DNA from: Shewanella sp. MTB7
GTDB taxonomy: Bacteria; Pseudomonadota; Gammaproteobacteria; Enterobacterales; Shewanellaceae
Assembly (NCBI RefSeq): GCF_027571385.1
Contig: NZ_CP085636.1
Span: 1,364,001 to 1,428,000 of the forward strand
Direction of reading: 5' to 3'
Length of the DNA stretch: 64,000 bases
Position numbers and translations under genes: made by a program. The number at the start of each line of letters is the position of its first letter. Position 1 is the first letter of the stretch. Positions 1-64,000 of this stretch are shown here, one piece after another. The notes below the pieces were generated by a model that saw nothing but the letters and a program-made list of their open reading frames with translations, was not told the origin of the DNA and ran no database searches.

Positions 1-1207
1 TCGTAATGGTATTCAGGTGCACTGGGCACAAAATGACAAAGAAGCTAACAATATTATTGCCAATATCGCTCAGAGTCATAAAGCCAGAACCATGATTAAA
101 GGCAAATCAATGGTGAGTGAAGAGATTGAACTTAATCATGAGATGGCCAAGTTGGGGATTGAATGTCTGGAGAGTGATATGGGGGAGTATATCGTCCAGC
201 TCGATGGTGACAAACCCTCTCATATCATCATGCCCGCTATCCATAAAAATAAGCAGGAGGTGAGCGATACCTTTGAGAAGCATTTAGATGACTTTACGCC
301 CACAGTGGATGTTGATGAGCTGATTCAAACCGGGCGGACTCGCCTCAGACAGAAGTTCCACGATGCTGACATAGGTCTCTCTGGGGTTAATTTTGCTGTC
401 GCCGAAACAGGCACCTTATGCCTAGTGGAAAATGAGGGCAATGGCCGCATGTGTACCACAGTCCCTAAAGTGCATATCGCCATTACGGGCATAGAGAAAG
501 TGGTTGAGTTCTTATCTGATGTGCCGCCGTTGTATAGCGCCTTGACTCGTTCAGCCACAGGGCAAGCGATCACAACTTACTTTAATATGATCAGTTCACC
601 ACGTAAAAGAGGGGAGTTAGATGGACCTGTAGAGGTGCATCTTGTTTTGTTAGATAACGGCCGTACTCAGGCTTATCAAGATGAGGAGATGCGCAAAACC
701 TTGCAGTGTATTCGCTGCGGTGCCTGCATGAATCATTGCCCTGTCTATACCCGTATTGGCGGACATGCATATGGAACTGTGTATCCAGGGCCGATAGGCA
801 AGATTATCTCGCCACATCTTATGGGGTTGGATAACACCAAGGAATTAGTGACAGCTTCTAGCTTGTGTGGTGCTTGCGGTGAGGTCTGCCCGGTACGTAT
901 TCCTATTCCTGAGATGTTACAGCGACTACGCACAGAAGCTAAAAATCCCCCTAAGCCTGATGCGATGCCGATGAAAGGACAAGCTTCTGCTGCCAGTACT
1001 TTAGAGTCGTTAGCGATGAAAGGTTTTGCGTTTGCTGCAACGAACCCTAACCTTTATCACAGGGGAGCTTGGTCTGCGACTAAACTCAGAGGCTTGGTGC
1101 CGAATAATATGGGTCCATGGACCCAATGTCGAACTTCTCCTAAACTCGCCAATAAAACGCTACATCAGCTGATTAAAGCGCGTAATAAGCAAGCGGGAGA
1201 TAAGTGA
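1..1207 (+). CDS. lutB: LutB/LldF-type iron-sulfur subunit of L-lactate oxidation complex (5' partial)
   Basis: This is the C-terminal ~400 residues of a LutB (LldF) protein. The frame is open to the window edge, so the GTG at 17 is not the real start; full-length relatives are about 460-480 residues. Two cysteine clusters are visible, CIRCGACMNHCP and CGACGEVCP, which are the expected 4Fe-4S ligands. The family works in the cytoplasm with LutA and LutC to oxidise L-lactate to pyruvate. The next gene, lutC, overlaps the stop codon by 4 bases (ATGA type), so they are co-transcribed. A lutA gene should lie just upstream, outside the window. The assignment rests on the family pattern and the lutC neighbour. 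Confidence 0.93.
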   Translation, partial: RNGIQVHWAQNDKEANNIIANIAQSHKARTMIKGKSMVSEEIELNHEMAKLGIECLESDMGEYIVQLDGDKPSHIIMPAIHKNKQEVSDTFEKHLDDFTPTVDVDELIQTGRTRLRQKFHDADIGLSGVNFAVAETGTLCLVENEGNGRMCTTVPKVHIAITGIEKVVEFLSDVPPLYSALTRSATGQAITTYFNMISSPRKRGELDGPVEVHLVLLDNGRTQAYQDEEMRKTLQCIRCGACMNHCPVYTRIGGHAYGTVYPGPIGKIISPHLMGLDNTKELVTASSLCGACGEVCPVRIPIPEMLQRLRTEAKNPPKPDAMPMKGQASAASTLESLAMKGFAFAATNPNLYHRGAWSATKLRGLVPNNMGPWTQCRTSPKLANKTLHQLIKARNKQAGDK

Positions 1208-1926
1208 TGAAGCTAACTAGCCCTAGTCAGTCTGCTAAAAGTGCCATCTTATCTAAGCTTCGAGGTGCCAAGGCGACAGTGATAGAGAAAGAAATCTTAG
1301 ATTATCCTGTGTGGCAAAGCCATGATTCTGAGTTACTGAAACAACGATTTATAGCAGGTTTATCGGCGAGTCACGCTGAGGTGATCTGTGTGAGGTCATC
1401 ACAGATAGCGAACGCTGTAGAGCAAGTGTTAACGAGTAAGGCGTGTAAGAGTGTGATAGTCGGTGGGGCTTGTGATGAGACTGCTGGCGTTAGTGAGTAC
1501 GAGGGAGGTGAATTTCTTACCGAGATACTCAAAGGGGCTAGCCACCTCGATATCGTTCAGTTTGGTCGTGAGTTTGAAGTGTTAAAATCAAGCCTGTTTA
1601 ATGAGATTGATGCGGGGATCACTCACTGCTTAGGCGGTATCGCTGATACTGGTACCTTAGTGCTCTGGCCGGACAAGGCCGAGCCTAGAAGCTTATCCTT
1701 AATTCCTCCCTGTCATATCGCATTAATTAAGCGCTCAACGATTGTCAGCAACTTTGCCGGGATGATGATTGAGCAATCATGGCAGGAGAAGATGCCAACC
1801 CATATTGTCTTGATATCGGGCCCCTCAAAAACCGCCGATATACAGCAGACGTTAGCTTATGGGGCTCATGGCCCGAGTCAGTTAGTCGTTATCTTGATTG
1901 ATGACGTTGGCGTTGCGCAACCTTAA
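1204..1926 (+). CDS. lutC: LutC/LldG-type lactate utilisation protein
   Basis: A 240-residue protein of the LutC (LUD domain) family, the small third subunit of the LutABC L-lactate oxidation system. Its start overlaps the lutB stop, showing translational coupling. The C-terminal half carries the typical LUD pattern, including a conserved stretch around GIADTGTLVLWP and, near the end, HIVLISGPSKTADIQ, in which SGPSKTADIE-like text is the hallmark of the family. No membrane segment or signal peptide is present, so it is cytoplasmic. It is the last gene of the operon, because a strong hairpin terminator follows 37 bases after the stop. Confidence 0.93.
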   Translation: MMKLTSPSQSAKSAILSKLRGAKATVIEKEILDYPVWQSHDSELLKQRFIAGLSASHAEVICVRSSQIANAVEQVLTSKACKSVIVGGACDETAGVSEYEGGEFLTEILKGASHLDIVQFGREFEVLKSSLFNEIDAGITHCLGGIADTGTLVLWPDKAEPRSLSLIPPCHIALIKRSTIVSNFAGMMIEQSWQEKMPTHIVLISGPSKTADIQQTLAYGAHGPSQLVVILIDDVGVAQP

Positions 1927-1963
1927 GTACCGTTAATCACTGTGCTTTTGTTACGACTATATT

Positions 1964-2000
1964 GAGCGCAATAAGTTCGATTAACTTATTGCGCTCTTTT
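1964..2000 (+). terminator. Rho-independent terminator of the lut operon
   Basis: A 14-15 bp stem (GAGCGCAATAAGTT paired with AACTTATTGCGCTC) with a very short loop is followed by TTTT at 1997-2000. It lies 37 bases past the lutC stop and faces the end of the convergent pseudouridine synthase gene. Confidence 0.85.
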
Positions 2001-2082
2001 ATATGGATTTTTGATTTAATCTATTGGCTAGGCGCCGTTTACTGGGAACAAGTTCCTATCTTATAGTTATTAGAGATAAGCA

Positions 2083-3765
2083 TTAGAACTCAGCTTCGAC
2101 GCAGAAACTCATAAACTGTTTGCTACTGGGGTGATTGAGCTCCAAAAGTTCGGCGTGTAGGTGCAATCTGTCAGCTTTTGTTCCGTAAAGATCGTCACCC
2201 ACTATGGACATATTTAATCCCTGAGCGTGAGCACTATGAACCCTAAGCTGGTGAGTACGCCCTGTTTTAGGAGATAAGTGAACCTTAGTTTTACCATGTT
2301 TACGCTCAATCACCTGCCACGTAGTTTCGGCTGTTTTGCCATGTTCGAAACAGACTAATTGTCTGGGTCTGTCGTCGAAATCGCCGCGCATGGGTAAGTT
2401 GATTATTCCTTCATTCTCTTCGAGTAAACCCGTTAATAGTGCGACATAACGTTTCTTCACTGTACGGGCGATAAACTGTGCCTGCAGACTTTTATTGGCT
2501 TCTTTGGTTAGCGCTATCACCATCAAACCCGATGTCGACATATCGAGTCGATGAACAATAAGCGGGCCAGTAGCGTCAGGGAAGTGTTGCTTCATGCGCG
2601 AGTAGACTGAGTCTTGAATGTTTTTACCCGGTACCGACAGAAACTCAGGAGGTTTGTTGATTATCGCCATTGCATCGTCTTGGTAGATGATGTCGATGGT
2701 TTTGCCTATGGCTGGGTTGGTGAGTAGTGGGTTTTCATCCAGCGTCATGCCGTCCAGCATATGACCTAAAATCGGCTTGCACTTTCCCTGACAGGCAGCA
2801 TAAAAATTCTTATGCTGCCTAATCTCTGATTTAGGTGAACTTCCCCACCAAAATTCGGCCAGAGCCAGAGGTTTCATGTCCCACTTGAAGGCGTAATGTA
2901 ATAACTTAGGTGCGGCGCATTCACCTGAACCAGCTGGTGGAGTTTGGTGTACGGTTTCTTTGAAAATACTGCCTAGGTCTCTGTGTTCGCCTTTTATATT
3001 TAGGAACTGATAATTTTCAAATAATTTTTTCTGTAGCGCTGCAGATGATGCCTTACGTTTTTGTTGAAGTTTTTCAATTACATCGGTTAACAGGTTTACT
3101 TGTTGTTCTCCCGATTGTATTCGTTCATTCCAATAAAGAGTCAATGCTTTCAACTGGTTTTTATCACGCACACTCTCTTTACTCAGATCAGACTGTAGCT
3201 CAATCAATTGAGCTTGATTAAGTTCAGTTATCGCTGATGTTCTGCGTGCTTTCCGAGTCTTTCTTGCCTCTATAATGCTCTGCCTTTGAGCCTCGATTTG
3301 AATCTCTGCTGTATGGCGTTCCTTGGACAACCTTGTTTGAAAATCGGCAATTTGTGGGTTTGCTTTTAGCTGATTAATTTGTTCTGTTATGCCGTTTATC
3401 TTTTTCTGCCCAGCGAGGAAAAAACTGTCTTGAGTGAGCATATCAAATACTGGCGGCACGAAATTAGGCAACACGTTCTTGTCGGCAACTTTTCCTGAAA
3501 AGGCAGCTAAATAGCCAATCTCCCCTTGACTATTTTGGACAACTAACACCCCGAACATCTTACCGATAGCGGACTCTTCATTGCCTGCATGACCGAAATT
3601 ATGCTGCCATTGAGTTTGAGTTTGCAGGTGTGCTTGTAGCTCTTTTACCGCAGCTAAACATAGCGGATGAGGCTCATAATAAAAAGGAAAGGTAAAATGT
3701 TTAGGTAAAGCCAGATCGTCGATAGAAGCTTTAAAATGGGTAAAACAAGTTTCAGGGGAATGCAT
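2083..3765 (-). CDS. RluA-family pseudouridine synthase with long N-terminal extension
   Basis: A 560-residue protein. The C-terminal ~200 residues are a pseudouridine synthase catalytic domain of the RluA family. HRLDMSTSG at 405-413 is the RluA signature, with Asp408 as the predicted catalytic aspartate, and KTGRTHQLRVH lies near the C-terminus. RluA itself is only about 220 residues, so the first ~350 residues are extra: a region that is coiled-coil-like and rich in K, R, E and Q at about 120-245, then a segment with three cysteines (GECAAP, AACQGKC) before the catalytic core. No S4 domain is recognisable. It would isomerise uridine in a stable RNA; the target cannot be told from sequence. 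It is transcribed alone, convergent with lutC. Confidence 0.85.
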   Translation of the reverse strand: MHSPETCFTHFKASIDDLALPKHFTFPFYYEPHPLCLAAVKELQAHLQTQTQWQHNFGHAGNEESAIGKMFGVLVVQNSQGEIGYLAAFSGKVADKNVLPNFVPPVFDMLTQDSFFLAGQKKINGITEQINQLKANPQIADFQTRLSKERHTAEIQIEAQRQSIIEARKTRKARRTSAITELNQAQLIELQSDLSKESVRDKNQLKALTLYWNERIQSGEQQVNLLTDVIEKLQQKRKASSAALQKKLFENYQFLNIKGEHRDLGSIFKETVHQTPPAGSGECAAPKLLHYAFKWDMKPLALAEFWWGSSPKSEIRQHKNFYAACQGKCKPILGHMLDGMTLDENPLLTNPAIGKTIDIIYQDDAMAIINKPPEFLSVPGKNIQDSVYSRMKQHFPDATGPLIVHRLDMSTSGLMVIALTKEANKSLQAQFIARTVKKRYVALLTGLLEENEGIINLPMRGDFDDRPRQLVCFEHGKTAETTWQVIERKHGKTKVHLSPKTGRTHQLRVHSAHAQGLNMSIVGDDLYGTKADRLHLHAELLELNHPSSKQFMSFCVEAEF

Positions 3766-3841
3766 GGTATTATCTATCGTGTTTAGCCTAAACAGCGTTA
3801 AGCTATATGGCAGTAAGTGGGATGAATATCGTGGGATTTTA

Positions 3842-3892
3842 CCCTTTCATCCAACAGAGTTCAATTTCAATGAACTCTGTTGGATGAAAGGG
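3842..3892. repeat. 22-bp perfect inverted repeat (long hairpin)
   Basis: Bases 3842-3863 and 3871-3892 are exact reverse complements around a 7-base loop; the inner arm reads CATCCAACAGAGTTCA. There is no T-run on either side, so it is not a standard terminator. It lies 77 bases upstream of the start of the minus-strand pseudouridine synthase gene and about 350 bases upstream of the ATP-grasp gene. It could be an mRNA leader structure, a large operator or a mobile-element remnant. Confidence 0.8.
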
Positions 3893-4243
3893 GGGTTGAC
3901 AGAGTCAGGTGCTGCTATTTAGTTGTGTTTTATTTTAGTTATCCAAAAATTAATGTTTGTTGTACATTTGTTTAATGTTTTTTTGTTTAAAATACAGTTG
4001 GTTACTAAAATAAACTTGTTATCTATTTGTGCATTAATTTATAAGTATTCTAAGTTTATGTTTTGGTGTAAATTACGCGACCTTATCTAGCTCTGTGCTA
4101 GCTAAACCGAATGTAAACTTGGTTGTTTTAGTCTCTTACTGTGAGATATCAATCATTGTGTTATGTACTTCGAATCCTCTATTACTCACTAAGCCTTTAT
4201 GTGGCAAAGATCGTTAGAGCATTCTTTATCTAAGGAATTTTGA
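3893..4243. other. AT-rich intergenic region upstream of the ATP-grasp gene
   Basis: This stretch is very AT-rich (long T and A runs at 3920-4060) and holds no convincing ORF on either strand. It probably contains the promoter and 5' leader for the ATP-grasp/QEGLA pair. An AAGGA ribosome-binding site sits at about 4231-4235, just before the ATG at 4244. No clear sigma-70 hexamers or known riboswitch could be picked out. Confidence 0.5.
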
Positions 4244-5281
4244 ATGAATATTTTATTTTTGATGTACCCATGGAGCGATGTTGAGCCTGAAACAGACTCA
4301 ACCTTAAGAATGATCCATGAGTGTGTAGCTCGAGGCCACACGGTCGCCCTTACGACGCCACATAACTTAACCATGAGAGATTCTGAGGCGAGTGCTTTTT
4401 GTCAAATATTTAGCAAAGATGACGTAGTGCCGAATAACATCGTCTCTTTCTATAAGAAGGCTATATTTAAAAAGGCACGTTTACCGTTAGCAGGTTTCGA
4501 TACCATTATCATGCGTGCGAATCCGCCTTTGAATCCAATCGCGCTTAACTTTTTAGATTCAGTTCGTGATGAAGTGTTCATCATGAACGATATTGACGGT
4601 TTACGTATTGCCAATAATAAGCTGTATACCGCATCATTTGACGATCCGACTAACGCATTTATTCCAGTGACTCATGTGTCTAAAACACCAGAGTATTTAG
4701 AAGAAGTATTGAGAGAGTCTAAAACTGACAAGATGATCATGAAGCCACTCGATGGTTATGGTGGTCAGGGTGTTATCTTAGTTGAAAAGCACGCTCAAAA
4801 GAGTTTCCACTCTTTACTTGAGTTCTACATCAATAGCGGTAAGGGCGGCAACTACGTTATTTTACAAGAATATGTAGAGGGCGCTGATGCTGGTGATGTG
4901 CGTATTCTAATGCTAAATGGCGAGCCTATTGGTGCAATGAAGCGTATTCCAGCACAAAATGAAGTGCGCTCAAACATTCATGCTGGCGGCACTGTGGTTA
5001 AGCACGTATTAACTAAAAAAGAGAAAGAGCTGTGTAAACATATCGGTCCTAAGCTGGTTCGAGATGGACTGTTTTTTGTTGGTATTGATGTTATCAGTGA
5101 AAAGTTGATTGAAGTTAACGTGCAGAGCCCTGGTGGGATTATGCGTATCAACAAGTTGAATAACGTCAAATTGCAGAAGAAGGTTATCGACTTCGTTGAA
5201 AGTGTTGTTAACGCCAAAGAAGTACTAAGCCAGCGTAAGACTGAATTCAGAAAGGCGATTGAAGATGCTCACGTTATCTGA
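4244..5281 (+). CDS. GshB-like ATP-grasp ligase (RimK/glutathione synthetase superfamily)
   Basis: A 345-residue protein resembling prokaryotic glutathione synthetase across its length. The N-terminal substrate domain contains IIMRANPPLNP, matching the MRxDPP motif of GshB. The ATP-grasp core has KPLDGYGGQGV, then QEYVEGADAGDVRILMLNG, and a metal-binding end FVGIDVISEKLIEVNVQSP. The family joins a carboxylate to an amine using ATP. It is unlikely to be the main gshB, because it is paired with a DUF1704 gene that starts before this one ends (17-base overlap). Its product may therefore be a modified peptide, protein tail or small dipeptide instead of glutathione. An AAGGA site precedes the ATG. 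The class is sure; the substrate is unknown. Confidence 0.85.
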   Translation: MNILFLMYPWSDVEPETDSTLRMIHECVARGHTVALTTPHNLTMRDSEASAFCQIFSKDDVVPNNIVSFYKKAIFKKARLPLAGFDTIIMRANPPLNPIALNFLDSVRDEVFIMNDIDGLRIANNKLYTASFDDPTNAFIPVTHVSKTPEYLEEVLRESKTDKMIMKPLDGYGGQGVILVEKHAQKSFHSLLEFYINSGKGGNYVILQEYVEGADAGDVRILMLNGEPIGAMKRIPAQNEVRSNIHAGGTVVKHVLTKKEKELCKHIGPKLVRDGLFFVGIDVISEKLIEVNVQSPGGIMRINKLNNVKLQKKVIDFVESVVNAKEVLSQRKTEFRKAIEDAHVI

Positions 5282-7259
5282 GAATGAATGTATTGAGCTC
5301 ATTAAGAAGGGCGAGTGCTTTCAAGCTGAAATCGATGGCGGTGCATTTATCGTTAAGATCGACGAGTATTCTCCCATGGTCTGTACCGCGATTCATAACG
5401 GCCACAGATTAAGAGATGATCTCAAAAAAGCGTTCTTGCTGACCAAAGATGAACGATTTTATGAAGAAGATCCTTACACTGATGAGTTGATCTCTTCATT
5501 TCCAATCGTGTTGATCGGTAATGACTCACGCTTTGAATATGACCTCAATCGAGCAAAAACCTTGTCGACGTATTATAAAACGGCATGGAATAAGCAAGTT
5601 TGGCATAAGCCTTTATCGCCTAAGCAAAGGGCGTTTAGCCATGCTAAGCATGAGTCATTTTATAATGTGTTAGAGGCCATTATTACGCGATTAGAGATGA
5701 TGTTTAATAACAGCATCATTTTCGATCTGCACTCATACAATCATCAAAGGATTGAAAAGGACACGCCGACGTTTAATATCGGTTCTGGTCAGATCGATGT
5801 TGAGCGTTGGGGCTCAATTTGCCAGCATTTCGAATGTGAGTTGAATAAGATAACGCTACCTAATTTAGCGGTTAGGGCGGCCACGGATGAGGTTTTTCAG
5901 GGACGTGGTTATCTGATTGCTCACATCAACGCTCACTTTGACAATACGTTAGTGTTACCCGTTGAAGTTAAGAAAGTGTTCATGGATGAGAGCAAAGGTG
6001 AGGTGTATCCACTTGTTCTTGAAGAACTAAAGGCGGGCGTTAAGCACGCCATTTCAGAAACCGCTGCTCACTTTATGCGCCGCTTTGGTAAGCGTAAAAA
6101 AGTGAGAAACGTGGATCTGCTCTCCTCTTCATTGGCGCCTGAAATACTCAGCTTGGATAAGCAGTTGTACACACTTTGTCGGAGTGTTGAGACCCTTAAA
6201 TTTATTAACCCAATAAATATTGGTAGTGAGCGTAAGAAGTTCTTGAGTAAAAAAGGACTTGTCGCGCCTGAGTTTAATTATAAACAGTTAAATATTAACC
6301 CTTATCAATTTAGGGAGCAGCTGTATAAACTGCCTGTTGGACGTGTGATGGATGCCGATATTCAGCAACTATATCGCCACGTCATCGATAATTTGGCTAC
6401 TAAAATAGAGCTTATCTCTTCGATTGGTAGTGATAATTTTGTTTACAATTCATTGAAATATTATGGTGAGCCCGATAAGAACGACTTGGCTAATGCTGAG
6501 TTTATTCTTCGCGCCCCTATGATTGAAGGTGAAGAGGAAACTGAGCGACATTCTGCTGACTATGCGGTTGATTATTTCCGTATAAAAGCCAGCGAATGGG
6601 GGTTTGATTGTAAGATCGAACAGTCATCTAAAATTGTTGCTAAGGCCATGGTCGACAATGATAAAGGCTGCTTACTGATCAATAAGGATGCGGTGTTTAC
6701 ATCCAAGGAATTAGTGGCTTTTGCATATCATGAGCTAGGTGTGCATATGCTGACGACTGTGAATGCTAAGGGTCAAGATCTGAAAGTGTTCTCCTTAGGC
6801 TTAATGGGTAATACTCAAGCCCAAGAAGGCTTAGCCATTTACAGTGAATACTGTTCGGGTAATCTGACGCTAAGTCGTTTGAAAACCTTAGCACTTAGGG
6901 TCATTGCGGTTAATTTGATGCTGCAGCAAAGAGAGTTTATCAATACCTATCAGACACTAGTTCAGCAATACGGTGTCAGCAACGATGAGGCGTTTACCTT
7001 AACGACTCGAGTGTATCGTGGCGGTGGGTTTACTAAAGACTACTTATATTTAAAAGGCTTTAGAGATATCGTTAACTTAAGCAAAGCCATGCCACTTGAT
7101 AATTTACTTGTGGGTAAAACAGGGTTATTAGATCTACCGACGATCAATGAGATGGTTGAACGAAATCTATTGAATAAACCTGTATCTCTATTTGATTTAC
7201 AGCTTAAACAGCAGCAACCTCAATCGATTATCGATTACCTAGTGTCGGCAATTCGTTAA
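5265..7259 (+). CDS. N-formylglutamate amidohydrolase-like domain fused to DUF1704 (QEGLA-motif) zincin
   Basis: A protein of about 664 residues with two parts. Residues ~20-280 resemble N-formylglutamate amidohydrolases (IHNGHR near 45-50, FDLHSYNHQR near 155-164). Residues ~290-664 are DUF1704, annotated as 'flavohemoglobin expression-modulating QEGLA motif protein'. HELGVH at about 489-494 is an HExxxH zinc motif, followed about 25 residues later by QEGLAIYSEY with its likely third ligand. DUF1704 is also the catalytic domain of eukaryotic tubulin tyrosine carboxypeptidases (MATCAP/TMCP), so peptidase activity is inferred. ATG 5265 is preferred to TTG 5259 because AAAGG at 5251-5255 is correctly spaced. 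It overlaps the ATP-grasp gene, and a terminator follows. Confidence 0.85.
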   Translation: MLTLSENECIELIKKGECFQAEIDGGAFIVKIDEYSPMVCTAIHNGHRLRDDLKKAFLLTKDERFYEEDPYTDELISSFPIVLIGNDSRFEYDLNRAKTLSTYYKTAWNKQVWHKPLSPKQRAFSHAKHESFYNVLEAIITRLEMMFNNSIIFDLHSYNHQRIEKDTPTFNIGSGQIDVERWGSICQHFECELNKITLPNLAVRAATDEVFQGRGYLIAHINAHFDNTLVLPVEVKKVFMDESKGEVYPLVLEELKAGVKHAISETAAHFMRRFGKRKKVRNVDLLSSSLAPEILSLDKQLYTLCRSVETLKFINPINIGSERKKFLSKKGLVAPEFNYKQLNINPYQFREQLYKLPVGRVMDADIQQLYRHVIDNLATKIELISSIGSDNFVYNSLKYYGEPDKNDLANAEFILRAPMIEGEEETERHSADYAVDYFRIKASEWGFDCKIEQSSKIVAKAMVDNDKGCLLINKDAVFTSKELVAFAYHELGVHMLTTVNAKGQDLKVFSLGLMGNTQAQEGLAIYSEYCSGNLTLSRLKTLALRVIAVNLMLQQREFINTYQTLVQQYGVSNDEAFTLTTRVYRGGGFTKDYLYLKGFRDIVNLSKAMPLDNLLVGKTGLLDLPTINEMVERNLLNKPVSLFDLQLKQQQPQSIIDYLVSAIR

Positions 7260-7284
7260 TATTATGGGTGTAAATTGAGTTAAT

Positions 7285-7320
7285 AAAAAGCCTTTTAGTG
7301 TTTAACTAAAAGGCTTTTTT
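7285..7320. terminator. Bidirectional terminator between convergent genes
   Basis: A 15-bp stem (AAAAAGCCTTTTAGT with ACTAAAAGGCTTTTT) around a 5-base loop, with an A-run on the left and a T-run on the right. It can end both the plus-strand QEGLA unit and the minus-strand amidotransferase gene. Confidence 0.88.
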
Positions 7321-7350
7321 ATGAGAAAAATCTAGGTTTCACAGACAAGA

Positions 7351-8223
7351 TTAAATAGTTTGATAAGGAAGTGGAATTGGTTTTTGAGTGATTTTGTGGT
7401 CATGGGTCACAGAGACTAAATGATTACGCTCTACCTTCTTCCATATATTAATATCGTCAGTTAACGGCTCTGAACACACAATCATGCACATTTTACTTTT
7501 GTCATCAGTTGGGGTGATTCTGACCACACCTTCAATACATGATAGAGAGCCAGTACCGTAGAATAATGAGGCGGGTTGAGCACTTTCTAACGTAGCGAAT
7601 CGAGTCACAATGGTATTCACACCATCGGTCACTGCAAAGTTGATAAAGGCATTGGTATTCGCGCCACACAGTTTACGTATTTGCATTATTTTTTCTATGG
7701 TTGCGACCATCGCCACCTCTAACTGGATTAAACTTGCCTTTGGATTAAATTTGAGTTGATCCATAAACAGAGCAAAAGCATATTCAGAATCGGTATTCCC
7801 CTTAATTAAGCTAAAGGCGCGATCTGATAAGCTGTTGAGCAGAGTACGTCTAAAAGAATCAAATAGGTCTAAACGTCCGTTATGCATCCATAAATAATGC
7901 ATGCACTGAAAGGGGTGGCAGTTAGCTTGGCTTACTGGCATGCCTACGGAGGCATCTCGGACATGGGCAAAGTAGTGATGGGTTTGCACCTTATCGCCGA
8001 TCATTTTAAGATTTCGATTACTCCATGCTGGATCGACGTTAACAAAGGTTGCGGGTATTGGATCGTCTTGAATTGGATACCAACCTAGGCCAAAACCATC
8101 GGCATTAATGGGGATTTTTCTTTTTTGAGAAAACTTGCTTTGACTTACGAGTGAATTTTCAGCTTGAAAAATCAGCGGTGACATGACCGTTGCCGGGCCA
8201 CGGTAGGTTAAAAAACGACACAT
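7351..8223 (-). CDS. Class II glutamine amidotransferase (YafJ-like)
   Basis: A 290-residue stand-alone Ntn-type glutamine amidotransferase. The protein begins MCRFLTYRGP; after removal of Met1, Cys2 is the N-terminal nucleophile. The YafJ pattern continues with NADGFGLGWY, FAHVRDAS and HNGRLDLF, where the Asn-Gly pair forms the oxyanion hole, and GNTDSEYAFAL. No second synthase domain is present, so the acceptor of the released ammonia is unknown. It is monocistronic, with a terminator on its downstream side and the pyrC terminator upstream. Confidence 0.9.
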   Translation of the reverse strand: MCRFLTYRGPATVMSPLIFQAENSLVSQSKFSQKRKIPINADGFGLGWYPIQDDPIPATFVNVDPAWSNRNLKMIGDKVQTHHYFAHVRDASVGMPVSQANCHPFQCMHYLWMHNGRLDLFDSFRRTLLNSLSDRAFSLIKGNTDSEYAFALFMDQLKFNPKASLIQLEVAMVATIEKIMQIRKLCGANTNAFINFAVTDGVNTIVTRFATLESAQPASLFYGTGSLSCIEGVVRITPTDDKSKMCMIVCSEPLTDDINIWKKVERNHLVSVTHDHKITQKPIPLPYQTI

Positions 8224-8316
8224 TTAAACTTATCTCGAACATTTTAGTATGATCTTTATTAAAGGCTTAATATCTACATTAATAAAGTTAATAATGATAA
8301 AGTTTGGTCGTAGATA

Positions 8317-8347
8317 CTTAAAAACCTGCAATTTGCAGGTTTTTAAG
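8317..8347 (-). terminator. Terminator downstream of pyrC
   Basis: A 14-bp stem (CTTAAAAACCTGCA with TGCAGGTTTTTAAG) with a 3-base loop lies 25 bases after the pyrC stop. On the minus strand the 3' arm ends in TTTTTAAG, so the U-run is within the stem. It separates pyrC from the amidotransferase gene on the same strand. Confidence 0.75.
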
Positions 8348-8371
8348 CGATTAGGACAAGTTGAGTTGTTA

Positions 8372-9409
8372 TCAGTTCGATTTCACTTTCCAGTTAACCT
8401 CTTCGCCAGCGAAGAAAGGTACGATTGGGTTGCCGTTTGGCAAGATGATCTCGCTTGGTACTGTCCAGCTCTCTTTTACCAAGGTCACAGTGCTAGTGTT
8501 TCTCGGTAGGCCATAAAAGTCAGGACCATGAGTACTGGCAAAACCTTCGAGCTTGTCAATCACGCCTAAATCATCAAAAACCTGAGCGTAAAGTTCTAGC
8601 GCACTCCAGGCGCTGTAACAACCCGCACAGCCACAAGCAGATTCTTTGCGATGTTTCTCGTGAGGTGCTGAATCTGTTCCTAAGAAGAACTTGCTCGATC
8701 CCGTTGCGACAGCTGCGCGTAGTGCTTCTTGGTGAGTGCTGCGTTTTAGTACAGGTAGACAGAAGTTGTGGGGGCGAACACCACCGACTAACAGATCGTT
8801 ACGGTTAAGCAATAGATGTTGAGGTGTGATCGTCGCTGCAACATTATTTGACGCTGACATAACGAAATCAGCCGCTTCTTTAGTGGTGATATGTTCAAAC
8901 ACTATTTTTAGGGTTGGGAAGGCATCGACGAGGCGTGCCAAGTTTCGCTCGATAAACAGGGCTTCACGGTCGAAAATATCGATGTGTGACTCGGTTACTT
9001 CACCGTGTACCAGCAATAACATGCCCAGTTCTGCCATCGTCTCAAATACAGGGAAAAGCGCATCAAGGGCTTTTACCGCAGCATCTGAGTTGGTGGTTGC
9101 ACCTGCAGGGTAGAGTTTTGCAGCAACAACACCAGCAGCTTTAGCATCAATGATGTCTTGCTTGCTGGTGTCATTGGTTAAAAAAATCGTCATCAAAGGC
9201 TCGAAGTTAGAACCTTGTGGACGTGCAGCCAGAATGCGCTCACGGTAAGCCATTGCCAACTTTGCATCGGTGACTGGAGGGAGCAGGTTTGGCATTACAA
9301 TGGCGCGTTGAAATAATCGGGCTGTTGCCGGAACGGTCTCTTGTAACATGGCACCATCACGAAAGTGAAGGTGCCAATCATCGGGAGTAAGTAGGGTGAT
9401 CTGCGTCAT
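8372..9409 (-). CDS. pyrC: Dihydroorotase, class II
   Basis: A 345-residue enzyme of pyrimidine synthesis that closes N-carbamoyl-L-aspartate to dihydroorotate in the cytoplasm. The class II E. coli PyrC pattern is complete: HLHFRDG near the N-terminus (metal-binding histidines), [13 protein letters not shown] with the lysine expected to be carboxylated, HGEVTE, FEHITT, and GTDSAPH with the catalytic aspartate. Length matches the family. A GGAA ribosome-binding site lies just upstream of the ATG. It is a single-gene unit with its own terminator. Confidence 0.97.
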
Positions 9410-9568
9410 CTATAGTTCCTATGCGTTCGGGACAAGCCATAACTAGTTATTTTCTGCGCGATATTATGCCAGAAATAGACTTTTCTTGATAGCTGAGTTT
9501 GCGCATTTGCTATAATCGCGGGGGAACTAATGAGTTGCTAGTTTTTTGAATATGTTAAGGTCAATCTT

Positions 9569-10114
9569 ATGAGCAATATCGTTTATATCGCAACAAGTTT
9601 AGATGGATACATTGCCGATAGAAATGGCGGTGTGGATTGGTTACATGAAATTCCAAATCCCGAGGGTTCTGATATGGGCTTTGGTGATTTAATGAATCGA
9701 ATTGATGCCCTAGTCATGGGACGAAACACCTTTGATATGGTACTTAGTTTTGGATGCGACTGGCCCTATAGTAAACCAGTTTTTGTGCTGAGTAATAGCT
9801 TAACTCAAGTCCCAGCAGGTTATGAAGATAGGGTGTTTTTAGTCAAAGGTTCTATTGAAGAGGTCGTTGCAAGTATTCATAAGTTGGGATACCGGCATCT
9901 GTACATTGATGGCGGAAAAACAATTCAGAACTTCCTTAACGCGGACCTGATTGATGAAATGATTATTACGACTATTCCAGTGTTATTAGGTGGTGGAACG
10001 CCACTATTTGGGGCGTTAGTTGAGCCTTTAAGGTTTACATACGTGAAGAGTGAAAAACTGTTAGATTGCCTAGTTAAGATTTATTACCTTAGAACACGTG
10101 TTGAGAGCAACTAA
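9569..10114 (+). CDS. Dihydrofolate reductase-family (RibD C-terminal-like) protein
   Basis: A 181-residue single-domain protein of the DHFR/RibD-C superfamily, similar to the YyaP/YwjB group. It opens with the typical IATSLDGYIAD, has VMGRNTFD in the cofactor-binding region and YIDGGKTIQNFL in the C-terminal half. It probably binds NADPH, but members of this subgroup are not assumed to reduce dihydrofolate. The ATG is used as start, with AAGGT about 12 bases upstream. The substrate is unknown. Confidence 0.88.
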   Translation: MSNIVYIATSLDGYIADRNGGVDWLHEIPNPEGSDMGFGDLMNRIDALVMGRNTFDMVLSFGCDWPYSKPVFVLSNSLTQVPAGYEDRVFLVKGSIEEVVASIHKLGYRHLYIDGGKTIQNFLNADLIDEMIITTIPVLLGGGTPLFGALVEPLRFTYVKSEKLLDCLVKIYYLRTRVESN

Positions 10115-10153
10115 TCTTGCAGAATAAACTGTAAATAAAGTAAGAAGAACCCT

Positions 10154-10936
10154 GTGTTAAAACATAAAGAATATCCAAGAGTCGGCCCTGATTATCGCTT
10201 CGGTGAACAGATTAGCTTTAGCGATATAAAAAAAACCTTTGGTTTAAACCATATTCGACTTGGTCGTTGGGTTGAAAAGGATGAGAGAGATAAGGCTGCT
10301 AACCTCATCTTTGATTCGTTGGCCGATCTTGCTTTTATCCTTAAGCTTCCTCCCCATGCTTTAGGGCTAAGGCAGACCTTAAATCTGGCCTTTGGTACTG
10401 GCGGTCAAAAAGGCGTCCAAGCGCACTATACACCAGCACATCGAGAGTTGGCCTTGGCTAAAAATGCAGGAGCCGGTGCCTTGGCCCATGAGTTTTGGCA
10501 TGCCTTTGATCATTATATCTCCTCAAAAGCATATTACACTTCACCTGTTGGGATCTCCTTTGCCAGCAGTTGTTGGTTGGCTGATACTGCGCCAATAAAG
10601 CATCCCTTAAATCAACGCTTGGAGCAACTGCTTGCTACGGCCTTGCTTACCAATGATGGCACCGATGCTAATGAGTTTGTTAGCCGAGCTGTGGCGTTAG
10701 ATAAAAAGTATGGTGGGCAGTATTTTGCTAAACCTACCGAGTTAATGGCGAGAGCTTTTGAAGCTTGCATCGAATTCTATCTAGACATCAATAATCCCTA
10801 TTTAGTCAATGAGACCTTGAGCTCTTCGTTAGCTAAAGCGGGAGGGTATCCAACACTTGAACATCGTCAACGTATTTTTACTGCGCTTATCGCTTATTTT
10901 GAACCTTTAGGGGTAGCACTAGGGCACGAAAAATAG
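10154..10936 (+). CDS. CLCA_X/LPD1-like zincin domain protein
   Basis: A 260-residue protein with the pattern of stand-alone LPD1-like (CLCA_X) proteins. The central block runs LNLAFGTGGQKG, then AHYTP, then GAGALAHEFWHAFDHY; HEFWH is an HExxH zinc-metallopeptidase motif. LPD1 domains were described in large polyvalent proteins of conjugative elements and phages, while this is a single-domain chromosomal form. The GTG start at 10154 is used because no ATG lies earlier in frame, with a GAAG-type ribosome-binding site nearby. It has no signal peptide. Catalysis is inferred only from the motif; the role is unknown. It lies 39 bases after the DHFR-family gene on the same strand. Confidence 0.75.
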   Translation: MLKHKEYPRVGPDYRFGEQISFSDIKKTFGLNHIRLGRWVEKDERDKAANLIFDSLADLAFILKLPPHALGLRQTLNLAFGTGGQKGVQAHYTPAHRELALAKNAGAGALAHEFWHAFDHYISSKAYYTSPVGISFASSCWLADTAPIKHPLNQRLEQLLATALLTNDGTDANEFVSRAVALDKKYGGQYFAKPTELMARAFEACIEFYLDINNPYLVNETLSSSLAKAGGYPTLEHRQRIFTALIAYFEPLGVALGHEK

Positions 10937-10945
10937 CGGGTTATA

Positions 10946-10959
10946 TTGATGAGGATCAC
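10946..10959. promoter_or_regulatory. FNR/EtrA-like (or CRP-like) binding site
   Basis: TTGATGAGGATCAC matches the FNR consensus TTGAT-N4-ATCAA at 9 of 10 fixed positions. It lies about 220 bases upstream of the triheme cytochrome gene, fitting oxygen-responsive control if the leader is long. Part of it (ATCACA) also resembles a CRP half-site. This is a motif match only. Confidence 0.5.
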
Positions 10960-11179
10960 AGCTTTGAACTATGATAGATGATCTGCTTGGCAAGTATTAA
11001 TATCTCTGGTTTTTATTAATATTCAATTAAGTATTATAGCTAAAACTAATATTAATACGGGGAGCAGAGTAATGATAATACTTTTCTATGCTGCCATAAC
11101 GCTAGGGGGAACTACCTTTAATTAGGTACCAAAATTTCACCTAGCCTGGGTTTTCGACCCTTATCTTTGAGGAATAACG

Positions 11180-11407
11180 ATGAAATACCTAACTCTGCTT
11201 GCTGCTCTTATCTTTTCTGGTTCAGTTGCTGCAGTAGATTGTACAGAATGTCATGAAACGATTGACCAGACAGTACACGTTGAAGCTGAAGCGACATTGG
11301 GCACGTGTAACGATTGTCACGGTTTTGCAGATGCACACGAAGTTGATATGGATCTACATGAAGAGTCATTGAAGATGTCTGAGTGTGTAGACTGTCACGG
11401 AATGTAA
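11180..11407 (+). CDS. Small periplasmic triheme c-type cytochrome
   Basis: A 75-residue precursor. A signal peptide of about 18 residues (MKYLTLLAALIFSGSVAA) leaves a mature protein of about 57 residues with three CXXCH haem sites: CTECH, CNDCH and CVDCH. There are exactly three further histidines (in VHV, AHE and LHE), so all three haems can be bis-histidine ligated. This is smaller than the well-known tetrahaem CctA/STC of Shewanella and is probably a periplasmic electron shuttle. The Asp/Glu-rich mature part suggests an acidic protein. GAGG precedes the ATG by about 8 bases. The gene is monocistronic, with a terminator right after it and an FNR-like box upstream. Confidence 0.9.
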   Translation: MKYLTLLAALIFSGSVAAVDCTECHETIDQTVHVEAEATLGTCNDCHGFADAHEVDMDLHEESLKMSECVDCHGM

Positions 11408-11421
11408 TTTATTCGTCAGTG

Positions 11422-11455
11422 ACAAAAAAGCGAGCCAAATGGCTCGCTTTTTTGT
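11422..11455 (+). terminator. Terminator of the triheme cytochrome gene
   Basis: A 15-bp stem (ACAAAAAAGCGAGCC with GGCTCGCTTTTTTGT) and a 4-base loop, with a T-run in the 3' arm, starting 14 bases after the stop. The symmetric A-run suggests it may also work from the other side. Confidence 0.9.
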
Positions 11456-11560
11456 GTCTGGCCATAAATGTTCCAGACATTTATCGGCATTTCCTCCGTC
11501 CTTGGAGGTCAGAACACTTATGCCGCGAGCCATGGATGGAGTATTTCAGATTACTGCACC

Positions 11561-12457
11561 TCATCTGTTGGCAAGGTAGTCAACGGTCAGATCGATGAAC
11601 GTTCTCACTTTAGGCGATAGGTGTTTACGACTGGGGTAGACCACGAATACATCAATTTCTGGGGCTGGAAGGTCCTTAAACAAGATCTCTAATTTGCCTG
11701 ACTTTATCTCCTCTTCCATGTAAAACATGGGTAATCTGCAAATTCCCAAATCATCTAAGACTAATGCCAGTTCCATTTCGGCGCTATTACAGGTTAGTTT
11801 CTGTCTCACATCTACGCTATAAGGTTTGCCTTCTTTATCAGTAAATTGCCACTTATTTGGTGATTTATGGTTGCTGTAGCAAAAGCAATTGTGGCGGCTT
11901 AGCTCTTGTGGGTGATGAGGACGACCGTACTTAGAGAGGTAATCTGGGGTGGCAACAATATAGCCTTTGCAGCTAAAGATTTTGTGGCAAATAAGACTCG
12001 ATTCTTCAAGTTGCAGTGAAGCGCGTATGGCAAGATCGTAACCTTCAGCGACCACATCAACTTTACGGTCATTGAGATCCAGATCTAAGGACACATTGGG
12101 ATAACGTCGCATATATTCAGATAAGATGGGCTGTAAGTAGTTATTACCAAAGCCGACAGGTGTGCTCAGTCTGAGGGTGCCTTTAGGCGCAATTTCGTGC
12201 TCGGTTAACATGTTCATCGCTTGCTCTGCATCGGCAACTAATTGTTGGCACTCTTGATAGTAGACCTTGCCTTCAGGTGTCAGGCCTATTGAGCGAGTGG
12301 TGCGATTGAGCAAACGGACACCAAGTCTCTCTTCAAGTTTATTTACCTCTTTACTGACATAGGACGTTGAATGTCACATCAATTCAGCTGCTGCCGAGAA
12401 GCCACCTGTCTTCACCACTTGAGTGAATACCATGACACCATCAAAAAGCTTATTCAT
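11561..12457 (-). pseudogene. LysR-family regulator interrupted by an in-frame TGA
   Basis: Reading the minus strand from ATG 12457 gives a normal LysR N-terminus (MNKLFDGVMVFTQVV, then GGFSAAAELM). A TGA stop occurs at codon 28 (bases 12376-12374), and the same frame continues with HSTSYVSKEVNKLEERLG and the whole LysR effector domain to 11561. The interrupted position is inside the winged-helix DNA-binding domain, where relatives usually have glycine, so GGA to TGA is a likely single change. The 250-residue downstream ORF alone would have no complete HTH. The gene is divergent from the Bcr/CflA exporter, the usual layout for a LysR regulator and its target. It is either a true pseudogene or a base-call error. 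Confidence 0.85.
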
Positions 12458-12487
12458 AGTCATATGGAAATAGTCTTTATCAATTAA

Positions 12488-12508
12488 GGTTATTAATTAA
12501 AAATAACC
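12488..12508. promoter_or_regulatory. Dyad operator candidate in LysR/Bcr divergent promoter
   Basis: GGTTATT-N7-AATAACC is a perfect 7-bp inverted repeat in the divergent intergenic region. Its place and size fit a LysR-type operator (T-N11-A style). It is a motif only. Confidence 0.4.
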
Positions 12509-12617
12509 ATTAATATACACTTATCGCCAATCTGTGTAACAAGTAAGTGTGATTCGTGTCTGAGGCTATGTTGGAACTTTCGGGTTCTACTAAGCAAAAT
12601 GGCATTAAGGAGATGCC

Positions 12618-13841
12618 ATGCAACACAATATAAAACTCTACATCTTAGTCACTGCGATGCTATTTGGCCTATCCCCCTTAGCCATTGATATGTATCTGCC
12701 AGCTTTGCCATCCATGGCAAAAGCGATGTCTGTTTCTATCAATGATATGGAGATGTCAGTGGCGGTTTTTTTACTTGCCTTTGCATTAGCCCAACCTGTG
12801 TTTGGTATGCTGGCAGACAGGTTTCATAAGTTAAATTTACTCCTGTCAGGCTTGGTTATTTTTACCTTATCGAGTATGGCTGTACCGCTTGTTGAAACAA
12901 TAGAGGGGCTCTATCTTGCTCGCATTTTTCAAGCTATTGGTGGTGCAAGCTCTGTGGTGTGTTTTGCTATGATCCAACAGAAGTTCGATGTCCAAAAAGG
13001 TTCGCATGTGATCACTTATGTGATGGCTTCAGTGGTGATCGCACCACTTATTGCACCTATGATCGGTGGTCAAATACTTAAGAATGGTCGTTGGGAGGAG
13101 ATCTTTTATGTACTCGCTGGTATTGGTATCCTTGCCTTTGTGTTGAGTTTGTTTACCCACAGTGAAAAGCTTGAGGTTGTGAATCATCCGATTGATAACC
13201 ATGATGTTGATAGTCACAACATGGTCAATGAAGCTGTAGATAAAGTGGATAGAGGTGCTTCACTTGCTGACTTTATTGCAATATTTAAACAGCCATTGCC
13301 CATTGGTTTTATCTTTCTTGGCGGTTTTGGTTTTGCGGCACTGTTTTCTTTCGTGGCAGGATCTGCCTTTGTCTATATTGATTTCTTTAGGATTAGTCCT
13401 GAAAACTACAGTTATTTGTTAGGGCTAAATGCGCTGGCTATGATATTTGGTAGTCTGTTAAGTGCTAAGGTGTTGGCTAACATAAGTCCAAATAAAAAAG
13501 CGATTATCGCTGGTTTACTTTTAGGGCCATTAAGTTTCTTGTTCTTTGTGCTGGCAAATATGCAGGCTCCGCTAACCGCGATTGTTATCAGTGTTTTTAT
13601 GTTTAATATCTTGCTTGGGATGATATCGGCGAATGCGATTGCTGCAGCTATGTCATTTTTCCCGACCCAAGGTGGTGCAATTTCAGGGGTGTTTGGTCTA
13701 TGCCAATTCGCCTTAGGGGCTGCATTTAGTGGGGCGATTAGCTTGTCACATGCACAGTCTCCTGCGGTATTGCTGTCCTTTATGGGATTAGCTTGTGCAA
13801 GTGCAGCCATGTGTAGCACTTACCTGTATACCCGCTCATAG
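12618..13841 (+). CDS. Bcr/CflA-family MFS drug efflux transporter
   Basis: A 407-residue inner-membrane exporter of the major facilitator superfamily with about 12 hydrophobic segments. The N-terminus LSPLAIDMYLPALPSMA is the signature of the Bcr/CflA (DHA1) group, and the MFS loop 2-3 motif appears as GMLADRFHKLNLL. The family exports drugs such as bicyclomycin, chloramphenicol or sulphonamides by proton antiport; the substrate here is unknown. A central hydrophilic loop at about 190-215 is rich in His, Asp and Asn. A strong AAGGAG lies just before the ATG. The divergent LysR gene is probably its regulator and is broken, so expression may be altered. Confidence 0.92.
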   Translation: MQHNIKLYILVTAMLFGLSPLAIDMYLPALPSMAKAMSVSINDMEMSVAVFLLAFALAQPVFGMLADRFHKLNLLLSGLVIFTLSSMAVPLVETIEGLYLARIFQAIGGASSVVCFAMIQQKFDVQKGSHVITYVMASVVIAPLIAPMIGGQILKNGRWEEIFYVLAGIGILAFVLSLFTHSEKLEVVNHPIDNHDVDSHNMVNEAVDKVDRGASLADFIAIFKQPLPIGFIFLGGFGFAALFSFVAGSAFVYIDFFRISPENYSYLLGLNALAMIFGSLLSAKVLANISPNKKAIIAGLLLGPLSFLFFVLANMQAPLTAIVISVFMFNILLGMISANAIAAAMSFFPTQGGAISGVFGLCQFALGAAFSGAISLSHAQSPAVLLSFMGLACASAAMCSTYLYTRS

Positions 13842-14031
13842 CGAGGAATTTGAATTTTCGACACTAACGTGAGCCTCTCGTAACTCAATGCAGTAAACAA
13901 ATGCAGTTAGTCACGGAAATGAGTAACAAACAGCCCTAGTGGCTTAGTGTAAAATCCACTCTGGACGCTTGTTAAAAATCGGCTTATAGCGGTTCCTAAA
14001 AATAGATATTAAAATTGAAGAGATAAGTATT

Positions 14032-14553
14032 ATGAAAGTATTAGCCTTTGCAGCAACCAACAGTTCTAAATCGATCAATAAGCAACTTGTTACTTATGCC
14101 GCATCTTTAGTCAACGGTGCCGATGTTGAAATTCTAGACATTCATGATTATGAGATGCCTCTTTTTAGTCAAGACAGAGAAGATGAGTTAGGCCAACCTG
14201 AACTTGCACAAAAGTTCTTTGCAAAATTGGGTGAAGCTGATGGCATCATTATCTCGTTTGCTGAGCATAATGGTTCATACACTGCCGCTTACAAGAATCT
14301 GTTTGATTGGACCTCACGTATCGACCAGAAAGTGTTTCAAGGTAAACCTGTGGTATTGCTTGCTACCTCTCCAGGTCCTGGTGGCGCCAATACGGTGTTA
14401 ATGGCCGCGACTGGTTCTGCCCCCTATTTTGCTGCTGATGTGAAAGCGAGTTTGTCGATCCCAAGCTTCTTCGATAATTTCGATATGGAGTCGGGCGCAT
14501 TGCGCAATGAAGAGTTAAAGCAGGCTTTGACTGAGGCAGTTAACAAGCTTTAA
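14032..14553 (+). CDS. NADPH-dependent FMN reductase family protein
   Basis: A 173-residue flavodoxin-like oxidoreductase of the NADPH-dependent FMN reductase/azoreductase family. It starts MKVLAFAATNSSKSINKQL, the phosphate-binding loop for FMN, and has AEHNGSYTAAYKNLFDW and ATSPGPGGA in the positions expected for flavin contact. It probably reduces FMN or quinones in the cytoplasm. An AGAGA element lies about 9 bases before the ATG. It stands alone, convergent with the porin gene. Confidence 0.9.
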   Translation: MKVLAFAATNSSKSINKQLVTYAASLVNGADVEILDIHDYEMPLFSQDREDELGQPELAQKFFAKLGEADGIIISFAEHNGSYTAAYKNLFDWTSRIDQKVFQGKPVVLLATSPGPGGANTVLMAATGSAPYFAADVKASLSIPSFFDNFDMESGALRNEELKQALTEAVNKL

Positions 14554-14570
14554 CACTGACTTATTAACAT

Positions 14571-14601
14571 GAAAAAACCGCTTAGGATCTTACTAAGCGG
14601 T
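14571..14601 (-). terminator. Terminator of the porin gene
   Basis: A 9-bp stem (ACCGCTTAG with CTAAGCGGT) and 7-base loop. On the minus strand the hairpin is followed by six T residues, so it ends transcription coming from the porin gene at 14659-15693. Confidence 0.85.
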
Positions 14602-14658
14602 AACATAGAATCTCATGTTAAAAGCAAGGTTGGGGGGCCTTGGATGGATTTTTAATGT

Positions 14659-15693
14659 TTACAGTGCGTATTTGACTGAGAATTGCAGGTAAGTTGAATC
14701 GGCATCTGCATCGGTGACCTCATAGTTGCCTACTTCGACTCCAGCCCAAAGTTGTGGGGTGATCTGTTTGATCAGATTGATGCCCCACATCTGTCTCTCT
14801 TTATTTTGGATATCAGTTTCAGCATGGCCATAAAAGAGTGTGCTGCGGTAATTCTCACTCCAGAAATGACGGTAGGCGGCATAATAGGCCGTGGTCTCCT
14901 CTGCTGCGGAAGTATCTCCATCGGGGGTGATGTCAGTGGTGAGCCCCGGCGCGACATATCGCCCAGATGTTCCAAGGTTAACTTGAAAGCGGAAATCATC
15001 TTTGTCACCGATTAAAAACTTACCGTAAAGGTTAAAAGCAGCGGTGGTTTTATCTATGCCGTCACTGTCTAGTTGACGAACTAACGCTGCAGCGCCTATC
15101 TCTCCCCAATTGGCTTTATGTATGTATCGACCCACAATATCGGGTATTGAATCGTTCTTGTTGTCAGCCCCAGTTGTTTCTGGATTTTCCAATGCAAATT
15201 GAAATCCCCCATAGGTGTAACGGATCTGGGTTTGACGGATAAACGCCTCACCAATATGAGGACCACCAAAATCCAAGGTTTCAGGGATCGCGGTGAGGGG
15301 CATAAACGTTGACCATGTTTGACCTATTAGCCAATTTTCATATTTGATAAAGGCGTGGCGTAATCGAGGATCGTAATTATTGACGACGGCTTCGCTGCCA
15401 TCTGAGCCATAGAAATCCATTTCTACAAATCCGCTGACTTTGCCATGGGTGTATGTAGCATTGAATCTGGATTCACGCATGTTGAAGTTGGTTTGCGATG
15501 CATCTTCGCCAGTGCTTCCTGTCGCGATCCAAAAAGGACGATAGGGCACGTCACCAGAAACATGACGTACATCAGCTTTAATGTAACCGCCAAATTTAAG
15601 CTTGTTACCATCGCCGAGATCAAACTCGAACGCGCCATAACTGGAGGTACTAAACAGGCCTAATGTGATGAGGGTGAGTATCGAAATTTTCAT
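14659..15693 (-). CDS. DcaP-type outer-membrane porin
   Basis: A 344-residue precursor with a signal peptide (first ~20 residues, ending SSYGA). The body is beta-barrel-like and matches the DcaP trimeric porin family: LKFGGYIKADVRH at the mature start, FNMRESRFNATYTHGKVSGFVEMDFYG, and LIGQTWSTFM. It ends in an alternating strand SVKYAL with a terminal hydrophobic residue, unlike the aromatic end of classical porins. The family takes up negatively charged small molecules such as dicarboxylates. An AGGAG site lies 7 bases before the ATG. It lies 36 bases after the TRAP dctM gene on the same strand, so the porin is probably the outer-membrane partner of that importer. Confidence 0.85.
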   Translation of the reverse strand: MKISILTLITLGLFSTSSYGAFEFDLGDGNKLKFGGYIKADVRHVSGDVPYRPFWIATGSTGEDASQTNFNMRESRFNATYTHGKVSGFVEMDFYGSDGSEAVVNNYDPRLRHAFIKYENWLIGQTWSTFMPLTAIPETLDFGGPHIGEAFIRQTQIRYTYGGFQFALENPETTGADNKNDSIPDIVGRYIHKANWGEIGAAALVRQLDSDGIDKTTAAFNLYGKFLIGDKDDFRFQVNLGTSGRYVAPGLTTDITPDGDTSAAEETTAYYAAYRHFWSENYRSTLFYGHAETDIQNKERQMWGINLIKQITPQLWAGVEVGNYEVTDADADSTYLQFSVKYAL

Positions 15694-15728
15694 ATCTTTC
15701 TCCTTATTTTAGTTTTTGTTGCATGTTT

Positions 15729-17024
15729 TTAATTCAATCGACTCAGGCCAAATAGTGCTGGGAAGCAAACCAGCAGCCCCAAAATAAGCATCTGAATGGC
15801 GATAAATGGCAGTACACCTTTGTAAATATCTAAGGTTTTAATTTGTGGTGGTGCGACGCCTTTGAGATAAAACAGACTGAAGCCAAAGGGCGGGGTTAAG
15901 AATGAGGTTTGCAGATTCATGGCGATGAGAATCGCCAGCCAGTTCATATTGAGCCCTAATGACAGCGCAATTGGCGTCAAAATGGGCACGATAATGAAAG
16001 CGATTTCGATGAAATCGATGAAAAAGCCTAAGATGAAAATGGTCAGCATCGCGATAAGTACAAACGTCCACTGAGCATTAGGCAAAGAGACAAAGAACTC
16101 CTCTACAATCGTCTCCCCTCCGCTGTAACTAAACACCATTGAAAATGCGGTCGCACCGATGAGAACGGCAAACACCATAGAGGAGACTTTGACGGTTTCA
16201 AGTGCACTGTCGAAAAGTAATTTGAACTTGAATTTGCCGTAAATAATAGCCAACAGCAGGGAGCCCATTCCGCCTAGGGCTGAAGACTCTGTCGGGGTTG
16301 CGAGTCCTGTGTAGATAGAGCCTAAAACAGCAACGATTAAAAATAGTGGTGGGATGATGAGTTTAAGTGAGCTCAATACCATGGTTAAGCGAGGTTCATC
16401 TATCTCAGTTTTAATTGGTGGTGCAATATTGGGCCTTAGGTTAACGATGACTATGATGTAAATCAGGTAGGCGACAACCAGTATAAATGAGGGCAGAAGT
16501 GCGGCGGTAAACAGATCGCCAACGGGCAATCCCATCACATCACCTAGAATAATTAGAATAATGGAAGGCGGGACTATTTGGCCCAAGGTGCCAGCAGCGC
16601 AAATAATGCCAGTGGCTAATTTAGGATCATATTTGTGCTTGAGCATCACCGGCAGGGATATCACGCCCATAGCTACAACGCTTGCACCAACTACACCTGT
16701 TGATGCTGCCAAAAAGAGCCCGACAATGATGGTTGAGATGGCCAATCCGCCCTTGAGCCCACCAAAGAGTTTGCCCATGGATTCAAGCAAGTCTTCGGCT
16801 AAATCAGTTTTCTGTAACACGATCCCCATAAAGATAAACAGAGGGACGGCCATCAGAATGGTATTTTGCATTGTGCTCATGATTCGATATGGCATAAATG
16901 CGAATAAATCGACGCCGAGCACCATGATGCCCACTGCTACAGACACGCCAGCGAAGGTAAAGGCGATAGGGAAACCAAAGAATATGGCGATCATCGCGAT
17001 AAGAAAGAGGGCTAAACCTGTCAT
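15729..17024 (-). CDS. dctM: TRAP transporter large permease (DctM)
   Basis: A 431-residue integral membrane protein with about 12 hydrophobic segments, the large permease of a tripartite ATP-independent periplasmic transporter. It shows the DctM pattern, for example MAVPLFIFMGIVLQKT and CAAGTLGQIVPPSIILIILGD. It uses an ion gradient to import a substrate delivered by DctP. Its start overlaps the dctQ end by one base (ATG/TGA at 17024), so translation is coupled. Confidence 0.93.
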   Translation of the reverse strand: MTGLALFLIAMIAIFFGFPIAFTFAGVSVAVGIMVLGVDLFAFMPYRIMSTMQNTILMAVPLFIFMGIVLQKTDLAEDLLESMGKLFGGLKGGLAISTIIVGLFLAASTGVVGASVVAMGVISLPVMLKHKYDPKLATGIICAAGTLGQIVPPSIILIILGDVMGLPVGDLFTAALLPSFILVVAYLIYIIVIVNLRPNIAPPIKTEIDEPRLTMVLSSLKLIIPPLFLIVAVLGSIYTGLATPTESSALGGMGSLLLAIIYGKFKFKLLFDSALETVKVSSMVFAVLIGATAFSMVFSYSGGETIVEEFFVSLPNAQWTFVLIAMLTIFILGFFIDFIEIAFIIVPILTPIALSLGLNMNWLAILIAMNLQTSFLTPPFGFSLFYLKGVAPPQIKTLDIYKGVLPFIAIQMLILGLLVCFPALFGLSRLN

Positions 17025-17536
17025 TATTTCGCCTCCAATGGTGAGCCGAGCAGCACAGATATCTCACCCATAAGGCGATATATTCCAGCGGTGATCACAA
17101 AGAAAAAAGAGAGGGGGATGACAGACTTAATTATCCAGAAATAACGGAGTCCTCCTGGATCGGGACTTTTTTCTCCTAATAGGTAGGCATCATTCGCAAA
17201 TGCTAAGCCAAAATAGATGATCAACAGACTAAAGGGGAAGACGGTGATAAGTATGCCGACCGTGTTAATGATTGCCTGAGTTTTGCGGCTCAAGGCATCG
17301 TAAAAGACGTCAACTCTTACATGTGCATCCTCTTTGAGCGTATAGCCGATACCGAACATGAACATGGCTGAAAATAGGTGCCATTCAAGTTCTTGCATCG
17401 CAATTGAGACGTTGTTGAACAGGTAACGCATCACGACATCGTAGAAGACATTAAATAACATCAAGATCATCAATATCGCGCAGAGATAGCCAAGATAGTC
17501 GAGTAGCTTACCGAGTAGGGTGTGTAGTTTTTTCAT
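17024..17536 (-). CDS. dctQ: TRAP transporter small permease (DctQ)
   Basis: A 170-residue membrane protein with four hydrophobic segments, typical of DctQ. The first helix region (LLDYLGYLCAILMILMLF), the conserved Tyr/Arg around DVVMRYLF and ELEWHLFSAMFM fit the family. It pairs with DctM and docks DctP. It is separated from dctP by 107 bases that hold a hairpin terminator or attenuator. Confidence 0.92.
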   Translation of the reverse strand: MKKLHTLLGKLLDYLGYLCAILMILMLFNVFYDVVMRYLFNNVSIAMQELEWHLFSAMFMFGIGYTLKEDAHVRVDVFYDALSRKTQAIINTVGILITVFPFSLLIIYFGLAFANDAYLLGEKSPDPGGLRYFWIIKSVIPLSFFFVITAGIYRLMGEISVLLGSPLEAK

Positions 17537-17608
17537 GCAACTTTTCTTCTATTTTTTGACGTTAGAGTCGACCTTGATACCGAATTTACTTGAGCATATT
17601 CAGTGCAT

Positions 17609-17636
17609 AAAAAGGGCTTGAACTTGCTCAAGCCCT
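17609..17636 (-). terminator. Attenuator/terminator between dctP and dctQM
   Basis: A 9-bp stem (AGGGCTTGA with TCAAGCCCT) and 6-base loop; on the minus strand it is followed by TTTTT. It sits inside the TRAP operon 8 bases after the dctP stop, so partial termination here would give more binding protein than permease. Confidence 0.8.
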
Positions 17637-17643
17637 GAGGTTG

Positions 17644-18711
17644 TTACTGACCAATTTCTAGGTAGGTTTGATCTGAGATACGTGTCCAAGGACGTGCAAT
17701 GCCTTGATAATGCTCTTGTGACTCGATGATCTCTTTGGTGAGCGGATCTGACTTTTTGAATTGTTTTATCAATTCATCATTTGCCTGTTGGAGCTTGATC
17801 ATGACGTTGTTAGGGAAGGTTTTGATCTGAATCTCCGGGTGTTCCTTATGTATTTTCTCTAGATTAATCGCGTTCTCATGCATTGATTGTGCGTACATGT
17901 CATAGGCTGAAGCCCGCATGGCGACAACTAAGATTTCTTGCAGATCTTTGGGCAGGGTATTAAACGCCTTTTCATTGACTAAGAATTGCAACTCAGTGGC
18001 TGGCTCATGCCAACCGGTGTAGTAGAAAGGGGCGACTTTTTGAAAACCCATACGTAGATCCAGCGAGGGCCCAACCCACTCCAATGCGTCAATGGTATTG
18101 CGTTCAAGTGCGGTATATAGCTCACCTGCTGGGATGTTTACCGGGCTAGCGCCCAATTTAGATATCACTTCGCCAGCAAATCCCGGGATCCGAATCTTAA
18201 GACCCTTTAGATCTTCGACAGAATTGATCTCTTTACGGAACCAGCCACCCATTTGATTACCTGTATTGCCACCAGGAAAAGAGAGTAATCCATAGGGGTG
18301 ATAGGTCTTCTGCATGAGTTCCATGCCCCCACCGTAGTAAAACCAGGCATATTGCTCTGTTGCCGTCATGCCAAATGGTCTTGTGGTAAAGAACATGGTG
18401 TTGAGGTCTTTACCTTTCCAATAATAGGAAGCGGAATGTCCCATCTGATATTGCCCTGCACGTACCATGTCGAAAATACCTAAGGGGGCTTTATGTTTAT
18501 TCTTGGAGTCAATGGTGATAATGAGCCGACCGTTAGACATTATTTTTACACGTCGAGCCATACTTTTAACGGTATCGCCAAATACCGGAAAGTCTTTCGG
18601 CCAGGTTTCAGCTAATCGCCAGCGATAGCTTTTCTCTGTTTCAGCCATAGTATTTGTAGAGGAAAACAATAGCGTGGAGACGATGAGTGTCTTGAATGCA
18701 TGTTTGAACAT
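17644..18711 (-). CDS. dctP: TRAP transporter substrate-binding protein (DctP family)
   Basis: A 355-residue periplasmic solute receptor with a signal peptide (first ~23 residues, ending NTMAE). The DctP family signature is clear: KGLKIRIPGFAGEV with the conserved substrate-binding arginine, and then ALEWVGPSLDLRMGF followed by YYTGWHEP. The EWVGP...GWHEP pattern resembles the TakP/lactate-binding group, which binds 2-oxo acids or lactate, so an organic monocarboxylate or sugar acid is the best guess. It is the first gene of a dctP-dctQ-dctM-porin unit and is divergent from a sensor kinase gene. Confidence 0.9.
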   Translation of the reverse strand: MFKHAFKTLIVSTLLFSSTNTMAETEKSYRWRLAETWPKDFPVFGDTVKSMARRVKIMSNGRLIITIDSKNKHKAPLGIFDMVRAGQYQMGHSASYYWKGKDLNTMFFTTRPFGMTATEQYAWFYYGGGMELMQKTYHPYGLLSFPGGNTGNQMGGWFRKEINSVEDLKGLKIRIPGFAGEVISKLGASPVNIPAGELYTALERNTIDALEWVGPSLDLRMGFQKVAPFYYTGWHEPATELQFLVNEKAFNTLPKDLQEILVVAMRASAYDMYAQSMHENAINLEKIHKEHPEIQIKTFPNNVMIKLQQANDELIKQFKKSDPLTKEIIESQEHYQGIARPWTRISDQTYLEIGQ

Positions 18712-19077
18712 CTTGGTGTCCCATATTTTTATTAGTGGACTGCCAAGTTAGTGATTTTTCGAAAGGCTAGATATTCGTTTTACTACTGAGTTGTCTACGG
18801 GTTATCACGTAGATGGGGAAAAGGGTGATGGTTGATTTTTATTTTTCTTGGCCTTTCTACGCCTGTTTGCCAGCGGTAGTTCAAACTTTTTATAAGTATA
18901 ATGTGATTGACTTATCATTTATAAAAAACAGTTCGTTACCTTTTGTTAACATTGTTTACTTGCTTAATAATCGTTAGAACCTAGCTTGCTGAAGGGCGTT
19001 AGAGTTGTAATTTACTGAGTCTAGTGCACTAATATAAAGACAATAATAAAATATAAATACAGTGATGGGATCTGATT
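18712..19077. promoter_or_regulatory. Divergent promoter region between dctP and sensor kinase, with a dyad
   Basis: A 366-base gene-free stretch. TCTACG-N8-CGTAGA at 18794-18813 is a perfect 6-bp inverted repeat about 83 bases upstream of dctP and is a candidate site for the neighbouring NarL-type regulator. A -24/-12 sigma-54 promoter was not seen. The remainder is AT-rich. Confidence 0.4.
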
Positions 19078-20460
19078 TTGGACTTCAAACAGAAGATTAT
19101 TGCACTCAGTATTCTTCCGCTAGTGCTCTCTATGTTAATTATCGTTTTGGCGCTAAATTACCAATCCGAACTCTTGTCGGAGCAAAGTGGCTCTTCCTAC
19201 AGAGAGAAGATTCTCGAACTGAGAAAACAGCAGTTACAATCCAACATTGAGCTGGCATTGGGTGCCATCAGCCATATTTATCAAGCCGCAGATGAACATG
19301 ATCCGCTTGCCAAAAAACAGGTTGCCGAGATACTGAACATGCTACAACACGGTGATGATGGCTATTTTTTTGTTTACAGCGAAGAGGGCACCAATATTGT
19401 TCATCCTCGACAGTCTTACCGAGTCGGGAAAAATTGGTGGGAGTGGGTTGATGCGTCTGGAAACCCGTTAATTCAGATTTTGATCTCAAATGCCGAGCAA
19501 GGCGGCGGTTTTCATGAATACCTTTGGGAGAAGCCATCAACGGGGTTAGTCGCAAAGAAACTTGCTTACTCGGTCATGTTGGATAAATGGCGTTGGATGA
19601 TTGGCACAGGGATCTACATCGATGATATTGACCGTGATGTTATTACTTTGCAAAAAGAGATTAACGGCTATATAAATCAAACGTTTATTGTGATTTTTGT
19701 GCTTACGGTAGCAGGGGTTGTCGTGGTGTTCTTTTCCGGTCTGTTTCTGCAAGCAAGTGAGCGAAAATTGGCGGACGGACAGCTTAAAGTCCTGACTAAT
19801 CGAATAGTTGATAGCCAAGAAGTGGAGCGTCAACGGGTCTCCCGAGAACTTCATGACGGCATTATTCAGATGCTAGTGTCGACTAAGTATGTGGTAGAGA
19901 ATGTTATTTTCAGGCTTGCTAAAGGCGATTCTGCCACCGCAGAGCTGGCTCAATGTGAGCAGTATTTAGATGCAACCATTAATGATGTTCGACGAATATC
20001 AAGGGATTTGCACCCTAATCTATTGGCCGACCACGGCTTATCTGCTGCCCTTTCTGCTTTGATTGAGGATTATCGAAATCGATTGAACATCGATATCTCT
20101 TTTGAACCCTTGGCCATTAAAAAGTTATTGCCCAGTGATGCTAGAACCACGCTATACCGTATTGCGCAAGAGGCGTTAACCAATATAGAGCGGCATGCCA
20201 ATGCGACGGCTGTGACGGTTAAAATTAACGTGAATGAGTCTTGGTTTATTCTGTCTATCACTGACAATGGCTGTGGTTTTGATACTCAGAAATTGAGTCG
20301 AAATAAGTCTCCTTTTGTGGGTATTGGATTGAGAAATATGTCTGAACGTATTAGTTATTTTAATGGACGGCTTGATATTTACAGCTCTTCATCTGGCACC
20401 AAAGTAGTCAGTAAACTGCCCAAAAAACTACTCAACTATAGCAATTCAAGCAAGAGGTAG
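19078..20460 (+). CDS. Cache-domain sensor histidine kinase (NarL-type, HisKA_3)
   Basis: A 460-residue sensor with two membrane segments (about 8-27 and 203-225) around a periplasmic region at about 28-200. That region has the Cache look (GYFFVYSEEGTNIVHP, WRWMIGTGIYIDD), a fold that binds small organic acids. The cytoplasmic part has RELHDGIIQ with His259 as the phosphorylated residue (HisKA_3) and an ATPase domain with NIERHANA and FIGIGLRNM-like text. The start is TTG 19078; GATGGGA at 19064-19070 is a fair ribosome-binding site and no in-frame ATG is suitable. It is directly followed by its regulator and lies divergent from dctP, so it probably senses the TRAP substrate. Confidence 0.88.
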   Translation: MDFKQKIIALSILPLVLSMLIIVLALNYQSELLSEQSGSSYREKILELRKQQLQSNIELALGAISHIYQAADEHDPLAKKQVAEILNMLQHGDDGYFFVYSEEGTNIVHPRQSYRVGKNWWEWVDASGNPLIQILISNAEQGGGFHEYLWEKPSTGLVAKKLAYSVMLDKWRWMIGTGIYIDDIDRDVITLQKEINGYINQTFIVIFVLTVAGVVVVFFSGLFLQASERKLADGQLKVLTNRIVDSQEVERQRVSRELHDGIIQMLVSTKYVVENVIFRLAKGDSATAELAQCEQYLDATINDVRRISRDLHPNLLADHGLSAALSALIEDYRNRLNIDISFEPLAIKKLLPSDARTTLYRIAQEALTNIERHANATAVTVKINVNESWFILSITDNGCGFDTQKLSRNKSPFVGIGLRNMSERISYFNGRLDIYSSSSGTKVVSKLPKKLLNYSNSSKR

Positions 20461-21084
20461 ATGATGCGAATTTTTATTGTGGATGATCACTCTATTTTTA
20501 GAGAGGGATTAATAGCACGCTTATCCATGGATGATGATTTTGTCGTTGTTGGGCAGGCGGCAAATGGCAAAGAAGCCCTAGAGAAAGTGCCTAAACTTAT
20601 GCCAGATATTGTACTGATGGACATCAGCATGCCAGAAATGAATGGCATGGATACTGCTGAGATATTTAAAGATAAGTTTCCTGACATCAAGATCCTCGTT
20701 TTGAGCATGCATGATGATAAAGAGTACGTTCTGAGTGTGCTTAACCATGGCGTGAATGGTTATGCCCTGAAGGATATCAGTGCAGCAGAGATGTTTTATG
20801 CCTTAAGAGTGATCTACAACGGTGGGATATATTACAGTCGAGCTATATCAGATCTACTGATTAAAAGCAGCCTAGAGCCAAGTAAGAACACGGTATTAAC
20901 CACAAGAGAGCAGACGGTTTTGCGTTTATTAGCGTCAGGGTTGAATAATAAAGAGCTGGCAAGAGAGCTTGATATTAGTGTGCGTACCATTGAAACTCAT
21001 CGACGGAATATAAAAGATAAATTAGCCATCAAAACCAGTGCTGGTTTAGTTCGGTATGCCATTGACCATGGGCTTGATGACTAA
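20461..21084 (+). CDS. NarL/FixJ-family response regulator
   Basis: A 207-residue regulator: a receiver domain at 1-120 with Asp54 (VLMDISMPEMNG) as phosphate acceptor, and a C-terminal LuxR-type HTH at ~145-205 (LTTREQTVLRLLASGLNNKELA). Its ATG begins on the base after the kinase stop, so the two are co-translated. A second ATG three bases on is an alternative start. The genes form a two-component system whose likely target is the divergent TRAP operon. Confidence 0.93.
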   Translation: MMRIFIVDDHSIFREGLIARLSMDDDFVVVGQAANGKEALEKVPKLMPDIVLMDISMPEMNGMDTAEIFKDKFPDIKILVLSMHDDKEYVLSVLNHGVNGYALKDISAAEMFYALRVIYNGGIYYSRAISDLLIKSSLEPSKNTVLTTREQTVLRLLASGLNNKELARELDISVRTIETHRRNIKDKLAIKTSAGLVRYAIDHGLDD

Positions 21085-21091
21085 TGTTATC

Positions 21092-21466
21092 CTACACCTC
21101 TTTAATAAACGCTTGTCCAGGCTGCCAGTCGATATAGACGCTGTCTTTCTCTTCCATATAGGGCGCTTTGACGAAAACAGATTTAAAATTCTTGTCGCTC
21201 TCATTACGAAAAAGATGAGACTCACCGGGTTCACATCTCAGATAATCGCCCTCTTTTATCAGCACTCTTACCCCATCTACATAGACGGCGCATTCTCCCT
21301 CTAATACCAGGAATGACTCTTCCTGCTTGACATGTTTGTGGCAAGGATGAGCTTCACCGGGTGTGATGACCACTATGCCAAAGTCGACTCTTGGGCCATT
21401 AGTGACATATTTAGGACCATACTCACCGAAGCGATAGTCATGCTCTGATTCATTCGTTAAATACAT
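21092..21466 (-). CDS. Cupin-domain protein
   Basis: A 124-residue single cupin. Motif 1 is seen as HPCHKHVKQEESFLVLEG (His, His, Glu metal ligands) and motif 2 as GDYLRCEPGESHLFRN with a further histidine. Small cupins of this type act as sugar isomerases, lyases or binding proteins; the reaction is not known. It lies 91 bases after the LsrK-like kinase on the same strand, probably in one unit, and its stop is only 7 bases from that of the convergent regulator gene. Confidence 0.85.
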   Translation of the reverse strand: MYLTNESEHDYRFGEYGPKYVTNGPRVDFGIVVITPGEAHPCHKHVKQEESFLVLEGECAVYVDGVRVLIKEGDYLRCEPGESHLFRNESDKNFKSVFVKAPYMEEKDSVYIDWQPGQAFIKEV

Positions 21467-21556
21467 AATGGTTCCTGTCTGTTTTTTTGTATTGTTGATT
21501 ACGATATTAATTTAATGGCTCGACACCTTGTTAGTTTTATCTTGAGTTCGTAAATA

Positions 21557-23134
21557 TTACAACCCCGGCGCCTGCCACATTGAGGTGGTTAAGCCCTGAT
21601 CGACTAAATTTAACTCTTGTTTGTAGACCTTAAGCCAACGTTGTTTTAGTGCTTGGTAAGTCTGATAATTATCCATATTTGGCAGGTAGGTCTTTTCCCA
21701 GACAACCAGCTCTTTGGCGGCGGATTTCATGTTGGTATAGATACCTATCCCGACACCAGCAGCCATGGCTGCTCCCAGTGCGGTGGCTTCTTTTACTTTA
21801 GGGATTTTGACTTTCTTGCCTGTCACATCGGCTAATATCTGCGGCCAAAGCACTCCCTTACTGGCTCCACCAGCAAATACTAAAGTATCATTTTCGATGT
21901 TATGTTCGTTAGCGATGAATGCGTGGATCTTTTCTAAATTAATGGCCGAGACGATACATGCATTCTCCTCTAGGCTGCGAAAGAGGCAAGCTCGACTGCT
22001 CTTTTCTGGATCAAGTGACAGATTGATAAAAGAGGGCGCGGCGTGATACCAGTGGCCGTAGTTCATTGCATCGGAAAATATCGGCAGAATATCGTGGGAA
22101 CCGACGGGGACTTTGTTGGCCATCTCCTCGAGTAGCGCATACACATCAATACCCCGCCGCAGTGCTTCTTGTTGCTCTAGTTGGCAAAAAGTATCCCTAA
22201 ACCAGCGCATGACTAAACCACTAAAAAAAGTGATCCCTTCAGCTTGTGAGATCCCAGGGATCACGTGGGGATTGATGCGAATAGACATATCTTCTGGTGG
22301 TGGCGTCGATGCTGGGATATTAACAACTTGCTGCCAAAAACTGCCTCCTAATACCGCCATATCACCCAGTTCCACCACCCCAAGACCTGCAGCGCCTAAC
22401 TGTACATCACCACCGCCCATGACAACGGCTGTGCCGACAGTTAACCCTGATTGGCTGGCCGCTAGCGCAGTGACTTCGCCAATCCTCGTGCCCGTTTCAT
22501 GCACGGGGGGAAAGAGGGTTTCATTGACACCGACCTCAAGAGCCATCTGAGGAAGCCAGTGCCGCTGAGCCAGAGAAAATATACCTGTGGTGCCGGCATT
22601 AGAAGGTTCAGTTGCTATCACGCCGCTAAGTTTCGCCAATATCCAATCACTGATCATAGTGACAGATGCCGCCTTAGCGTATATTTCTGGGTGATGTTCC
22701 TTAAGCCAGAGAATTCTTGGCAAGGCGCCTAGGGCGAAGGTTTGGCCTGATTGCAGGTAATACTCATGTTCAATATCTGTCGCTGCATCTTTTAAGGCGT
22801 GGACCTGTTCGGCGGCTCTCGCATCGACATTGGCTACAGCCCAAATTTCTTGCCCCTCTTTGTCGAACAGTACGATTCCCTCTCGCATGCTGGTGGCGGA
22901 AATTGAGACTATCTGCTCGGGGGCGATGTTGGCATCCTTGAGCACATACTGAATACAGCGACAAAGCAGTATCCAGTTCTTCTGGCAGTCAAACCCCATG
23001 GAGTTTTTAACGCCCTCTTCAGCGAGATGTGACCATTCCTCCTGACTCACTGAGATTTGATGACCTTTAAGATCAAACAACACCGCTCTTCCACTACCCG
23101 TTCCTGCATCTATCGCTAACAGATAGTTTTCCAT
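21557..23134 (-). CDS. FGGY carbohydrate kinase, LsrK-like
   Basis: A 525-residue kinase close to autoinducer-2 kinase LsrK throughout, including SMREGIVLFD, ANVDARAAEQV, GGDVQLGAAGLGV, INPHVIPG and the very C-terminus GLTTSMWQAPGL. The FGGY ATP-binding motifs are present (DAGTGSGRAVLFD near the start; FAGGASKGVLWPQILADVTG). Start is ATG 23134 and not 23140, because AGGAG lies 6 bases before it. No lsrR, lsrACDB or lsrFG genes are near. The upstream neighbour is a class II aldolase and the downstream one a cupin, so it may phosphorylate a ketose-like substrate for the aldolase instead of AI-2. The family is sure; the substrate is uncertain. Confidence 0.85.
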   Translation of the reverse strand: MENYLLAIDAGTGSGRAVLFDLKGHQISVSQEEWSHLAEEGVKNSMGFDCQKNWILLCRCIQYVLKDANIAPEQIVSISATSMREGIVLFDKEGQEIWAVANVDARAAEQVHALKDAATDIEHEYYLQSGQTFALGALPRILWLKEHHPEIYAKAASVTMISDWILAKLSGVIATEPSNAGTTGIFSLAQRHWLPQMALEVGVNETLFPPVHETGTRIGEVTALAASQSGLTVGTAVVMGGGDVQLGAAGLGVVELGDMAVLGGSFWQQVVNIPASTPPPEDMSIRINPHVIPGISQAEGITFFSGLVMRWFRDTFCQLEQQEALRRGIDVYALLEEMANKVPVGSHDILPIFSDAMNYGHWYHAAPSFINLSLDPEKSSRACLFRSLEENACIVSAINLEKIHAFIANEHNIENDTLVFAGGASKGVLWPQILADVTGKKVKIPKVKEATALGAAMAAGVGIGIYTNMKSAAKELVVWEKTYLPNMDNYQTYQALKQRWLKVYKQELNLVDQGLTTSMWQAPGL

Positions 23135-23204
23135 ACGCATCTCCTAATCTCTACATAAAGTGTCGGGGCTAGAGGAAACTGCTTCTAGCTTGCTTAGCTT
23201 GTTC

Positions 23205-24920
23205 TTAAACCTTAACTTCATCATCATTGGGAGCATAGTCAGGTGACAGCATCATGGTGATGGCACTGGTTAGATTGAATAGGCCTGCATGCCGATCTTC
23301 AGTAGAACCAATATTCGTATCCACAGCAGAGTTAAGCGCGAACACATTAATGTTCTCACTACTCATCACAGGTAGCGTGACATGATTGACACAAAGCACC
23401 GTGGGGGAGAGGCCGTGCTTTAAAAATGCTTCGCAGGTGTTGATCAGTATTAGATTGGCTGAATCATCGTTTAAACAGACAAGGATATCTAGGCCACCAA
23501 AATCAATGACTGCGGTTTCAGCTGCTTGTTGACATTTATCTAAGGTATCAAAATCATGATATTCATTCAGCTCAAGGACATTAGCACCCAGCTTGGTGAG
23601 TTGAGCAACAACAGCTTGCCTGACTTCAGTGGCTGCTGGGGTGACCATCACGACCTTGCCTAATAAGGGTTGATTATTGCTGGAAACTTTTTTAAGTTTG
23701 GCTTGTTCAAGTTCCCAATATTCAACCTCAAATATCTCCTGAGGACTTAATGCCTGATATTGACTTAATTGTTCGGCTGTCAAAATAGCATCAAAAGTAT
23801 GGCTGGTGATGTCTTCAATGATGAGTGCTTCTTTTACGGTTTTCCCAAATGAAATCGCGGCCTTCCCCTGCCAAATAGCAAAGTTTGGCGCGTAGTTGAG
23901 CATGGTTTGATCATGCTGATACGTTTCAAAGTACTCGATGTAATTGCTGGCATATTCACTCAGTTCAGCTTCAATATTCTCGCCAAAAATAATCGGGATC
24001 CGTTTAGTGCGAATAACATGATCGGGTGTTAATGGGCCACGCGTCACAATCTCTTTGAGTTTGGGGTGGCTGGCAATATGGCATGAAGGAACTGAGCTAT
24101 TGAGCAGTGCTACCTGTGCCGCGCCTTTTTGCGCCGAAACCAGCTTACGTATTCGAGCCAGCTCCACTAAATCAATGCTAATATCTTGTTCAGGGTAACC
24201 GTTTGGTGCCTGTCCATTTGCCTCTTCAATGGCTTCTGATTTCAGGCACAGTTGAGCTTCGATGAATTGCTCCGCTTCTGTGACGAGCTCAATGGTTTTC
24301 TCATAGGCTGTTTTGGCATCATCGCTGAAGGTAAACAGGCCGTGATTCATCAGGACTATGCCCTCTATTGATTGCCATTTCAGATAGCGCGTCATCTCAT
24401 ACACCAATTTTGCCAACGCAAATCCTGGCATTACATAAGGAATAACGAACACACGTTTGCCATACAATTCTTGGATCTTTACCTTGCCGTCTGGTGTATT
24501 TGTTAACGTGACGATGGCATCAGCGTGAGTATGATCGACATAGGCAAAGGGGATGATGGCGTGCAGAATCGCTTCTACAGAGGGGTTGGGTGCACTAGGA
24601 TCTATCATGGCTGCACGTTGATATTTGACCATGTCGCTGTCGCTGAGATCCGACAGTTGAGCCATCTTAAGTAGCACGTCCATCTTTACCGGTGCAAATC
24701 CTGCGGCTTCAATGGTCTCTAGATCCCAACCGCTGCCTTTAACATAGAGTATCTCTTCTACTTCACCGAATAGGTTAGTAACTTGAGTTTTTACTGACGT
24801 ATTACCGCCCCCATGGAGCACTAGTGCTGGTTCTTGACCTAGTAGCCTAGAGGTATAGACCCTGAATGCTAACGGAGTATTAAGTTGATCTGCAATCTCA
24901 TTTTGCCACAAGCTTTGCAT
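23205..24920 (-). CDS. Class II aldolase with degenerate short-chain dehydrogenase-like C-terminus
   Basis: About 571 residues. Residues ~1-400 are a class II aldolase/adducin-type domain: GGGNTS in the phosphate-binding region, HTHAD and MNHGLF as zinc ligands. This resembles the aldolase half of bifunctional RhaD-type enzymes. The C-terminal ~150 residues look like a shortened SDR fold (GKVVMVTPAATEVRQAV), but TGxxxGxG and YxxxK motifs are missing, so dehydrogenase activity is doubtful. The start is ATG 24920; AAGGG lies 7 bases before it, whereas the longer frame to 24986 has no good site. It is the first gene of a three-gene unit with the LsrK-like kinase and the cupin. Confidence 0.8.
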   Translation of the reverse strand: MQSLWQNEIADQLNTPLAFRVYTSRLLGQEPALVLHGGGNTSVKTQVTNLFGEVEEILYVKGSGWDLETIEAAGFAPVKMDVLLKMAQLSDLSDSDMVKYQRAAMIDPSAPNPSVEAILHAIIPFAYVDHTHADAIVTLTNTPDGKVKIQELYGKRVFVIPYVMPGFALAKLVYEMTRYLKWQSIEGIVLMNHGLFTFSDDAKTAYEKTIELVTEAEQFIEAQLCLKSEAIEEANGQAPNGYPEQDISIDLVELARIRKLVSAQKGAAQVALLNSSVPSCHIASHPKLKEIVTRGPLTPDHVIRTKRIPIIFGENIEAELSEYASNYIEYFETYQHDQTMLNYAPNFAIWQGKAAISFGKTVKEALIIEDITSHTFDAILTAEQLSQYQALSPQEIFEVEYWELEQAKLKKVSSNNQPLLGKVVMVTPAATEVRQAVVAQLTKLGANVLELNEYHDFDTLDKCQQAAETAVIDFGGLDILVCLNDDSANLILINTCEAFLKHGLSPTVLCVNHVTLPVMSSENINVFALNSAVDTNIGSTEDRHAGLFNLTSAITMMLSPDYAPNDDEVKV

Positions 24921-25302
24921 GGTAAGCCCTTCTGGATAAAAGTGATTTAGGCAAATTGCCTTGCCTTTCATGTTGGTTAATAACATAGCACAGTAATCTA
25001 AAAATTTAAGACTATTAATGGTTTAGCTTTTATTAAATTGACTTGTAAATGATTTTTTGTAACAAAAATGAATGCTTACCATATTTAATAGTGCAGTACA
25101 TCTCTCATTTTTGGTTATGATTTTTATTGTGCATAAGGAGATTGTGAACAAAGTTAATGTGAGGATAACTTGCGTAAAGTTGTTTTGTTGGTGGAGTGGT
25201 GTTTATAATATAAAACAAGGTGTGATGATGTTATTGTGTTTTGTTATCAAAATAGTTCAGTTTATCAAAATTGATTTTAGCCACATATAGTAGGTTTATA
25301 AT
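24921..25302. other. AT-rich intergenic region between aldolase and sulfatase
   Basis: A divergent, very AT-rich gap. It should hold promoters for the aldolase unit (minus) and the sulfatase (plus). A short frame from GTG 25144 to 25290 (49 codons) follows AAGGAG at 25135-25140, but its composition is unlike a protein and it is not called. No repeat or known element was seen. Confidence 0.5.
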
Positions 25303-26733
25303 ATGATTAAGGAAAAATTTAGTTTGAAGATGATAAATATTATTTTGTTTTCAAGTCTGTTCTTTGGGTTAACCATTCAAGCCGAAGAGAAGCATCATGA
25401 AAAACAACCGAATATATTATTTATTTTTGCTGATGATCTTGGATGGGGAGATTTAAGCTTGCATGGGAGTAAAACGATTGAGACTCCGAATTTGGATAAA
25501 CTCGCATCAGAAGGCAGTGAGTTTTACCAATTCTCAGTCGCAAATCCTGTTTGCTCACCGAGTCGAGCCGCGGTTATTACTGGCCAAAGTTCAGCTCGAA
25601 ATAATATTCATCATCATTTCGCGAGTACTGAACATCATCAAAAGTTCGCCATGCCAGATTGGCTTGATACTTCAGTCGTTACTATTCCTAAAGTACTTAA
25701 AAATGCTGGCTATAAAACAGCACATTTTGGTAAGTGGCATTTAACCAACAGTCATATACCGGATGCGCCAACTCTTGATCAATATGGTTATGATGAGAGT
25801 GCTGTTTTTAATGGTCCAGGTAAGCAAACTGATGCTGTTGCAGTATATAATGATACGATTAAGTTTATAAATAAAAATAAGGATAATCCATTTTTCATTA
25901 ATTTGTGGATCCACGAACCCCATACTCCCCATTATCCTGATCCTAAGTTTTTAAAAAAATATGCTCATTTGGAAGAGCAGGAGCAAATATATGCAGCAGT
26001 TGTTTCTGGGGCTGATGCGCAGATAGGGAGAGTGCTAAAAGCACTTGAAGATAATGGAATAGATGACAACACCTTAGTTATATTTTCAAGTGACAATGGG
26101 CCAGAGAAAGCGGGTGATGTAAATCATAGGTATTTATATGGTGATCCTGATGCGAAAGTTGCTGGTAGAGAACCACTAGGAAGATATTTTAGTGTTGGCT
26201 CAGCCGCGGGTTTACGAGGAGGTAAACGTGATACATATGAAGGCGGTGTCAGAGTCCCCCTCATTGCTCGATGGCCAGAAAATATACCAGTAGGCGTGGT
26301 TAATACTAGTTCGGTTGTTTCAGCTGTTGACTTTCTACCAACATTTGCAGAAATAGCGGGTGCAAAATTACCTGAAAATTATACTTCAGATGGTGAAAGC
26401 ATAGTGCCATTATTAAAGGGAGAATTTGTAACGCGTAAAAAACCTGTTTTTTGGGAATGGTATTTTAATGGGATTGAAACAGATGCAGATTATGATAAAT
26501 CTATGTTGGTGGTCAGAAAAGATGAATGGAAACTGTTTTTAGATCGGACACATAATAAAGTTGAACTATATAATCTTAAATATGATAGAAACGAAGTTAA
26601 TAACACCGCCCAGAAGTACCCAGATAAAGTTAATCAGCTAAAGAAACTTGTTTTAGATTGGAAACAAACATTGCCACGTGCACCAGTTGAAAATGCATTC
26701 TCATCTTTACGTAATAATCCCTCTGAAAGATAA
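25303..26733 (+). CDS. Exported sulfatase (formylglycine type)
   Basis: A 476-residue sulfatase with an N-terminal signal peptide (cleavage near LTIQAEE). The start NILFIFADDLGWGD supplies the metal-binding aspartates, and CSPSR at 84-88 is the conserved C-x-P-x-R motif whose cysteine becomes formylglycine. Further family motifs are HFGKWH and FSSDNGPE. It hydrolyses sulphate esters in the periplasm, probably on sugars. No maturase gene is in the window, so it depends on one elsewhere. The gene is more AT-rich than its neighbours, suggesting recent transfer. It is transcribed alone, divergent from the aldolase-kinase-cupin unit. Confidence 0.9.
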   Translation: MIKEKFSLKMINIILFSSLFFGLTIQAEEKHHEKQPNILFIFADDLGWGDLSLHGSKTIETPNLDKLASEGSEFYQFSVANPVCSPSRAAVITGQSSARNNIHHHFASTEHHQKFAMPDWLDTSVVTIPKVLKNAGYKTAHFGKWHLTNSHIPDAPTLDQYGYDESAVFNGPGKQTDAVAVYNDTIKFINKNKDNPFFINLWIHEPHTPHYPDPKFLKKYAHLEEQEQIYAAVVSGADAQIGRVLKALEDNGIDDNTLVIFSSDNGPEKAGDVNHRYLYGDPDAKVAGREPLGRYFSVGSAAGLRGGKRDTYEGGVRVPLIARWPENIPVGVVNTSSVVSAVDFLPTFAEIAGAKLPENYTSDGESIVPLLKGEFVTRKKPVFWEWYFNGIETDADYDKSMLVVRKDEWKLFLDRTHNKVELYNLKYDRNEVNNTAQKYPDKVNQLKKLVLDWKQTLPRAPVENAFSSLRNNPSER

Positions 26734-26888
26734 GTGTATTCAGTACAATGGAAGTCGTGAAAGAGGTTCTATGACGGAGTTCTACACCTACAACATACAG
26801 AACTGCTTACGTTATTAGTTATGCTTCTTGTTTAATTGCTTGGTGACATGAGTATCGAATCACTTTGTCAATCAGAGTAAGACTGTCT

Positions 26889-26929
26889 CATAACTGCTAC
26901 ACTATCAATAAAAATAGGTAGCAGTTATG
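26889..26929 (+). promoter_or_regulatory. 12-bp inverted repeat over the ribosome-binding site and start codon of the sigma-54 regulator
   Basis: CATAACTGCTAC (26889-26900) and GTAGCAGTTATG (26918-26929) are exact reverse complements with a 17-base spacer. The second arm ends in the ATG start codon (26927-26929) and covers the space after the AGG site. As RNA it would hide the start; as DNA it could be an autoregulatory operator. Confidence 0.8.
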
Positions 26930-28219
26930 ACGAGTTCTCGAGTTAATCGTTCCGTGATGCTGTGGCCTGAGTCGTTACAGACCGATGTTGATAGACACTT
27001 GCTTGAATGTCTAGAGCGTATAGGTTGGCAGTTTCAGACCCACAGTTTAAAGAAAGGCAGCGCGACTTCGGTCGGACTGGCTTTTATTGATCTTGATTCT
27101 CTAGCAGAGTCGAGGGTCGTACTGGAAAAGGAGAAGCACTGTCAATGGATAGTGATCACAGCTCAATCACATCTCAAAGCGGTCGCTAAAGGGCTCTCCT
27201 TAAGCAATGTTTATGATTATCATCATAAACCTGTCGATCTTGATGTTCTTTCAGCCATGATAGGTCATTGTATAGGTATGCAATTGCTCAATACGTCAGA
27301 GCCGGAAGTGCATACAGAAGGGCCGACGAAGTCCCTCAGTCTTCTCTATGAGCTGGCTTGTAAAGTGGCTAAAACTGATGTTACTTTGCTGCTTCAGGGG
27401 CCATCTGGTAGTGGTAAAGAGTATCTGGCCCGTTATATTCACAAAAACTCCGCCCGTCATACGGGGCCTTTTGTCAGTCTAAATTGCGCAGGTATTCAAG
27501 CTTCGTTGGCTCAAGATGAACTCTTCGGCCATGAAAAGGGGGCTTTTACTGGGGCCGAACAGCAGCATATTGGTGCCTTTGAACAAGCTAATGGCGGCAC
27601 CTTGTTGCTCGATGAGATCGGTGATCTTCCCATGGAACTACAGGGGAACTTTTTACAGGTACTCGAAAGTCGACATATCAAACGGGTGGGCAGTAGCGTA
27701 CAGCGGCCGATAGATACCCGTATACTAGCGGCCAGTCATCGTAATCTATTTGAGTTAGTTCAAGAGGGGCACTTTCGCTTAGATCTATATTATCGACTCA
27801 ATGTTATTACCTTAGAGGTGCCTCCCTTGGCTGCTCGTCAAGATGATATATTACCCTTGGCTCGACGTTTCTTATTGGAGTTTGAATCTAACCATCATGT
27901 CTCAAAGCAACTATCGTCTGATGCTGAACAGCAGTTACGTCTGCATTTTTGGCCGGGGAATGTACGTGAGTTGCATAATGTGATCACTCAGGCAGCCATC
28001 TTAGTAGACGGAGATATTATCTACGCAAAAGATATACAGTTCAGTACGCCAAGTGTCAGCGGTTCATCACTTAAAGAGCATTTAGAGCGGGCAGAGGCTG
28101 AACATATTCGCTCGGTGTTATTGTCTTATCAAGGCAATCGTAATAAAGCTGCCTTACAACTAGGGATCTCACGCCATACTTTATATCGACGTATTAAACA
28201 GTTAGAAATTAAAGCTTAA
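26927..28219 (+). CDS. Sigma-54-dependent transcriptional activator
   Basis: A 430-residue enhancer-binding protein. Residues ~1-125 are receiver-like but lack the obvious phospho-aspartate pattern, as in VpsR-type proteins. The AAA+ domain (~140-365) has Walker A GPSGSGKE, GAFTGA for contact with sigma-54 RNA polymerase, and Walker B LLLDEIGDL. A Fis-type HTH ends the protein (NRNKAALQLGISRHTLYRRI). It would activate sigma-54 promoters; targets are unknown, and none is evident next door. Translation may be controlled by the inverted repeat over its start. Confidence 0.9.
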   Translation: MTSSRVNRSVMLWPESLQTDVDRHLLECLERIGWQFQTHSLKKGSATSVGLAFIDLDSLAESRVVLEKEKHCQWIVITAQSHLKAVAKGLSLSNVYDYHHKPVDLDVLSAMIGHCIGMQLLNTSEPEVHTEGPTKSLSLLYELACKVAKTDVTLLLQGPSGSGKEYLARYIHKNSARHTGPFVSLNCAGIQASLAQDELFGHEKGAFTGAEQQHIGAFEQANGGTLLLDEIGDLPMELQGNFLQVLESRHIKRVGSSVQRPIDTRILAASHRNLFELVQEGHFRLDLYYRLNVITLEVPPLAARQDDILPLARRFLLEFESNHHVSKQLSSDAEQQLRLHFWPGNVRELHNVITQAAILVDGDIIYAKDIQFSTPSVSGSSLKEHLERAEAEHIRSVLLSYQGNRNKAALQLGISRHTLYRRIKQLEIKA

Positions 28220-28323
28220 CCTTCCTTCTATTTAATTCTTTATAAAAAAAGTTAATCAGTTAACACTTGTAACTTAGTCCTAGCTTTGGCAGTTTAAATC
28301 AAATCGTTTCGATATCAGTAACC

Positions 28324-28346
28324 CCCCTAGCTAAATCAGCTAGGGG
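28324..28346 (+). terminator. Weak hairpin after the sigma-54 regulator
   Basis: A 9-bp stem (CCCCTAGCT with AGCTAGGGG) with a 5-base loop, followed by TTTA. It is 21 bases before the start of the next gene and may act as a terminator or as a leader hairpin for it. Confidence 0.5.
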
Positions 28347-28367
28347 TTTATCACCTTGGGATAGCTC

Positions 28368-29702
28368 ATGAGAAAGAATAAGAATAGAGAGAGCAAGTCT
28401 AAAGCATTGGGTTTATCTGCCATAGCGTTAGCAGGTATGGCAACGTTGGTGTTAAGCGCACCTGCAATGGCATCAAGTATCACCATTATTCATGCGGGAG
28501 AGTTACTTGTTATCCCGGGCATGAAGCCACGTAAACAGCAAACATTAGTGATTGAATCTGGAACAATTAAAGAGATACGGCCTGGCTATCTTGCCGCCGA
28601 AAAATTTGGTGGTGGCGTTAAACTTATCGATCTTAAAGAGCGTTTTGTGATGCCCGGTTTGATGGATATGCATGTGCATCTTCAGGGTGAGCTAGGGCCT
28701 AAGAATGACAGTGAAAAACTGCGTATGTCAGATGCCGATATAGCGATCCGTAGCGCCTATTTTGCTAAGAAAACCTTGATGGCTGGTTTTACGACAGTAC
28801 GTGATTTAGGTGCTAAACCGGAACAGATTTATGCTTTGCGAGATGGGATAAATAAGGGTTGGGTTGAGGGACCTCGTATTATCGCTTCAGGAGGCGTTTC
28901 TGTTACTGGTGGTCACGGTGACGTGGATGGCATGAGCCCAGATTTGCTAGATAAATATACCTCTAAAACGATTTGTGATGGCCCCTATGATTGTCGTAGT
29001 GCTACTCGACGTGCAATTAAGTTCGGCGCGGATGTGATTAAAATAACATCCACTGGTGGTGTTCTGTCGGATACCAATACAGGCACAGGTCAGCAGATGG
29101 CTGATGATGAACTTAAAGAGATCGTTGATACTGCCCATGGGCTTGGTCGTAAAGTCGCCAGCCATGCCCATGCTACCCAAGGGATTAATGCCGCCTTGCG
29201 TGCTGGGGTCGATAGTATCGAGCACGGTAGCTATGCGGACAAAGAGAGTATCAAGTTATTGAAGAAAAATGGGGCCTATCTGGTGCCGACATTACTTGCA
29301 GGCGACACAGTGGTCAACATGGCTAAAACCTCTGATTTTATGTCAGAGGCGATTAAAGCTAAAGCTAAGCGAGTCGGTGCTGATATGACGGAGAACTTTA
29401 TCGCCGTACATCAGGCGGGTGTAAAGATTGCTTTTGGTACTGACAGTGGCGTATCCCAACATGGCACTAATGCGCGTGAGGCGGTGTTGATGCATCAGGC
29501 TGGAATGTCGAATTCAGACATACTTATATCCGCGACAATTAATGGCGCCGATTTAATCAGTATGTCAGACAGGCTTGGTACGCTTGAAGTCGGAAAGTAC
29601 GCTGATATTATCGCAACGGATATCAGTCCTCTGCAAGAGATTGAAGCCTTGTTAGATGTGGGCTTTGTCATGAAAGGTGGCAAGGTTTATAAGCATAAAT
29701 GA
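28368..29702 (+). CDS. Exported metal-dependent amidohydrolase (Xaa-Pro/Xaa-Arg dipeptidase-like)
   Basis: A 444-residue protein of the amidohydrolase superfamily, imidazolonepropionase/prolidase-like subgroup. An N-terminal signal sequence (ending APAMAS) implies export. MPGLMDMHVHL carries the first metal ligands, followed by a lysine in FGADVIKITSTGG, SHAHATQG, SIEHGS and FGTDSGVSQHG with the catalytic aspartate. It probably hydrolyses short peptides or cyclic amides in the periplasm. The substrate cannot be fixed from sequence. The start ATG is chosen from frame and signal peptide; no strong ribosome-binding site is seen. Confidence 0.87.
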   Translation: MRKNKNRESKSKALGLSAIALAGMATLVLSAPAMASSITIIHAGELLVIPGMKPRKQQTLVIESGTIKEIRPGYLAAEKFGGGVKLIDLKERFVMPGLMDMHVHLQGELGPKNDSEKLRMSDADIAIRSAYFAKKTLMAGFTTVRDLGAKPEQIYALRDGINKGWVEGPRIIASGGVSVTGGHGDVDGMSPDLLDKYTSKTICDGPYDCRSATRRAIKFGADVIKITSTGGVLSDTNTGTGQQMADDELKEIVDTAHGLGRKVASHAHATQGINAALRAGVDSIEHGSYADKESIKLLKKNGAYLVPTLLAGDTVVNMAKTSDFMSEAIKAKAKRVGADMTENFIAVHQAGVKIAFGTDSGVSQHGTNAREAVLMHQAGMSNSDILISATINGADLISMSDRLGTLEVGKYADIIATDISPLQEIEALLDVGFVMKGGKVYKHK

Positions 29703-29767
29703 TCATGTGAAGCTTAATGATTGCTAATTTAGAGCGCTTGTTAGCGCTCTATGCTTTTGGCCTGATC

Positions 29768-30244
29768 TTAAGCCTCAATCACAAAGTCACCCTGCATAAT
29801 TGCCCAGTGACCAGGAAAAGAGCAGAAAAACTTATACGCTTCAGATGGAGACATTCCTTCGGTGCTAAAAGTGATGCTGGTTGAATCCCCACCGCCTACT
29901 ATTTCAGTATGAGCGATAACACGTTTATCGTCCTGTTTCACATAGCTTTGTACAGCACCAGCTCCCATGCCCTCATTTGCTACGGCTGACATATCTGTAC
30001 TTTTGGTTAATACCCAATTGTGACCCATGGCTGCTTTAGGCAGTTGACCTGCGTGGGTTAAGGTCAGCGTTACCTCTTTGCAGCTGGCTGGAATGCTAAG
30101 TGCTTTAACATCAAACTGCATCATGTCATTAGCACTGATAGCGAGCTCACACTCATTAGCATTGGCTATAGCACTAAATGACAAGCTAAATAGTGCACTG
30201 AAACCAAGTATACCCACTGTACACATAGACTTTAGATGATTCAT
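29768..30244 (-). CDS. azu: Azurin
   Basis: A 158-residue precursor of a periplasmic type 1 blue copper protein. The signal peptide (~30 residues, ending NANA) is followed by ECELAISANDMMQFD, typical of mature azurin. Copper ligands are visible: His in GHNWV, then Cys, His and Met in FFCSFPGHWAIMQG. It passes electrons in the periplasm. Start is ATG 30244, with GAAG 7 bases before it; the in-frame GTG at 30256 is less likely. Confidence 0.95.
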   Translation of the reverse strand: MNHLKSMCTVGILGFSALFSLSFSAIANANECELAISANDMMQFDVKALSIPASCKEVTLTLTHAGQLPKAAMGHNWVLTKSTDMSAVANEGMGAGAVQSYVKQDDKRVIAHTEIVGGGDSTSITFSTEGMSPSEAYKFFCSFPGHWAIMQGDFVIEA

Positions 30245-30484
30245 TGAAATCTTCACTTTGAAATCCTTTTTGATTTACACCGATTGGTATAGATTAAACA
30301 CGGCGCTATCATAGTAAAATTAAATCTTAATGAGAATTGTTATTACTTAAGTTGTGAGGGGATAATATACTTATATTCTTTATGGCAAGCAGATAAATAT
30401 AGGAAATTTCATCAAGGTTAATAACTTACGGATAGTTTTATGTGAGGCTAAGTCATCAATAATTTACAATTGCAAGGAGGCTAT

Positions 30485-31021
30485 ATGAAACAGAATCATC
30501 TGCAATCACTGCTACTCGTTAGTGGTTTCCTCGTTAGTTTTAACCTGTTTGCCGATGAACATTCTCGTCGTGCAGATGTTGAGCGGTTGCTTATTGAAAT
30601 GAAAACAGAGTCCATGATGGACACCATGTATGATCAGGTTGAGTTGATGATGAAAAACATGAAGTCCCAACTAAAGGTGAAAGAGTCTAAACAGGAGCGT
30701 GAGATGTTTGCGGCTTTCTTAGCTAGAAGCACGGAGATCATGCGTCAAGAGATGGGGTGGGAAACATTAAAAAAACCTATGATAGATATTTACGTCAAGC
30801 ACTACTCAGATAAAGAGATAACCGATATGCTGGCGTTTTATCGAAGTGAATCTGGCCGAACTATGGTAGCAAAAATGCCAGTGGTGATGCAGGAATCTAT
30901 GATGGTGACTCAAAGTTTAGCTCAGCCTATGCTACAAAAAATGCAACAACTCTCTTTCGAATTTAATCAAGAATTACAGGTTTACAGAGATGCGAATACC
31001 AGTGAAAACGTCGCTGATTAA
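30485..31021 (+). CDS. DUF2059 domain periplasmic protein
   Basis: A 178-residue protein with a signal peptide (MKQNHLQSLLLVSGFLVSFNLFA). The mature part is helical and Met-rich with the DUF2059 pattern PMIDIYVKHYSDKEITDMLAFYRSESG. Function is not known. ATG 30485 is chosen because AAGGAGG lies at 30474-30480; the TTG at 30470 is upstream of that site. Confidence 0.88.
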   Translation: MKQNHLQSLLLVSGFLVSFNLFADEHSRRADVERLLIEMKTESMMDTMYDQVELMMKNMKSQLKVKESKQEREMFAAFLARSTEIMRQEMGWETLKKPMIDIYVKHYSDKEITDMLAFYRSESGRTMVAKMPVVMQESMMVTQSLAQPMLQKMQQLSFEFNQELQVYRDANTSENVAD

Positions 31022-31183
31022 GTGTAAACAATTTAAATGATGTAGTATCGGCGCTTGTACTTTAGCATTGTGTGATGTAAGTATTTACTTTAAGGGAGTG
31101 ATAGCTCCTCTAGAGTCCTGATAACAATTGGGTCATAGCTTCAAAACAATGATTAACATAGGGTGTAAATAACAAGGAATAAT

Positions 31184-31531
31184 ATGGAATATTTTATTGG
31201 TGGTTTAAAAAAGTATGCAGATTTTACCGGCCGTGCTCGTCGTAAAGAATTTTGGATGTATACCCTGTTTTATCTGATTTTTTATGTTCTGGCAGCGGTG
31301 ATTGATGTTGCCTTAGGTACCATGATATTTGCAGGTATATATGCTTTAGTTTTGCTTATCCCGACTATTGCCATTTCAGCTCGTCGGTTGCATGATACTG
31401 GTCGTTCTGGTTGGTGGCAGTTGATTGGTTTGATTCCGCTTATAGGTGCAATCGTACTGTTGATCTTTTATGTGCAGGATAGCCTTGGTGAGAACGAATA
31501 TGGTCCAAACCCTAAGGTTGTAGAAGCTTAA
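31184..31531 (+). CDS. DUF805 membrane protein (YhaH-like)
   Basis: A 115-residue protein with the DUF805 hallmarks: YADFTGRARRKEFWMY near the start, AISARRLHDTGRSGWWQL in the middle, and QDSLGENEYGPNP at the end. Three or four hydrophobic segments place it in the inner membrane. No function is established for the family. An AAGGAA lies before the ATG. A terminator follows. Confidence 0.93.
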   Translation: MEYFIGGLKKYADFTGRARRKEFWMYTLFYLIFYVLAAVIDVALGTMIFAGIYALVLLIPTIAISARRLHDTGRSGWWQLIGLIPLIGAIVLLIFYVQDSLGENEYGPNPKVVEA

Positions 31532-31542
31532 TTATTTGATTA

Positions 31543-31570
31543 AGGGGGACCTTGGTCTCCTTGTTTTTTT
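31543..31570 (+). terminator. Terminator of the DUF805 gene
   Basis: A GC-rich 6-7 bp stem (GGGGAC with GTCTCC, one G-T pair) with a short loop, followed by TTGTTTTTTT. Confidence 0.75.
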
Positions 31571-31628
31571 ATTTATGATTGGCTTAGCGCTTAGGGTGTC
31601 AAATTTAGCACTGATTCTCCAGATACAG

Positions 31629-31650
31629 AAAAAGAGCAGCGCGGCTCCTT
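31629..31650 (-). terminator. Terminator of the BlaI/M56 operon
   Basis: On the minus strand AAGGAGC pairs with GCTCTTT (one G-T pair) and is followed by TTTTT-like sequence. It lies about 37 bases after the M56 gene stop. Confidence 0.65.
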
Positions 31651-31686
31651 TCCAACTTTCTATTTTAGCCTAGTCTGGCTGTAATA

Positions 31687-32862
31687 TTAGACGCTCTTAT
31701 TCGCTGTCACCTTGATGCGTTCAACATCTGCTGCGGGTTCATCAATGATGAAATCTAATTGTACCTGTACACTTTTTTCACCTTGCTTGGATTTTTTATA
31801 GGTCCACTGTTTTAGCGCTTTAACAGCTTGTTTGTCGAATACGCCTTTGGGAGAGGATTTGATCACTAACACATTGGATACAACGCCAGACTTTTTGATA
31901 TCAAATTCAAGTTGCACAAAACCATTTTGATTGGCGTTAACCGCAGCTTTTGGGTATTTAGGCTCGACACGTGTCAACGGGTAAATAGGTTGTTTTTTTG
32001 CAGCATGGGCTGAGTCATTATGATCTCCTGCTTGAACTTGCTGGTTCAACATTAAACTGGCAAAGCCCAAACCGAGTGTAAGGCCAACAATTGCGAGTGT
32101 ACTTTTTCCATGTTGCTTTTTCATCTGTAAAATCCTCTCTTTTAGTATGTGTTTGTTTCCGTAGTGGGTGTGAAGCATGCCGATATGGGCTTGCTGTGAG
32201 TAGGTCAGCAGTGCACGACTGTAGGCAATCTTTTCATTGGTACTCATCGATGCGGTGATTTGAGCATCGCAAGCCAGTTCCTGATCGTCGCGAAAACGGC
32301 GGTAAGCGATAATGTTAAGTGCAATATCCCCTCTATGATGGTGATACTGCTCATGTTCAATAACCGCAGCTTGTTGGTTGACTGTGAGTAGTTCAAAGCC
32401 AAGGGGCACGATAATGTTAGGACGACGCAGACCCACTAACATAGGTGAATGGATCTCGCGATGCTGAATGATGGGGAGTCGGGCTTCTGGCATCACAAAC
32501 GGAGAACTATGGGCGATTAAGTGTTTCAATTTTATTGCCTGTAAGCCAATAACAAGCAGCATCACAATGAGCCCAATAGACCAGATTGCCAGTAGAGTAG
32601 ATGCAGATAAAAATAGCTCACTATCTGCTAAGGTTTTGTCTGCCAGTACCCGATAATGCTCAAGTTGTATTATGCGCGAGTTTGACAGAAGGTTTGGCAC
32701 TAAGTGGATGATAGCGGAGCTTATTAGTAACATGGGCACCACGAGCCAGAGTGCGTAGGTGTGGTGTGCGCCAAGATGTTTTAAAATCTGTTTGTGGCTG
32801 ATAAGTAAGATGACAGCTATTAAGCTGATGAGTATGGTTTGTTCCATTAACCAGTTAAGCAT
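31687..32862 (-). CDS. M56/BlaR1-like metallopeptidase with TonB-like C-terminus
   Basis: A 391-residue protein. The membrane part at ~1-230 has the zinc motif HEQYH (170-174) and DQELACD (193-199), as in M56/BlaR1 proteases. The last ~90 residues are a TonB-type domain (YPKAAVNANQNGFVQLEFDI), a common alternative to the penicillin-sensing domain. In this family the peptidase releases a BlaI-type repressor. The distance between the zinc motif and RFRDDQELACD is about 16 residues shorter than in familiar members, and the expected membrane helix is missing, so the protein may be non-functional. Its start overlaps the blaI-like stop by one base. Confidence 0.83.
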   Translation of the reverse strand: MLNWLMEQTILISLIAVILLISHKQILKHLGAHHTYALWLVVPMLLISSAIIHLVPNLLSNSRIIQLEHYRVLADKTLADSELFLSASTLLAIWSIGLIVMLLVIGLQAIKLKHLIAHSSPFVMPEARLPIIQHREIHSPMLVGLRRPNIIVPLGFELLTVNQQAAVIEHEQYHHHRGDIALNIIAYRRFRDDQELACDAQITASMSTNEKIAYSRALLTYSQQAHIGMLHTHYGNKHILKERILQMKKQHGKSTLAIVGLTLGLGFASLMLNQQVQAGDHNDSAHAAKKQPIYPLTRVEPKYPKAAVNANQNGFVQLEFDIKKSGVVSNVLVIKSSPKGVFDKQAVKALKQWTYKKSKQGEKSVQVQLDFIIDEPAADVERIKVTANKSV

Positions 32863-33236
32863 TAGCGCTTCTCCTCTTCCCAGTTATCGATAAGTTGCTT
32901 TAGCTCGGCAATGTCATCTGAACTCAACTTATTCTCTTTGGCAAAACCTGCGACCAAGGGCGTGAGCTTGCCTGAAAAGACTCTCTCGATGAAAGATTGA
33001 CTCTCTTTTAGTTGATATTCACTTTGGTCGATAAGTGGATAGTAACGATAAGAACGTCCTTGCTTCTCAAATCCAATCGCCTCTTTTTTAACTAAACGAT
33101 TGAGTAAAGTTTTGACCGTTTTCTTATGCCATTGGTTGCTCATCGCTAATTGCTCAACAACTTCAGACGAGCCCAAAGGGGATGAACGCCAGAGCAGGTT
33201 AAGCACTGCTAGTTCAGAGTTACTGATCTCTTTCAT
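32862..33236 (-). CDS. BlaI/MecI/CopY-family repressor
   Basis: A 124-residue winged-helix repressor (ISNSELAVLNLLWRSSPLGSSEVVEQL, KKTVKTLLNRLVKKEAIGFEK). The family binds GTAATC-like palindromes as dimers and is cleaved when the partner M56 protease is activated. Two such palindromes lie 34-76 bases upstream. AGGAAG precedes the ATG. It is the first gene of the two-gene operon. Confidence 0.92.
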   Translation of the reverse strand: MKEISNSELAVLNLLWRSSPLGSSEVVEQLAMSNQWHKKTVKTLLNRLVKKEAIGFEKQGRSYRYYPLIDQSEYQLKESQSFIERVFSGKLTPLVAGFAKENKLSSDDIAELKQLIDNWEEEKR

Positions 33237-33269
33237 GTCACTTCCTTAAACACGTTTACACCAGTTTAA

Positions 33270-33312
33270 GATTACGAGTGTAATCCTGAGTTATAAGATT
33301 ACATGTGTAATC
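33270..33312. promoter_or_regulatory. Two BlaI-type operator palindromes
   Basis: GATTACGAGTGTAATC (33270-33285) and GATTACATGTGTAATC (33297-33312) are 6-4-6 palindromes with identical arms, 27 bp from centre to centre. The spacing places them on nearly the same DNA face. They lie just upstream of the BlaI-like gene, matching autoregulation known in this family. Confidence 0.8.
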
Positions 33313-33439
33313 CTATAACTCAAGTGTTTTATTTAACACATAGCTAAAAATTGTAACCAATGACTTTGTCTCGGCTTTATACCAATTCAACTAATTGGGA
33401 AGTAGCGTTTTATAAGAATGAAAATGACATGTATTTGCT

Positions 33440-33540
33440 GCATCAATCAATCCGTGGTGAAGCCCTTAACCTTGATTCGCCACCGCTAGGATCTGAACGT
33501 TGCCGTGAGTTCATGGCGACCATGAGCCCTCACGGATTGA
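33440..33540. other. Structured intergenic segment with nested inverted repeats
   Basis: CAATCCGTG near 33447 pairs with CACGGATTG near 33531, and TCATGG-CGA-CCATGA lies inside at about 33513-33527. A 62-codon frame overlaps it (33360-33548) but has no ribosome-binding site or recognisable domain, so a non-coding element or repeat remnant is more likely. Confidence 0.35.
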
Positions 33541-33635
33541 GTCATTAGTCTTGAATTTGTTTATTAAAAATAGTTCTGGTCGATCTTTTTCTTATATCGA
33601 TTGATTTTAGGTTAATATCTTGTCAATCAAAAGTT

Positions 33636-33664
33636 AGACTTTTATCTGTGTAGACGTCTATAAT
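33636..33664 (+). promoter_or_regulatory. MetJ-like boxes overlapping the btuB promoter
   Basis: AGACGTCT at 33652-33659 is a perfect met box, inside the 10-bp palindrome TAGACGTCTA. In 8-base register upstream are ATCTGTGT (4/8) and AGACTTTT (6/8) at 33644 and 33636. The perfect box ends in a TATAAT -10 hexamer at 33659-33664, so binding would block RNA polymerase. Confidence 0.6.
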
Positions 33665-33749
33665 GCCGCGCTCACTTTTCTGTATTAGCAGTAGGTGGGC
33701 GAGTCAATCTTTTGTGGTGCCTGAATTTACCCCTTAGACTTAATGTTAA

Positions 33750-33934
33750 AGTTCAGATTTTTATAGGGGAGAGTAAGGATAATCGGGAAGCCTGTGAAAA
33801 TCTGGCACTGCCCCCGCAACGGTGAAAGGTGAAAGTTAGCCGCGTTTATCTGTGAAAGAAGCGCAATAACCCCTAACTTGCACAGAGAGTCTTAATGGAT
33901 ACTCTGTATAGCCTAAGTCCGGAGACCGGCCCAT
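33750..33934 (+). promoter_or_regulatory. Cobalamin riboswitch
   Basis: A clear B12 aptamer: GGGAAGCCTGTGAAAATC, then CTGGCACTGCCCCCGCAAC (the B12 box core and the long conserved CCCGCAACGG), and at the end AAGTCCGGAGACCGGCC. The variable arm lies between. It sits 125 bases before the btuB start and should lower btuB expression when adenosylcobalamin is plentiful. Ends are approximate. Confidence 0.95.
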
Positions 33935-34058
33935 TAGATGATTTTGAGATTTCGGCGGGCAGATCTCGAGATGCGATAGAGCGCCTAATATACTTGGGCT
34001 GAACTCATACTAGTCGTGACGTTTTTGCCCCGTTTTCCTTTCAGGAGTTAAAGGTAAA

Positions 34059-36071
34059 ATGGGTACATTATTAAATAGAAAGTTAAGTAAAGAGTCGAAT
34101 AAAGATCCAATCAAATTATCAAGAGTTGCAGTGCTTGTCGGCAGTGCTCTGACCTTACCGTTTGCATCCACGGTCTCAGCTACTGAAGTCGAAGAGTCAA
34201 AACAACTAAACCGTATCGATGAAGTGATCACTGTGATTGGCCGCAGTGAAAATACCCCACTGAACATCGCTGCAAATGTGAATATTATTGATGCTGCACA
34301 AATCGAAATGAGTGGCGCAGTCACTTTAACTGAAGTTTTACGCGGTCAGAGTGGCATTCAGATCTCAGATTCAAATTCAGGCGCTGTGTTTTCTTTGCGC
34401 GGGTTTAGTTCAGATCAAGCGGCTAATAACACGCTGATTTTGATCGATGGACGTCGTTTGAATAATATGGACATTGCTGCGCCTAGTATCAATGCCATTC
34501 CACTTAATCAAATCGAACGTGTGGAGATCATGTCTGGCAGTGCGGGTGTGCTTTATGGCGATCAAGCGGTGGGTGGTGTGATTAACATTATTACTAAAGC
34601 CCCTGATGCGAGCGGTGGCAGTATTCAACTTTCTGGTGGTAGTTTCGATACCTATGAAGGAAGGGGAGACGTCTCTGGTGCCATTAATGACACTTGGCGT
34701 TACTATGGGGCAGCGAGTTATAACCGAAGTGACAACTACCGTGCGCATAATGCCAATGAAACCAGCTCTGTATTGGGTCGACTAGAATATCAAACAAGTA
34801 AAAATAACTTTTTTGTTGAAACAAGTTATTACGATAACGAGAGAGAGCTTGCTGGATCACTCACAAAAGAGGAATTTGAAAACAACCCTCGTCAAGCAAG
34901 CAAGTTATACCCAGATGATAAGCAACATGAAATGACTACAGCTGTCAGAATGGGCTACCGCAGTCAGCTAAATTCACAATGGCTAATATCGGCGGATATG
35001 AATTATTCCGATACCGACGTTAATTCTGTCAGCTATGGAAGTGCAGGTAAAATTAACCGTTCCTTGTTTGAATTTAGTCCAAAAGCTATCGCTAAATTTA
35101 CAACAAATAATGGTGACATTAATATCATTTTCGGCGCAGATATTAGTAAAGGCGACGCAGATTATGCGCTTAGTTATATCAACCGAGATAACACTCAGAC
35201 TTTAGCCAGTGTGTATCTGCAGGCAGATGTCCCTCTCACTTCGACATTGAGCTATGTTGTTGGTGGTCGTTATAGTGATATTAAAGACGATCTTACTGAC
35301 GCAGATAAATACCCCGCTGGCGTTGAGTTAAATAACGATGCTACCGCCTTTGAGCTTGGTTTCAATTATCGTCCAAGCCGAGCGCATCGAATGTATATTC
35401 GTGCCGATGATAACTTTCGCTTTGCTAAGGTCGATGAGCAGGCATTTACACCTTATGATGTGATTGGCTTGAAACCACAAACGGGTCGTTCCTATGAAGC
35501 CGGTTGGGATTGGACACCAAATTCTCACTCATTACGCATAAGTGCCTATCGTTTAGATCTTGAAGATGAAATTTTTTACGATTCTAATGCCAATCCTCCG
35601 GTTGAAGGTAGCTGGCCTGGCGCTAACGTAAATGCCGATTCTTCACGTCGTTATGGTGCGAGTTTAGATTGGGACTGGCAACTGACTCAATCTGCTCAAT
35701 TAGGCCTTGAGTATAATTACATTGATGCGAAATATACCGAAGGTGTCAATGATGGTAAATATCTGTCTTGGGTAGCCCAAAATACAGGTAGTGGTTATGT
35801 CAGTGTCGACTTTAGTCAAGATTGGCAAGTATATGCCGAGGTTGTTTATACCGGTTCTCGTTATGAAGGTGGCGATTCTAGTAACGTTAATCCAAAGATA
35901 GAAGCTTATTGGCTATCAAATCTAGCTGTTAATTATACCCGTGATAATTGGCTAGCCAGTATTCGTGTCGATAACCTGCTTGATGAACAATATGCCAGTG
36001 CGGTTTACTACGGTGGGTACTATTCTGGAACTGGTCGCGCGGTACGTTTGACTGCAAGTTATCGTTTCTAA
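34059..36071 (+). CDS. btuB: TonB-dependent vitamin B12 receptor (BtuB-like)
   Basis: A 670-residue outer-membrane receptor. An N-terminal signal region ends near VSATEVEESK, and a TonB box DEVITVIG follows. The plug domain is typical (AQIEMSGAVTLTEVLRGQSGI, FSLRGF, LILIDGRRLNN, VEIMSGSAGVLYGDQAVGGVINI), and a beta-barrel ends with ASYRF. The cobalamin riboswitch directly upstream makes B12 or a corrinoid the expected ligand. It is somewhat longer than E. coli BtuB (614 residues). A MetJ-like box over its promoter suggests methionine control as well. A terminator follows. Confidence 0.92.
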   Translation: MGTLLNRKLSKESNKDPIKLSRVAVLVGSALTLPFASTVSATEVEESKQLNRIDEVITVIGRSENTPLNIAANVNIIDAAQIEMSGAVTLTEVLRGQSGIQISDSNSGAVFSLRGFSSDQAANNTLILIDGRRLNNMDIAAPSINAIPLNQIERVEIMSGSAGVLYGDQAVGGVINIITKAPDASGGSIQLSGGSFDTYEGRGDVSGAINDTWRYYGAASYNRSDNYRAHNANETSSVLGRLEYQTSKNNFFVETSYYDNERELAGSLTKEEFENNPRQASKLYPDDKQHEMTTAVRMGYRSQLNSQWLISADMNYSDTDVNSVSYGSAGKINRSLFEFSPKAIAKFTTNNGDINIIFGADISKGDADYALSYINRDNTQTLASVYLQADVPLTSTLSYVVGGRYSDIKDDLTDADKYPAGVELNNDATAFELGFNYRPSRAHRMYIRADDNFRFAKVDEQAFTPYDVIGLKPQTGRSYEAGWDWTPNSHSLRISAYRLDLEDEIFYDSNANPPVEGSWPGANVNADSSRRYGASLDWDWQLTQSAQLGLEYNYIDAKYTEGVNDGKYLSWVAQNTGSGYVSVDFSQDWQVYAEVVYTGSRYEGGDSSNVNPKIEAYWLSNLAVNYTRDNWLASIRVDNLLDEQYASAVYYGGYYSGTGRAVRLTASYRF

Positions 36072-36149
36072 GCTTATTTTTTGTTGCGTGTACTCGGCTT
36101 TTTAGGCGAATGAGAATCCCCTTCTTGATGAAGGTCGTAATAGTACGAT

Positions 36150-36180
36150 AAAAGCCAGACTTTAGAGTCTGGCTTTTTTA
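36150..36180 (+). terminator. Terminator of btuB
   Basis: A 12-bp stem (AAAAGCCAGACT with AGTCTGGCTTTT) with a 4-base loop and a T-run, lying 78 bases after the btuB stop. Confidence 0.88.
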
Positions 36181-36243
36181 TGTGTTAAATTCAGTTTTCT
36201 TTGCTCAAACTAGAGTTTACGAGAATACGGGGAAAGAGTCAGA

Positions 36244-36849
36244 ATGGCAAAAATATGGTTTGGATTATGGTGTGTCGCCTGCTTGTCTTTGCAAGCTTGC
36301 TCAGGTCCGAAGCTTGAGCCGCTTTCAGCTAATGCGGACATTTTGGCTTTTGGTGACAGTCTGACTTATGGAAAGGGAGCCAATAACGGCGGTGATTATC
36401 CTGCTGTGTTGTCAAAACTGACGGGATTGAATGTCATTAATGCTGGAGTATCGGGTGAAACTACCACCCAAGGTTTAACAAGATTGACAGGCTTGATTGA
36501 GCAGTCATCGCCGCAGTTGCTCATTTTACTCGAAGGCGGCAATGATTTTTTACATAATACAGATCCTGATATTACTAAAACCAATTTAGCTAAGATGATA
36601 GAACTGGCACAAGCTCATTCTATTTCTGTAGTATTAATTGCCGTGCCTCAAAAGAGTCTTTTTTTGACAGATGCAAGCTTGTACTCCGTGCTAGCTGAAA
36701 TCTATGATGTGGTACTGATTGAAGATACATTGGCTGATCTATTAAAAAGCCCAGCGATGAAGTCTGATACAGTTCATTTGAATAATGCGGGTTATCGAAC
36801 GTTAGCCGAAGCCATTCATTTAACTTTGCTTGAGAGTGGTGCGTTATAA
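36244..36849 (+). CDS. SGNH/GDSL-type lysophospholipase/arylesterase, lipoprotein
   Basis: A 201-residue esterase similar to TesA/TAP. SGNH blocks are visible: FGDSLTYGKG with the nucleophile serine, GVSGETTTQG, LEGGNDFL with the asparagine, and DTVHLNNAGY with Asp and His. The N-terminus (first ~19 residues, SLQAC) looks like a lipobox, so it is probably a membrane-anchored lipoprotein in the periplasm. Start ATG 36244 follows GAAAGAG; the earlier frame at 36182 is a different reading frame. Confidence 0.9.
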   Translation: MAKIWFGLWCVACLSLQACSGPKLEPLSANADILAFGDSLTYGKGANNGGDYPAVLSKLTGLNVINAGVSGETTTQGLTRLTGLIEQSSPQLLILLEGGNDFLHNTDPDITKTNLAKMIELAQAHSISVVLIAVPQKSLFLTDASLYSVLAEIYDVVLIEDTLADLLKSPAMKSDTVHLNNAGYRTLAEAIHLTLLESGAL

Positions 36850-37103
36850 TAGCAAATGGTATAACTATTACGGTTAAGGATTCGCTAGCCGTCAGTCTAA
36901 ATTCATATTATGGTGTTATATGTTTATATACTTTAGCTGATTGAAATTAAACTCAGAGAGTTGTATTTCAATAAAATTAGAGTAGAAAAAGAGGTTTAGT
37001 CGTTAATTACGTGAAATGAACTTGACCCAGATAGGCGTTTTATGGGTAAATTCCAAGATAAGAATTAGCATCTTGAACAATAATAAATTAGGTTATATTT
37101 CCC

Positions 37104-37832
37104 ATGACAGATCTTGAGCATCAAGTATTCACTCAAGTACGTGCGATCATCAGCAATGAAGAGCAAGTGATTGGTCGTCGAGGGATTTTGATCCCTCTTA
37201 AAAAAGCCATCATTGCAGATGGTGATATTCGAAATGTTATCGACATCGTATCTTCGGATCCAGCCTTAGCTGCACACATGTTATGGCGCAGTAATTGTGC
37301 GATGAGTGCTGATGCAAACCGTGCTAAAAACCGTTCGTTGAAAGATGCTTTGATTCGATTAGGTCAAATTAATATCTACCGCTATGCGTTCACTTTTTAC
37401 CTCAAGGAACGTCTCGACGAACTGCCTCAACCCTATAAGAAATTAGTACAGGGGTATTGGGCCTTGACTGAGAGTATTGCGAGTAATTCTGTCGATAGCC
37501 TACATCAAATGCATGGGGTTGATATCAACCCAGATGAAGTGCAAACCTTAGCTTTGTTTAGTGTATTTGGTGAGATTATTGCCCTAACAGCCTTTGCTTA
37601 TCTGAATGCTGAGTCTGAAGAGTCGTTCCCCTTGAGCATTATCAAGTCGCTTATTGATAATCAGAAACAGACCTTAACCATAGAAGCATTTGATTCGCTA
37701 GGGCTTGATGAAGAGCTACAGGAGGAGTTTATGATTGCGCATAACCTGCGTCAAACCATTAATCCTAACTCCCCAGGTTTAGTACTGAGACGTGTATTGT
37801 CGATGAGAAATCAGTTGCTTAATCCGTTATAA
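37104..37832 (+). CDS. HDOD-domain protein
   Basis: A 242-residue protein with the HDOD pattern: an N-terminal IPLKKAIIADGDIRNVIDIVSSDPALAAHML and SLKDALIRLGQINIYRYAF. HDOD is an HD-like signalling domain without the catalytic HD residues and appears in regulatory proteins of flagella, biofilm or stress. No effector domain is fused. The last base of its stop codon is the first base of a MITE-like element, so the C-terminus may be shaped by that insertion. Confidence 0.88.
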   Translation: MTDLEHQVFTQVRAIISNEEQVIGRRGILIPLKKAIIADGDIRNVIDIVSSDPALAAHMLWRSNCAMSADANRAKNRSLKDALIRLGQINIYRYAFTFYLKERLDELPQPYKKLVQGYWALTESIASNSVDSLHQMHGVDINPDEVQTLALFSVFGEIIALTAFAYLNAESEESFPLSIIKSLIDNQKQTLTIEAFDSLGLDEELQEEFMIAHNLRQTINPNSPGLVLRRVLSMRNQLLNPL

Positions 37833-38097
37833 TACCAATCAGTATAAAGATTTGATCGCTCAGCGAGAGTTTAGCGGTCCTGAGGCAAGCCAACGAGTGA
37901 AGAGCATAGTTATTCTACGGTTAAGCTCGTTAACGCAGAATCAGAACCGCTAAAACTCGCCTGTAAGGAGTGTTTTTGGCTGTCTACTTCTGCGTTGAAT
38001 GAACTCACAAGGGAACAACCATTCTATCATCCATTCGCCTTGAATTAGTTTGCCAAAAAACACTCTGAGTAGATCAACTTCTTATACTGATTGGTAT
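37832..38097. mobile_element. MITE-like element with 16-bp perfect terminal inverted repeats
   Basis: ATACCAATCAGTATAA at 37832-37847 is the exact reverse complement of TTATACTGATTGGTAT at 38082-38097. The similarity continues inward imperfectly for about 20 more bases (TTGATC, CTCAG). Inside, 37863-37883 and 37941-37960 form another inverted repeat (GAGTTTAGCGGT with ACCGCTAAAACTC). The 266-bp unit has no ORF, so it is a non-autonomous element. The gene-free gap 37833-38191 is essentially this element. A target duplication could not be fixed. Confidence 0.75.
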
Positions 38098-38191
38098 AAT
38101 AGATTCAAGCAGCGAGTCACAAGCAACAAGCTTTTACTCGTGACTTGTCATCTTGTTAGCCCTATCTAGGGCTTCTAATTATTCTTCTTAT

Positions 38192-39097
38192 TTAATTCAA
38201 CTTATGCTGCTTTGCCAATCCCTCCTTTGCCACTAAGGTTAACCATTGTTGTGCCACTCGTGCACTTGAGCTGTCTTTACGATATGCGCCGAAAAGCGGG
38301 CGCTTAAGCCCTTCAGGGCCTAGCTTTACCGACGTTAAATTTAATCCATAGGATTCGCTGATTGACCAAGTTGGCAGTGCGGCGACGCCATCTTTACAGG
38401 CGATACGTTGTAGTAGCATCATGGTGAGATCACAACTTAATTGCTCACCTGCTTTAACGCCGGCAGGTTCCATAAAATGTCGATATAGATCTAAGCGTTC
38501 TAGGTGGACCGGATAGCTTATGATGGTCATGTTTTCGAGCTGTTGTGGGGTGACATAGCTAAGATTGGCTAATGGGTGATCATTGGCGATGACGAGTTTA
38601 ACTTCAAAATCAAAAAGGTGTTGGTAAGCAATGGCTTGCCCTGGGACAGGATCTGAAGTTAGCACCACATCAAGTTCCCCCATCTCAAGTGCGTTGAGTG
38701 AGTCGAAAAGGTGACGACTGGAAAGATCTAGATTTACCTGTGGCGATGACGTTCTGAACTGTTCCATTACAGGCATTAGCCACCGAAAACAACTATGGCA
38801 CTCAATGCCCACTCTAAGTTGATTCTCTTCCAGATTTAATCCCTGTTTAAGGTCATTTTCGGTTTCCATCACCTTAGGTAAAATTTCTTCAGCCAAGGTT
38901 AATAACCTGACACCCTCTTGAGTAAAAGAGAGAGGTTTGCTCTTTCTGATAAAAATAGAAGAGTTGATTCTGGTTTCCAGCTCTTTGATCTGATGAGATA
39001 GGGCGGATTGAGTCACGAAACGTTTTTTAGCCGCACCGGCCAAGCTTCCACTCTCCTTTAGAGCAATCAATGTTCGTAAGTGTCTAATCTCAATCAT
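38192..39097 (-). CDS. metR: MetR, LysR-family activator of methionine biosynthesis
   Basis: A 301-residue LysR regulator. It begins MIEIRHLRTLIALKESGSLAGAA, as MetR does, with a standard HTH, and has the effector domain to the end. The in-frame start at 39121 is also possible, but MetR proteins begin at MIEI, so ATG 39097 is preferred. It is divergent from metE, as in other gammaproteobacteria, and MetR-type sites TGAA-N5-TTCA lie in the intergenic region. Homocysteine is the known co-activator in the family. Confidence 0.92.
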   Translation of the reverse strand: MIEIRHLRTLIALKESGSLAGAAKKRFVTQSALSHQIKELETRINSSIFIRKSKPLSFTQEGVRLLTLAEEILPKVMETENDLKQGLNLEENQLRVGIECHSCFRWLMPVMEQFRTSSPQVNLDLSSRHLFDSLNALEMGELDVVLTSDPVPGQAIAYQHLFDFEVKLVIANDHPLANLSYVTPQQLENMTIISYPVHLERLDLYRHFMEPAGVKAGEQLSCDLTMMLLQRIACKDGVAALPTWSISESYGLNLTSVKLGPEGLKRPLFGAYRKDSSSARVAQQWLTLVAKEGLAKQHKLN

Positions 39098-39120
39098 AAT
39101 ATAATATACCCATAGTGACA

Positions 39121-39155
39121 TGAATCCTATTCATGTTGTGCTTGAAATCAATTCC
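39121..39155. promoter_or_regulatory. Two MetR-binding-site candidates
   Basis: TGAATCCTATTCA at 39121-39133 matches TGAA-N5-TTCA perfectly, and TGAAATCAATTCC at 39143-39155 matches 7 of 8. They lie between the divergent metR and metE genes, where MetR is expected to bind. Confidence 0.7.
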
Positions 39156-39181
39156 CTTGTCTCAGGACAGACTATCACAAT

Positions 39182-39213
39182 AAACTTCTAGACGTCCAGA
39201 CGCCTAGTTGTTT
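39182..39213. promoter_or_regulatory. Tandem MetJ boxes upstream of metE
   Basis: Four consecutive 8-mers (AAACTTCT, AGACGTCC, AGACGCCT, AGTTGTTT) match the met box AGACGTCT at 6, 7, 7 and 5 of 8 positions in unbroken register. This is the normal layout of a MetJ operator and lies about 100 bases before metE. Confidence 0.75.
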
Positions 39214-39310
39214 GATTGATGATATCTGAACTTAAGATCCGTAAGCATTCAATCGATACCTTGGCGCGTTAATTCAGAATTCTAATTATGATAAATTAAA
39301 GGTATACAAT

Positions 39311-41605
39311 ATGCAAAACATCGAGATAGCAAGTCTGGGGTTTCCTCGTATTGGTCGTCAGCGAGAGTTGAAGTTTGCCCAAGAGAAATATTGGCGAGGT
39401 GAGCTAACTCAAGCGGAGTTAACTCAAGTTGCTAGAACGCTACGTAGCACCCATTGGAAGTGGCAGGCTGAAGCGGGTGTCAATTTGCTGCCTGTCGGAG
39501 ATTTTGCCTATTATGATCAGGTTCTTACTCTCAGCGCCACGCTAAATGCAATTCCTGAGCGTCATCGGGATGCAAGTGAGACTGAGTCGGGAAAGATTGG
39601 CTTAGACACCTTATTCAGAGTTGCACGTGGCCGTGCGCCAACGGGTAAAGATGCTCCGGCTGGTGAGATGACTAAATACTTCAATACCAATTACCACTAC
39701 ATAGTGCCTGAATTGACAGCAGATCAAGAGTTTACCATAGCCTATGAGCAGATATTTGATGAGGTTAGCGAAGCGCAAGCTTTAGGGTATCAGGCTAAGC
39801 CCGTGTTATTAGGGCCTGTGACCTATCTATATCTTGCCAAATTAGTGGGCGAGAATTTCAATAAATTGTCGCTACTACCACAACTTTTAATCGCTTATGA
39901 GCAAATTTTAAATCGGTTTAGCGAGCAAGGTGTTGAGTGGGTGCAGCTAGATGAGCCGGCCTTAGCATTAGAGCTAGATAGTGAATGGCAAGAGGCGATG
40001 AGCTCGGCATATGAAGTTTTGCAAAGCGTAAAAGTGAAGATATTACTTGCGAGCTATTATGGCACCATTGCACATCATCAAGCATTAGTCTCATCATTGC
40101 CCGTTGCTGGTTTGCATTTAGATTTAGTGACTGCGCCTGAACAACTCGCGGTATTTGCGGCAAACCTACAAGCTGAGCAGGTGCTCTCTTTAGGGGTGAT
40201 TAATGGCCGTAACGTCTGGGCTGCAGATATTGATTTTATTGCCGAGCGTATCCGCCCCTTAGTCAATGAGCTTCCTGAACGTGTTTGGATTGCTCCCTCT
40301 TGTTCACTGCTGCACACCCCGGTGGATCTTGATGTAGAAACAGAGCTTGCACCGGCGCTTAAACAGCAGTTAGCGTTTGCTAAACAGAAATTAACAGAAC
40401 TAGCACAGCTTAAGCTCCTACTTAGTTTACCTGAGGATGCAGAGTCTCAAGCTATTGTGGACTGTAATCTTGTCCGTCGACATGCCCGTGATGCTGCCGC
40501 TGACAAGCAGGTTATTGATAGAGTTGCCGGGCTAAATGATGGGGACTATGAGCGTGAGTCTGCCTTCGTTAATCGCCAATTAATTCAGCAGCAAAAGTAT
40601 CAATTACCTCTGTTACCGACAACGACTATAGGTTCATTTCCTCAAACCCCCGCGATCCGCGGCCTGCGTAGTCGTTGGCGTAAAGGTGAGATCACTGCAG
40701 ATTTTTATAATGACCAGTTAAGACAAGTGACTAAAGATACGATCGATCGTCAGCTTAAATTAGGTTTAGATGTGCTGGTTCATGGCGAAGCTGAGCGTAA
40801 TGACATGGTTGAATATTTCGGTGAGCAATTGCAAGGTGTGGGCTTTACCCAGTTTGGTTGGGTACAGAGTTATGGTTCACGTTGTGTAAAACCGCCACTC
40901 ATTTTTGGTGATGTATCTCGGCCTAAAGCCATGACCGTCGAGTGGGCAACATATGCCCAAAGTCTGACAGATAAGCCGGTAAAAGGGATGTTAACAGGCC
41001 CAGTAACTATCTTGCATTGGTCATTTGCCCGTGAAGATATCAGCCGTGAGCAGATTGCTACACAAATAGGGTTAGCGATTCGAGATGAGGTGATCGATCT
41101 TCAAAATGCGGGTATTGGGATAATTCAGATCGATGAGCCTGCTTTTCGTGAAGGCCTGCCGTTGAAGAGATCTGATTGGGATCATTACCTAAACTGGGCT
41201 GTTGATGCTTTCAGGCTCAGCGCGGCAGGAGTTACCGATGAGACCCAAGTTCACACGCATATGTGCTATAGCGAGTTTAATGAAACCATAGCCGCCATTG
41301 CTGCCATGGATGCGGATGTGATCACCATTGAAACGTCGCGCTCAAGAATGGAGTTATTAACGGCATTCGAAGATTTCGAATATCCCAATGAGATAGGTCC
41401 CGGTGTATATGACATTCACACGCCTAACATACCGTCAGTGGATGAGATGGTGACATTAATCGAAAAGGCAGCCTGTAAAATTCCGCTACGCCAGCTTTGG
41501 GTGAATCCAGATTGTGGACTTAAAACCCGTACTTGGGATGAAGTTGAACCCGCTCTGCAAAACCTAGTTCAAGCGAGCAAAGTACTTAGAAGAAGGTTGG
41601 GCTAA
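39311..41605 (+). CDS. metE: Cobalamin-independent methionine synthase
   Basis: A 764-residue enzyme that transfers a methyl group from 5-methyltetrahydropteroyl-triglutamate to homocysteine. The N-terminal domain opens LGFPRIGRQRELKFA; the C-terminal catalytic domain has LLPTTTIGSFPQT, the zinc-binding HTHMCYSEF, IETSRS and WVNPDCGLKTR. Length fits the family. Control is probably by MetR (activation) and MetJ (repression) from the intergenic sites. Together with the B12-controlled btuB it shows that the cell can make methionine with or without cobalamin. Confidence 0.97.
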   Translation: MQNIEIASLGFPRIGRQRELKFAQEKYWRGELTQAELTQVARTLRSTHWKWQAEAGVNLLPVGDFAYYDQVLTLSATLNAIPERHRDASETESGKIGLDTLFRVARGRAPTGKDAPAGEMTKYFNTNYHYIVPELTADQEFTIAYEQIFDEVSEAQALGYQAKPVLLGPVTYLYLAKLVGENFNKLSLLPQLLIAYEQILNRFSEQGVEWVQLDEPALALELDSEWQEAMSSAYEVLQSVKVKILLASYYGTIAHHQALVSSLPVAGLHLDLVTAPEQLAVFAANLQAEQVLSLGVINGRNVWAADIDFIAERIRPLVNELPERVWIAPSCSLLHTPVDLDVETELAPALKQQLAFAKQKLTELAQLKLLLSLPEDAESQAIVDCNLVRRHARDAAADKQVIDRVAGLNDGDYERESAFVNRQLIQQQKYQLPLLPTTTIGSFPQTPAIRGLRSRWRKGEITADFYNDQLRQVTKDTIDRQLKLGLDVLVHGEAERNDMVEYFGEQLQGVGFTQFGWVQSYGSRCVKPPLIFGDVSRPKAMTVEWATYAQSLTDKPVKGMLTGPVTILHWSFAREDISREQIATQIGLAIRDEVIDLQNAGIGIIQIDEPAFREGLPLKRSDWDHYLNWAVDAFRLSAAGVTDETQVHTHMCYSEFNETIAAIAAMDADVITIETSRSRMELLTAFEDFEYPNEIGPGVYDIHTPNIPSVDEMVTLIEKAACKIPLRQLWVNPDCGLKTRTWDEVEPALQNLVQASKVLRRRLG

Positions 41606-41744
41606 AAGCTAAAGAAGTGACGAGTTAAAGATAGAGCTGATAAGTGTCGAGTCTTGAGTTCAAGAAAAAGCTAAGTAGCGGTAAGCCACTCGGATCTAGG
41701 AGCTTACCGCTATAAAGTTGGCTACATTAATTAATGTCCTATTC

Positions 41745-42074
41745 TTAATGACTTACTGTTTTTGAAAACACATTAATGACGATGACACCAGCCAAGATTA
41801 AAGTCATCCCTATAATCGCTGGAATATCAGGCAATTGTTTGTATAGTACAGCGCTTATCGCTGCGACTAATATTATCCCCATGCCAGCCCAAATAGCGTA
41901 TGCGATACCAACTGGTATCGTTTTTAGCACTAGGGATAAGAAATAAAATGCGGTGACATAACCCAGAACACAAACGATGCTCGAGGTTGTTTGAGAAAAA
42001 CCATCAGATGCCTTAAGTGCTAATGTTGCTATGACTTCAGCACCTATCGCTAATGCTAAATACCAGTATCCCAT
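41745..42074 (-). CDS. SMR-family multidrug efflux protein (EmrE/QacE-like)
   Basis: A 109-residue protein with four hydrophobic segments. The essential glutamate is in GAEVIATLALK (helix 1), and AYAIWAGMGI (helix 3) carries the conserved Trp-Gly pattern. It exports cationic compounds as a dimer. ATG 42074 is chosen: GGAG lies 5 bases before it, while the frame's GTG at 42080 overlaps that site. Confidence 0.92.
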   Translation of the reverse strand: MGYWYLALAIGAEVIATLALKASDGFSQTTSSIVCVLGYVTAFYFLSLVLKTIPVGIAYAIWAGMGIILVAAISAVLYKQLPDIPAIIGMTLILAGVIVINVFSKTVSH

Positions 42075-42331
42075 GCTCACTCCCTAGATAGACAACTAAC
42101 AGTGCTAGCCAGTGTTTATTAACTGCGAATACAATACCTTGATTATCGTATGTAAAATAGTGAGTTACATCAACATTTAGCGCTGGTGGAACAAGAGCCA
42201 ATAATCGAAAGTTTAGATGAACCTGCAAGCTTTCAAATAATAAAATGACCTGCACCTTCATTCGAAAGTGGAGGTCAAGTATTCACATTCCAATCTGTTG
42301 TGCTTATTTGTATTACTCCTGTACTACATTT

Positions 42332-43879
42332 CTAGGGCAAACCCACTCCGGCATAGTTAACTCCAGAAAGATGGGCCATTTCTCTGTGCCAGGTGGCTAA
42401 GTCATCTCTGTTAAAGTCGCTTAAATTATGATGGCCACAGGCGCGCGCCATCACTTGCATCAACTCGATGGAAGCATTGAAGAAATTGGCAAGTTGTTGG
42501 GATGACTTCTCAACATTGAGCCGTTGACGTAGATCCGCTTTTTGGGTGGCAATACCAGCGGGGCAGTTGTTGGTGTTACACATACGAGCTGCAACACAGC
42601 CAATCGACTGCATAGCGCTGTTGGAGATAGCTACGCCATCGGCGCCTAGCGCCATCGCTTTGACAAAATCCATGGGGACGCGCAGTCCACCAGTTACGAT
42701 TAAGGTCACTCGTCCGCTTGCTCCTTGCTCGTCTAAATAGCGTCGCGCTCGTGCTAATGCAGGAATGGTTGGGACGCTGATATGGTCACGGAACATCTCT
42801 GGGGCTGCACCTGTGCCGCCGCCTCGACCATCGAGAATGATGTAATCGGCTGTCGCATCTAAGGCAAATTGAATATCTTGCTCGATATGGTTGGCACTGA
42901 GTTTAAAACCGATAGGCACACCGCCACTGACTTCACGTACGCGATCGGCGAAACGTTTAAAATCAGCACTGGATCTTAAATTGGTGAAGGTAGGGGGTGA
43001 TATTGCAGATTGACCTTCTGGTATGCCACGAACTAGAGATATTTTCCCTTGATTTTTGATGCCTGGAAGGTGACCTCCAGTGCCAGTTTTCGCCCCTTGT
43101 CCACCTTTGAAATGGAAAGCTTGTATGGTGTTCATCAACGCCTCTTTATAGCCAAACTGAGCGCTGGCAAGTTCATAAAAATAGCGGGAGTTAGCGGCTT
43201 GTTCTTCCGGTAACATGCCACCTTCCCCTGAACAGATACCGGTTCCAGCAAGTTGAGCACCGATGGCAAGGGCCGTTTTAGCCTCTTCTGAAAGAGCACC
43301 GAAACTCATGTCTGAGACAAACAGAGGGATTTTTAATTTAAGGGGCTTACGAGCTTGTGGCCCAATGATGAGTTCGGTTGAAACAGCCTGATCTTCAAGC
43401 AGAGGCTTAGTCGCCATCTGAGCGGTCATGATCTGCAGATCATCCCAATGAGGTAGCAAGTGTCTAGGAACACCCATGGAGGTCATCGGGCCGTGATGGC
43501 CGAGTTTAGACAGTCCATCTCGTGCTAGCTGATGGATAAACTCAACGGTGGGCTCCTCTATCGTTGCCTTTGCCTCTGGGGAAGCATTGATGTTTGCAGC
43601 ATTGATAACCCTGGATCTCTCACTGCCTATTTGACTCGCTGTAAACTGCTTATGGCTGCCATCACAAAAGGGTGCATTGGCAGTGTGTTTACAGGCACAC
43701 AGAAAGGCGTCACCATCTTGCTCTGCAGTAAAGGCCTTAGGTTTAAATGATGTGCCAGCATGAGACCCATCGCAAAATGGCTGAGTTTGAGATTTTCCGC
43801 AGGTACAGAAGTAATACTCCTCCCCCTTGGTGAGTTCGACTTTTTTAGGTTTATTGTCTGCAATGATCGGGTTGCTCAT
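42332..43879 (-). CDS. CDGSH iron-sulfur domains fused to a glutamate synthase FMN-binding domain
   Basis: A 515-residue fusion. Residues ~20-85 hold two CDGSH-type 2Fe-2S sites: CTCGKSQTQPFCDGSH and CACKHTANAPFCDGSH. Residues ~120-515 are the FMN-binding domain of glutamate synthase (GltB domain 2), with GEGGMLPEEQA, KGGQGAKTG, LDGRGGGTGAAP and the iron-sulfur cysteine pattern CVAARMCNTNNCPAG. The amidotransferase domain that feeds ammonia into real glutamate synthase is missing. The fusion suggests electrons pass from the CDGSH sites to the FMN. The physiological reaction is unknown. Confidence 0.88.
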   Translation of the reverse strand: MSNPIIADNKPKKVELTKGEEYYFCTCGKSQTQPFCDGSHAGTSFKPKAFTAEQDGDAFLCACKHTANAPFCDGSHKQFTASQIGSERSRVINAANINASPEAKATIEEPTVEFIHQLARDGLSKLGHHGPMTSMGVPRHLLPHWDDLQIMTAQMATKPLLEDQAVSTELIIGPQARKPLKLKIPLFVSDMSFGALSEEAKTALAIGAQLAGTGICSGEGGMLPEEQAANSRYFYELASAQFGYKEALMNTIQAFHFKGGQGAKTGTGGHLPGIKNQGKISLVRGIPEGQSAISPPTFTNLRSSADFKRFADRVREVSGGVPIGFKLSANHIEQDIQFALDATADYIILDGRGGGTGAAPEMFRDHISVPTIPALARARRYLDEQGASGRVTLIVTGGLRVPMDFVKAMALGADGVAISNSAMQSIGCVAARMCNTNNCPAGIATQKADLRQRLNVEKSSQQLANFFNASIELMQVMARACGHHNLSDFNRDDLATWHREMAHLSGVNYAGVGLP

Positions 43880-44194
43880 ACCTTCTACCTCGTTGAATTC
43901 GGTTTGTTATTGGAATGATTTGAGTCTTGATTGAGCTTTTGTCGTGACTGGTTTATCAATGGCAACAATATCTATTAGTTTTAGTTCAGTTCGCTATTCT
44001 TTATGGTTTTGCTTAAATGAATATGGTGGTTAAATCGTCTTTTAAAGATAACCTAAAGTATGCTTAGGTTCGATGCAATAGATTGTTTTTTATTCGGTTA
44101 TTGAGAATGGAAATCGTTTGAGAAAATATTTAATTTTTCTCTGAACTATTTTGAAGATTGTCCGGTCTTATTCAGCATGTATGTTTGAGCTCCA
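43880..44194. other. Intergenic region with a 7-7-7 dyad
   Basis: The 315-base gap holds AACCTAA-N7-TTAGGTT at 44050-44070, a perfect 7-bp inverted repeat that could be an operator for the downstream membrane-protein/RND genes or the divergent fusion gene. No ORF or other element was recognised. Confidence 0.4.
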
Positions 44195-44647
44195 TTGCCA
44201 TACCTAAGTTTAAAGAGGATATTATTTATCAATAAGTTTTTTGCTAATCAAACAGGGAATCGTTGGACAGTATTGGTTTTTGCCATACTGACGCTATTCT
44301 GTTTGACCCAAAATAGCGGAATACTTAACTTGCTACTCAATCAACAGAGTACGCAGGCAGTGATGAGTACCTCACTCAGTGCGTATACAAGTGATACGTC
44401 AAACATCGGTGCAAAAGAGCTGACTCAAAGTGCAGAGCTTAAGGCTTTCGAGTTTAAAACCTGCGAGTTATCAGAAAAATCTATGCGTGCTTGTATGGAC
44501 GCCCCGAGCAGCTTACCGTTTTTAGTGTTGCTCTTTTTATTGCCTCTACTTCCCCTCGCTTACCGTGTTGTTACACGGTCCCCTTCGCCTAGCTATCACG
44601 CTAAACCTAGGCGAATACATCTCTCACTTTGTCGTTTTCAAGAATAA
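44195..44647 (+). CDS. Small membrane protein of unknown function, start uncertain
   Basis: Up to 150 residues. Two hydrophobic segments are seen at about 25-47 (WTVLVFAILTLFC) and 106-124 (LPFLVLLFLLPLLPLAY), with two cysteines (KTCELSEKSMRAC) just before the second. The only standard start is TTG 44195, with poor upstream signals. A better AAAGAGG site at 44212-44218 is followed by no standard start codon in frame, so the real start may be unusual or the gene damaged. The gene was not recognised. It precedes the RND adaptor on the same strand. Confidence 0.55.
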   Translation: MPYLSLKRILFINKFFANQTGNRWTVLVFAILTLFCLTQNSGILNLLLNQQSTQAVMSTSLSAYTSDTSNIGAKELTQSAELKAFEFKTCELSEKSMRACMDAPSSLPFLVLLFLLPLLPLAYRVVTRSPSPSYHAKPRRIHLSLCRFQE

Positions 44648-44962
44648 AAACACTTCAATTCTACTAAGAGAATAGTGACTTAAATTACGTTGTTTCGCGT
44701 TAATTAAGTCAACTTTATTCATCTCAAGGCATGACAGCATCTGATATTTAGGCTTATCAATTGGCCATCAGTGTTGAATGTTATATGGCAGAAGTCTGTG
44801 CAGGATACTCTGAATATAACCTTGTAGCTTGAAGTGATTGTTCTCTGCATGCGTTGCACCCGCAACGTGGTTTTTCATGCTGTAGAAATTAACTGCTAAT
44901 AGTGCTCGTTTTTAGTGAGGCTTTAGCAGACTAGCTCGTCATTGACGGGAATTGGGGTTGTT
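44648..44962 (+). other. Gap before the RND operon, with a hairpin
   Basis: Within this gap CGTTGC-ACCC-GCAACG at 44852-44867 is followed by TGGTTTTT, a terminator-like or attenuator-like hairpin about 95 bases before the adaptor gene. Flanking GCATG and CATGC could extend it. Nothing else was recognised. Confidence 0.45.
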
Positions 44963-46120
44963 GTGAAATTAAATAAAGTTTTGTTAGGTAGCACATCTAT
45001 ATTGGCGCCTTTGGTTGTTATTAGTTTGGCTTTTTCAGACAGGGTTTATGCTGTCGTAAACAAAGAGGGCGATGCTGTGGCTGTGAAGGCTGCAAGAGTC
45101 ATAGAACATGCGCATCATCATTACTTTCAAATTAAAGGTAGAGTCGCAGCAAAAGAAGATGTTGCTTTACAGGCTCAAGCCACAGGTTACTTAGTGTCTA
45201 AGCATTTTAAAGAGGGAGATATGGTTGCCCGAGGCGAACTTTTGTTTCAACTCGATAATCGTCGCTATCAGGCTAAACTATCCCAAGCCAAATCACTGCT
45301 AGCCAGTGCTGAAGCTAATTTAAATGTGGCTAGGCTTGATTATAAGCGTGGGCTATCTTTACTGCCGACCTCCTCAATAAGTGCAGCAGAAGTCGATCGT
45401 TTGCAGGCAGAAGAGCAATTAGCTCAAGCTAAGATTAAGTCAGCTAAAGCGCAAATCCAGTTGGCTAAAACCGAACTGGATTATACCCAGGTAAGAGCAC
45501 CGTTTTCAGGACGGATCAGTAACAGTAAAGTGGCACTTGGGGAACTTGTCTCACCAACGAGTGAGACGCTTGCTGACTTAGTGACAGTATCGCCCATCGA
45601 TGTCAGTTTTCAGGTGAGCGAAACGGTTTTCCATCAAGCCAAAAATAAAATGAAAGCTAGTGGTGCTGAATTGCCTTCAGTCTCGCTGTTTTTTAATTCA
45701 GGTGAAGCATTTTCTGAAATTGGTGAGATCACTTATTTAGGCAATCGTGTCGATAAAGCCACTGGTACTGTTGCTGTTCGCGCCGAATTTGATAATCAAC
45801 AGGAGCTGTTATTACCCGGGCAGTATGTTGAGCTCACCGTTACCGAGAGCATGCCGGATCCTGTTCTATTACTGCCACAACGTGCTTTGTCTCAAGACTT
45901 AATGGGCTTTTATGTTTTTGTCGTTGATGGCAATGACATGGTTGAGCGCAGAGATATTCAAATCGGCGAACAAGTGGGCAGTCAAGTTATTGTCAATGCT
46001 GGCGTGACGGTAGATGAGGTGGTGATAACTCATGGTTTACAGCAGGTGAAAATCGGTTCACGGGTTAACGCCAAGCTAGTCGATACTGCTCATTTACTAG
46101 TGAAGGTGGCAGGCGCATGA
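44963..46120 (+). CDS. RND efflux periplasmic adaptor (membrane fusion protein)
   Basis: A 385-residue adaptor of the HlyD/AcrA family. A signal sequence ([12 protein letters not shown] to about residue 30) is followed by the lipoyl-type halves ([30 protein letters not shown] and [20 protein letters not shown]), with a coiled-coil hairpin in between and a beta-barrel after. GTG 44963 is preferred to TTG 44942, because it starts the signal peptide directly. Its stop overlaps the pump gene by 4 bases. Confidence 0.88.
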
Positions 46121-49100
46121 TTAGTCAGTTTTTCCTCGACAGGCCAAAATTTGCCATCGTTTTGTCTTTGATTATCACCTTAGCAGGCATCATTGCGATC
46201 CCCAATTTAGCGGTATCGCAATTCCCCGTTATTACTCCACCTCAAGTACAAGTGACAGCATCGATGCGCGGGGCGAGCGCTGCGGTTGTTGAAGAGACGA
46301 TAGCTAGACCTATTGAAGATGCCATTAATGGTGTTGAAGATATGATCTATATGAGCTCAAAAAGTAGTAACGATGGCACCTATCGTTTATCGGTCACTTT
46401 TGAGGTGGGCACAGATCCTAACATTGCTCAGGTCAATCTACAGAACCGCCTTGCTCTCGCTGAACCCATGCTGCCCTCTGAGGTGTTGGCCAACGGATTA
46501 AGTGTAAAAAAATACTCACCTGATATCCTTATCATGATTGATTTCACCTCAACAGAAGGTCAGATCAGTGAGCAGGTCTTGTCGAGTTTTGTGGCGTTGC
46601 AGGTCACGGATAAATTGACGCGTATTAAGGGAATTTCTGAATCAGTACTGTACGGTAATCGCTTTGTCAGTATGCGAATGTGGTTAAACCCAGATAGGAT
46701 GGCACACCTAAAGATTACTGCTTCAGATGTGCAGCAGGCGTTGCTTGAACAAAATATTCAAGTCCCATTAGGCAGTGTCGGCGCAAGGCCTAATGATAAG
46801 CCGCTTGAATTGCAGTATTCGTTACTCACTAAAGGTCGTCTATCGACCGTTGAGGAGTTTGAAAGCGTCATTCTGCGAGCGGATAAATCGGGTAACACGG
46901 TTTACCTGAAAGATGTTGCATCTGTGGCGCTCGGTCAGCAAGAGTATATTGGTGCCGGGATAAGTGATGGTAAGCCATCGGCACAAATTCAGATCACCAC
47001 CTTGCCAGGTGCCAATGCCATTGAAGTGGCCGATAGGGTAAAAGAGGCGCTAAAAGAGATGCAAGCCTTGATGCCGGAGGGGATGATTTACAACACCCAA
47101 GTCGATACCACACTGTTTGTTAAAGAATCGATTAAGGGCATGCTGTGGACATTAGTCATTGCCGTGATGCTTGTGGTGTTAGTCACCTACCTGTTTCTTG
47201 GTTCTGTTAGGGCCACCTTAGTGCCGTTAATTGCGATACCTATCTCGATAATTGGCAGTTTTGCTTTAATGCTAGCGGCAGGGTTTGGTATCAATACTGT
47301 GACCCTGTTTGGACTGATTTTGGCTATCGGTATCGTGGTGGATAATGCCATTTTGGTGATTGAAAATGTTGAAGCCAATTTAGCCTTAGATAGCTCACTG
47401 AGTGCTAAAGCGGCCACTGAACAGGCGATGAAACAGGTTACCGGGCCTATAATCACCTCTACCTTAGTCTTGTTGGCTGTGTTTATTCCGGTGACGTTAC
47501 TGCCTGGTGTCACTGGGATCATGTATCAGCAATTTGCCATGACGTTGATATTTTCGCTGATCTTGTCGGCTGTTGTTGCGTTAAGTCTGAGTCCAGTCTT
47601 GTGTTCTTTGTTACTCAAGCCCGGTATACGAAGCTATCCGCAGTGGTATCTGCGCTTTAATCGATTCTTTGACGGTGTCACGGCTAAATACAGCCAAGTG
47701 ACCGCGGTATTGATCCGAAAAAGCTTAGTGTTAGTTGTATTGTCGGTTGGGACGTTGATTGCATTGACCTATCTAACTCAATCAACGTCCACCAGCTTTG
47801 TTCCTAAAGAAGATAAGGGAATATTTTTCGTCAATGTAATTCTGCCTGATGGGGCGAGTTTAAGTCGTACTGAGCAAGTGATAACCAAGGTCGAAACCTT
47901 TCTAAAGTCTGAAACTGGAGTATTGAACATTGCTTCATCATCGGGTTATTCAGGTTTATCAGGGGCAATGCAGTCAAATGCTGCAAGCATGTTTGTCAGC
48001 TTGGCCCATTGGGATGAGCGTGCCGCGATGGAAGGTCTACATGGTGTTGAAGATATCATTGCTCGGGTAGGACAGTGGGCTAAAGCTGAGTTGCCGGAAG
48101 CGCAAGTCATCAGCTATGGACCGGCAACGATTCCGGGAATTGGCTCAGGTACAGGCTTTGAATTTGCACTGCAAGATACCTTAGGACGAGATAAAGCTGA
48201 GCTTGGTATTGTGATGCAAGATATTATCAATAGGGCCAACCAAGAACCTGAACTGCAAGGGGTATTTAGTGCGTTCAGGGCGAATGTGCCACATTATTAT
48301 TTGAACATCAATAGGTTAAAAGCCAAGCAGCTTGGTGTGCCACTGTCTGAAGTGTTCTTAACCTTACAAGTTAATCTGGGTTCATTATATATTAATGATT
48401 TCTCTCAGTTCGGTAAGTCTTTTAAGGTGACTTTGCAAGCTGAGGGCGCATTTAGAGAGTCTGTAAATGATATTGGCAGATACCAAGTCAGAAGCCTAAG
48501 CGGCGAGATGGTTCCCTTGAGTACGTTGGTGTCTATTGAGCCGACATTAGCCCCTGATATTATATGGCGATATAACAAGTACGGCGCGACGATCATTCAA
48601 GGCCAAGCCGCAGCTGGATTTTCTACTGGTGATGCCATGGCGGCGATGGAGCGAGTCGCAGCAGATGTGCTACCCCAAGGATATACCTATGAGTGGAGTG
48701 GTTTGTCTTATCAAGAAAAATTAGCGGGCAACATGGCCATCTATGCGTTTGGCTTAGCACTGATATTTATTTACCTATTGCTAGTGGCTCAGTATGAAAG
48801 CTGGAGCCTTCCTTTCGCGATTATCTTGGTGGTGCCGACTGCAATATTAGGCGGCATGTTAGCACTCAAACTGGGGGGATTCTCCCTCAGCTTATATGCC
48901 CAGATAGGTCTGGTTTTGCTTATTGCGATGGCGGCGAAAAATGCCATTCTGATTGTTGAGTTTGCCAAATTAAAACGTGAGGCGGGCTTATCAATTGCAG
49001 AGGCTGCGAGACTCGGTGGTGCATTGCGATTTAGGGCGGTGAATATGACCTCATGGTCGTTCATCTTAGGGATTGCTCCGCTGCTTTTTGCATCCGGTGC

Positions 49101-49245
49101 TGGGGCGGTGGGATTACAGAATATTGGGTTTACATTGGTGGGAGGTTTATTGAGTGTATTGCTTATTGGCTCCCTCTTCGTTCCTGGATATTACGCTCTT
49201 ATTCAGGCATCAAAGGAACGTATAATGGAGCGATTTTCAAGGTGA
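46117..49245 (+). CDS. RND efflux pump of the HAE1 (AcrB) family
   Basis: A 1042-residue inner-membrane pump. It begins [20 protein letters not shown] and has the HAE1 membrane motifs: [22 protein letters not shown] with the proton-relay aspartates, and later [14 protein letters not shown] and [13 protein letters not shown]. Two large periplasmic loops are present. With the adaptor it forms a tripartite drug or metabolite exporter. No outer-membrane factor gene is adjacent, so it must use a TolC-type protein coded elsewhere. Confidence 0.93.
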
Positions 49246-49369
49246 AAATGATGATGATTATTAGGTCGAATAATTGGTTAAGTCATAAGTTGAATATGAG
49301 ATTGAAAATGAAATTGAATAAGGTATTTACATCTAACTATCAGTCATTAATGCTAAACAGGAGAGTCAA

Positions 49370-51448
49370 TTGAAGTCTATAAAATCTATATTCTTGGCTT
49401 TGTGTGTCTTAATCTCTTTAAGTGCCAGTCAGATAGCTGTTGCAGCCTCCACTGGGTGGCTGACCAATGATAATCACCCGCCGGTAAAGACTAGGCTTAT
49501 GCTGACAGGAGAGCTGGATCTTGTCTCGAAAACCTTGCCTGCAGTGTTGGAAGTGAAGCTTGATGGTGATTGGAAAACTTACTGGCGCAGCCCTGGTGAG
49601 GGCGGTATTGCACCGAGTATTAAGTGGGATGACTCGACTAACTTAAATCATGTTGAATGGTCTTGGCCTACACCAGATAAGTTTTCACTATTAGGCATGC
49701 AAACCTTTGGTTATCAAGGTGAGGTGGTGTTTCCCTTACTGCTGACCTTAGACGATATGTCAGCGAATACACAGTTACATGGCAAGTTCACCTTGTCCTC
49801 TTGTACCACCATCTGTGTGCTTACCGACTATGAGATTAACTTAGATTTTAATCCAAGTGATCTCAGAGCGGATAGTGATGCGATGTTTGCCTATAACAAG
49901 GCTGCATCGAAAGTGCCACAGAAGGTAACCGCTGAGGATTCTGCTAGTGCAATAAAACTCGGTTGGGATAGTGCAAAGTCGCAACTTGAAGTGATTTTGG
50001 ATGCCAAGCAATGGCAAAGGCCGGAAATTATTATCGATGGTGAGCCAGATACCCTCTTTAAATTAGTCGGCACGAATAAGGTTGAGAAGAAGGATGGTAC
50101 ACAGCAGCTGGTGGCTATTTTTGACGGTGAAAGCTGGTTGGGAGAACCTGAGTTACTGGATAAAAGCTTAAACATTACTGTGGTCGATAACAATCATGCC
50201 ATAGAGTACTTATCACCCGTAAATGCGACTCAGATTATTGAGTCAGGCAGTTCACTGCTGACTATTTTGTTGTTTGCGTTACTTGGTGGTCTCATTCTGA
50301 ACGTGATGCCCTGTGTATTACCTGTGTTAGGGATGAAATTGAGTTCAGTGGTAGCGGCGCCTGATCTGCAGAAAAATCAGATCCGTCAGCAATTTCTAGC
50401 CTCAGCACTGGGCATCTTAGTCTCTTTCTGGTTGCTTGCAGGCTTTATCTTAGTGTTAAAGTTGACGGGGCAGGCCATCGGTTGGGGCGTGCAGTTCCAA
50501 AACCCTTGGTTTATTGGATTTATGGCGTTAGTGACCTCGGTATTTGCACTGAATATGCTTGGGGCATTTGAGATTAATCTACCGTCAAGTTTTCAGACTA
50601 AGTTGGCGACTACTGGAGGCAATAATAATCGTGGTCACTTCTTGCAGGGGATGTTTGCGACCTTACTCGCCACCCCTTGCAGTGCGCCATTTTTAGGCAC
50701 TGCAGTGGCATTTGCACTTGGTGCAGATACCTTGAGTTTGTTGGTGATATTTACCGCATTGGCAGTTGGCATGGCACTGCCTTGGTTAGTGGTGGCTGCA
50801 TTCCCTCAGGTGGCAAGCTATTTCCCTAAACCTGGACGCTGGATGAGCGTGATCAAAGTTGTCTTCTCAGTCCTGCTGTTGATCACCAGTCTGTGGCTCA
50901 TTAGCTTGTTGAGTAGCTTTATCGCGGTGAGTTATCTCTTTGGGGCTGCAGCTGTTCTGTTGATTACCTTCTTTATTTTTATGGCCAAAACAGTGGGTGT
51001 TGCTGCTGTCGTTGCCACCTTCAGCATCACGTTGATGTTGGCTGCTGTGAGTGCGTTTATGACCTCTGAACAGTGGGCGAAAGCGCTACCCACAGATCTT
51101 CAGTGGACGCCATTGAGTGAAACCTTAATTGCGGAGCAAGTGACACAGGGGAAAACCGTGTTTGTCGATGTGACGGCAGATTGGTGCATTACCTGTAAGG
51201 CTAACAAGGTTGGGGTGATATTGCAGGACCCTGTTTATAGCGCGCTGAAGCAGGACAATATGTTGTTAATGATTGGAGATTGGACCACTCCATCTGAGCA
51301 TATTACTAATTACTTACAGAGCCATAACCGTTTTGGGGTGCCATTTAACGTGGTTTACGGTCCCAATGCGCCACACGGTATCGAGCTGCCAGTGATCTTA
51401 TCGACAAAAGATGTGCTAGCAGCCATTGAGCGTGCGTCAGCGAGATAG
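49370..51448 (+). CDS. scsB: ScsB/DsbD-like protein-disulfide reductase
   Basis: A 692-residue membrane reductase. A signal peptide and an N-terminal periplasmic domain (with CTTIC) precede about eight membrane helices that hold the redox cysteines in NVMPCVLPVLGMK and ATPCSAPFLG. The C-terminus is a thioredoxin-like domain with WCITCK. It carries electrons across the inner membrane to periplasmic thiol proteins. The neighbours (ScsC-like and ScsD-like) fit the suppressor-of-copper-sensitivity system. Start is TTG 49370: GGAG lies 6 bases before it and no in-frame ATG gives a better start. Confidence 0.87.
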   Translation: MKSIKSIFLALCVLISLSASQIAVAASTGWLTNDNHPPVKTRLMLTGELDLVSKTLPAVLEVKLDGDWKTYWRSPGEGGIAPSIKWDDSTNLNHVEWSWPTPDKFSLLGMQTFGYQGEVVFPLLLTLDDMSANTQLHGKFTLSSCTTICVLTDYEINLDFNPSDLRADSDAMFAYNKAASKVPQKVTAEDSASAIKLGWDSAKSQLEVILDAKQWQRPEIIIDGEPDTLFKLVGTNKVEKKDGTQQLVAIFDGESWLGEPELLDKSLNITVVDNNHAIEYLSPVNATQIIESGSSLLTILLFALLGGLILNVMPCVLPVLGMKLSSVVAAPDLQKNQIRQQFLASALGILVSFWLLAGFILVLKLTGQAIGWGVQFQNPWFIGFMALVTSVFALNMLGAFEINLPSSFQTKLATTGGNNNRGHFLQGMFATLLATPCSAPFLGTAVAFALGADTLSLLVIFTALAVGMALPWLVVAAFPQVASYFPKPGRWMSVIKVVFSVLLLITSLWLISLLSSFIAVSYLFGAAAVLLITFFIFMAKTVGVAAVVATFSITLMLAAVSAFMTSEQWAKALPTDLQWTPLSETLIAEQVTQGKTVFVDVTADWCITCKANKVGVILQDPVYSALKQDNMLLMIGDWTTPSEHITNYLQSHNRFGVPFNVVYGPNAPHGIELPVILSTKDVLAAIERASAR

Positions 51449-51542
51449 CTGAACAATGGGTTCTAATCGATATTCAACATGTCTGCTGTAGGTCAGTGCT
51501 TATTAGAGTGTAAATAAGCATTGAGCAGGCAAAAAAGAACAA

Positions 51543-51575
51543 GGCTGTGATTAACTATTGAGCTTAATCACAGCC
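51543..51575 (+). other. Long hairpin between scsB and scsC
   Basis: GGCTGTGATTAA (51543-51554) pairs exactly with TTAATCACAGCC (51564-51575), a 12-bp stem with a 9-base loop. No T-run follows, and it ends 17 bases before scsC. It may stabilise mRNA or tune scsC translation. Confidence 0.6.
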
Positions 51576-51592
51576 ACAAATTTGGAGTTATT

Positions 51593-52447
51593 ATGACGTT
51601 ATTTTCAAATACCAAAACGGAATCAAAGACGAAGCCGTCGTGCAAAACCATCTCTTGGGTAAATCGTGTTTTTCAATCCCGTAAACTGCAGATGTTTGCT
51701 GTTTCAGGAATAACGGCATCGGTATTATTAATCTCATCTCAGTTACCTTTTATCTCATCGGCACAGGCTGGGGTGACGAGTTTGAATGCTGAGCAACAAC
51801 AGGATGTTCGCACCATCATTAAAGATGCCTTGATTAATGATCCTGATTTACTTAAAGAAGCCATTATTGCTCTGCAAACCCGTGAGCAGCAAGGTGCAAA
51901 TTCTGCAAAACAAAACGCCTTAGAAGTTAACCATACTGCCATGTATGACACTAAGAGTGACCCGTGGAAAGGGGCTGAAAAGCCTGAGATTACTATGGTG
52001 TACTTCACTGACTTTAATTGTCCATATTGCAAGAAGATAGAGCCGTCTCTCAATCAGCTTATTGAGGAGTTCCCTCAGCTTAAAATCATCGTCAAGATGG
52101 TACCACTGCAAGGGGCGGGATCTAAGATGGCCGTTGAACTAGCACAAATGGTCTGGCTCAATGAGCCTGAGAAATTCATTAAATTGAAAGATATGTTGAT
52201 GTCGAGTCCGCGTCGATTAGACGCTGAGTCGATTACTAAAGTGGCTAAGTTGACTGGTACAGAGCAGTGGCTAGGTAAGGCTGATACAGGGGTTGATGAA
52301 ATGGTGCATAACAATATCCAATTGATGAGGAATTTAGGCATTGGTGGCACACCAAGTATGATTTTTGGTGACAAAATTATTGCAGGTTTAGTGTCATATG
52401 ATGTACTAAAAGAACAACTTGAAGAGATGATTGAGGCGAAAGGCTGA
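51593..52447 (+). CDS. scsC: ScsC-like DsbA-family thiol:disulfide protein
   Basis: A 284-residue protein. An N-terminal membrane or signal segment (~35-60) is followed by a helical stretch, then a DsbA-type thioredoxin domain with FNCPYCK and a cis-proline loop GGTPSMIFG. ScsC is the periplasmic partner of ScsB, acting on disulfides, and is linked to copper stress in Salmonella. The N-terminal helical part fits the trimerisation stalk known for ScsC proteins. It overlaps the scsD start by one base. Confidence 0.85.
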   Translation: MTLFSNTKTESKTKPSCKTISWVNRVFQSRKLQMFAVSGITASVLLISSQLPFISSAQAGVTSLNAEQQQDVRTIIKDALINDPDLLKEAIIALQTREQQGANSAKQNALEVNHTAMYDTKSDPWKGAEKPEITMVYFTDFNCPYCKKIEPSLNQLIEEFPQLKIIVKMVPLQGAGSKMAVELAQMVWLNEPEKFIKLKDMLMSSPRRLDAESITKVAKLTGTEQWLGKADTGVDEMVHNNIQLMRNLGIGGTPSMIFGDKIIAGLVSYDVLKEQLEEMIEAKG

Positions 52448-52998
52448 TGGGTAATGAGGATAAGGAAAAGCTGACTCAACAAGGTAAAGCGGCTATTACT
52501 CCCTTAAAACGGGCTCTTGGCTGGCTTAAGCAAATAGCCTTGTTTATGTTGTTTGCCATTGTCGTGACTGGTGCCATGGATATCTGGCGCGGTAAAGATA
52601 TTCCTAGGGATAACTTGCCGGATCTCAAAGGCGTTACATTATCAGGAACCGATATTGATATCGACAAGCTTAGCCAAGATCAGGCGGTATTAGTCTACTT
52701 TTGGGGGAGTTGGTGCCCAGTGTGTAACTTCGTCAGTCCGGCGGTGGATACCATGGCAAGCATGTACCCTGTGGTCACAGTGGCAATGAATTCTGGCCCC
52801 GATGATAAGATGACAAAGTACCTTGCCCATAAAGGTTATGAGTTTGAAACCATCAACGATAGCAATAATGACATTGCCCGTGACTGGTCAGTTCAACTCA
52901 CCCCCACCTTGATGGTGTTTAAAGACGGTGAGTTGAAACATTACACCACAGGCTTTACTAGCTTGCCAGGCATGTGGTGGCGCATGTTATTCGCTTAG
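52447..52998 (+). CDS. scsD: ScsD-like thioredoxin-fold membrane protein
   Basis: A 183-residue protein with one N-terminal transmembrane segment (~30-48) and a TlpA/ScsD-type thioredoxin fold with WGSWCPVC. It completes the ScsBCD set. A one-base overlap with scsC implies coupled translation. A strong terminator follows. Confidence 0.87.
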   Translation: MGNEDKEKLTQQGKAAITPLKRALGWLKQIALFMLFAIVVTGAMDIWRGKDIPRDNLPDLKGVTLSGTDIDIDKLSQDQAVLVYFWGSWCPVCNFVSPAVDTMASMYPVVTVAMNSGPDDKMTKYLAHKGYEFETINDSNNDIARDWSVQLTPTLMVFKDGELKHYTTGFTSLPGMWWRMLFA

Positions 52999-53031
52999 CC
53001 GTCGCTTCGATGGAGATAAACTAATGAGAAG

Positions 53032-53059
53032 GCCGATACGATAGTGTATCGGCTTTTTT
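53032..53059 (+). terminator. Terminator of the scsBCD unit
   Basis: An 8-bp stem (GCCGATAC with GTATCGGC) and a 6-base loop followed by six T residues. Confidence 0.9.
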
Positions 53060-53189
53060 GTGTCTATGAGCCTGTTGTAAAATTGTTCTAAATCAATGAA
53101 AGATGTAAAACTGATTTATCTTGAACTGTTTTACTCCAGCTTACGGTCTGCTAATACATGTTCTTATTGACAAATATCGAGGTAGTAGG

Positions 53190-53750
53190 GTGAACACAAA
53201 GTTTCTTAGAGGAAAAACCAGCTTGCTTTTTGCATTATGGATTCTCTGTACCCAAGTGATTGCAGCACCTTTATCTGTGGGGGAGAAAGCGCCTGATTTT
53301 GCTCTCAAACTGCTCGATGGTAGCGAATTCAACTTGAGCGATTATCATGAAGACAAGTCGGTCTACCTTATTTTTTGGAATACTTGGTGTGGTCCATGTA
53401 TGAAGAAGGCCCCTAAATTGGTTGAGATACAAGGCCTGTATGGTGAGCAGGTTAAGCTGCTAGCGATAAATACCAGTTGGAGTGACTCTTTGTCTGACAT
53501 TACTCAGTTTCAATTTCATTTCTCGACTAACTATCCGATAGCTTTTGATCATGATGCTGAGGTGACACATCGCTATGGTGTGCTCGGCACGCCAACGGGT
53601 TTTTTGATTGATATCAATGGTGTCATCAGGCAGGTTGATGGCATCACGGATACTTTGAGTGCCAATATAGCCCAATGGAATCAAATAGCTCATCAGGGAG
53701 GAGATGAATTAATAGCAAGTGAAGGGTGCAGCAAGGAGAACGTATGTTAA
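53190..53750 (+). CDS. TlpA/ResA-like thioredoxin protein
   Basis: A 186-residue exported or membrane-anchored thioredoxin-like protein. A signal segment (to about residue 25, ending VIAA) precedes a peroxiredoxin-like fold with NTWCGPCMKK and GVLGTPTGFLID, the latter with the cis-proline. GTG 53190 is chosen because GAGGT precedes it and the signal peptide starts there. Its end overlaps the next gene by 7 bases, so it is co-transcribed with the GMC dehydrogenase genes and may assist folding of that enzyme. This is inferred from position. Confidence 0.83.
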   Translation: MNTKFLRGKTSLLFALWILCTQVIAAPLSVGEKAPDFALKLLDGSEFNLSDYHEDKSVYLIFWNTWCGPCMKKAPKLVEIQGLYGEQVKLLAINTSWSDSLSDITQFQFHFSTNYPIAFDHDAEVTHRYGVLGTPTGFLIDINGVIRQVDGITDTLSANIAQWNQIAHQGGDELIASEGCSKENVC

Positions 53751-54391
53751 CAGACAAAGGATTGCAGTCTGAGTCTAATAAACCAGAGCGAGTCAGTGCC
53801 TATTGTTGCGGACTCAATCGAAGGGCGTTTTTAAGACAGACTGGTGCAGCAGTGCTGTTATTAGGTTTGATTGGCGCAAAACCTTGTGTGGTGATCGCAG
53901 CTGATAAGCTTGAAGATGAAACCGTTATTAATGAGGAAGGTTTTAGTGTCCACACTCAAGCAGTCGTTGAAGCGGTGCAGATGCAGCTATTTCCCGATGA
54001 TGGTGATGGACCTTCGGCACTGGATCTCAACGCGTTTCGTTACCTTACTTGGGCGCTAGAAGATCCAGACAACAAAGCTGATGGTGATAAAGCCTTTATT
54101 TTGCAGGGAGTCGGTTGGTTAGAAGAGCTAGCCAAGTCTACCCAAGGCGAGAGTTTCATCAAGCTAGGGGCTCGTGAGCAAGATCTGGTGCTTAAGCAGA
54201 TATCGACAAGCCGCGCCGGTGAAAATTGGCTCTCTTTACTGCTCTATTACTTGTTAGAATCCCTGACGTTAGATCCTGTTTACGGTGGTAACACTGATGG
54301 CATCGGCTGGCAATGGCTAGAACATCAGCCAGGATTCCCTCGGCCAGTGGAAGGCAAAACCTATTTAGATTTCAGTTCGGTGAATCCTTGA
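53744..54391 (+). CDS. Tat-exported gluconate 2-dehydrogenase subunit 3-like protein
   Basis: A 215-residue protein with a twin-arginine signal (NRRAFLRQ at ~25-32 followed by a hydrophobic stretch). The rest resembles the small subunit 3 that accompanies GMC-type membrane dehydrogenases (LDPVYGGNTDGIGWQWLEHQPG). In that family the Tat signal of this subunit carries the folded flavin subunit across the membrane. AAGGAG lies before ATG 53744. The stop overlaps the next start by one base (TGATG). Confidence 0.85.
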   Translation: MLTDKGLQSESNKPERVSAYCCGLNRRAFLRQTGAAVLLLGLIGAKPCVVIAADKLEDETVINEEGFSVHTQAVVEAVQMQLFPDDGDGPSALDLNAFRYLTWALEDPDNKADGDKAFILQGVGWLEELAKSTQGESFIKLGAREQDLVLKQISTSRAGENWLSLLLYYLLESLTLDPVYGGNTDGIGWQWLEHQPGFPRPVEGKTYLDFSSVNP

Positions 54392-56073
54392 TGAAAAGTA
54401 GCAAACAGTTTGATATCTGCATCGTCGGTAGCGGTGCAGGGGCAGGGCCTATCGCTTATGAACTCGCCAGAGCCGGATTTAAGGTTGGAGTGTTGGAAAA
54501 GGGCAAGTGGTTTAAAGAGGAAGATTTTTTTAAAGATGAGCAGTTAGGTCGTCACAGTGTATTTCGTTCTCAGTTTAAGGATGAACGCCACACGCTTGAA
54601 GAGCCCAATGGTGATGGCAGTTGGTCATCGGATACCACATCGCAGTTTTGGGGCGGCAATATTGTTGGTGGTGCCACTAACTTTATGAGTGCCTATTTTC
54701 ATCGTCTCAAGCCACAAGATTTTAGGCTGGTGTCAGAATATGGCGCCATTGAGGGAGCAAACAATGTCGACTGGCCAATTAGTTACGATGAGTTAGAGCC
54801 CTATTACGCTAAGGTTGAGCAAGTGATTGGTGTTTCTGGCAGGGTAGTCAATCATCCACAGCTAGAGCCTCGTTCGACTAAGCACTTTCCGTTTCCGCCG
54901 ACAGCTGAACATCCGGTCGCTCAGCGTTTTGATATCGCTTGTAGGAGTTTGAAGCTTCATCCATTGCCGATGGCCCGCGGTATTCTCTCCATTCCATTTA
55001 ATGGTCGACTCAGTTGTGAGTATTCAGGTTATTGCGGCAGTTACGGCTGTCACTCCGGTGCGAAGGCTAGTTCACGGGCAGCTTTATTAGGCAGTGCAGT
55101 GAAAACAGGCAACTGTGAGATTGTCACTCAGGCTAAGGTTTATCGACTCAATACTGATGAATCCGGCAAGGTTGTGTCAGCGGATTATTTTGACCTAGCC
55201 GATGGCGATAGCGAGAAACGTGTCACCGCCAAGTTGTTTGTGGTGGCCTGTTACGCCATCGAGAGTGCGCGTCTGCTATTGATGAGCACTGGAATCAAAC
55301 ATCCAAATGGCATTGGTAATCGTCATCAGCAGGTGGGAAAAAATCTGCATTGCTGCGCAGGAGGAACTGGCCATGGTGTGTTTGAGATGGATAAGTTGAA
55401 AGCGTTTGAAGCCGAGCAACTTAAGGTTCGCGGTCCTTTCTTTAATCGTGCTTTGCAAGACTGGTATGAGATAGATGATAAAACGGTCTCAGATAGACCA
55501 ATAAAAGGCGGTACTCTGGACTTTGTGTTTGATCCGCCATCGCCTACTGGAGCAACGTCGAATCTGAAGTGGCAGGGAGATAATCTGCTGTGGGGGACTG
55601 AGCTGAAACAGAAAATCAAATCTCACTTTACCCAGTCGAAAGATTTCAAATTTGAGGTCTTCTGCGATTGGCTAACCAATGATGAATGTTATGTCAGTTT
55701 GGATACGCAGGAGAAAGATCGCTGGGGCCAGAGTGTTGCTAAAGTTAGGGCGGGTTTTCATTCCCATGATGAAAAGGTGGCGCAATACTTAGTGGATCGC
55801 GGCGTAGAAGTGATGAAAGCCATGGGGGCCCATGAAGCTTGGGGCAATGTATTTACTCAGCCCACCTCTAACTTAGTGGCGGGTGGTTGTCGTTTTGGTG
55901 ATGATCCTAAAACCTCAGTATTAGACAAAAACTGCCGAGTACATGACTGTGACAACCTTTATGTCACAGATGGAAGTTTTATGCCCAATGGAGGCTCAGT
56001 CACCCCTACCTTTACCATCTATGCCAATGCGTTTCGTGTAGCTGATAAAATATTAGAGCAACTTAAAACCTAG
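54391..56073 (+). CDS. GMC-family flavin dehydrogenase, large subunit
   Basis: A 560-residue FAD oxidoreductase. The N-terminal dinucleotide motif is DICIVGSGAGAGP, and the C-terminus carries the GMC signature NLYVTDGSFMPNGGSVTP with the expected active-site region after it. It oxidises an alcohol or sugar-acid substrate and is probably in the periplasm with the Tat-carrying subunit. The cytochrome c subunit found in gluconate or sorbitol dehydrogenases is absent from this locus, so the electron acceptor must be supplied from elsewhere. ATG 54391 follows the stop of the previous gene. Confidence 0.88.
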   Translation: MKSSKQFDICIVGSGAGAGPIAYELARAGFKVGVLEKGKWFKEEDFFKDEQLGRHSVFRSQFKDERHTLEEPNGDGSWSSDTTSQFWGGNIVGGATNFMSAYFHRLKPQDFRLVSEYGAIEGANNVDWPISYDELEPYYAKVEQVIGVSGRVVNHPQLEPRSTKHFPFPPTAEHPVAQRFDIACRSLKLHPLPMARGILSIPFNGRLSCEYSGYCGSYGCHSGAKASSRAALLGSAVKTGNCEIVTQAKVYRLNTDESGKVVSADYFDLADGDSEKRVTAKLFVVACYAIESARLLLMSTGIKHPNGIGNRHQQVGKNLHCCAGGTGHGVFEMDKLKAFEAEQLKVRGPFFNRALQDWYEIDDKTVSDRPIKGGTLDFVFDPPSPTGATSNLKWQGDNLLWGTELKQKIKSHFTQSKDFKFEVFCDWLTNDECYVSLDTQEKDRWGQSVAKVRAGFHSHDEKVAQYLVDRGVEVMKAMGAHEAWGNVFTQPTSNLVAGGCRFGDDPKTSVLDKNCRVHDCDNLYVTDGSFMPNGGSVTPTFTIYANAFRVADKILEQLKT

Positions 56074-56127
56074 CTAGCATTCTGAACTGATTTCAGAATC
56101 TATTTTGTTGGTTTTATAGAAATCCCT

Positions 56128-56148
56128 AGGACCTAGGTTCTAGGTCCT
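56128..56148. terminator. Hairpin between convergent GMC and scoB genes
   Basis: AGGACCTA (56128-56135) pairs with TAGGTCCT (56141-56148) across a 5-base loop. There is no clear T-run, so it is a modest bidirectional terminator candidate in the 84-base convergent gap. Confidence 0.5.
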
Positions 56149-56157
56149 ATCATCTCT

Positions 56158-56814
56158 TTAAAATACCATTTCTGGTACGTTATCAGGTACTACCATCTCA
56201 CCATCGGTCAGCTTGATGATGGTTTCGACGCTGACGCCGGGTGCCCGTTCAAGGAGATGAAACTTGCCTTCTTTTATCTCGATAAGCGCCAGATCTGTCA
56301 ATACCCGTTTGATGCAGGCTTTACCCGTTAACGGTAGGGTGCACTTAGTTAGAAGCTTAGAGACGCCATGTTTTGAAGCGTGAGTCATGGTGACGATAAT
56401 ATTGTCAGCCCCGGCGACTAAATCCATTGCGCCGCCCATGCCCTTGATGAGCTTCCCTGGGATCATATAGGAGGCGATATTACCTTGAGTATCGACCTCA
56501 AATGCACCTAAAACGGTGAGATCTACATGGCCACCACGGATCATGGCAAAAGATTCGGCCGAATCAAACACTGCTGCGCCTGTTGCCATCGTGACTGTTT
56601 GTTTACCTGCGTTAATCAAATCAGCGTCTATCTCCTCCTCTGTGGGAAACTCCCCCATGCCCAGCAGACCATTTTCTGATTGCAACATTACCTCAATGTC
56701 CTGTGGAATATAGTTGGCCACTAAGGTGGGAATGCCGATGCCTAAGTTGACGTAATAGCCATCTTGCAGTTCTTGAGCGACACGTTGGGCGAGTTGTTCT
56801 CTTGTGAGTGTCAT
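56158..56814 (-). CDS. scoB: 3-oxoacid CoA-transferase, subunit B
   Basis: A 218-residue beta subunit of a type I CoA-transferase. The pattern GYYVNLGIGIPTLVANY, then SENGLLGMGE with the catalytic glutamate region, and GKLIKGMGGAMDLVAG is typical of ScoB/AtoA. It transfers CoA from succinyl-CoA or acetyl-CoA to acetoacetate. It lies 20 bases after subunit A on the same strand. Confidence 0.93.
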   Translation of the reverse strand: MTLTREQLAQRVAQELQDGYYVNLGIGIPTLVANYIPQDIEVMLQSENGLLGMGEFPTEEEIDADLINAGKQTVTMATGAAVFDSAESFAMIRGGHVDLTVLGAFEVDTQGNIASYMIPGKLIKGMGGAMDLVAGADNIIVTMTHASKHGVSKLLTKCTLPLTGKACIKRVLTDLALIEIKEGKFHLLERAPGVSVETIIKLTDGEMVVPDNVPEMVF

Positions 56815-56834
56815 ATCTAGTACCTAACTCCTTA

Positions 56835-57551
56835 TTATTCAGTTGGCGAGGGCGTGGGACGCGTGGTGCGCTGCTCTATGACTTTGGTAAACTGTCCTTG
56901 AATTAGACGGTTAACGTAGATCCCTGGTGTGTGGATCTCATCGGGATTTAATGCACCGGGTTCAACGATCTCCTCGACTTCCACGACGGTGATCTTGCCT
57001 GCTGTGGCGGCGAGAGGATTGAAATTACGGGCCGTTTTTCGATAAACAAGATTGCCAAAAGTGTCGGCTTTCCAGGCTTTTATGATGGCGAAGTCCCCTT
57101 TAATGGACTCTTCCAGTATGTACTCTCTGCCATTGAATTCTCGCAGGTCTTTGCCTTCAGCGACGAGAGTACCTACACCAGTTGCCGTATAAAATGCAGG
57201 AATGCCTGCACCAGCAGCACGCATCTTTTCGGCGAGTGTTCCTTGAGGCGTTAGCTCGACATCGAGTTCGCCTGACATCATCTGAGCTTCAAAATTAGCA
57301 TTCTCACCTACGTAGGAGGCGATCATTTTTTTGATCTGTTTTCCCTGCAGTAATACGCCAAGACCATGCTCAGTGGTGCCGCAGTTATTAGAAACCACTG
57401 TCAGCGCCTTAGTCCCTTTGTTCTTGATCTCTTGGATCAGGTTTTCCGGGATACCGCATAAGCCAAAACCGCCGGCGATGACGGTCATGCCATCTTCAAG
57501 TCCCGCCATCGCTTCTTCGTAACTCGTCACTAGCTTATTAAATCCTGACAT
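56835..57551 (-). CDS. scoA: 3-oxoacid CoA-transferase, subunit A
   Basis: A 238-residue alpha subunit. The motif [16 protein letters not shown] at the start and [23 protein letters not shown] are as in ScoA/AtoD. A GGAG site precedes the ATG. It forms an operon with scoB and is divergent from the 3-hydroxybutyrate dehydrogenase gene, so the two units probably share regulatory sequence (186-base gap). Confidence 0.93.
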
Positions 57552-57737
57552 GATCGAATCTCCTATTGGTTATATGAGCCACCTATTCTTCTGTTCTTTT
57601 TAACTATTACTCAAAAACGAGCGCGCTCCTATGGTACTAAGGTCCCAATTAAATTAGGTGGGGATTGCAGTAATCTCAATGGGTGAACATGTTAATTTTG
57701 AACTTGTTTGCCTACGTGACAAACATAAGGAGTCTGG

Positions 57738-58520
57738 ATGTTAAGTGGAAAGGTTGCCCTAATTACGGGATCAACAAGTGGAATAGGATTAGCGACCGCT
57801 CATGTGCTAGCCGAGCAGGGGATCAATTTAGTGTTGCACGGTTTGATGACCGATGTTGAAGGTCAAGCCTTGGCGGCGGACTTTGCTGAACGCTATAAAA
57901 TACAGACGCTATTTGATAATGCGGATCTGCGTGACGGTGACAAAATTGCCGCATTTATGGATAGCGCCATCGCTAAAATCGGGACCATAGATATCTTAGT
58001 GAACAATGCCGGTATTCAGCATACACAAGGGGTAGATAGCTTTCCTGTGAATAAGTGGAACGATATCATTGCCATTAATCTCTCTTCGGCTTTTCACACG
58101 ATTCAAAAAACTCTGCCGGGTATGCGTGAAAATCGCTGGGGCAGGATCATCAATATTGCTTCAGTCCATGGCTTAGTCGCATCGGTTAATAAGTCGGCTT
58201 ACTGCGCCGCTAAACACGGTATTATTGGCCTGACCAAGGTGGTGGCACTGGAGTGTGCTGAACAGGCAATAACGGTCAATGCTATCTGCCCAGGCTGGGT
58301 AGATACACCACTGATTAATCATCAAATCTCTGAGATCGCCTCGCAAAAACAGATGAGTTTCGATGATGCTAAATATCAACTAGTGACTGCTAAACAGCCT
58401 CTGCCGGAGATGTTAGCCCCGAGACAAATTGGTGAATTTGTGCTGTTCCTGTGCAGTGATAGTGCTGGTGGGATCACGGGCTCCTCGCTGCCGATGGACG
58501 GCGCTTGGACAGCTCAATAA
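57738..58520 (+). CDS. bdhA: D-3-hydroxybutyrate dehydrogenase
   Basis: A 260-residue short-chain dehydrogenase. TGSTSGIG binds NAD, the active-site pair is in SAYCAAKHG, and VHGLVASVNKSAY and CPGWVDTPLI match bacterial 3-hydroxybutyrate dehydrogenase (BdhA). It oxidises D-3-hydroxybutyrate to acetoacetate. AAGGAG precedes the ATG. The divergent scoAB pair would then activate the acetoacetate, which supports the assignment. Confidence 0.9.
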   Translation: MLSGKVALITGSTSGIGLATAHVLAEQGINLVLHGLMTDVEGQALAADFAERYKIQTLFDNADLRDGDKIAAFMDSAIAKIGTIDILVNNAGIQHTQGVDSFPVNKWNDIIAINLSSAFHTIQKTLPGMRENRWGRIINIASVHGLVASVNKSAYCAAKHGIIGLTKVVALECAEQAITVNAICPGWVDTPLINHQISEIASQKQMSFDDAKYQLVTAKQPLPEMLAPRQIGEFVLFLCSDSAGGITGSSLPMDGAWTAQ

Positions 58521-58563
58521 TTGCTAGTCATTGAGTCGAGGGTGCTCAGAATCTTTTATTGTT

Positions 58564-58587
58564 AAAGCCCAGAAACTACTGGGCTTT
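58564..58587. terminator. Hairpin between bdhA and the M17 peptidase gene
   Basis: AAAGCCCAG pairs with CTGGGCTTT around a 6-base loop in the gap between convergent genes. T-runs are short, so strength is uncertain; it could serve both directions. Confidence 0.6.
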
Positions 58588-58624
58588 GCTCATTTAGGCT
58601 TAAATTAATGTGCAACCGTTGGGC

Positions 58625-60172
58625 TTACTTGTCTAGGTTCATAATCCAGTGACTCAGCAGACGCACGCCGTGACCAGTACCACCCGCGGGTGTAATGCCC
58701 ACATCTTTTGACGTAAGAGCGCTACCTGCTATATCTAAGTGAGCCCATTTAGTCTCACCAGTGAACTGTTTTAAGAAAACAGCTGCTGTCGTTGCCCCCG
58801 GTCCGCCGTAACCGGCATTTTTAAGATCGGCAATAGGACTCTTTAGCAGATCTTCATAGGCCAGAGGCAGACGCCAGACTTTCTCATCGACTGCCAGACC
58901 CGATACCGTGAGTTCATTGACGAGTGTATCGTTGTCACTGAATAAACCCGTGTAACGTTTACCTAAAGCGCGCACTTTTGAACCAGTTAAAGTAGCGACA
59001 TCGATCATCACTTGAGGCTGATAGAACTCACGGGCATACCAGAGACCATCGGCCAGTACCAAGCGCCCTTCGGCATCAGTATTTAGCACTTCGACACTTA
59101 ATCCTTCAGCGGTCATGACTACATCACCTGGGGCAAAAGCGGTTTCAGACACCATGTTCGCCGCCATCGCCATCACGGCAACGACATTAACATCGGCCTT
59201 TTGAATGGCCATCGCTTTAACGGTACCAAGCACTGCAGCTGCGCCTGCCATGTCAGATTTCATGCGTGAGATAGAATCACCCGTTGCCTTGATGTTATAG
59301 CCGCCAGAATCGAAGGTGATCCCTTTACCTACGAGCGCAATCGGTGCGTCGTCATTGCCTTGCCAGTGAGCGATAACCAGACGAGCCCCCTCTTGTGAGC
59401 CTCGTCCGACGGCGTGCAGTGCGCCCATGCCGAGCTGTTTAATCTTTTTAGGCTCTAAAATAGTGATTTTTACCCCAAGCTTGTTAAGTTCTTTTGCCGC
59501 TGCGGCAAAGTGAACTGGAGTCATCTCGGTTGGCACTTCAGAGATGAGATCCCGGGCTAGAAATACGCCTTGCTCAATGGCTGATAGCTGCTGGTAACTC
59601 GCTGTAGCCTTGGCTGGTTCTGCGACCTTAATGGTGTAACTCTTCTCTGCAGGTTTTTTCTCAGATAGATACTTATCAAACTGATAAGCGCGTAAATTGA
59701 TGCCGTGAGCAAGTTCAGATGCAAAGCTGGCGTTACTGTTTGAGTCGCTGATCCCGTTCGTGAGTATGTCGATATTTCGCGACGTACTCTTACTGAAATG
59801 TGCTGTTACTGAGGCGCCTAGCTTATTGACTTGGCCAGCATTCAATTTAGTTACGTCACCTAAGCCAATCACCACAAGACGTTTAGCCTCTATGCCATTG
59901 GGCATTAAGATTTCAACCACTTGTTTGCTTTCACCGTTAAAGACTTTAAGGGCTAAGGCTTTTGATATCTGCTGATTAGATAATTTATCGAGACGTGCTA
60001 GGTCGCTAGAAATCTGTTTGCCAGCTTGAAAAACCACAAGTGTTTCTGCTGCTTTGGCGTTGTGATGTTCGACGAAGTTAAATGTTTCTGCTTGTGCGGA
60101 AAAACCGCTAAATAGTGCAATGCTGATTGAAGTAGTGAGGGCTGTAGTAAGAAGATTTTTTTTAGTTAGCAT
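58625..60172 (-). CDS. Exported leucyl aminopeptidase-family (M17) protein
   Basis: A 515-residue M17 aminopeptidase. The metal-binding and catalytic core is clear: VGKGITFDSGGYNIKAT, MKSDMAGAA and NTDAEGRLVLADG. An N-terminal signal peptide (first ~28 residues, ending SAQAE) makes this an exported form, unlike cytoplasmic PepA. It would remove N-terminal residues from peptides in the periplasm or outside. GAGG lies before the ATG. It is a single-gene unit. Confidence 0.9.
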   Translation of the reverse strand: MLTKKNLLTTALTTSISIALFSGFSAQAETFNFVEHHNAKAAETLVVFQAGKQISSDLARLDKLSNQQISKALALKVFNGESKQVVEILMPNGIEAKRLVVIGLGDVTKLNAGQVNKLGASVTAHFSKSTSRNIDILTNGISDSNSNASFASELAHGINLRAYQFDKYLSEKKPAEKSYTIKVAEPAKATASYQQLSAIEQGVFLARDLISEVPTEMTPVHFAAAAKELNKLGVKITILEPKKIKQLGMGALHAVGRGSQEGARLVIAHWQGNDDAPIALVGKGITFDSGGYNIKATGDSISRMKSDMAGAAAVLGTVKAMAIQKADVNVVAVMAMAANMVSETAFAPGDVVMTAEGLSVEVLNTDAEGRLVLADGLWYAREFYQPQVMIDVATLTGSKVRALGKRYTGLFSDNDTLVNELTVSGLAVDEKVWRLPLAYEDLLKSPIADLKNAGYGGPGATTAAVFLKQFTGETKWAHLDIAGSALTSKDVGITPAGGTGHGVRLLSHWIMNLDK

Positions 60173-60476
60173 AATGTCCTCTAGTGGTTAGTTGAGTCTG
60201 TTGACGAGTTCGTATTGAGTAATTTTTTTGACATTTTATGTCGAAAAGGCAACATCATACTAAAGTATTCACTATTGAAGCAACTAGATAGCAAATACGT
60301 TACAAATCAATAATGGATATAAGCTTTTCTTGTCCTTGTCTTTGCCATCGTTACTTGTCCATTACATGGAAATTAGCCGATACTGAACTACCCCTAAAGG
60401 CCCATACCCAATCAGATGTTATTTCCTTAGCTTGTTTGCACAGTCTGTTTTTTACGCAATCAGTGAAGGTGATAAC
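60173..60476. other. Divergent promoter gap between M17 peptidase and PHB depolymerase genes
   Basis: Both flanking genes must have promoters here. A small dyad GACAT-TTT-ATGTC lies at about 60230-60242. No ORF, repeat family or other known element was found. Confidence 0.4.
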
Positions 60477-62534
60477 ATGAAATGGATAAAGGCAAAGAAA
60501 CCTCTTATTAGCTTGTGGCTTTTGGTCATATTAGGTCTGTGCGTCGGCTCTGCTAGTGCTGGCTCCTGGCAACAAGATGTCACCATAGGTGGCTTTAATA
60601 ATGTGCATATCTATACACCAGATGGTGTATCAACCATAGGACAGGGAAAGTCGCTACTGATTGTGCTCCACGGTTGCGTGCAACCCATCAACAACTACCT
60701 CACTGCCAATTTAGAGCAAGCGGCTGAGGCCCATGGGATGGTGATCGCCGTTCCTGATGCGATGAATAAGGCAGGTTATAGTTGTTGGTCCTACTGGCAA
60801 GGCAGTATCAATCGAAATTCAGGGGGTTATAAGAACTTGATAAGCCTAGCCAATACCATGAGTGGCGATGTCAGCCGCAACATAGATCCTAAGCAGATTT
60901 ATATTGCTGGGCTTTCATCGGGTGGGGCGATGGCAGCGCAAACTGCTTGCGTCGCACCGGAGGTTTTTGCCGGAGTCGCATCTAGTGCTGGACCAACAAT
61001 AGGCACGAGTTCAAATGGTGCTATCACCACCTGTGAGTCGGTTACTGCACCCACGTTTAAGTCTCGCTGTGAAGGTTATGCTGGCAGTTATAAAAACCAT
61101 TTTGCCACGCAACTGGCGGTGATAGGCCATGGCGCTGCTGATACTACCGTTAATAGCTGTTATAACCAGCAAAATGCCGATGGTTTTGCTCTTGTGTATG
61201 GAGTGTCACAGGTATCAGGCAGTAATAATTTGAGTGATGGCAGTGGTCATACGGCGCAAGAAACTCTGTGGAGTGATAAGCGCGTTAGTATGCTTTGGTT
61301 CGATGGACTGGATCATTCTTGGTCTGGTGGCGCTGGAGCATCTGGGGATTATGTTGCCGCTAACAGTATTAATTTTGCCACTTATCTCGGTCAGTTTTTT
61401 AGTGATAATAATAGGAGAGTCGACAGGAATACAGGCCCGCTATTAACGAATTTAACCGTGGTAAACAATGCTTCATCGCTGCTAATTACGGGCACAGCTA
61501 TCGACAGTGAAGGCAGTGTCAGCAGGGTGGATCTAAAGATTTATCGATTAGGTTCAGGAACACCTGAGTTGGTTGAGAGTATTAACACTCAGATTTCAAC
61601 TGTTGATGACAGTTTTAGCGCATCAACAGCGACATTGATTGACGGCCTTTACTCGGTATCAGCAATCGCAATAGACAATGAGTCCAAAGCGGGGGATGAG
61701 GCATTGATTTCTGTGCGTGTCGGCCCAGAACCCGAGGCTACGCCTCCCCAGTTAAGTGGGATCAGCGCTGCTATCTCTGGTCAGTGTGCGACCATCACAG
61801 GTCTAGTACTTGATATCAATCAAAATCTAGTATTGGTGACAGTCGGTTTTGCTAATGGCGTTAATGTCGACGCCAGTGTTGTAAACACCAGTAATGGCCA
61901 GCAATATTCGGCAGAGGGATGCAATCTGGCTGGTGGCAGTCAAATTGCCACTGTAGTCGCAACCGACTTAAGTGGCCTATCGAGTAGTGATTTGGTTGTG
62001 TTCACTATCGATGCCGGAATTACAGGTGATTACAACTTGCATATTAATCAGGGCCATATCGCTTGGGGTGTTGGCTACTCTGCATGTTATCTAGCATTTG
62101 GCACTGCAGATTTCACTATGCGAGAGTATCCAGCCGGTACCAACCTGTGTCAATGGGTCGCTGATGGTGCTGCAACCTGTGCCGGGCCTATACAGGCATG
62201 TATTGGCGGAGGAGCTGGAACACCAGACAGCGATAATGATGGTATTGCTGATAGTAGTGATAACTGTGTTAATACAGCCAATGGGGATCAAGCCGATAAT
62301 GATGGTGATGGTATAGGCAATGTGTGTGATTCAACACCTGATGGTGAAGTGTTCCAGTGCACTGAATCAACAACCAGTAATTATGCTCACGTTCAAGCGG
62401 GACGAGCCATCACGAATGGTTACTACGTATTTGCCCTCGGTTCTGGCGCAAACATGGGTCTTTATAATGTGTTTTACTCAACAACACTGGCCGAAACCAA
62501 TAATAGCTACTTCGTCATAGGCAGTTGCCCGTAA
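60477..62534 (+). CDS. Secreted PHB-depolymerase-family esterase with thrombospondin type 3 repeats
   Basis: A 685-residue exported esterase. A signal peptide ends near SASAGS. The catalytic domain (~30-300) has LIVLHGCVQ for the oxyanion hole, GLSSGG with Ser147 as nucleophile, GHGAADTTVN with the aspartate, and GLDHSWSGG with the histidine. A middle region (~320-500) looks like one or two beta-sandwich domains. Near the C-terminus are calcium-binding thrombospondin type 3 repeats (DSDNDGIADSSDNC, NDGDGIGNVCD). ATG 60477 has an AAGGTG site; the longer frame is not needed. Neighbouring bdhA and scoAB make polyhydroxybutyrate or its oligomers a likely substrate. Confidence 0.85.
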   Translation: MKWIKAKKPLISLWLLVILGLCVGSASAGSWQQDVTIGGFNNVHIYTPDGVSTIGQGKSLLIVLHGCVQPINNYLTANLEQAAEAHGMVIAVPDAMNKAGYSCWSYWQGSINRNSGGYKNLISLANTMSGDVSRNIDPKQIYIAGLSSGGAMAAQTACVAPEVFAGVASSAGPTIGTSSNGAITTCESVTAPTFKSRCEGYAGSYKNHFATQLAVIGHGAADTTVNSCYNQQNADGFALVYGVSQVSGSNNLSDGSGHTAQETLWSDKRVSMLWFDGLDHSWSGGAGASGDYVAANSINFATYLGQFFSDNNRRVDRNTGPLLTNLTVVNNASSLLITGTAIDSEGSVSRVDLKIYRLGSGTPELVESINTQISTVDDSFSASTATLIDGLYSVSAIAIDNESKAGDEALISVRVGPEPEATPPQLSGISAAISGQCATITGLVLDINQNLVLVTVGFANGVNVDASVVNTSNGQQYSAEGCNLAGGSQIATVVATDLSGLSSSDLVVFTIDAGITGDYNLHINQGHIAWGVGYSACYLAFGTADFTMREYPAGTNLCQWVADGAATCAGPIQACIGGGAGTPDSDNDGIADSSDNCVNTANGDQADNDGDGIGNVCDSTPDGEVFQCTESTTSNYAHVQAGRAITNGYYVFALGSGANMGLYNVFYSTTLAETNNSYFVIGSCP

Positions 62535-62571
62535 CAAGGCAAACTAAGCCAATGTATCATCTCTAATCCAC

Positions 62572-62596
62572 AAGCCAGTAATTCTAATACTGGCTT
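62572..62596 (+). terminator. Hairpin after the PHB-depolymerase-like gene
   Basis: AAGCCAGTA pairs with TACTGGCTT around 7 bases; the downstream sequence is pyrimidine-rich (CATCTTCCTTT) without a clean T-run. Confidence 0.6.
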
Positions 62597-62614
62597 CATC
62601 TTCCTTTATCACAC

Positions 62615-62647
62615 CTCTTTTATCAGGCCATCTCTTTTATCAGGCCA
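62615..62647. repeat. Tandem 16-base direct repeat
   Basis: CTCTTTTATCAGGCCA occurs twice, at 62615-62630 and 62632-62647, separated by one base. It lies upstream of the transposase-like gene. Confidence 0.8.
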
Positions 62648-62723
62648 CCCATTAAAGCTAATGCAGTTCAATCATTCTTAACTAGACTTAAATGATTAAG
62701 TAATGGGTAGAAAGGTGGTTGTA

Positions 62724-63708
62724 ATGCCAAAACCAAGAGAACATCAAATAAGTTTGTTAGATACTGAATACTATAATATTTCTAGTCGAGTCGTTCGTAA
62801 GGCATTTCTTTGCGGAGTAGATGAGAGTACTGGAAAGAGCTATGAACATAGACGAAAATGGGTAGAAGATAGAATTCTGCAACTTTCGCAAGTTTATGCC
62901 ATTGATATTTGTGCTTATGCTGTCATGCATAATCACCTTCATATCGTTCTTCATGTCGATGTGACTAAGGCTAAATCATGGAATATGCAGGAAGTGCTTT
63001 CACGCTGGCATCAGATTTTTAAAGGTACTTACTCAGCAATATATAAATCATGAACAACTAAGTAAGTTTCAATTAGATACAGTAGAGAAAACATCGGAGA
63101 AGTATAAACAGAGGCTTATGGATATAAGTTGGTTTATGCGCTCTTTAAATGAGCCTATAGCGAGGAAAGCTAACAAAGAAGATAGGTGTACAGGTCGTTT
63201 CTGGGAGGGGAGATTCAAATCTCAAGCCTTACTTGATGAAGCAGCTCTATTAACTTGTATGGCCTATGTTGATCTCAATCCTATTCGAGCACAAATAGCT
63301 AAAACTCCAGAAGAATCTGAATATACGAGTATTAGGCGAAGAGTTAAATCTGCCATGGTAGGGAGTCAGCCAAGTGAGTTGATGAAGTTCAAGGAAGGGG
63401 AGGTTTCTATAGAGGTCGTTCATAGTACTTTGTTGCAATACCAACTTGAAGACTACCTCGAACTTGTTGACTGTACTGGTAGAATTATTCGAGCAGATAA
63501 AGCGGGCTCAATTGATTCACATACTATAGCTATTTTGAATCGTCTGCATCTTCCTTGTGAGAATTGGATATATCTCACCCGCGAATTTGGAAGAGTGTTT
63601 AAAGGAGCGGTCGGAACTCCTGAGCATTTAACCGAATTTACAGAACATGTTGGCTTGAAAAGACGATATGGCATATCCAGTTGTCAAAAGTGGTTAAACT
63701 CAGCTTAA
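62724..63708 (+). pseudogene. REP-associated (Y1/HUH) transposase with a frameshift
   Basis: Two frames together give one RAYT-like transposase. The first (from ATG 62724, with AAGGTGG upstream) begins MPKPREHQISLLDTEYY and contains MHNHLHIVLH, the HUH metal-binding motif; it stops at 63051-63053. The second frame continues directly after about 63025 as LTQQYINHEQLSKFQ and then RLMDISWFMRSLNEP and GRFWEGRFKSQALLDE to 63708. A single base change in length near 63015-63035 explains the break. Such domesticated transposases act on REP hairpins. The gene is probably dead, unless the shift is programmed or a sequencing error. Confidence 0.82.
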
Positions 63709-64000
63709 GACAGGTACGTTACTGTTATCTGGTTAGATAAATTGCAGTTATCTATCGATTAATTTTAGGTAAAACTCCCATCAAGAAAGTGGCGAATTCT
63801 TGTATCTGACATTCTTATAAATTCAACTAATTTGGCCAAACTGGATAAGATTTGTCTATTTCCAGTCTGCTTCTATCGGTTTCTCTACCCTTCGTTATAA
63901 AAATCAAGTTTAAATGATCGTTCGCAGTACATGGGGGAGGTAACCCATTGGTTTATAATGGGTGGCTTGTTAGAGGGGGTTATTTCATAAACTCGCTGAT
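63709..64000. other. End region with no clear gene
   Basis: The last 292 bases have no supported gene. An inverted pair ACCCATT/AATGGGT lies at about 63943-63963. On the minus strand the final bases could encode the last residues (ISEFMK, then stop) of a gene outside the window, with this hairpin as its terminator, but six codons are not enough to call it. Confidence 0.35.

Follow-up and report, generated by a model that had tools for sequence, protein, structure and literature searches.

The RimK-RimB system of ribosomal protein S6 (RpsF) glutamylation couples an ATP-grasp ligase to a peptidase that undoes its addition, and RimB, the partner peptidase of RimK, is reported to remove glutamates from RpsF (PMC11957791). 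In the RloABC system of Pseudomonas aeruginosa, the Rlo proteases are described as cutting polyglutamate and as being needed in low-salt medium, a defect cured by deletion of the ATP-grasp gene rloC (PMC12239564). Relatives of MATCAP are reported to shorten glutamate chains on tubulin, and in TMCP1 the HExxxH motif and the glutamate of the EG motif both appear to be needed, the substitutions E281A and E316A strongly lowering the activity (PMC10499314).

We analyzed a window of 64,000 nucleotides from Shewanella sp. MTB7 (NZ_CP085636.1, positions 1,364,001 to 1,428,000), whose host genome is a single contig of 6.37 Mb with Shewanella as the nearest named relatives. In the window, the gene of a GshB-like ATP-grasp ligase overlaps that of a fusion protein joining an N-formylglutamate amidohydrolase-like (FGase) domain to a MATCAP/DUF1704 zincin domain (Table 1). 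A sequence-only reading of the window had described both genes at these positions, with the HELGVH and QEGLA motifs, and profile searches bore it out for the GshB motifs of the ligase (GSH-S_ATP, 191.8 bits; GSH-S_N, 80.3 bits; PRK12458/NF009110, 486.9 bits against a cut-off of 408) as well as for the two domains of the fusion (FGase PF05013, 58.1 bits against 28.9; MATCAP PF08014, 314.4 bits against 27). The fusion product also matched TIGR02421 ("QEGLA") at 368.7 bits. Since many relatives are 2 to 3 residues shorter and begin at the equivalent position, its start probably lies two codons downstream of the TTG; with either start the genes overlap, by 17 to 23 bases. The same reading had objected that the label "flavohemoglobin expression modulation" explains none of the domains nor their pairing, and we concur; this label and "glutathione synthase" probably mislead.

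Table 1. Features of the ligase-fusion locus (positions in the window)
Feature	Position	Strand	Remarks
Upstream stretch, 478 nt, no long reading frame	3766..4243	.	No DUF413 or other conserved gene
GshB-like ATP-grasp ligase, PRK12458 subfamily, 345 aa	4244..5281	+	Pfam GSH-S_N + GSH-S_ATP; NF009110; proposed bond-forming enzyme
FGase::MATCAP fusion, 666 aa counted from TTG	5259..7259	+	Likely start ATG at 5265
FGase domain, M14-like amidohydrolase, residues 38-238	5370..5972	+	Pfam FGase match
MATCAP/DUF1704 zincin domain, residues 326-663	6234..7247	+	PF08014 match
HELGVH metal/catalytic motif, residues 491-496 (H491, E492, H496)	6729..6746	+	Aligned to HEIGTH of human MATCAP 7z5g; invariant
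QEGLA motif, residues 522-526 (E523, presumed third metal ligand)	6822..6836	+	Aligned to EEGLA of MATCAP; invariant

The pair resembles RimK-RimB as an ATP-grasp ligase coupled to a hydrolase that may undo its addition, but RimB is an aspartic retropepsin-like protease, whereas the hydrolases here are an M14-like FGase and a zincin, and the ligase is GshB-like, scoring below the cut-off for the RimK family (TIGR00768, 85 bits against 143.4), with the Pfam RimK profile passed at 69.5 bits. RloABC likewise combines an ATP-grasp gene with a polyglutamate-cutting peptidase and shows a low-osmolarity phenotype; it also comprises secreted aspartic proteases and a membrane protein, both absent from the window pair. 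Related ATP-grasp/peptidase neighborhoods are reportedly a probable subject of the 2009 work of Iyer et al. on amidoligases. A RimB-type PF05618 domain was absent from the pair and from the five flanking proteins scanned, and the plus strand of the upstream stretch gave no sigma-70-like match. At another locus (L188), a PF05618 protease and a further ATP-grasp gene adjoin the present operon. An EgtC-like neighbor (7351-8223) was dismissed as a partner, as it falls into no neighbor cluster common to other loci. Assignment to a defense system was dropped too (no PADLOC match), as was carriage by plasmids or phages (127 of 72,556 plasmid records, 79 of them Sinorhizobium, and 1 of 50,697 phage records).

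We then asked how closely the ligase follows glutathione synthase. It shares with E. coli GshB the two-domain ATP-grasp build and the catalytic residues, and a profile containing it matches the E. coli structure 1gsa. Twelve residues (R91, K126, K167, Q208, D218, R220, R234, R242, N244, D282, E290, and N292) are invariant in all 112 adjacent ligases, 102 of them distinct; among the 29 positions tabulated, P269, S295, and G298 vary (kept in 96, 108, and 105 of 112, respectively) and four more show one change each. Gly297, also kept in 112 of 112 copies, is Thr in the separate canonical GshB of the host genome (268.5 bits against GSH-S_ATP). That the pair is an ordinary glutathione synthetase with glutathione-degrading hydrolases would agree with the conserved catalytic residues and with the passing score for NF003573 "glutathione synthase" (283.9 bits against 272), but the glutathione synthase equivalog TIGR01380 was not reached (238.4 bits against 299.05), the subfamily PRK12458 being a separate one.

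The distribution of the glutathione genes also argues against this explanation. We searched 28 carrier genomes other than the window's own, mostly Bacteroidota with one gammaproteobacterium (L075). A strong GshB-like gene (>260 bits) was found in 27 of them, one having two, and by position it is the paired ligase in 26 of the 27 (the exception is L085). The gamma-glutamylcysteine ligase families were seen as PF04107 in four carriers and as PF04262 in two others; neither was found in 22 of the 28 carriers searched, a count in which missing genes may reflect incomplete data, since many of the assemblies are draft metagenomes. All 19 of the further gammaproteobacterial carriers searched already have a canonical GshB (461 to 494 bits) in addition to a second GshB at 272 to 292 bits, which we take to be the paired ligase, as its position confirms in L067 only. 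The pair is therefore probably not for glutathione synthesis, which we rejected as its main role, and the glutathione explanation as a whole appears highly improbable.

The fusion was modeled with AlphaFold2 (mean pLDDT, 92.2; pTM, 0.89), this model superseding an earlier one that was built on 13 sequences and was weak in the FGase part. The sequence-only reading had proposed a structural comparison with MATCAP, and the predicted MATCAP domain agrees with the solved catalytic domain at the level of the fold. The HExxxH and EG motif residues and Arg and Lys-Asp residues align as well; the domain differs from MATCAP/TMCP in being bacterial and fused to an FGase, with about 20% identity in the structure alignment. 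For the FGase domain, a fold search returned the N-formylglutamate amidohydrolase fold (2q7s, 2odf), from which it is set apart by its fusion to MATCAP and its link to a ligase, and also the desuccinylase fold. Sequence searches of the PDB found nothing with the FGase profile and chance matches only with the single fusion sequence. Conservation and the M14-like fold point to a putative FGase site made up of H46, E70, N97/R98, H158, and E236, which presumably bind metal or substrate.

Pairing was determined in the best 80 of at least 576 loci from a scan of species genomes (81 loci with the window), a set biased to the window's own subfamily because it holds the best scores. Of these 80, 74 have the ligase as the immediately preceding gene in the same orientation; by NCBI phylum they belong to Pseudomonadota (48), Bacteroidota (24), and Planctomycetota (1), with 1 unassigned. 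The ligase is missing from L074, L079, L081, and L095, and likewise from L077 and L085, where a contig end cuts off the start of the stretch. Among 146 genomes of the window's family, the NF009110 ligase occurs in 38 (E ≤ 1e-100) and adjoins the fusion in all 38, while 7 of the 45 long-frame (fusion-type) MATCAP genes have no ligase. A phylum sample of 150 genomes yielded eight ligases over the cut-off, the window's included; in seven cases the neighbor is a MATCAP gene, and in the remaining case only 48 bases separate the start of the ligase from the end of the contig. Sequence distances of ligase and MATCAP correlate (r = 0.72 over 75 loci; none of 999 permutations was as high), which is what joint inheritance or transfer of the two as a unit would predict. 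The pair is conserved and travels together across distant bacteria. A second fusion copy (L003) lies elsewhere in the host genome without a ligase, behind a LysR and a DUF413/maoP gene, and its FGase is in a decayed state.

Three gene architectures were distinguished. In the first, as in the window, the ligase precedes the fusion. In the second, seen in two inspected rhizobial plasmids (of the 127 matched) and in three genomes of the phylum (G006, G037, and G093), FGase, MATCAP, and ligase are separate genes; the N terminus of this MATCAP is FGase-like at 94.9% probability by profile comparison, with the FGase motifs missing. In a fourth genome (G113), MATCAP and ligase are paired, and the FGase is a few genes off or not seen. 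In the third, MATCAP stands alone: of the PF08014 matches listed for the family sample of 146 genomes, 57 lie in frames of 450 to 490 aa, and such genes are present in further genomes of the window's class. The MATCAP-alone stretches inspected (two in the family and others of the class) gave no ligase or FGase match, and two genes of 377 to 393 aa that closely resemble the window's MATCAP lack an FGase altogether. At one locus, MATCAP is paired with an AstE_AspA deacylase instead. The neighborhood survey suggested by the sequence-only reading, like the fold comparison, comes out in its favor for this subfamily, where co-occurrence is high, but MATCAP without ligase or FGase is common in DUF1704 at large, and the link to the ligase therefore belongs to the subfamily and not to the whole of DUF1704.

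Which of the two hydrolase sites goes with the ligase was read from an alignment of 126 fusions, duplicates included, of which 123 have a settled ligase status and three (L074, L077, L085) were set aside. None of the 123 rows, duplicates counted, has lost any of the MATCAP residues H491, E492, H496, E523, R584, R587, K593, D594, and Y597, and the three set aside retain them as well. In contrast, the full set of FGase residues N97, R98, H158, and E/D236 is found in 100 of the 103 distinct copies with a linked ligase and in none of the nine distinct copies without one. The exceptions among the former are L047, with one change, and L099 and L107, whose FGase sites are damaged and which, their ligase being intact, are real exceptions to the coupling. 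L074, taken on a later reading to be genuinely without a ligase, retains N97, R98, and H158 and has lost E236. On the tree, the ligase state changes about five times; four independent supported pairs gave three in the expected direction, none in the opposite one, and one tie (sign test, p = 0.25, where fewer than six pairs cannot reach 0.05). Since the FGase site is damaged without the ligase while the MATCAP residues are kept, the ligase seems to be coupled to the FGase site rather than to the MATCAP site, judged over few independent losses. Any writer/eraser couple, as the sequence-only reading had inferred for this locus, would therefore be ligase and FGase first.

The same observations bear on the idea that MATCAP is an independent processing peptidase, tied to the ligase only through the fused FGase domain. 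MATCAP-only genes are common, MATCAP residues persist in the absence of the ligase, and in the three-gene loci the MATCAP carries a degenerate FGase-like N terminus beside an intact separate FGase; against this, MATCAP remains next to the ligase in those loci despite the separate FGase gene, and we consider such independence very unlikely.

Our preferred reading, held tentatively and with somewhat less than even confidence, is that the two genes form a make-and-break module handling a glutamyl-type amide in the manner of RimK/RimB or Rlo. It is suggested by these two systems, by the glutamate trimming of MATCAP relatives, and by the L188 locus. The ATP-grasp enzyme would activate a carboxylate with ATP and join it to an amine, giving a glutamyl-type amide; rather than glutathione, this would most likely be a chain of glutamyl residues, either soluble or carried on a peptide. 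The FGase domain, as the direct counterpart of the ligase, would cut the amide next to glutamate and so undo or edit the product, and the MATCAP domain, as a further trimming enzyme able to act without the ligase, would shorten this peptide, or a related one, from its C terminus. The module would be active when salt falls. We infer this direction of the chemistry and the osmotic role, and glutamate is proposed as the shared residue by analogy with the relatives. For MATCAP, a carboxypeptidase of tubulin tails that was discovered recently, the module would offer a bacterial setting and a defined partner enzyme, together with a second hydrolase whose active site is seemingly kept mainly while the ligase is present. 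Among the literature matches listed, judged largely from titles and abstracts, there was no functional study of the pair or of bacterial MATCAP relatives.

Small molecules are the substrates of GshB, FGase, and succinylglutamate desuccinylase. Between them, ligase and FGase might accordingly form and recycle a metabolite of the dipeptide kind, or else protect an amino group, in a pathway without polyglutamate, and the matches to the FGase and desuccinylase folds and the AstE_AspA locus are consistent with this. A pathway of this kind appears rather unlikely, however, as no further pathway gene recurs: apart from LysR (33 of 81 loci) and DUF413 (28 of 81), no neighbor family occurs in more than 8 of the 81 loci (the window and the best 80 of at least 576).

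For the make-and-break module, a protein tail is also a possible target, and we examined the neighbors accordingly. The only recurring candidate partner is maoP (DUF413), seen only in Vibrionales, Alteromonadales, and Cellvibrionales, where it lies upstream in 24 of the best 80 of at least 576 loci; it also adjoins four fusions without a ligase (L003, L079, L081, and Vibrio HDW18). The last residue of MaoP is hydrophobic in 14 of 25 same-strand genes of MATCAP loci (one of them, in L077, lying downstream) versus 1 of 24 others (Fisher p = 0.0001, with rows that are non-independent because 9 of the 14 hydrophobic ends come from Photobacterium). The 24 others are the DUF413 genes read among 30 comparison loci, six having been missed by the pattern. 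Beside DUF413 in these 30 loci (stretches of 2.2 to 3.3 kb), neither MATCAP nor FGase was matched; two of the loci (L218 and L225) showed weak similarity to an ATP-grasp protein (24 to 28% identity). We regard the hydrophobic end as no more than a lead.

A writer/eraser of protein tails, in which the ligase extends a C terminus like RimK and TTL and MATCAP and/or FGase remove the residues, would fit these MaoP observations, the reported cutting of protein C termini by eukaryotic MATCAP (PMC10499314), and the ATP-grasp-like motifs described in TTL domains (PMC3520985). However, most of the other 24 genomes likewise encode a MaoP with an acidic tail, the HDW18 copy ends in EED, and neither the window nor the Bacteroidota loci nor the two rhizobial plasmids have a DUF413 gene next to the pair; the MaoP tail was therefore rejected as a conserved substrate. 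Colwellia PA3496-like proteins and small Cytophagales proteins with acidic C termini, encoded upstream of the ligase, were set aside as too few and unrelated. No substrate gene is conserved with the pair across phyla in the neighbor clusters of the 81 loci (the window and the best 80 of at least 576). Of the writer/eraser claim, then, the conserved pair, the expected residues at three active sites, and the MATCAP fold stand, and a tail protein common to the phyla does not; we judge the tail explanation unlikely. A narrower form, a bacterial counterpart of tubulin tyrosination/detyrosination in which a TTL-fold-related ligase would attach a residue to an acidic protein tail (perhaps that of the nucleoid protein MaoP in many Gammaproteobacteria), MATCAP would remove it, and FGase would edit glutamyl branches, is distinctly unlikely; if it were true, eukaryotic MATCAP would derive from such a module.

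Expression data relate the make-and-break module to salt. In Photobacterium damselae, RNA-seq at 1% versus 3% NaCl is reported to show RS17020 ("GshB") up 38.4-fold and RS17025 (QEGLA) up 27.5-fold, the former being discussed by the authors as GshB (PMC10308900). We identify the two with the present pair because the tags are consecutive and the same arrangement occurs in L067 of P. damselae. On this one study of one species, the module is probably used when salt falls, and low salt, as a condition of strong expression there, allows the substrate to be hunted directly. The genes listed as specific to clade 2 of Vibrio vulnificus include both VV2_1203 (COG3930) and VV2_1204 (glutathione synthetase) (PMC3091676).

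At four compared loci (L185, L186, L188, and L189), the FGase, MATCAP, and ligase genes are separate members of a three-gene operon without the DUF413 gene maoP, and nearby LysR genes resemble those adjoining maoP. Since similar LysR genes thus accompany maoP-less operons, the regulator possibly belongs with the ligase/hydrolase module and not with maoP. We infer that the four genes could be called HdfR-like; a domain scan of the one at L188, the only one of the four scanned, found LysR domains.

The L188 operon is adjoined by a second ATP-grasp/protease group, whose ATP-grasp gene has ATPgrasp_ST as its best Pfam match and which may resemble the rlo trio (RloABC) of Pseudomonas aeruginosa. 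At locus L187, an AstE_AspA deacylase occupies the place of the FGase before the MATCAP gene, near which no ATP-grasp match was found.

The second fusion copy in the window's genome (L003) is preceded by maoP (DUF413) and a LysR gene in divergent orientation, and inspection of the locus found no ligase gene. Its FGase site is decayed, with D, Y, K, and H replacing the four scored residues (N97, R98, H158, and E/D236), and its MATCAP site is intact.

The small protein at locus L106 had no Pfam match; its C-terminal end resembles the DLDY end of Photobacterium MaoP.

In the window, the EgtC-like gene is convergent with the fusion, scores below the TIGR03442 cut-off (218.65), and shares no neighbor cluster with the other compared loci. 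The CLCA_X protein, judged by its motif, is a second putative zincin no more than 3 kb away.

Features at the compared loci and in the window
Feature	Position	Strand	Details
96-aa protein	L106:6613-6903		C-terminal end EEDLDY; 76 bases upstream of ligase
Second FGase::MATCAP fusion	L003:7626-9653 (G000:C1, about 4,765,600-4,767,650)		same genome as window
PF05618 protease, 509-aa protein, ATP-grasp gene	L188:1765-4777		adjoin three-gene operon
AstE_AspA deacylase (M14-like), then MATCAP gene	L187:4158-7110		
EgtC-like class-II glutamine amidotransferase	window 7351-8223	-	TIGR03442, 172.1 bits
CLCA_X family protein	window 10154-10936	+	354.7 bits; HEFWH motif
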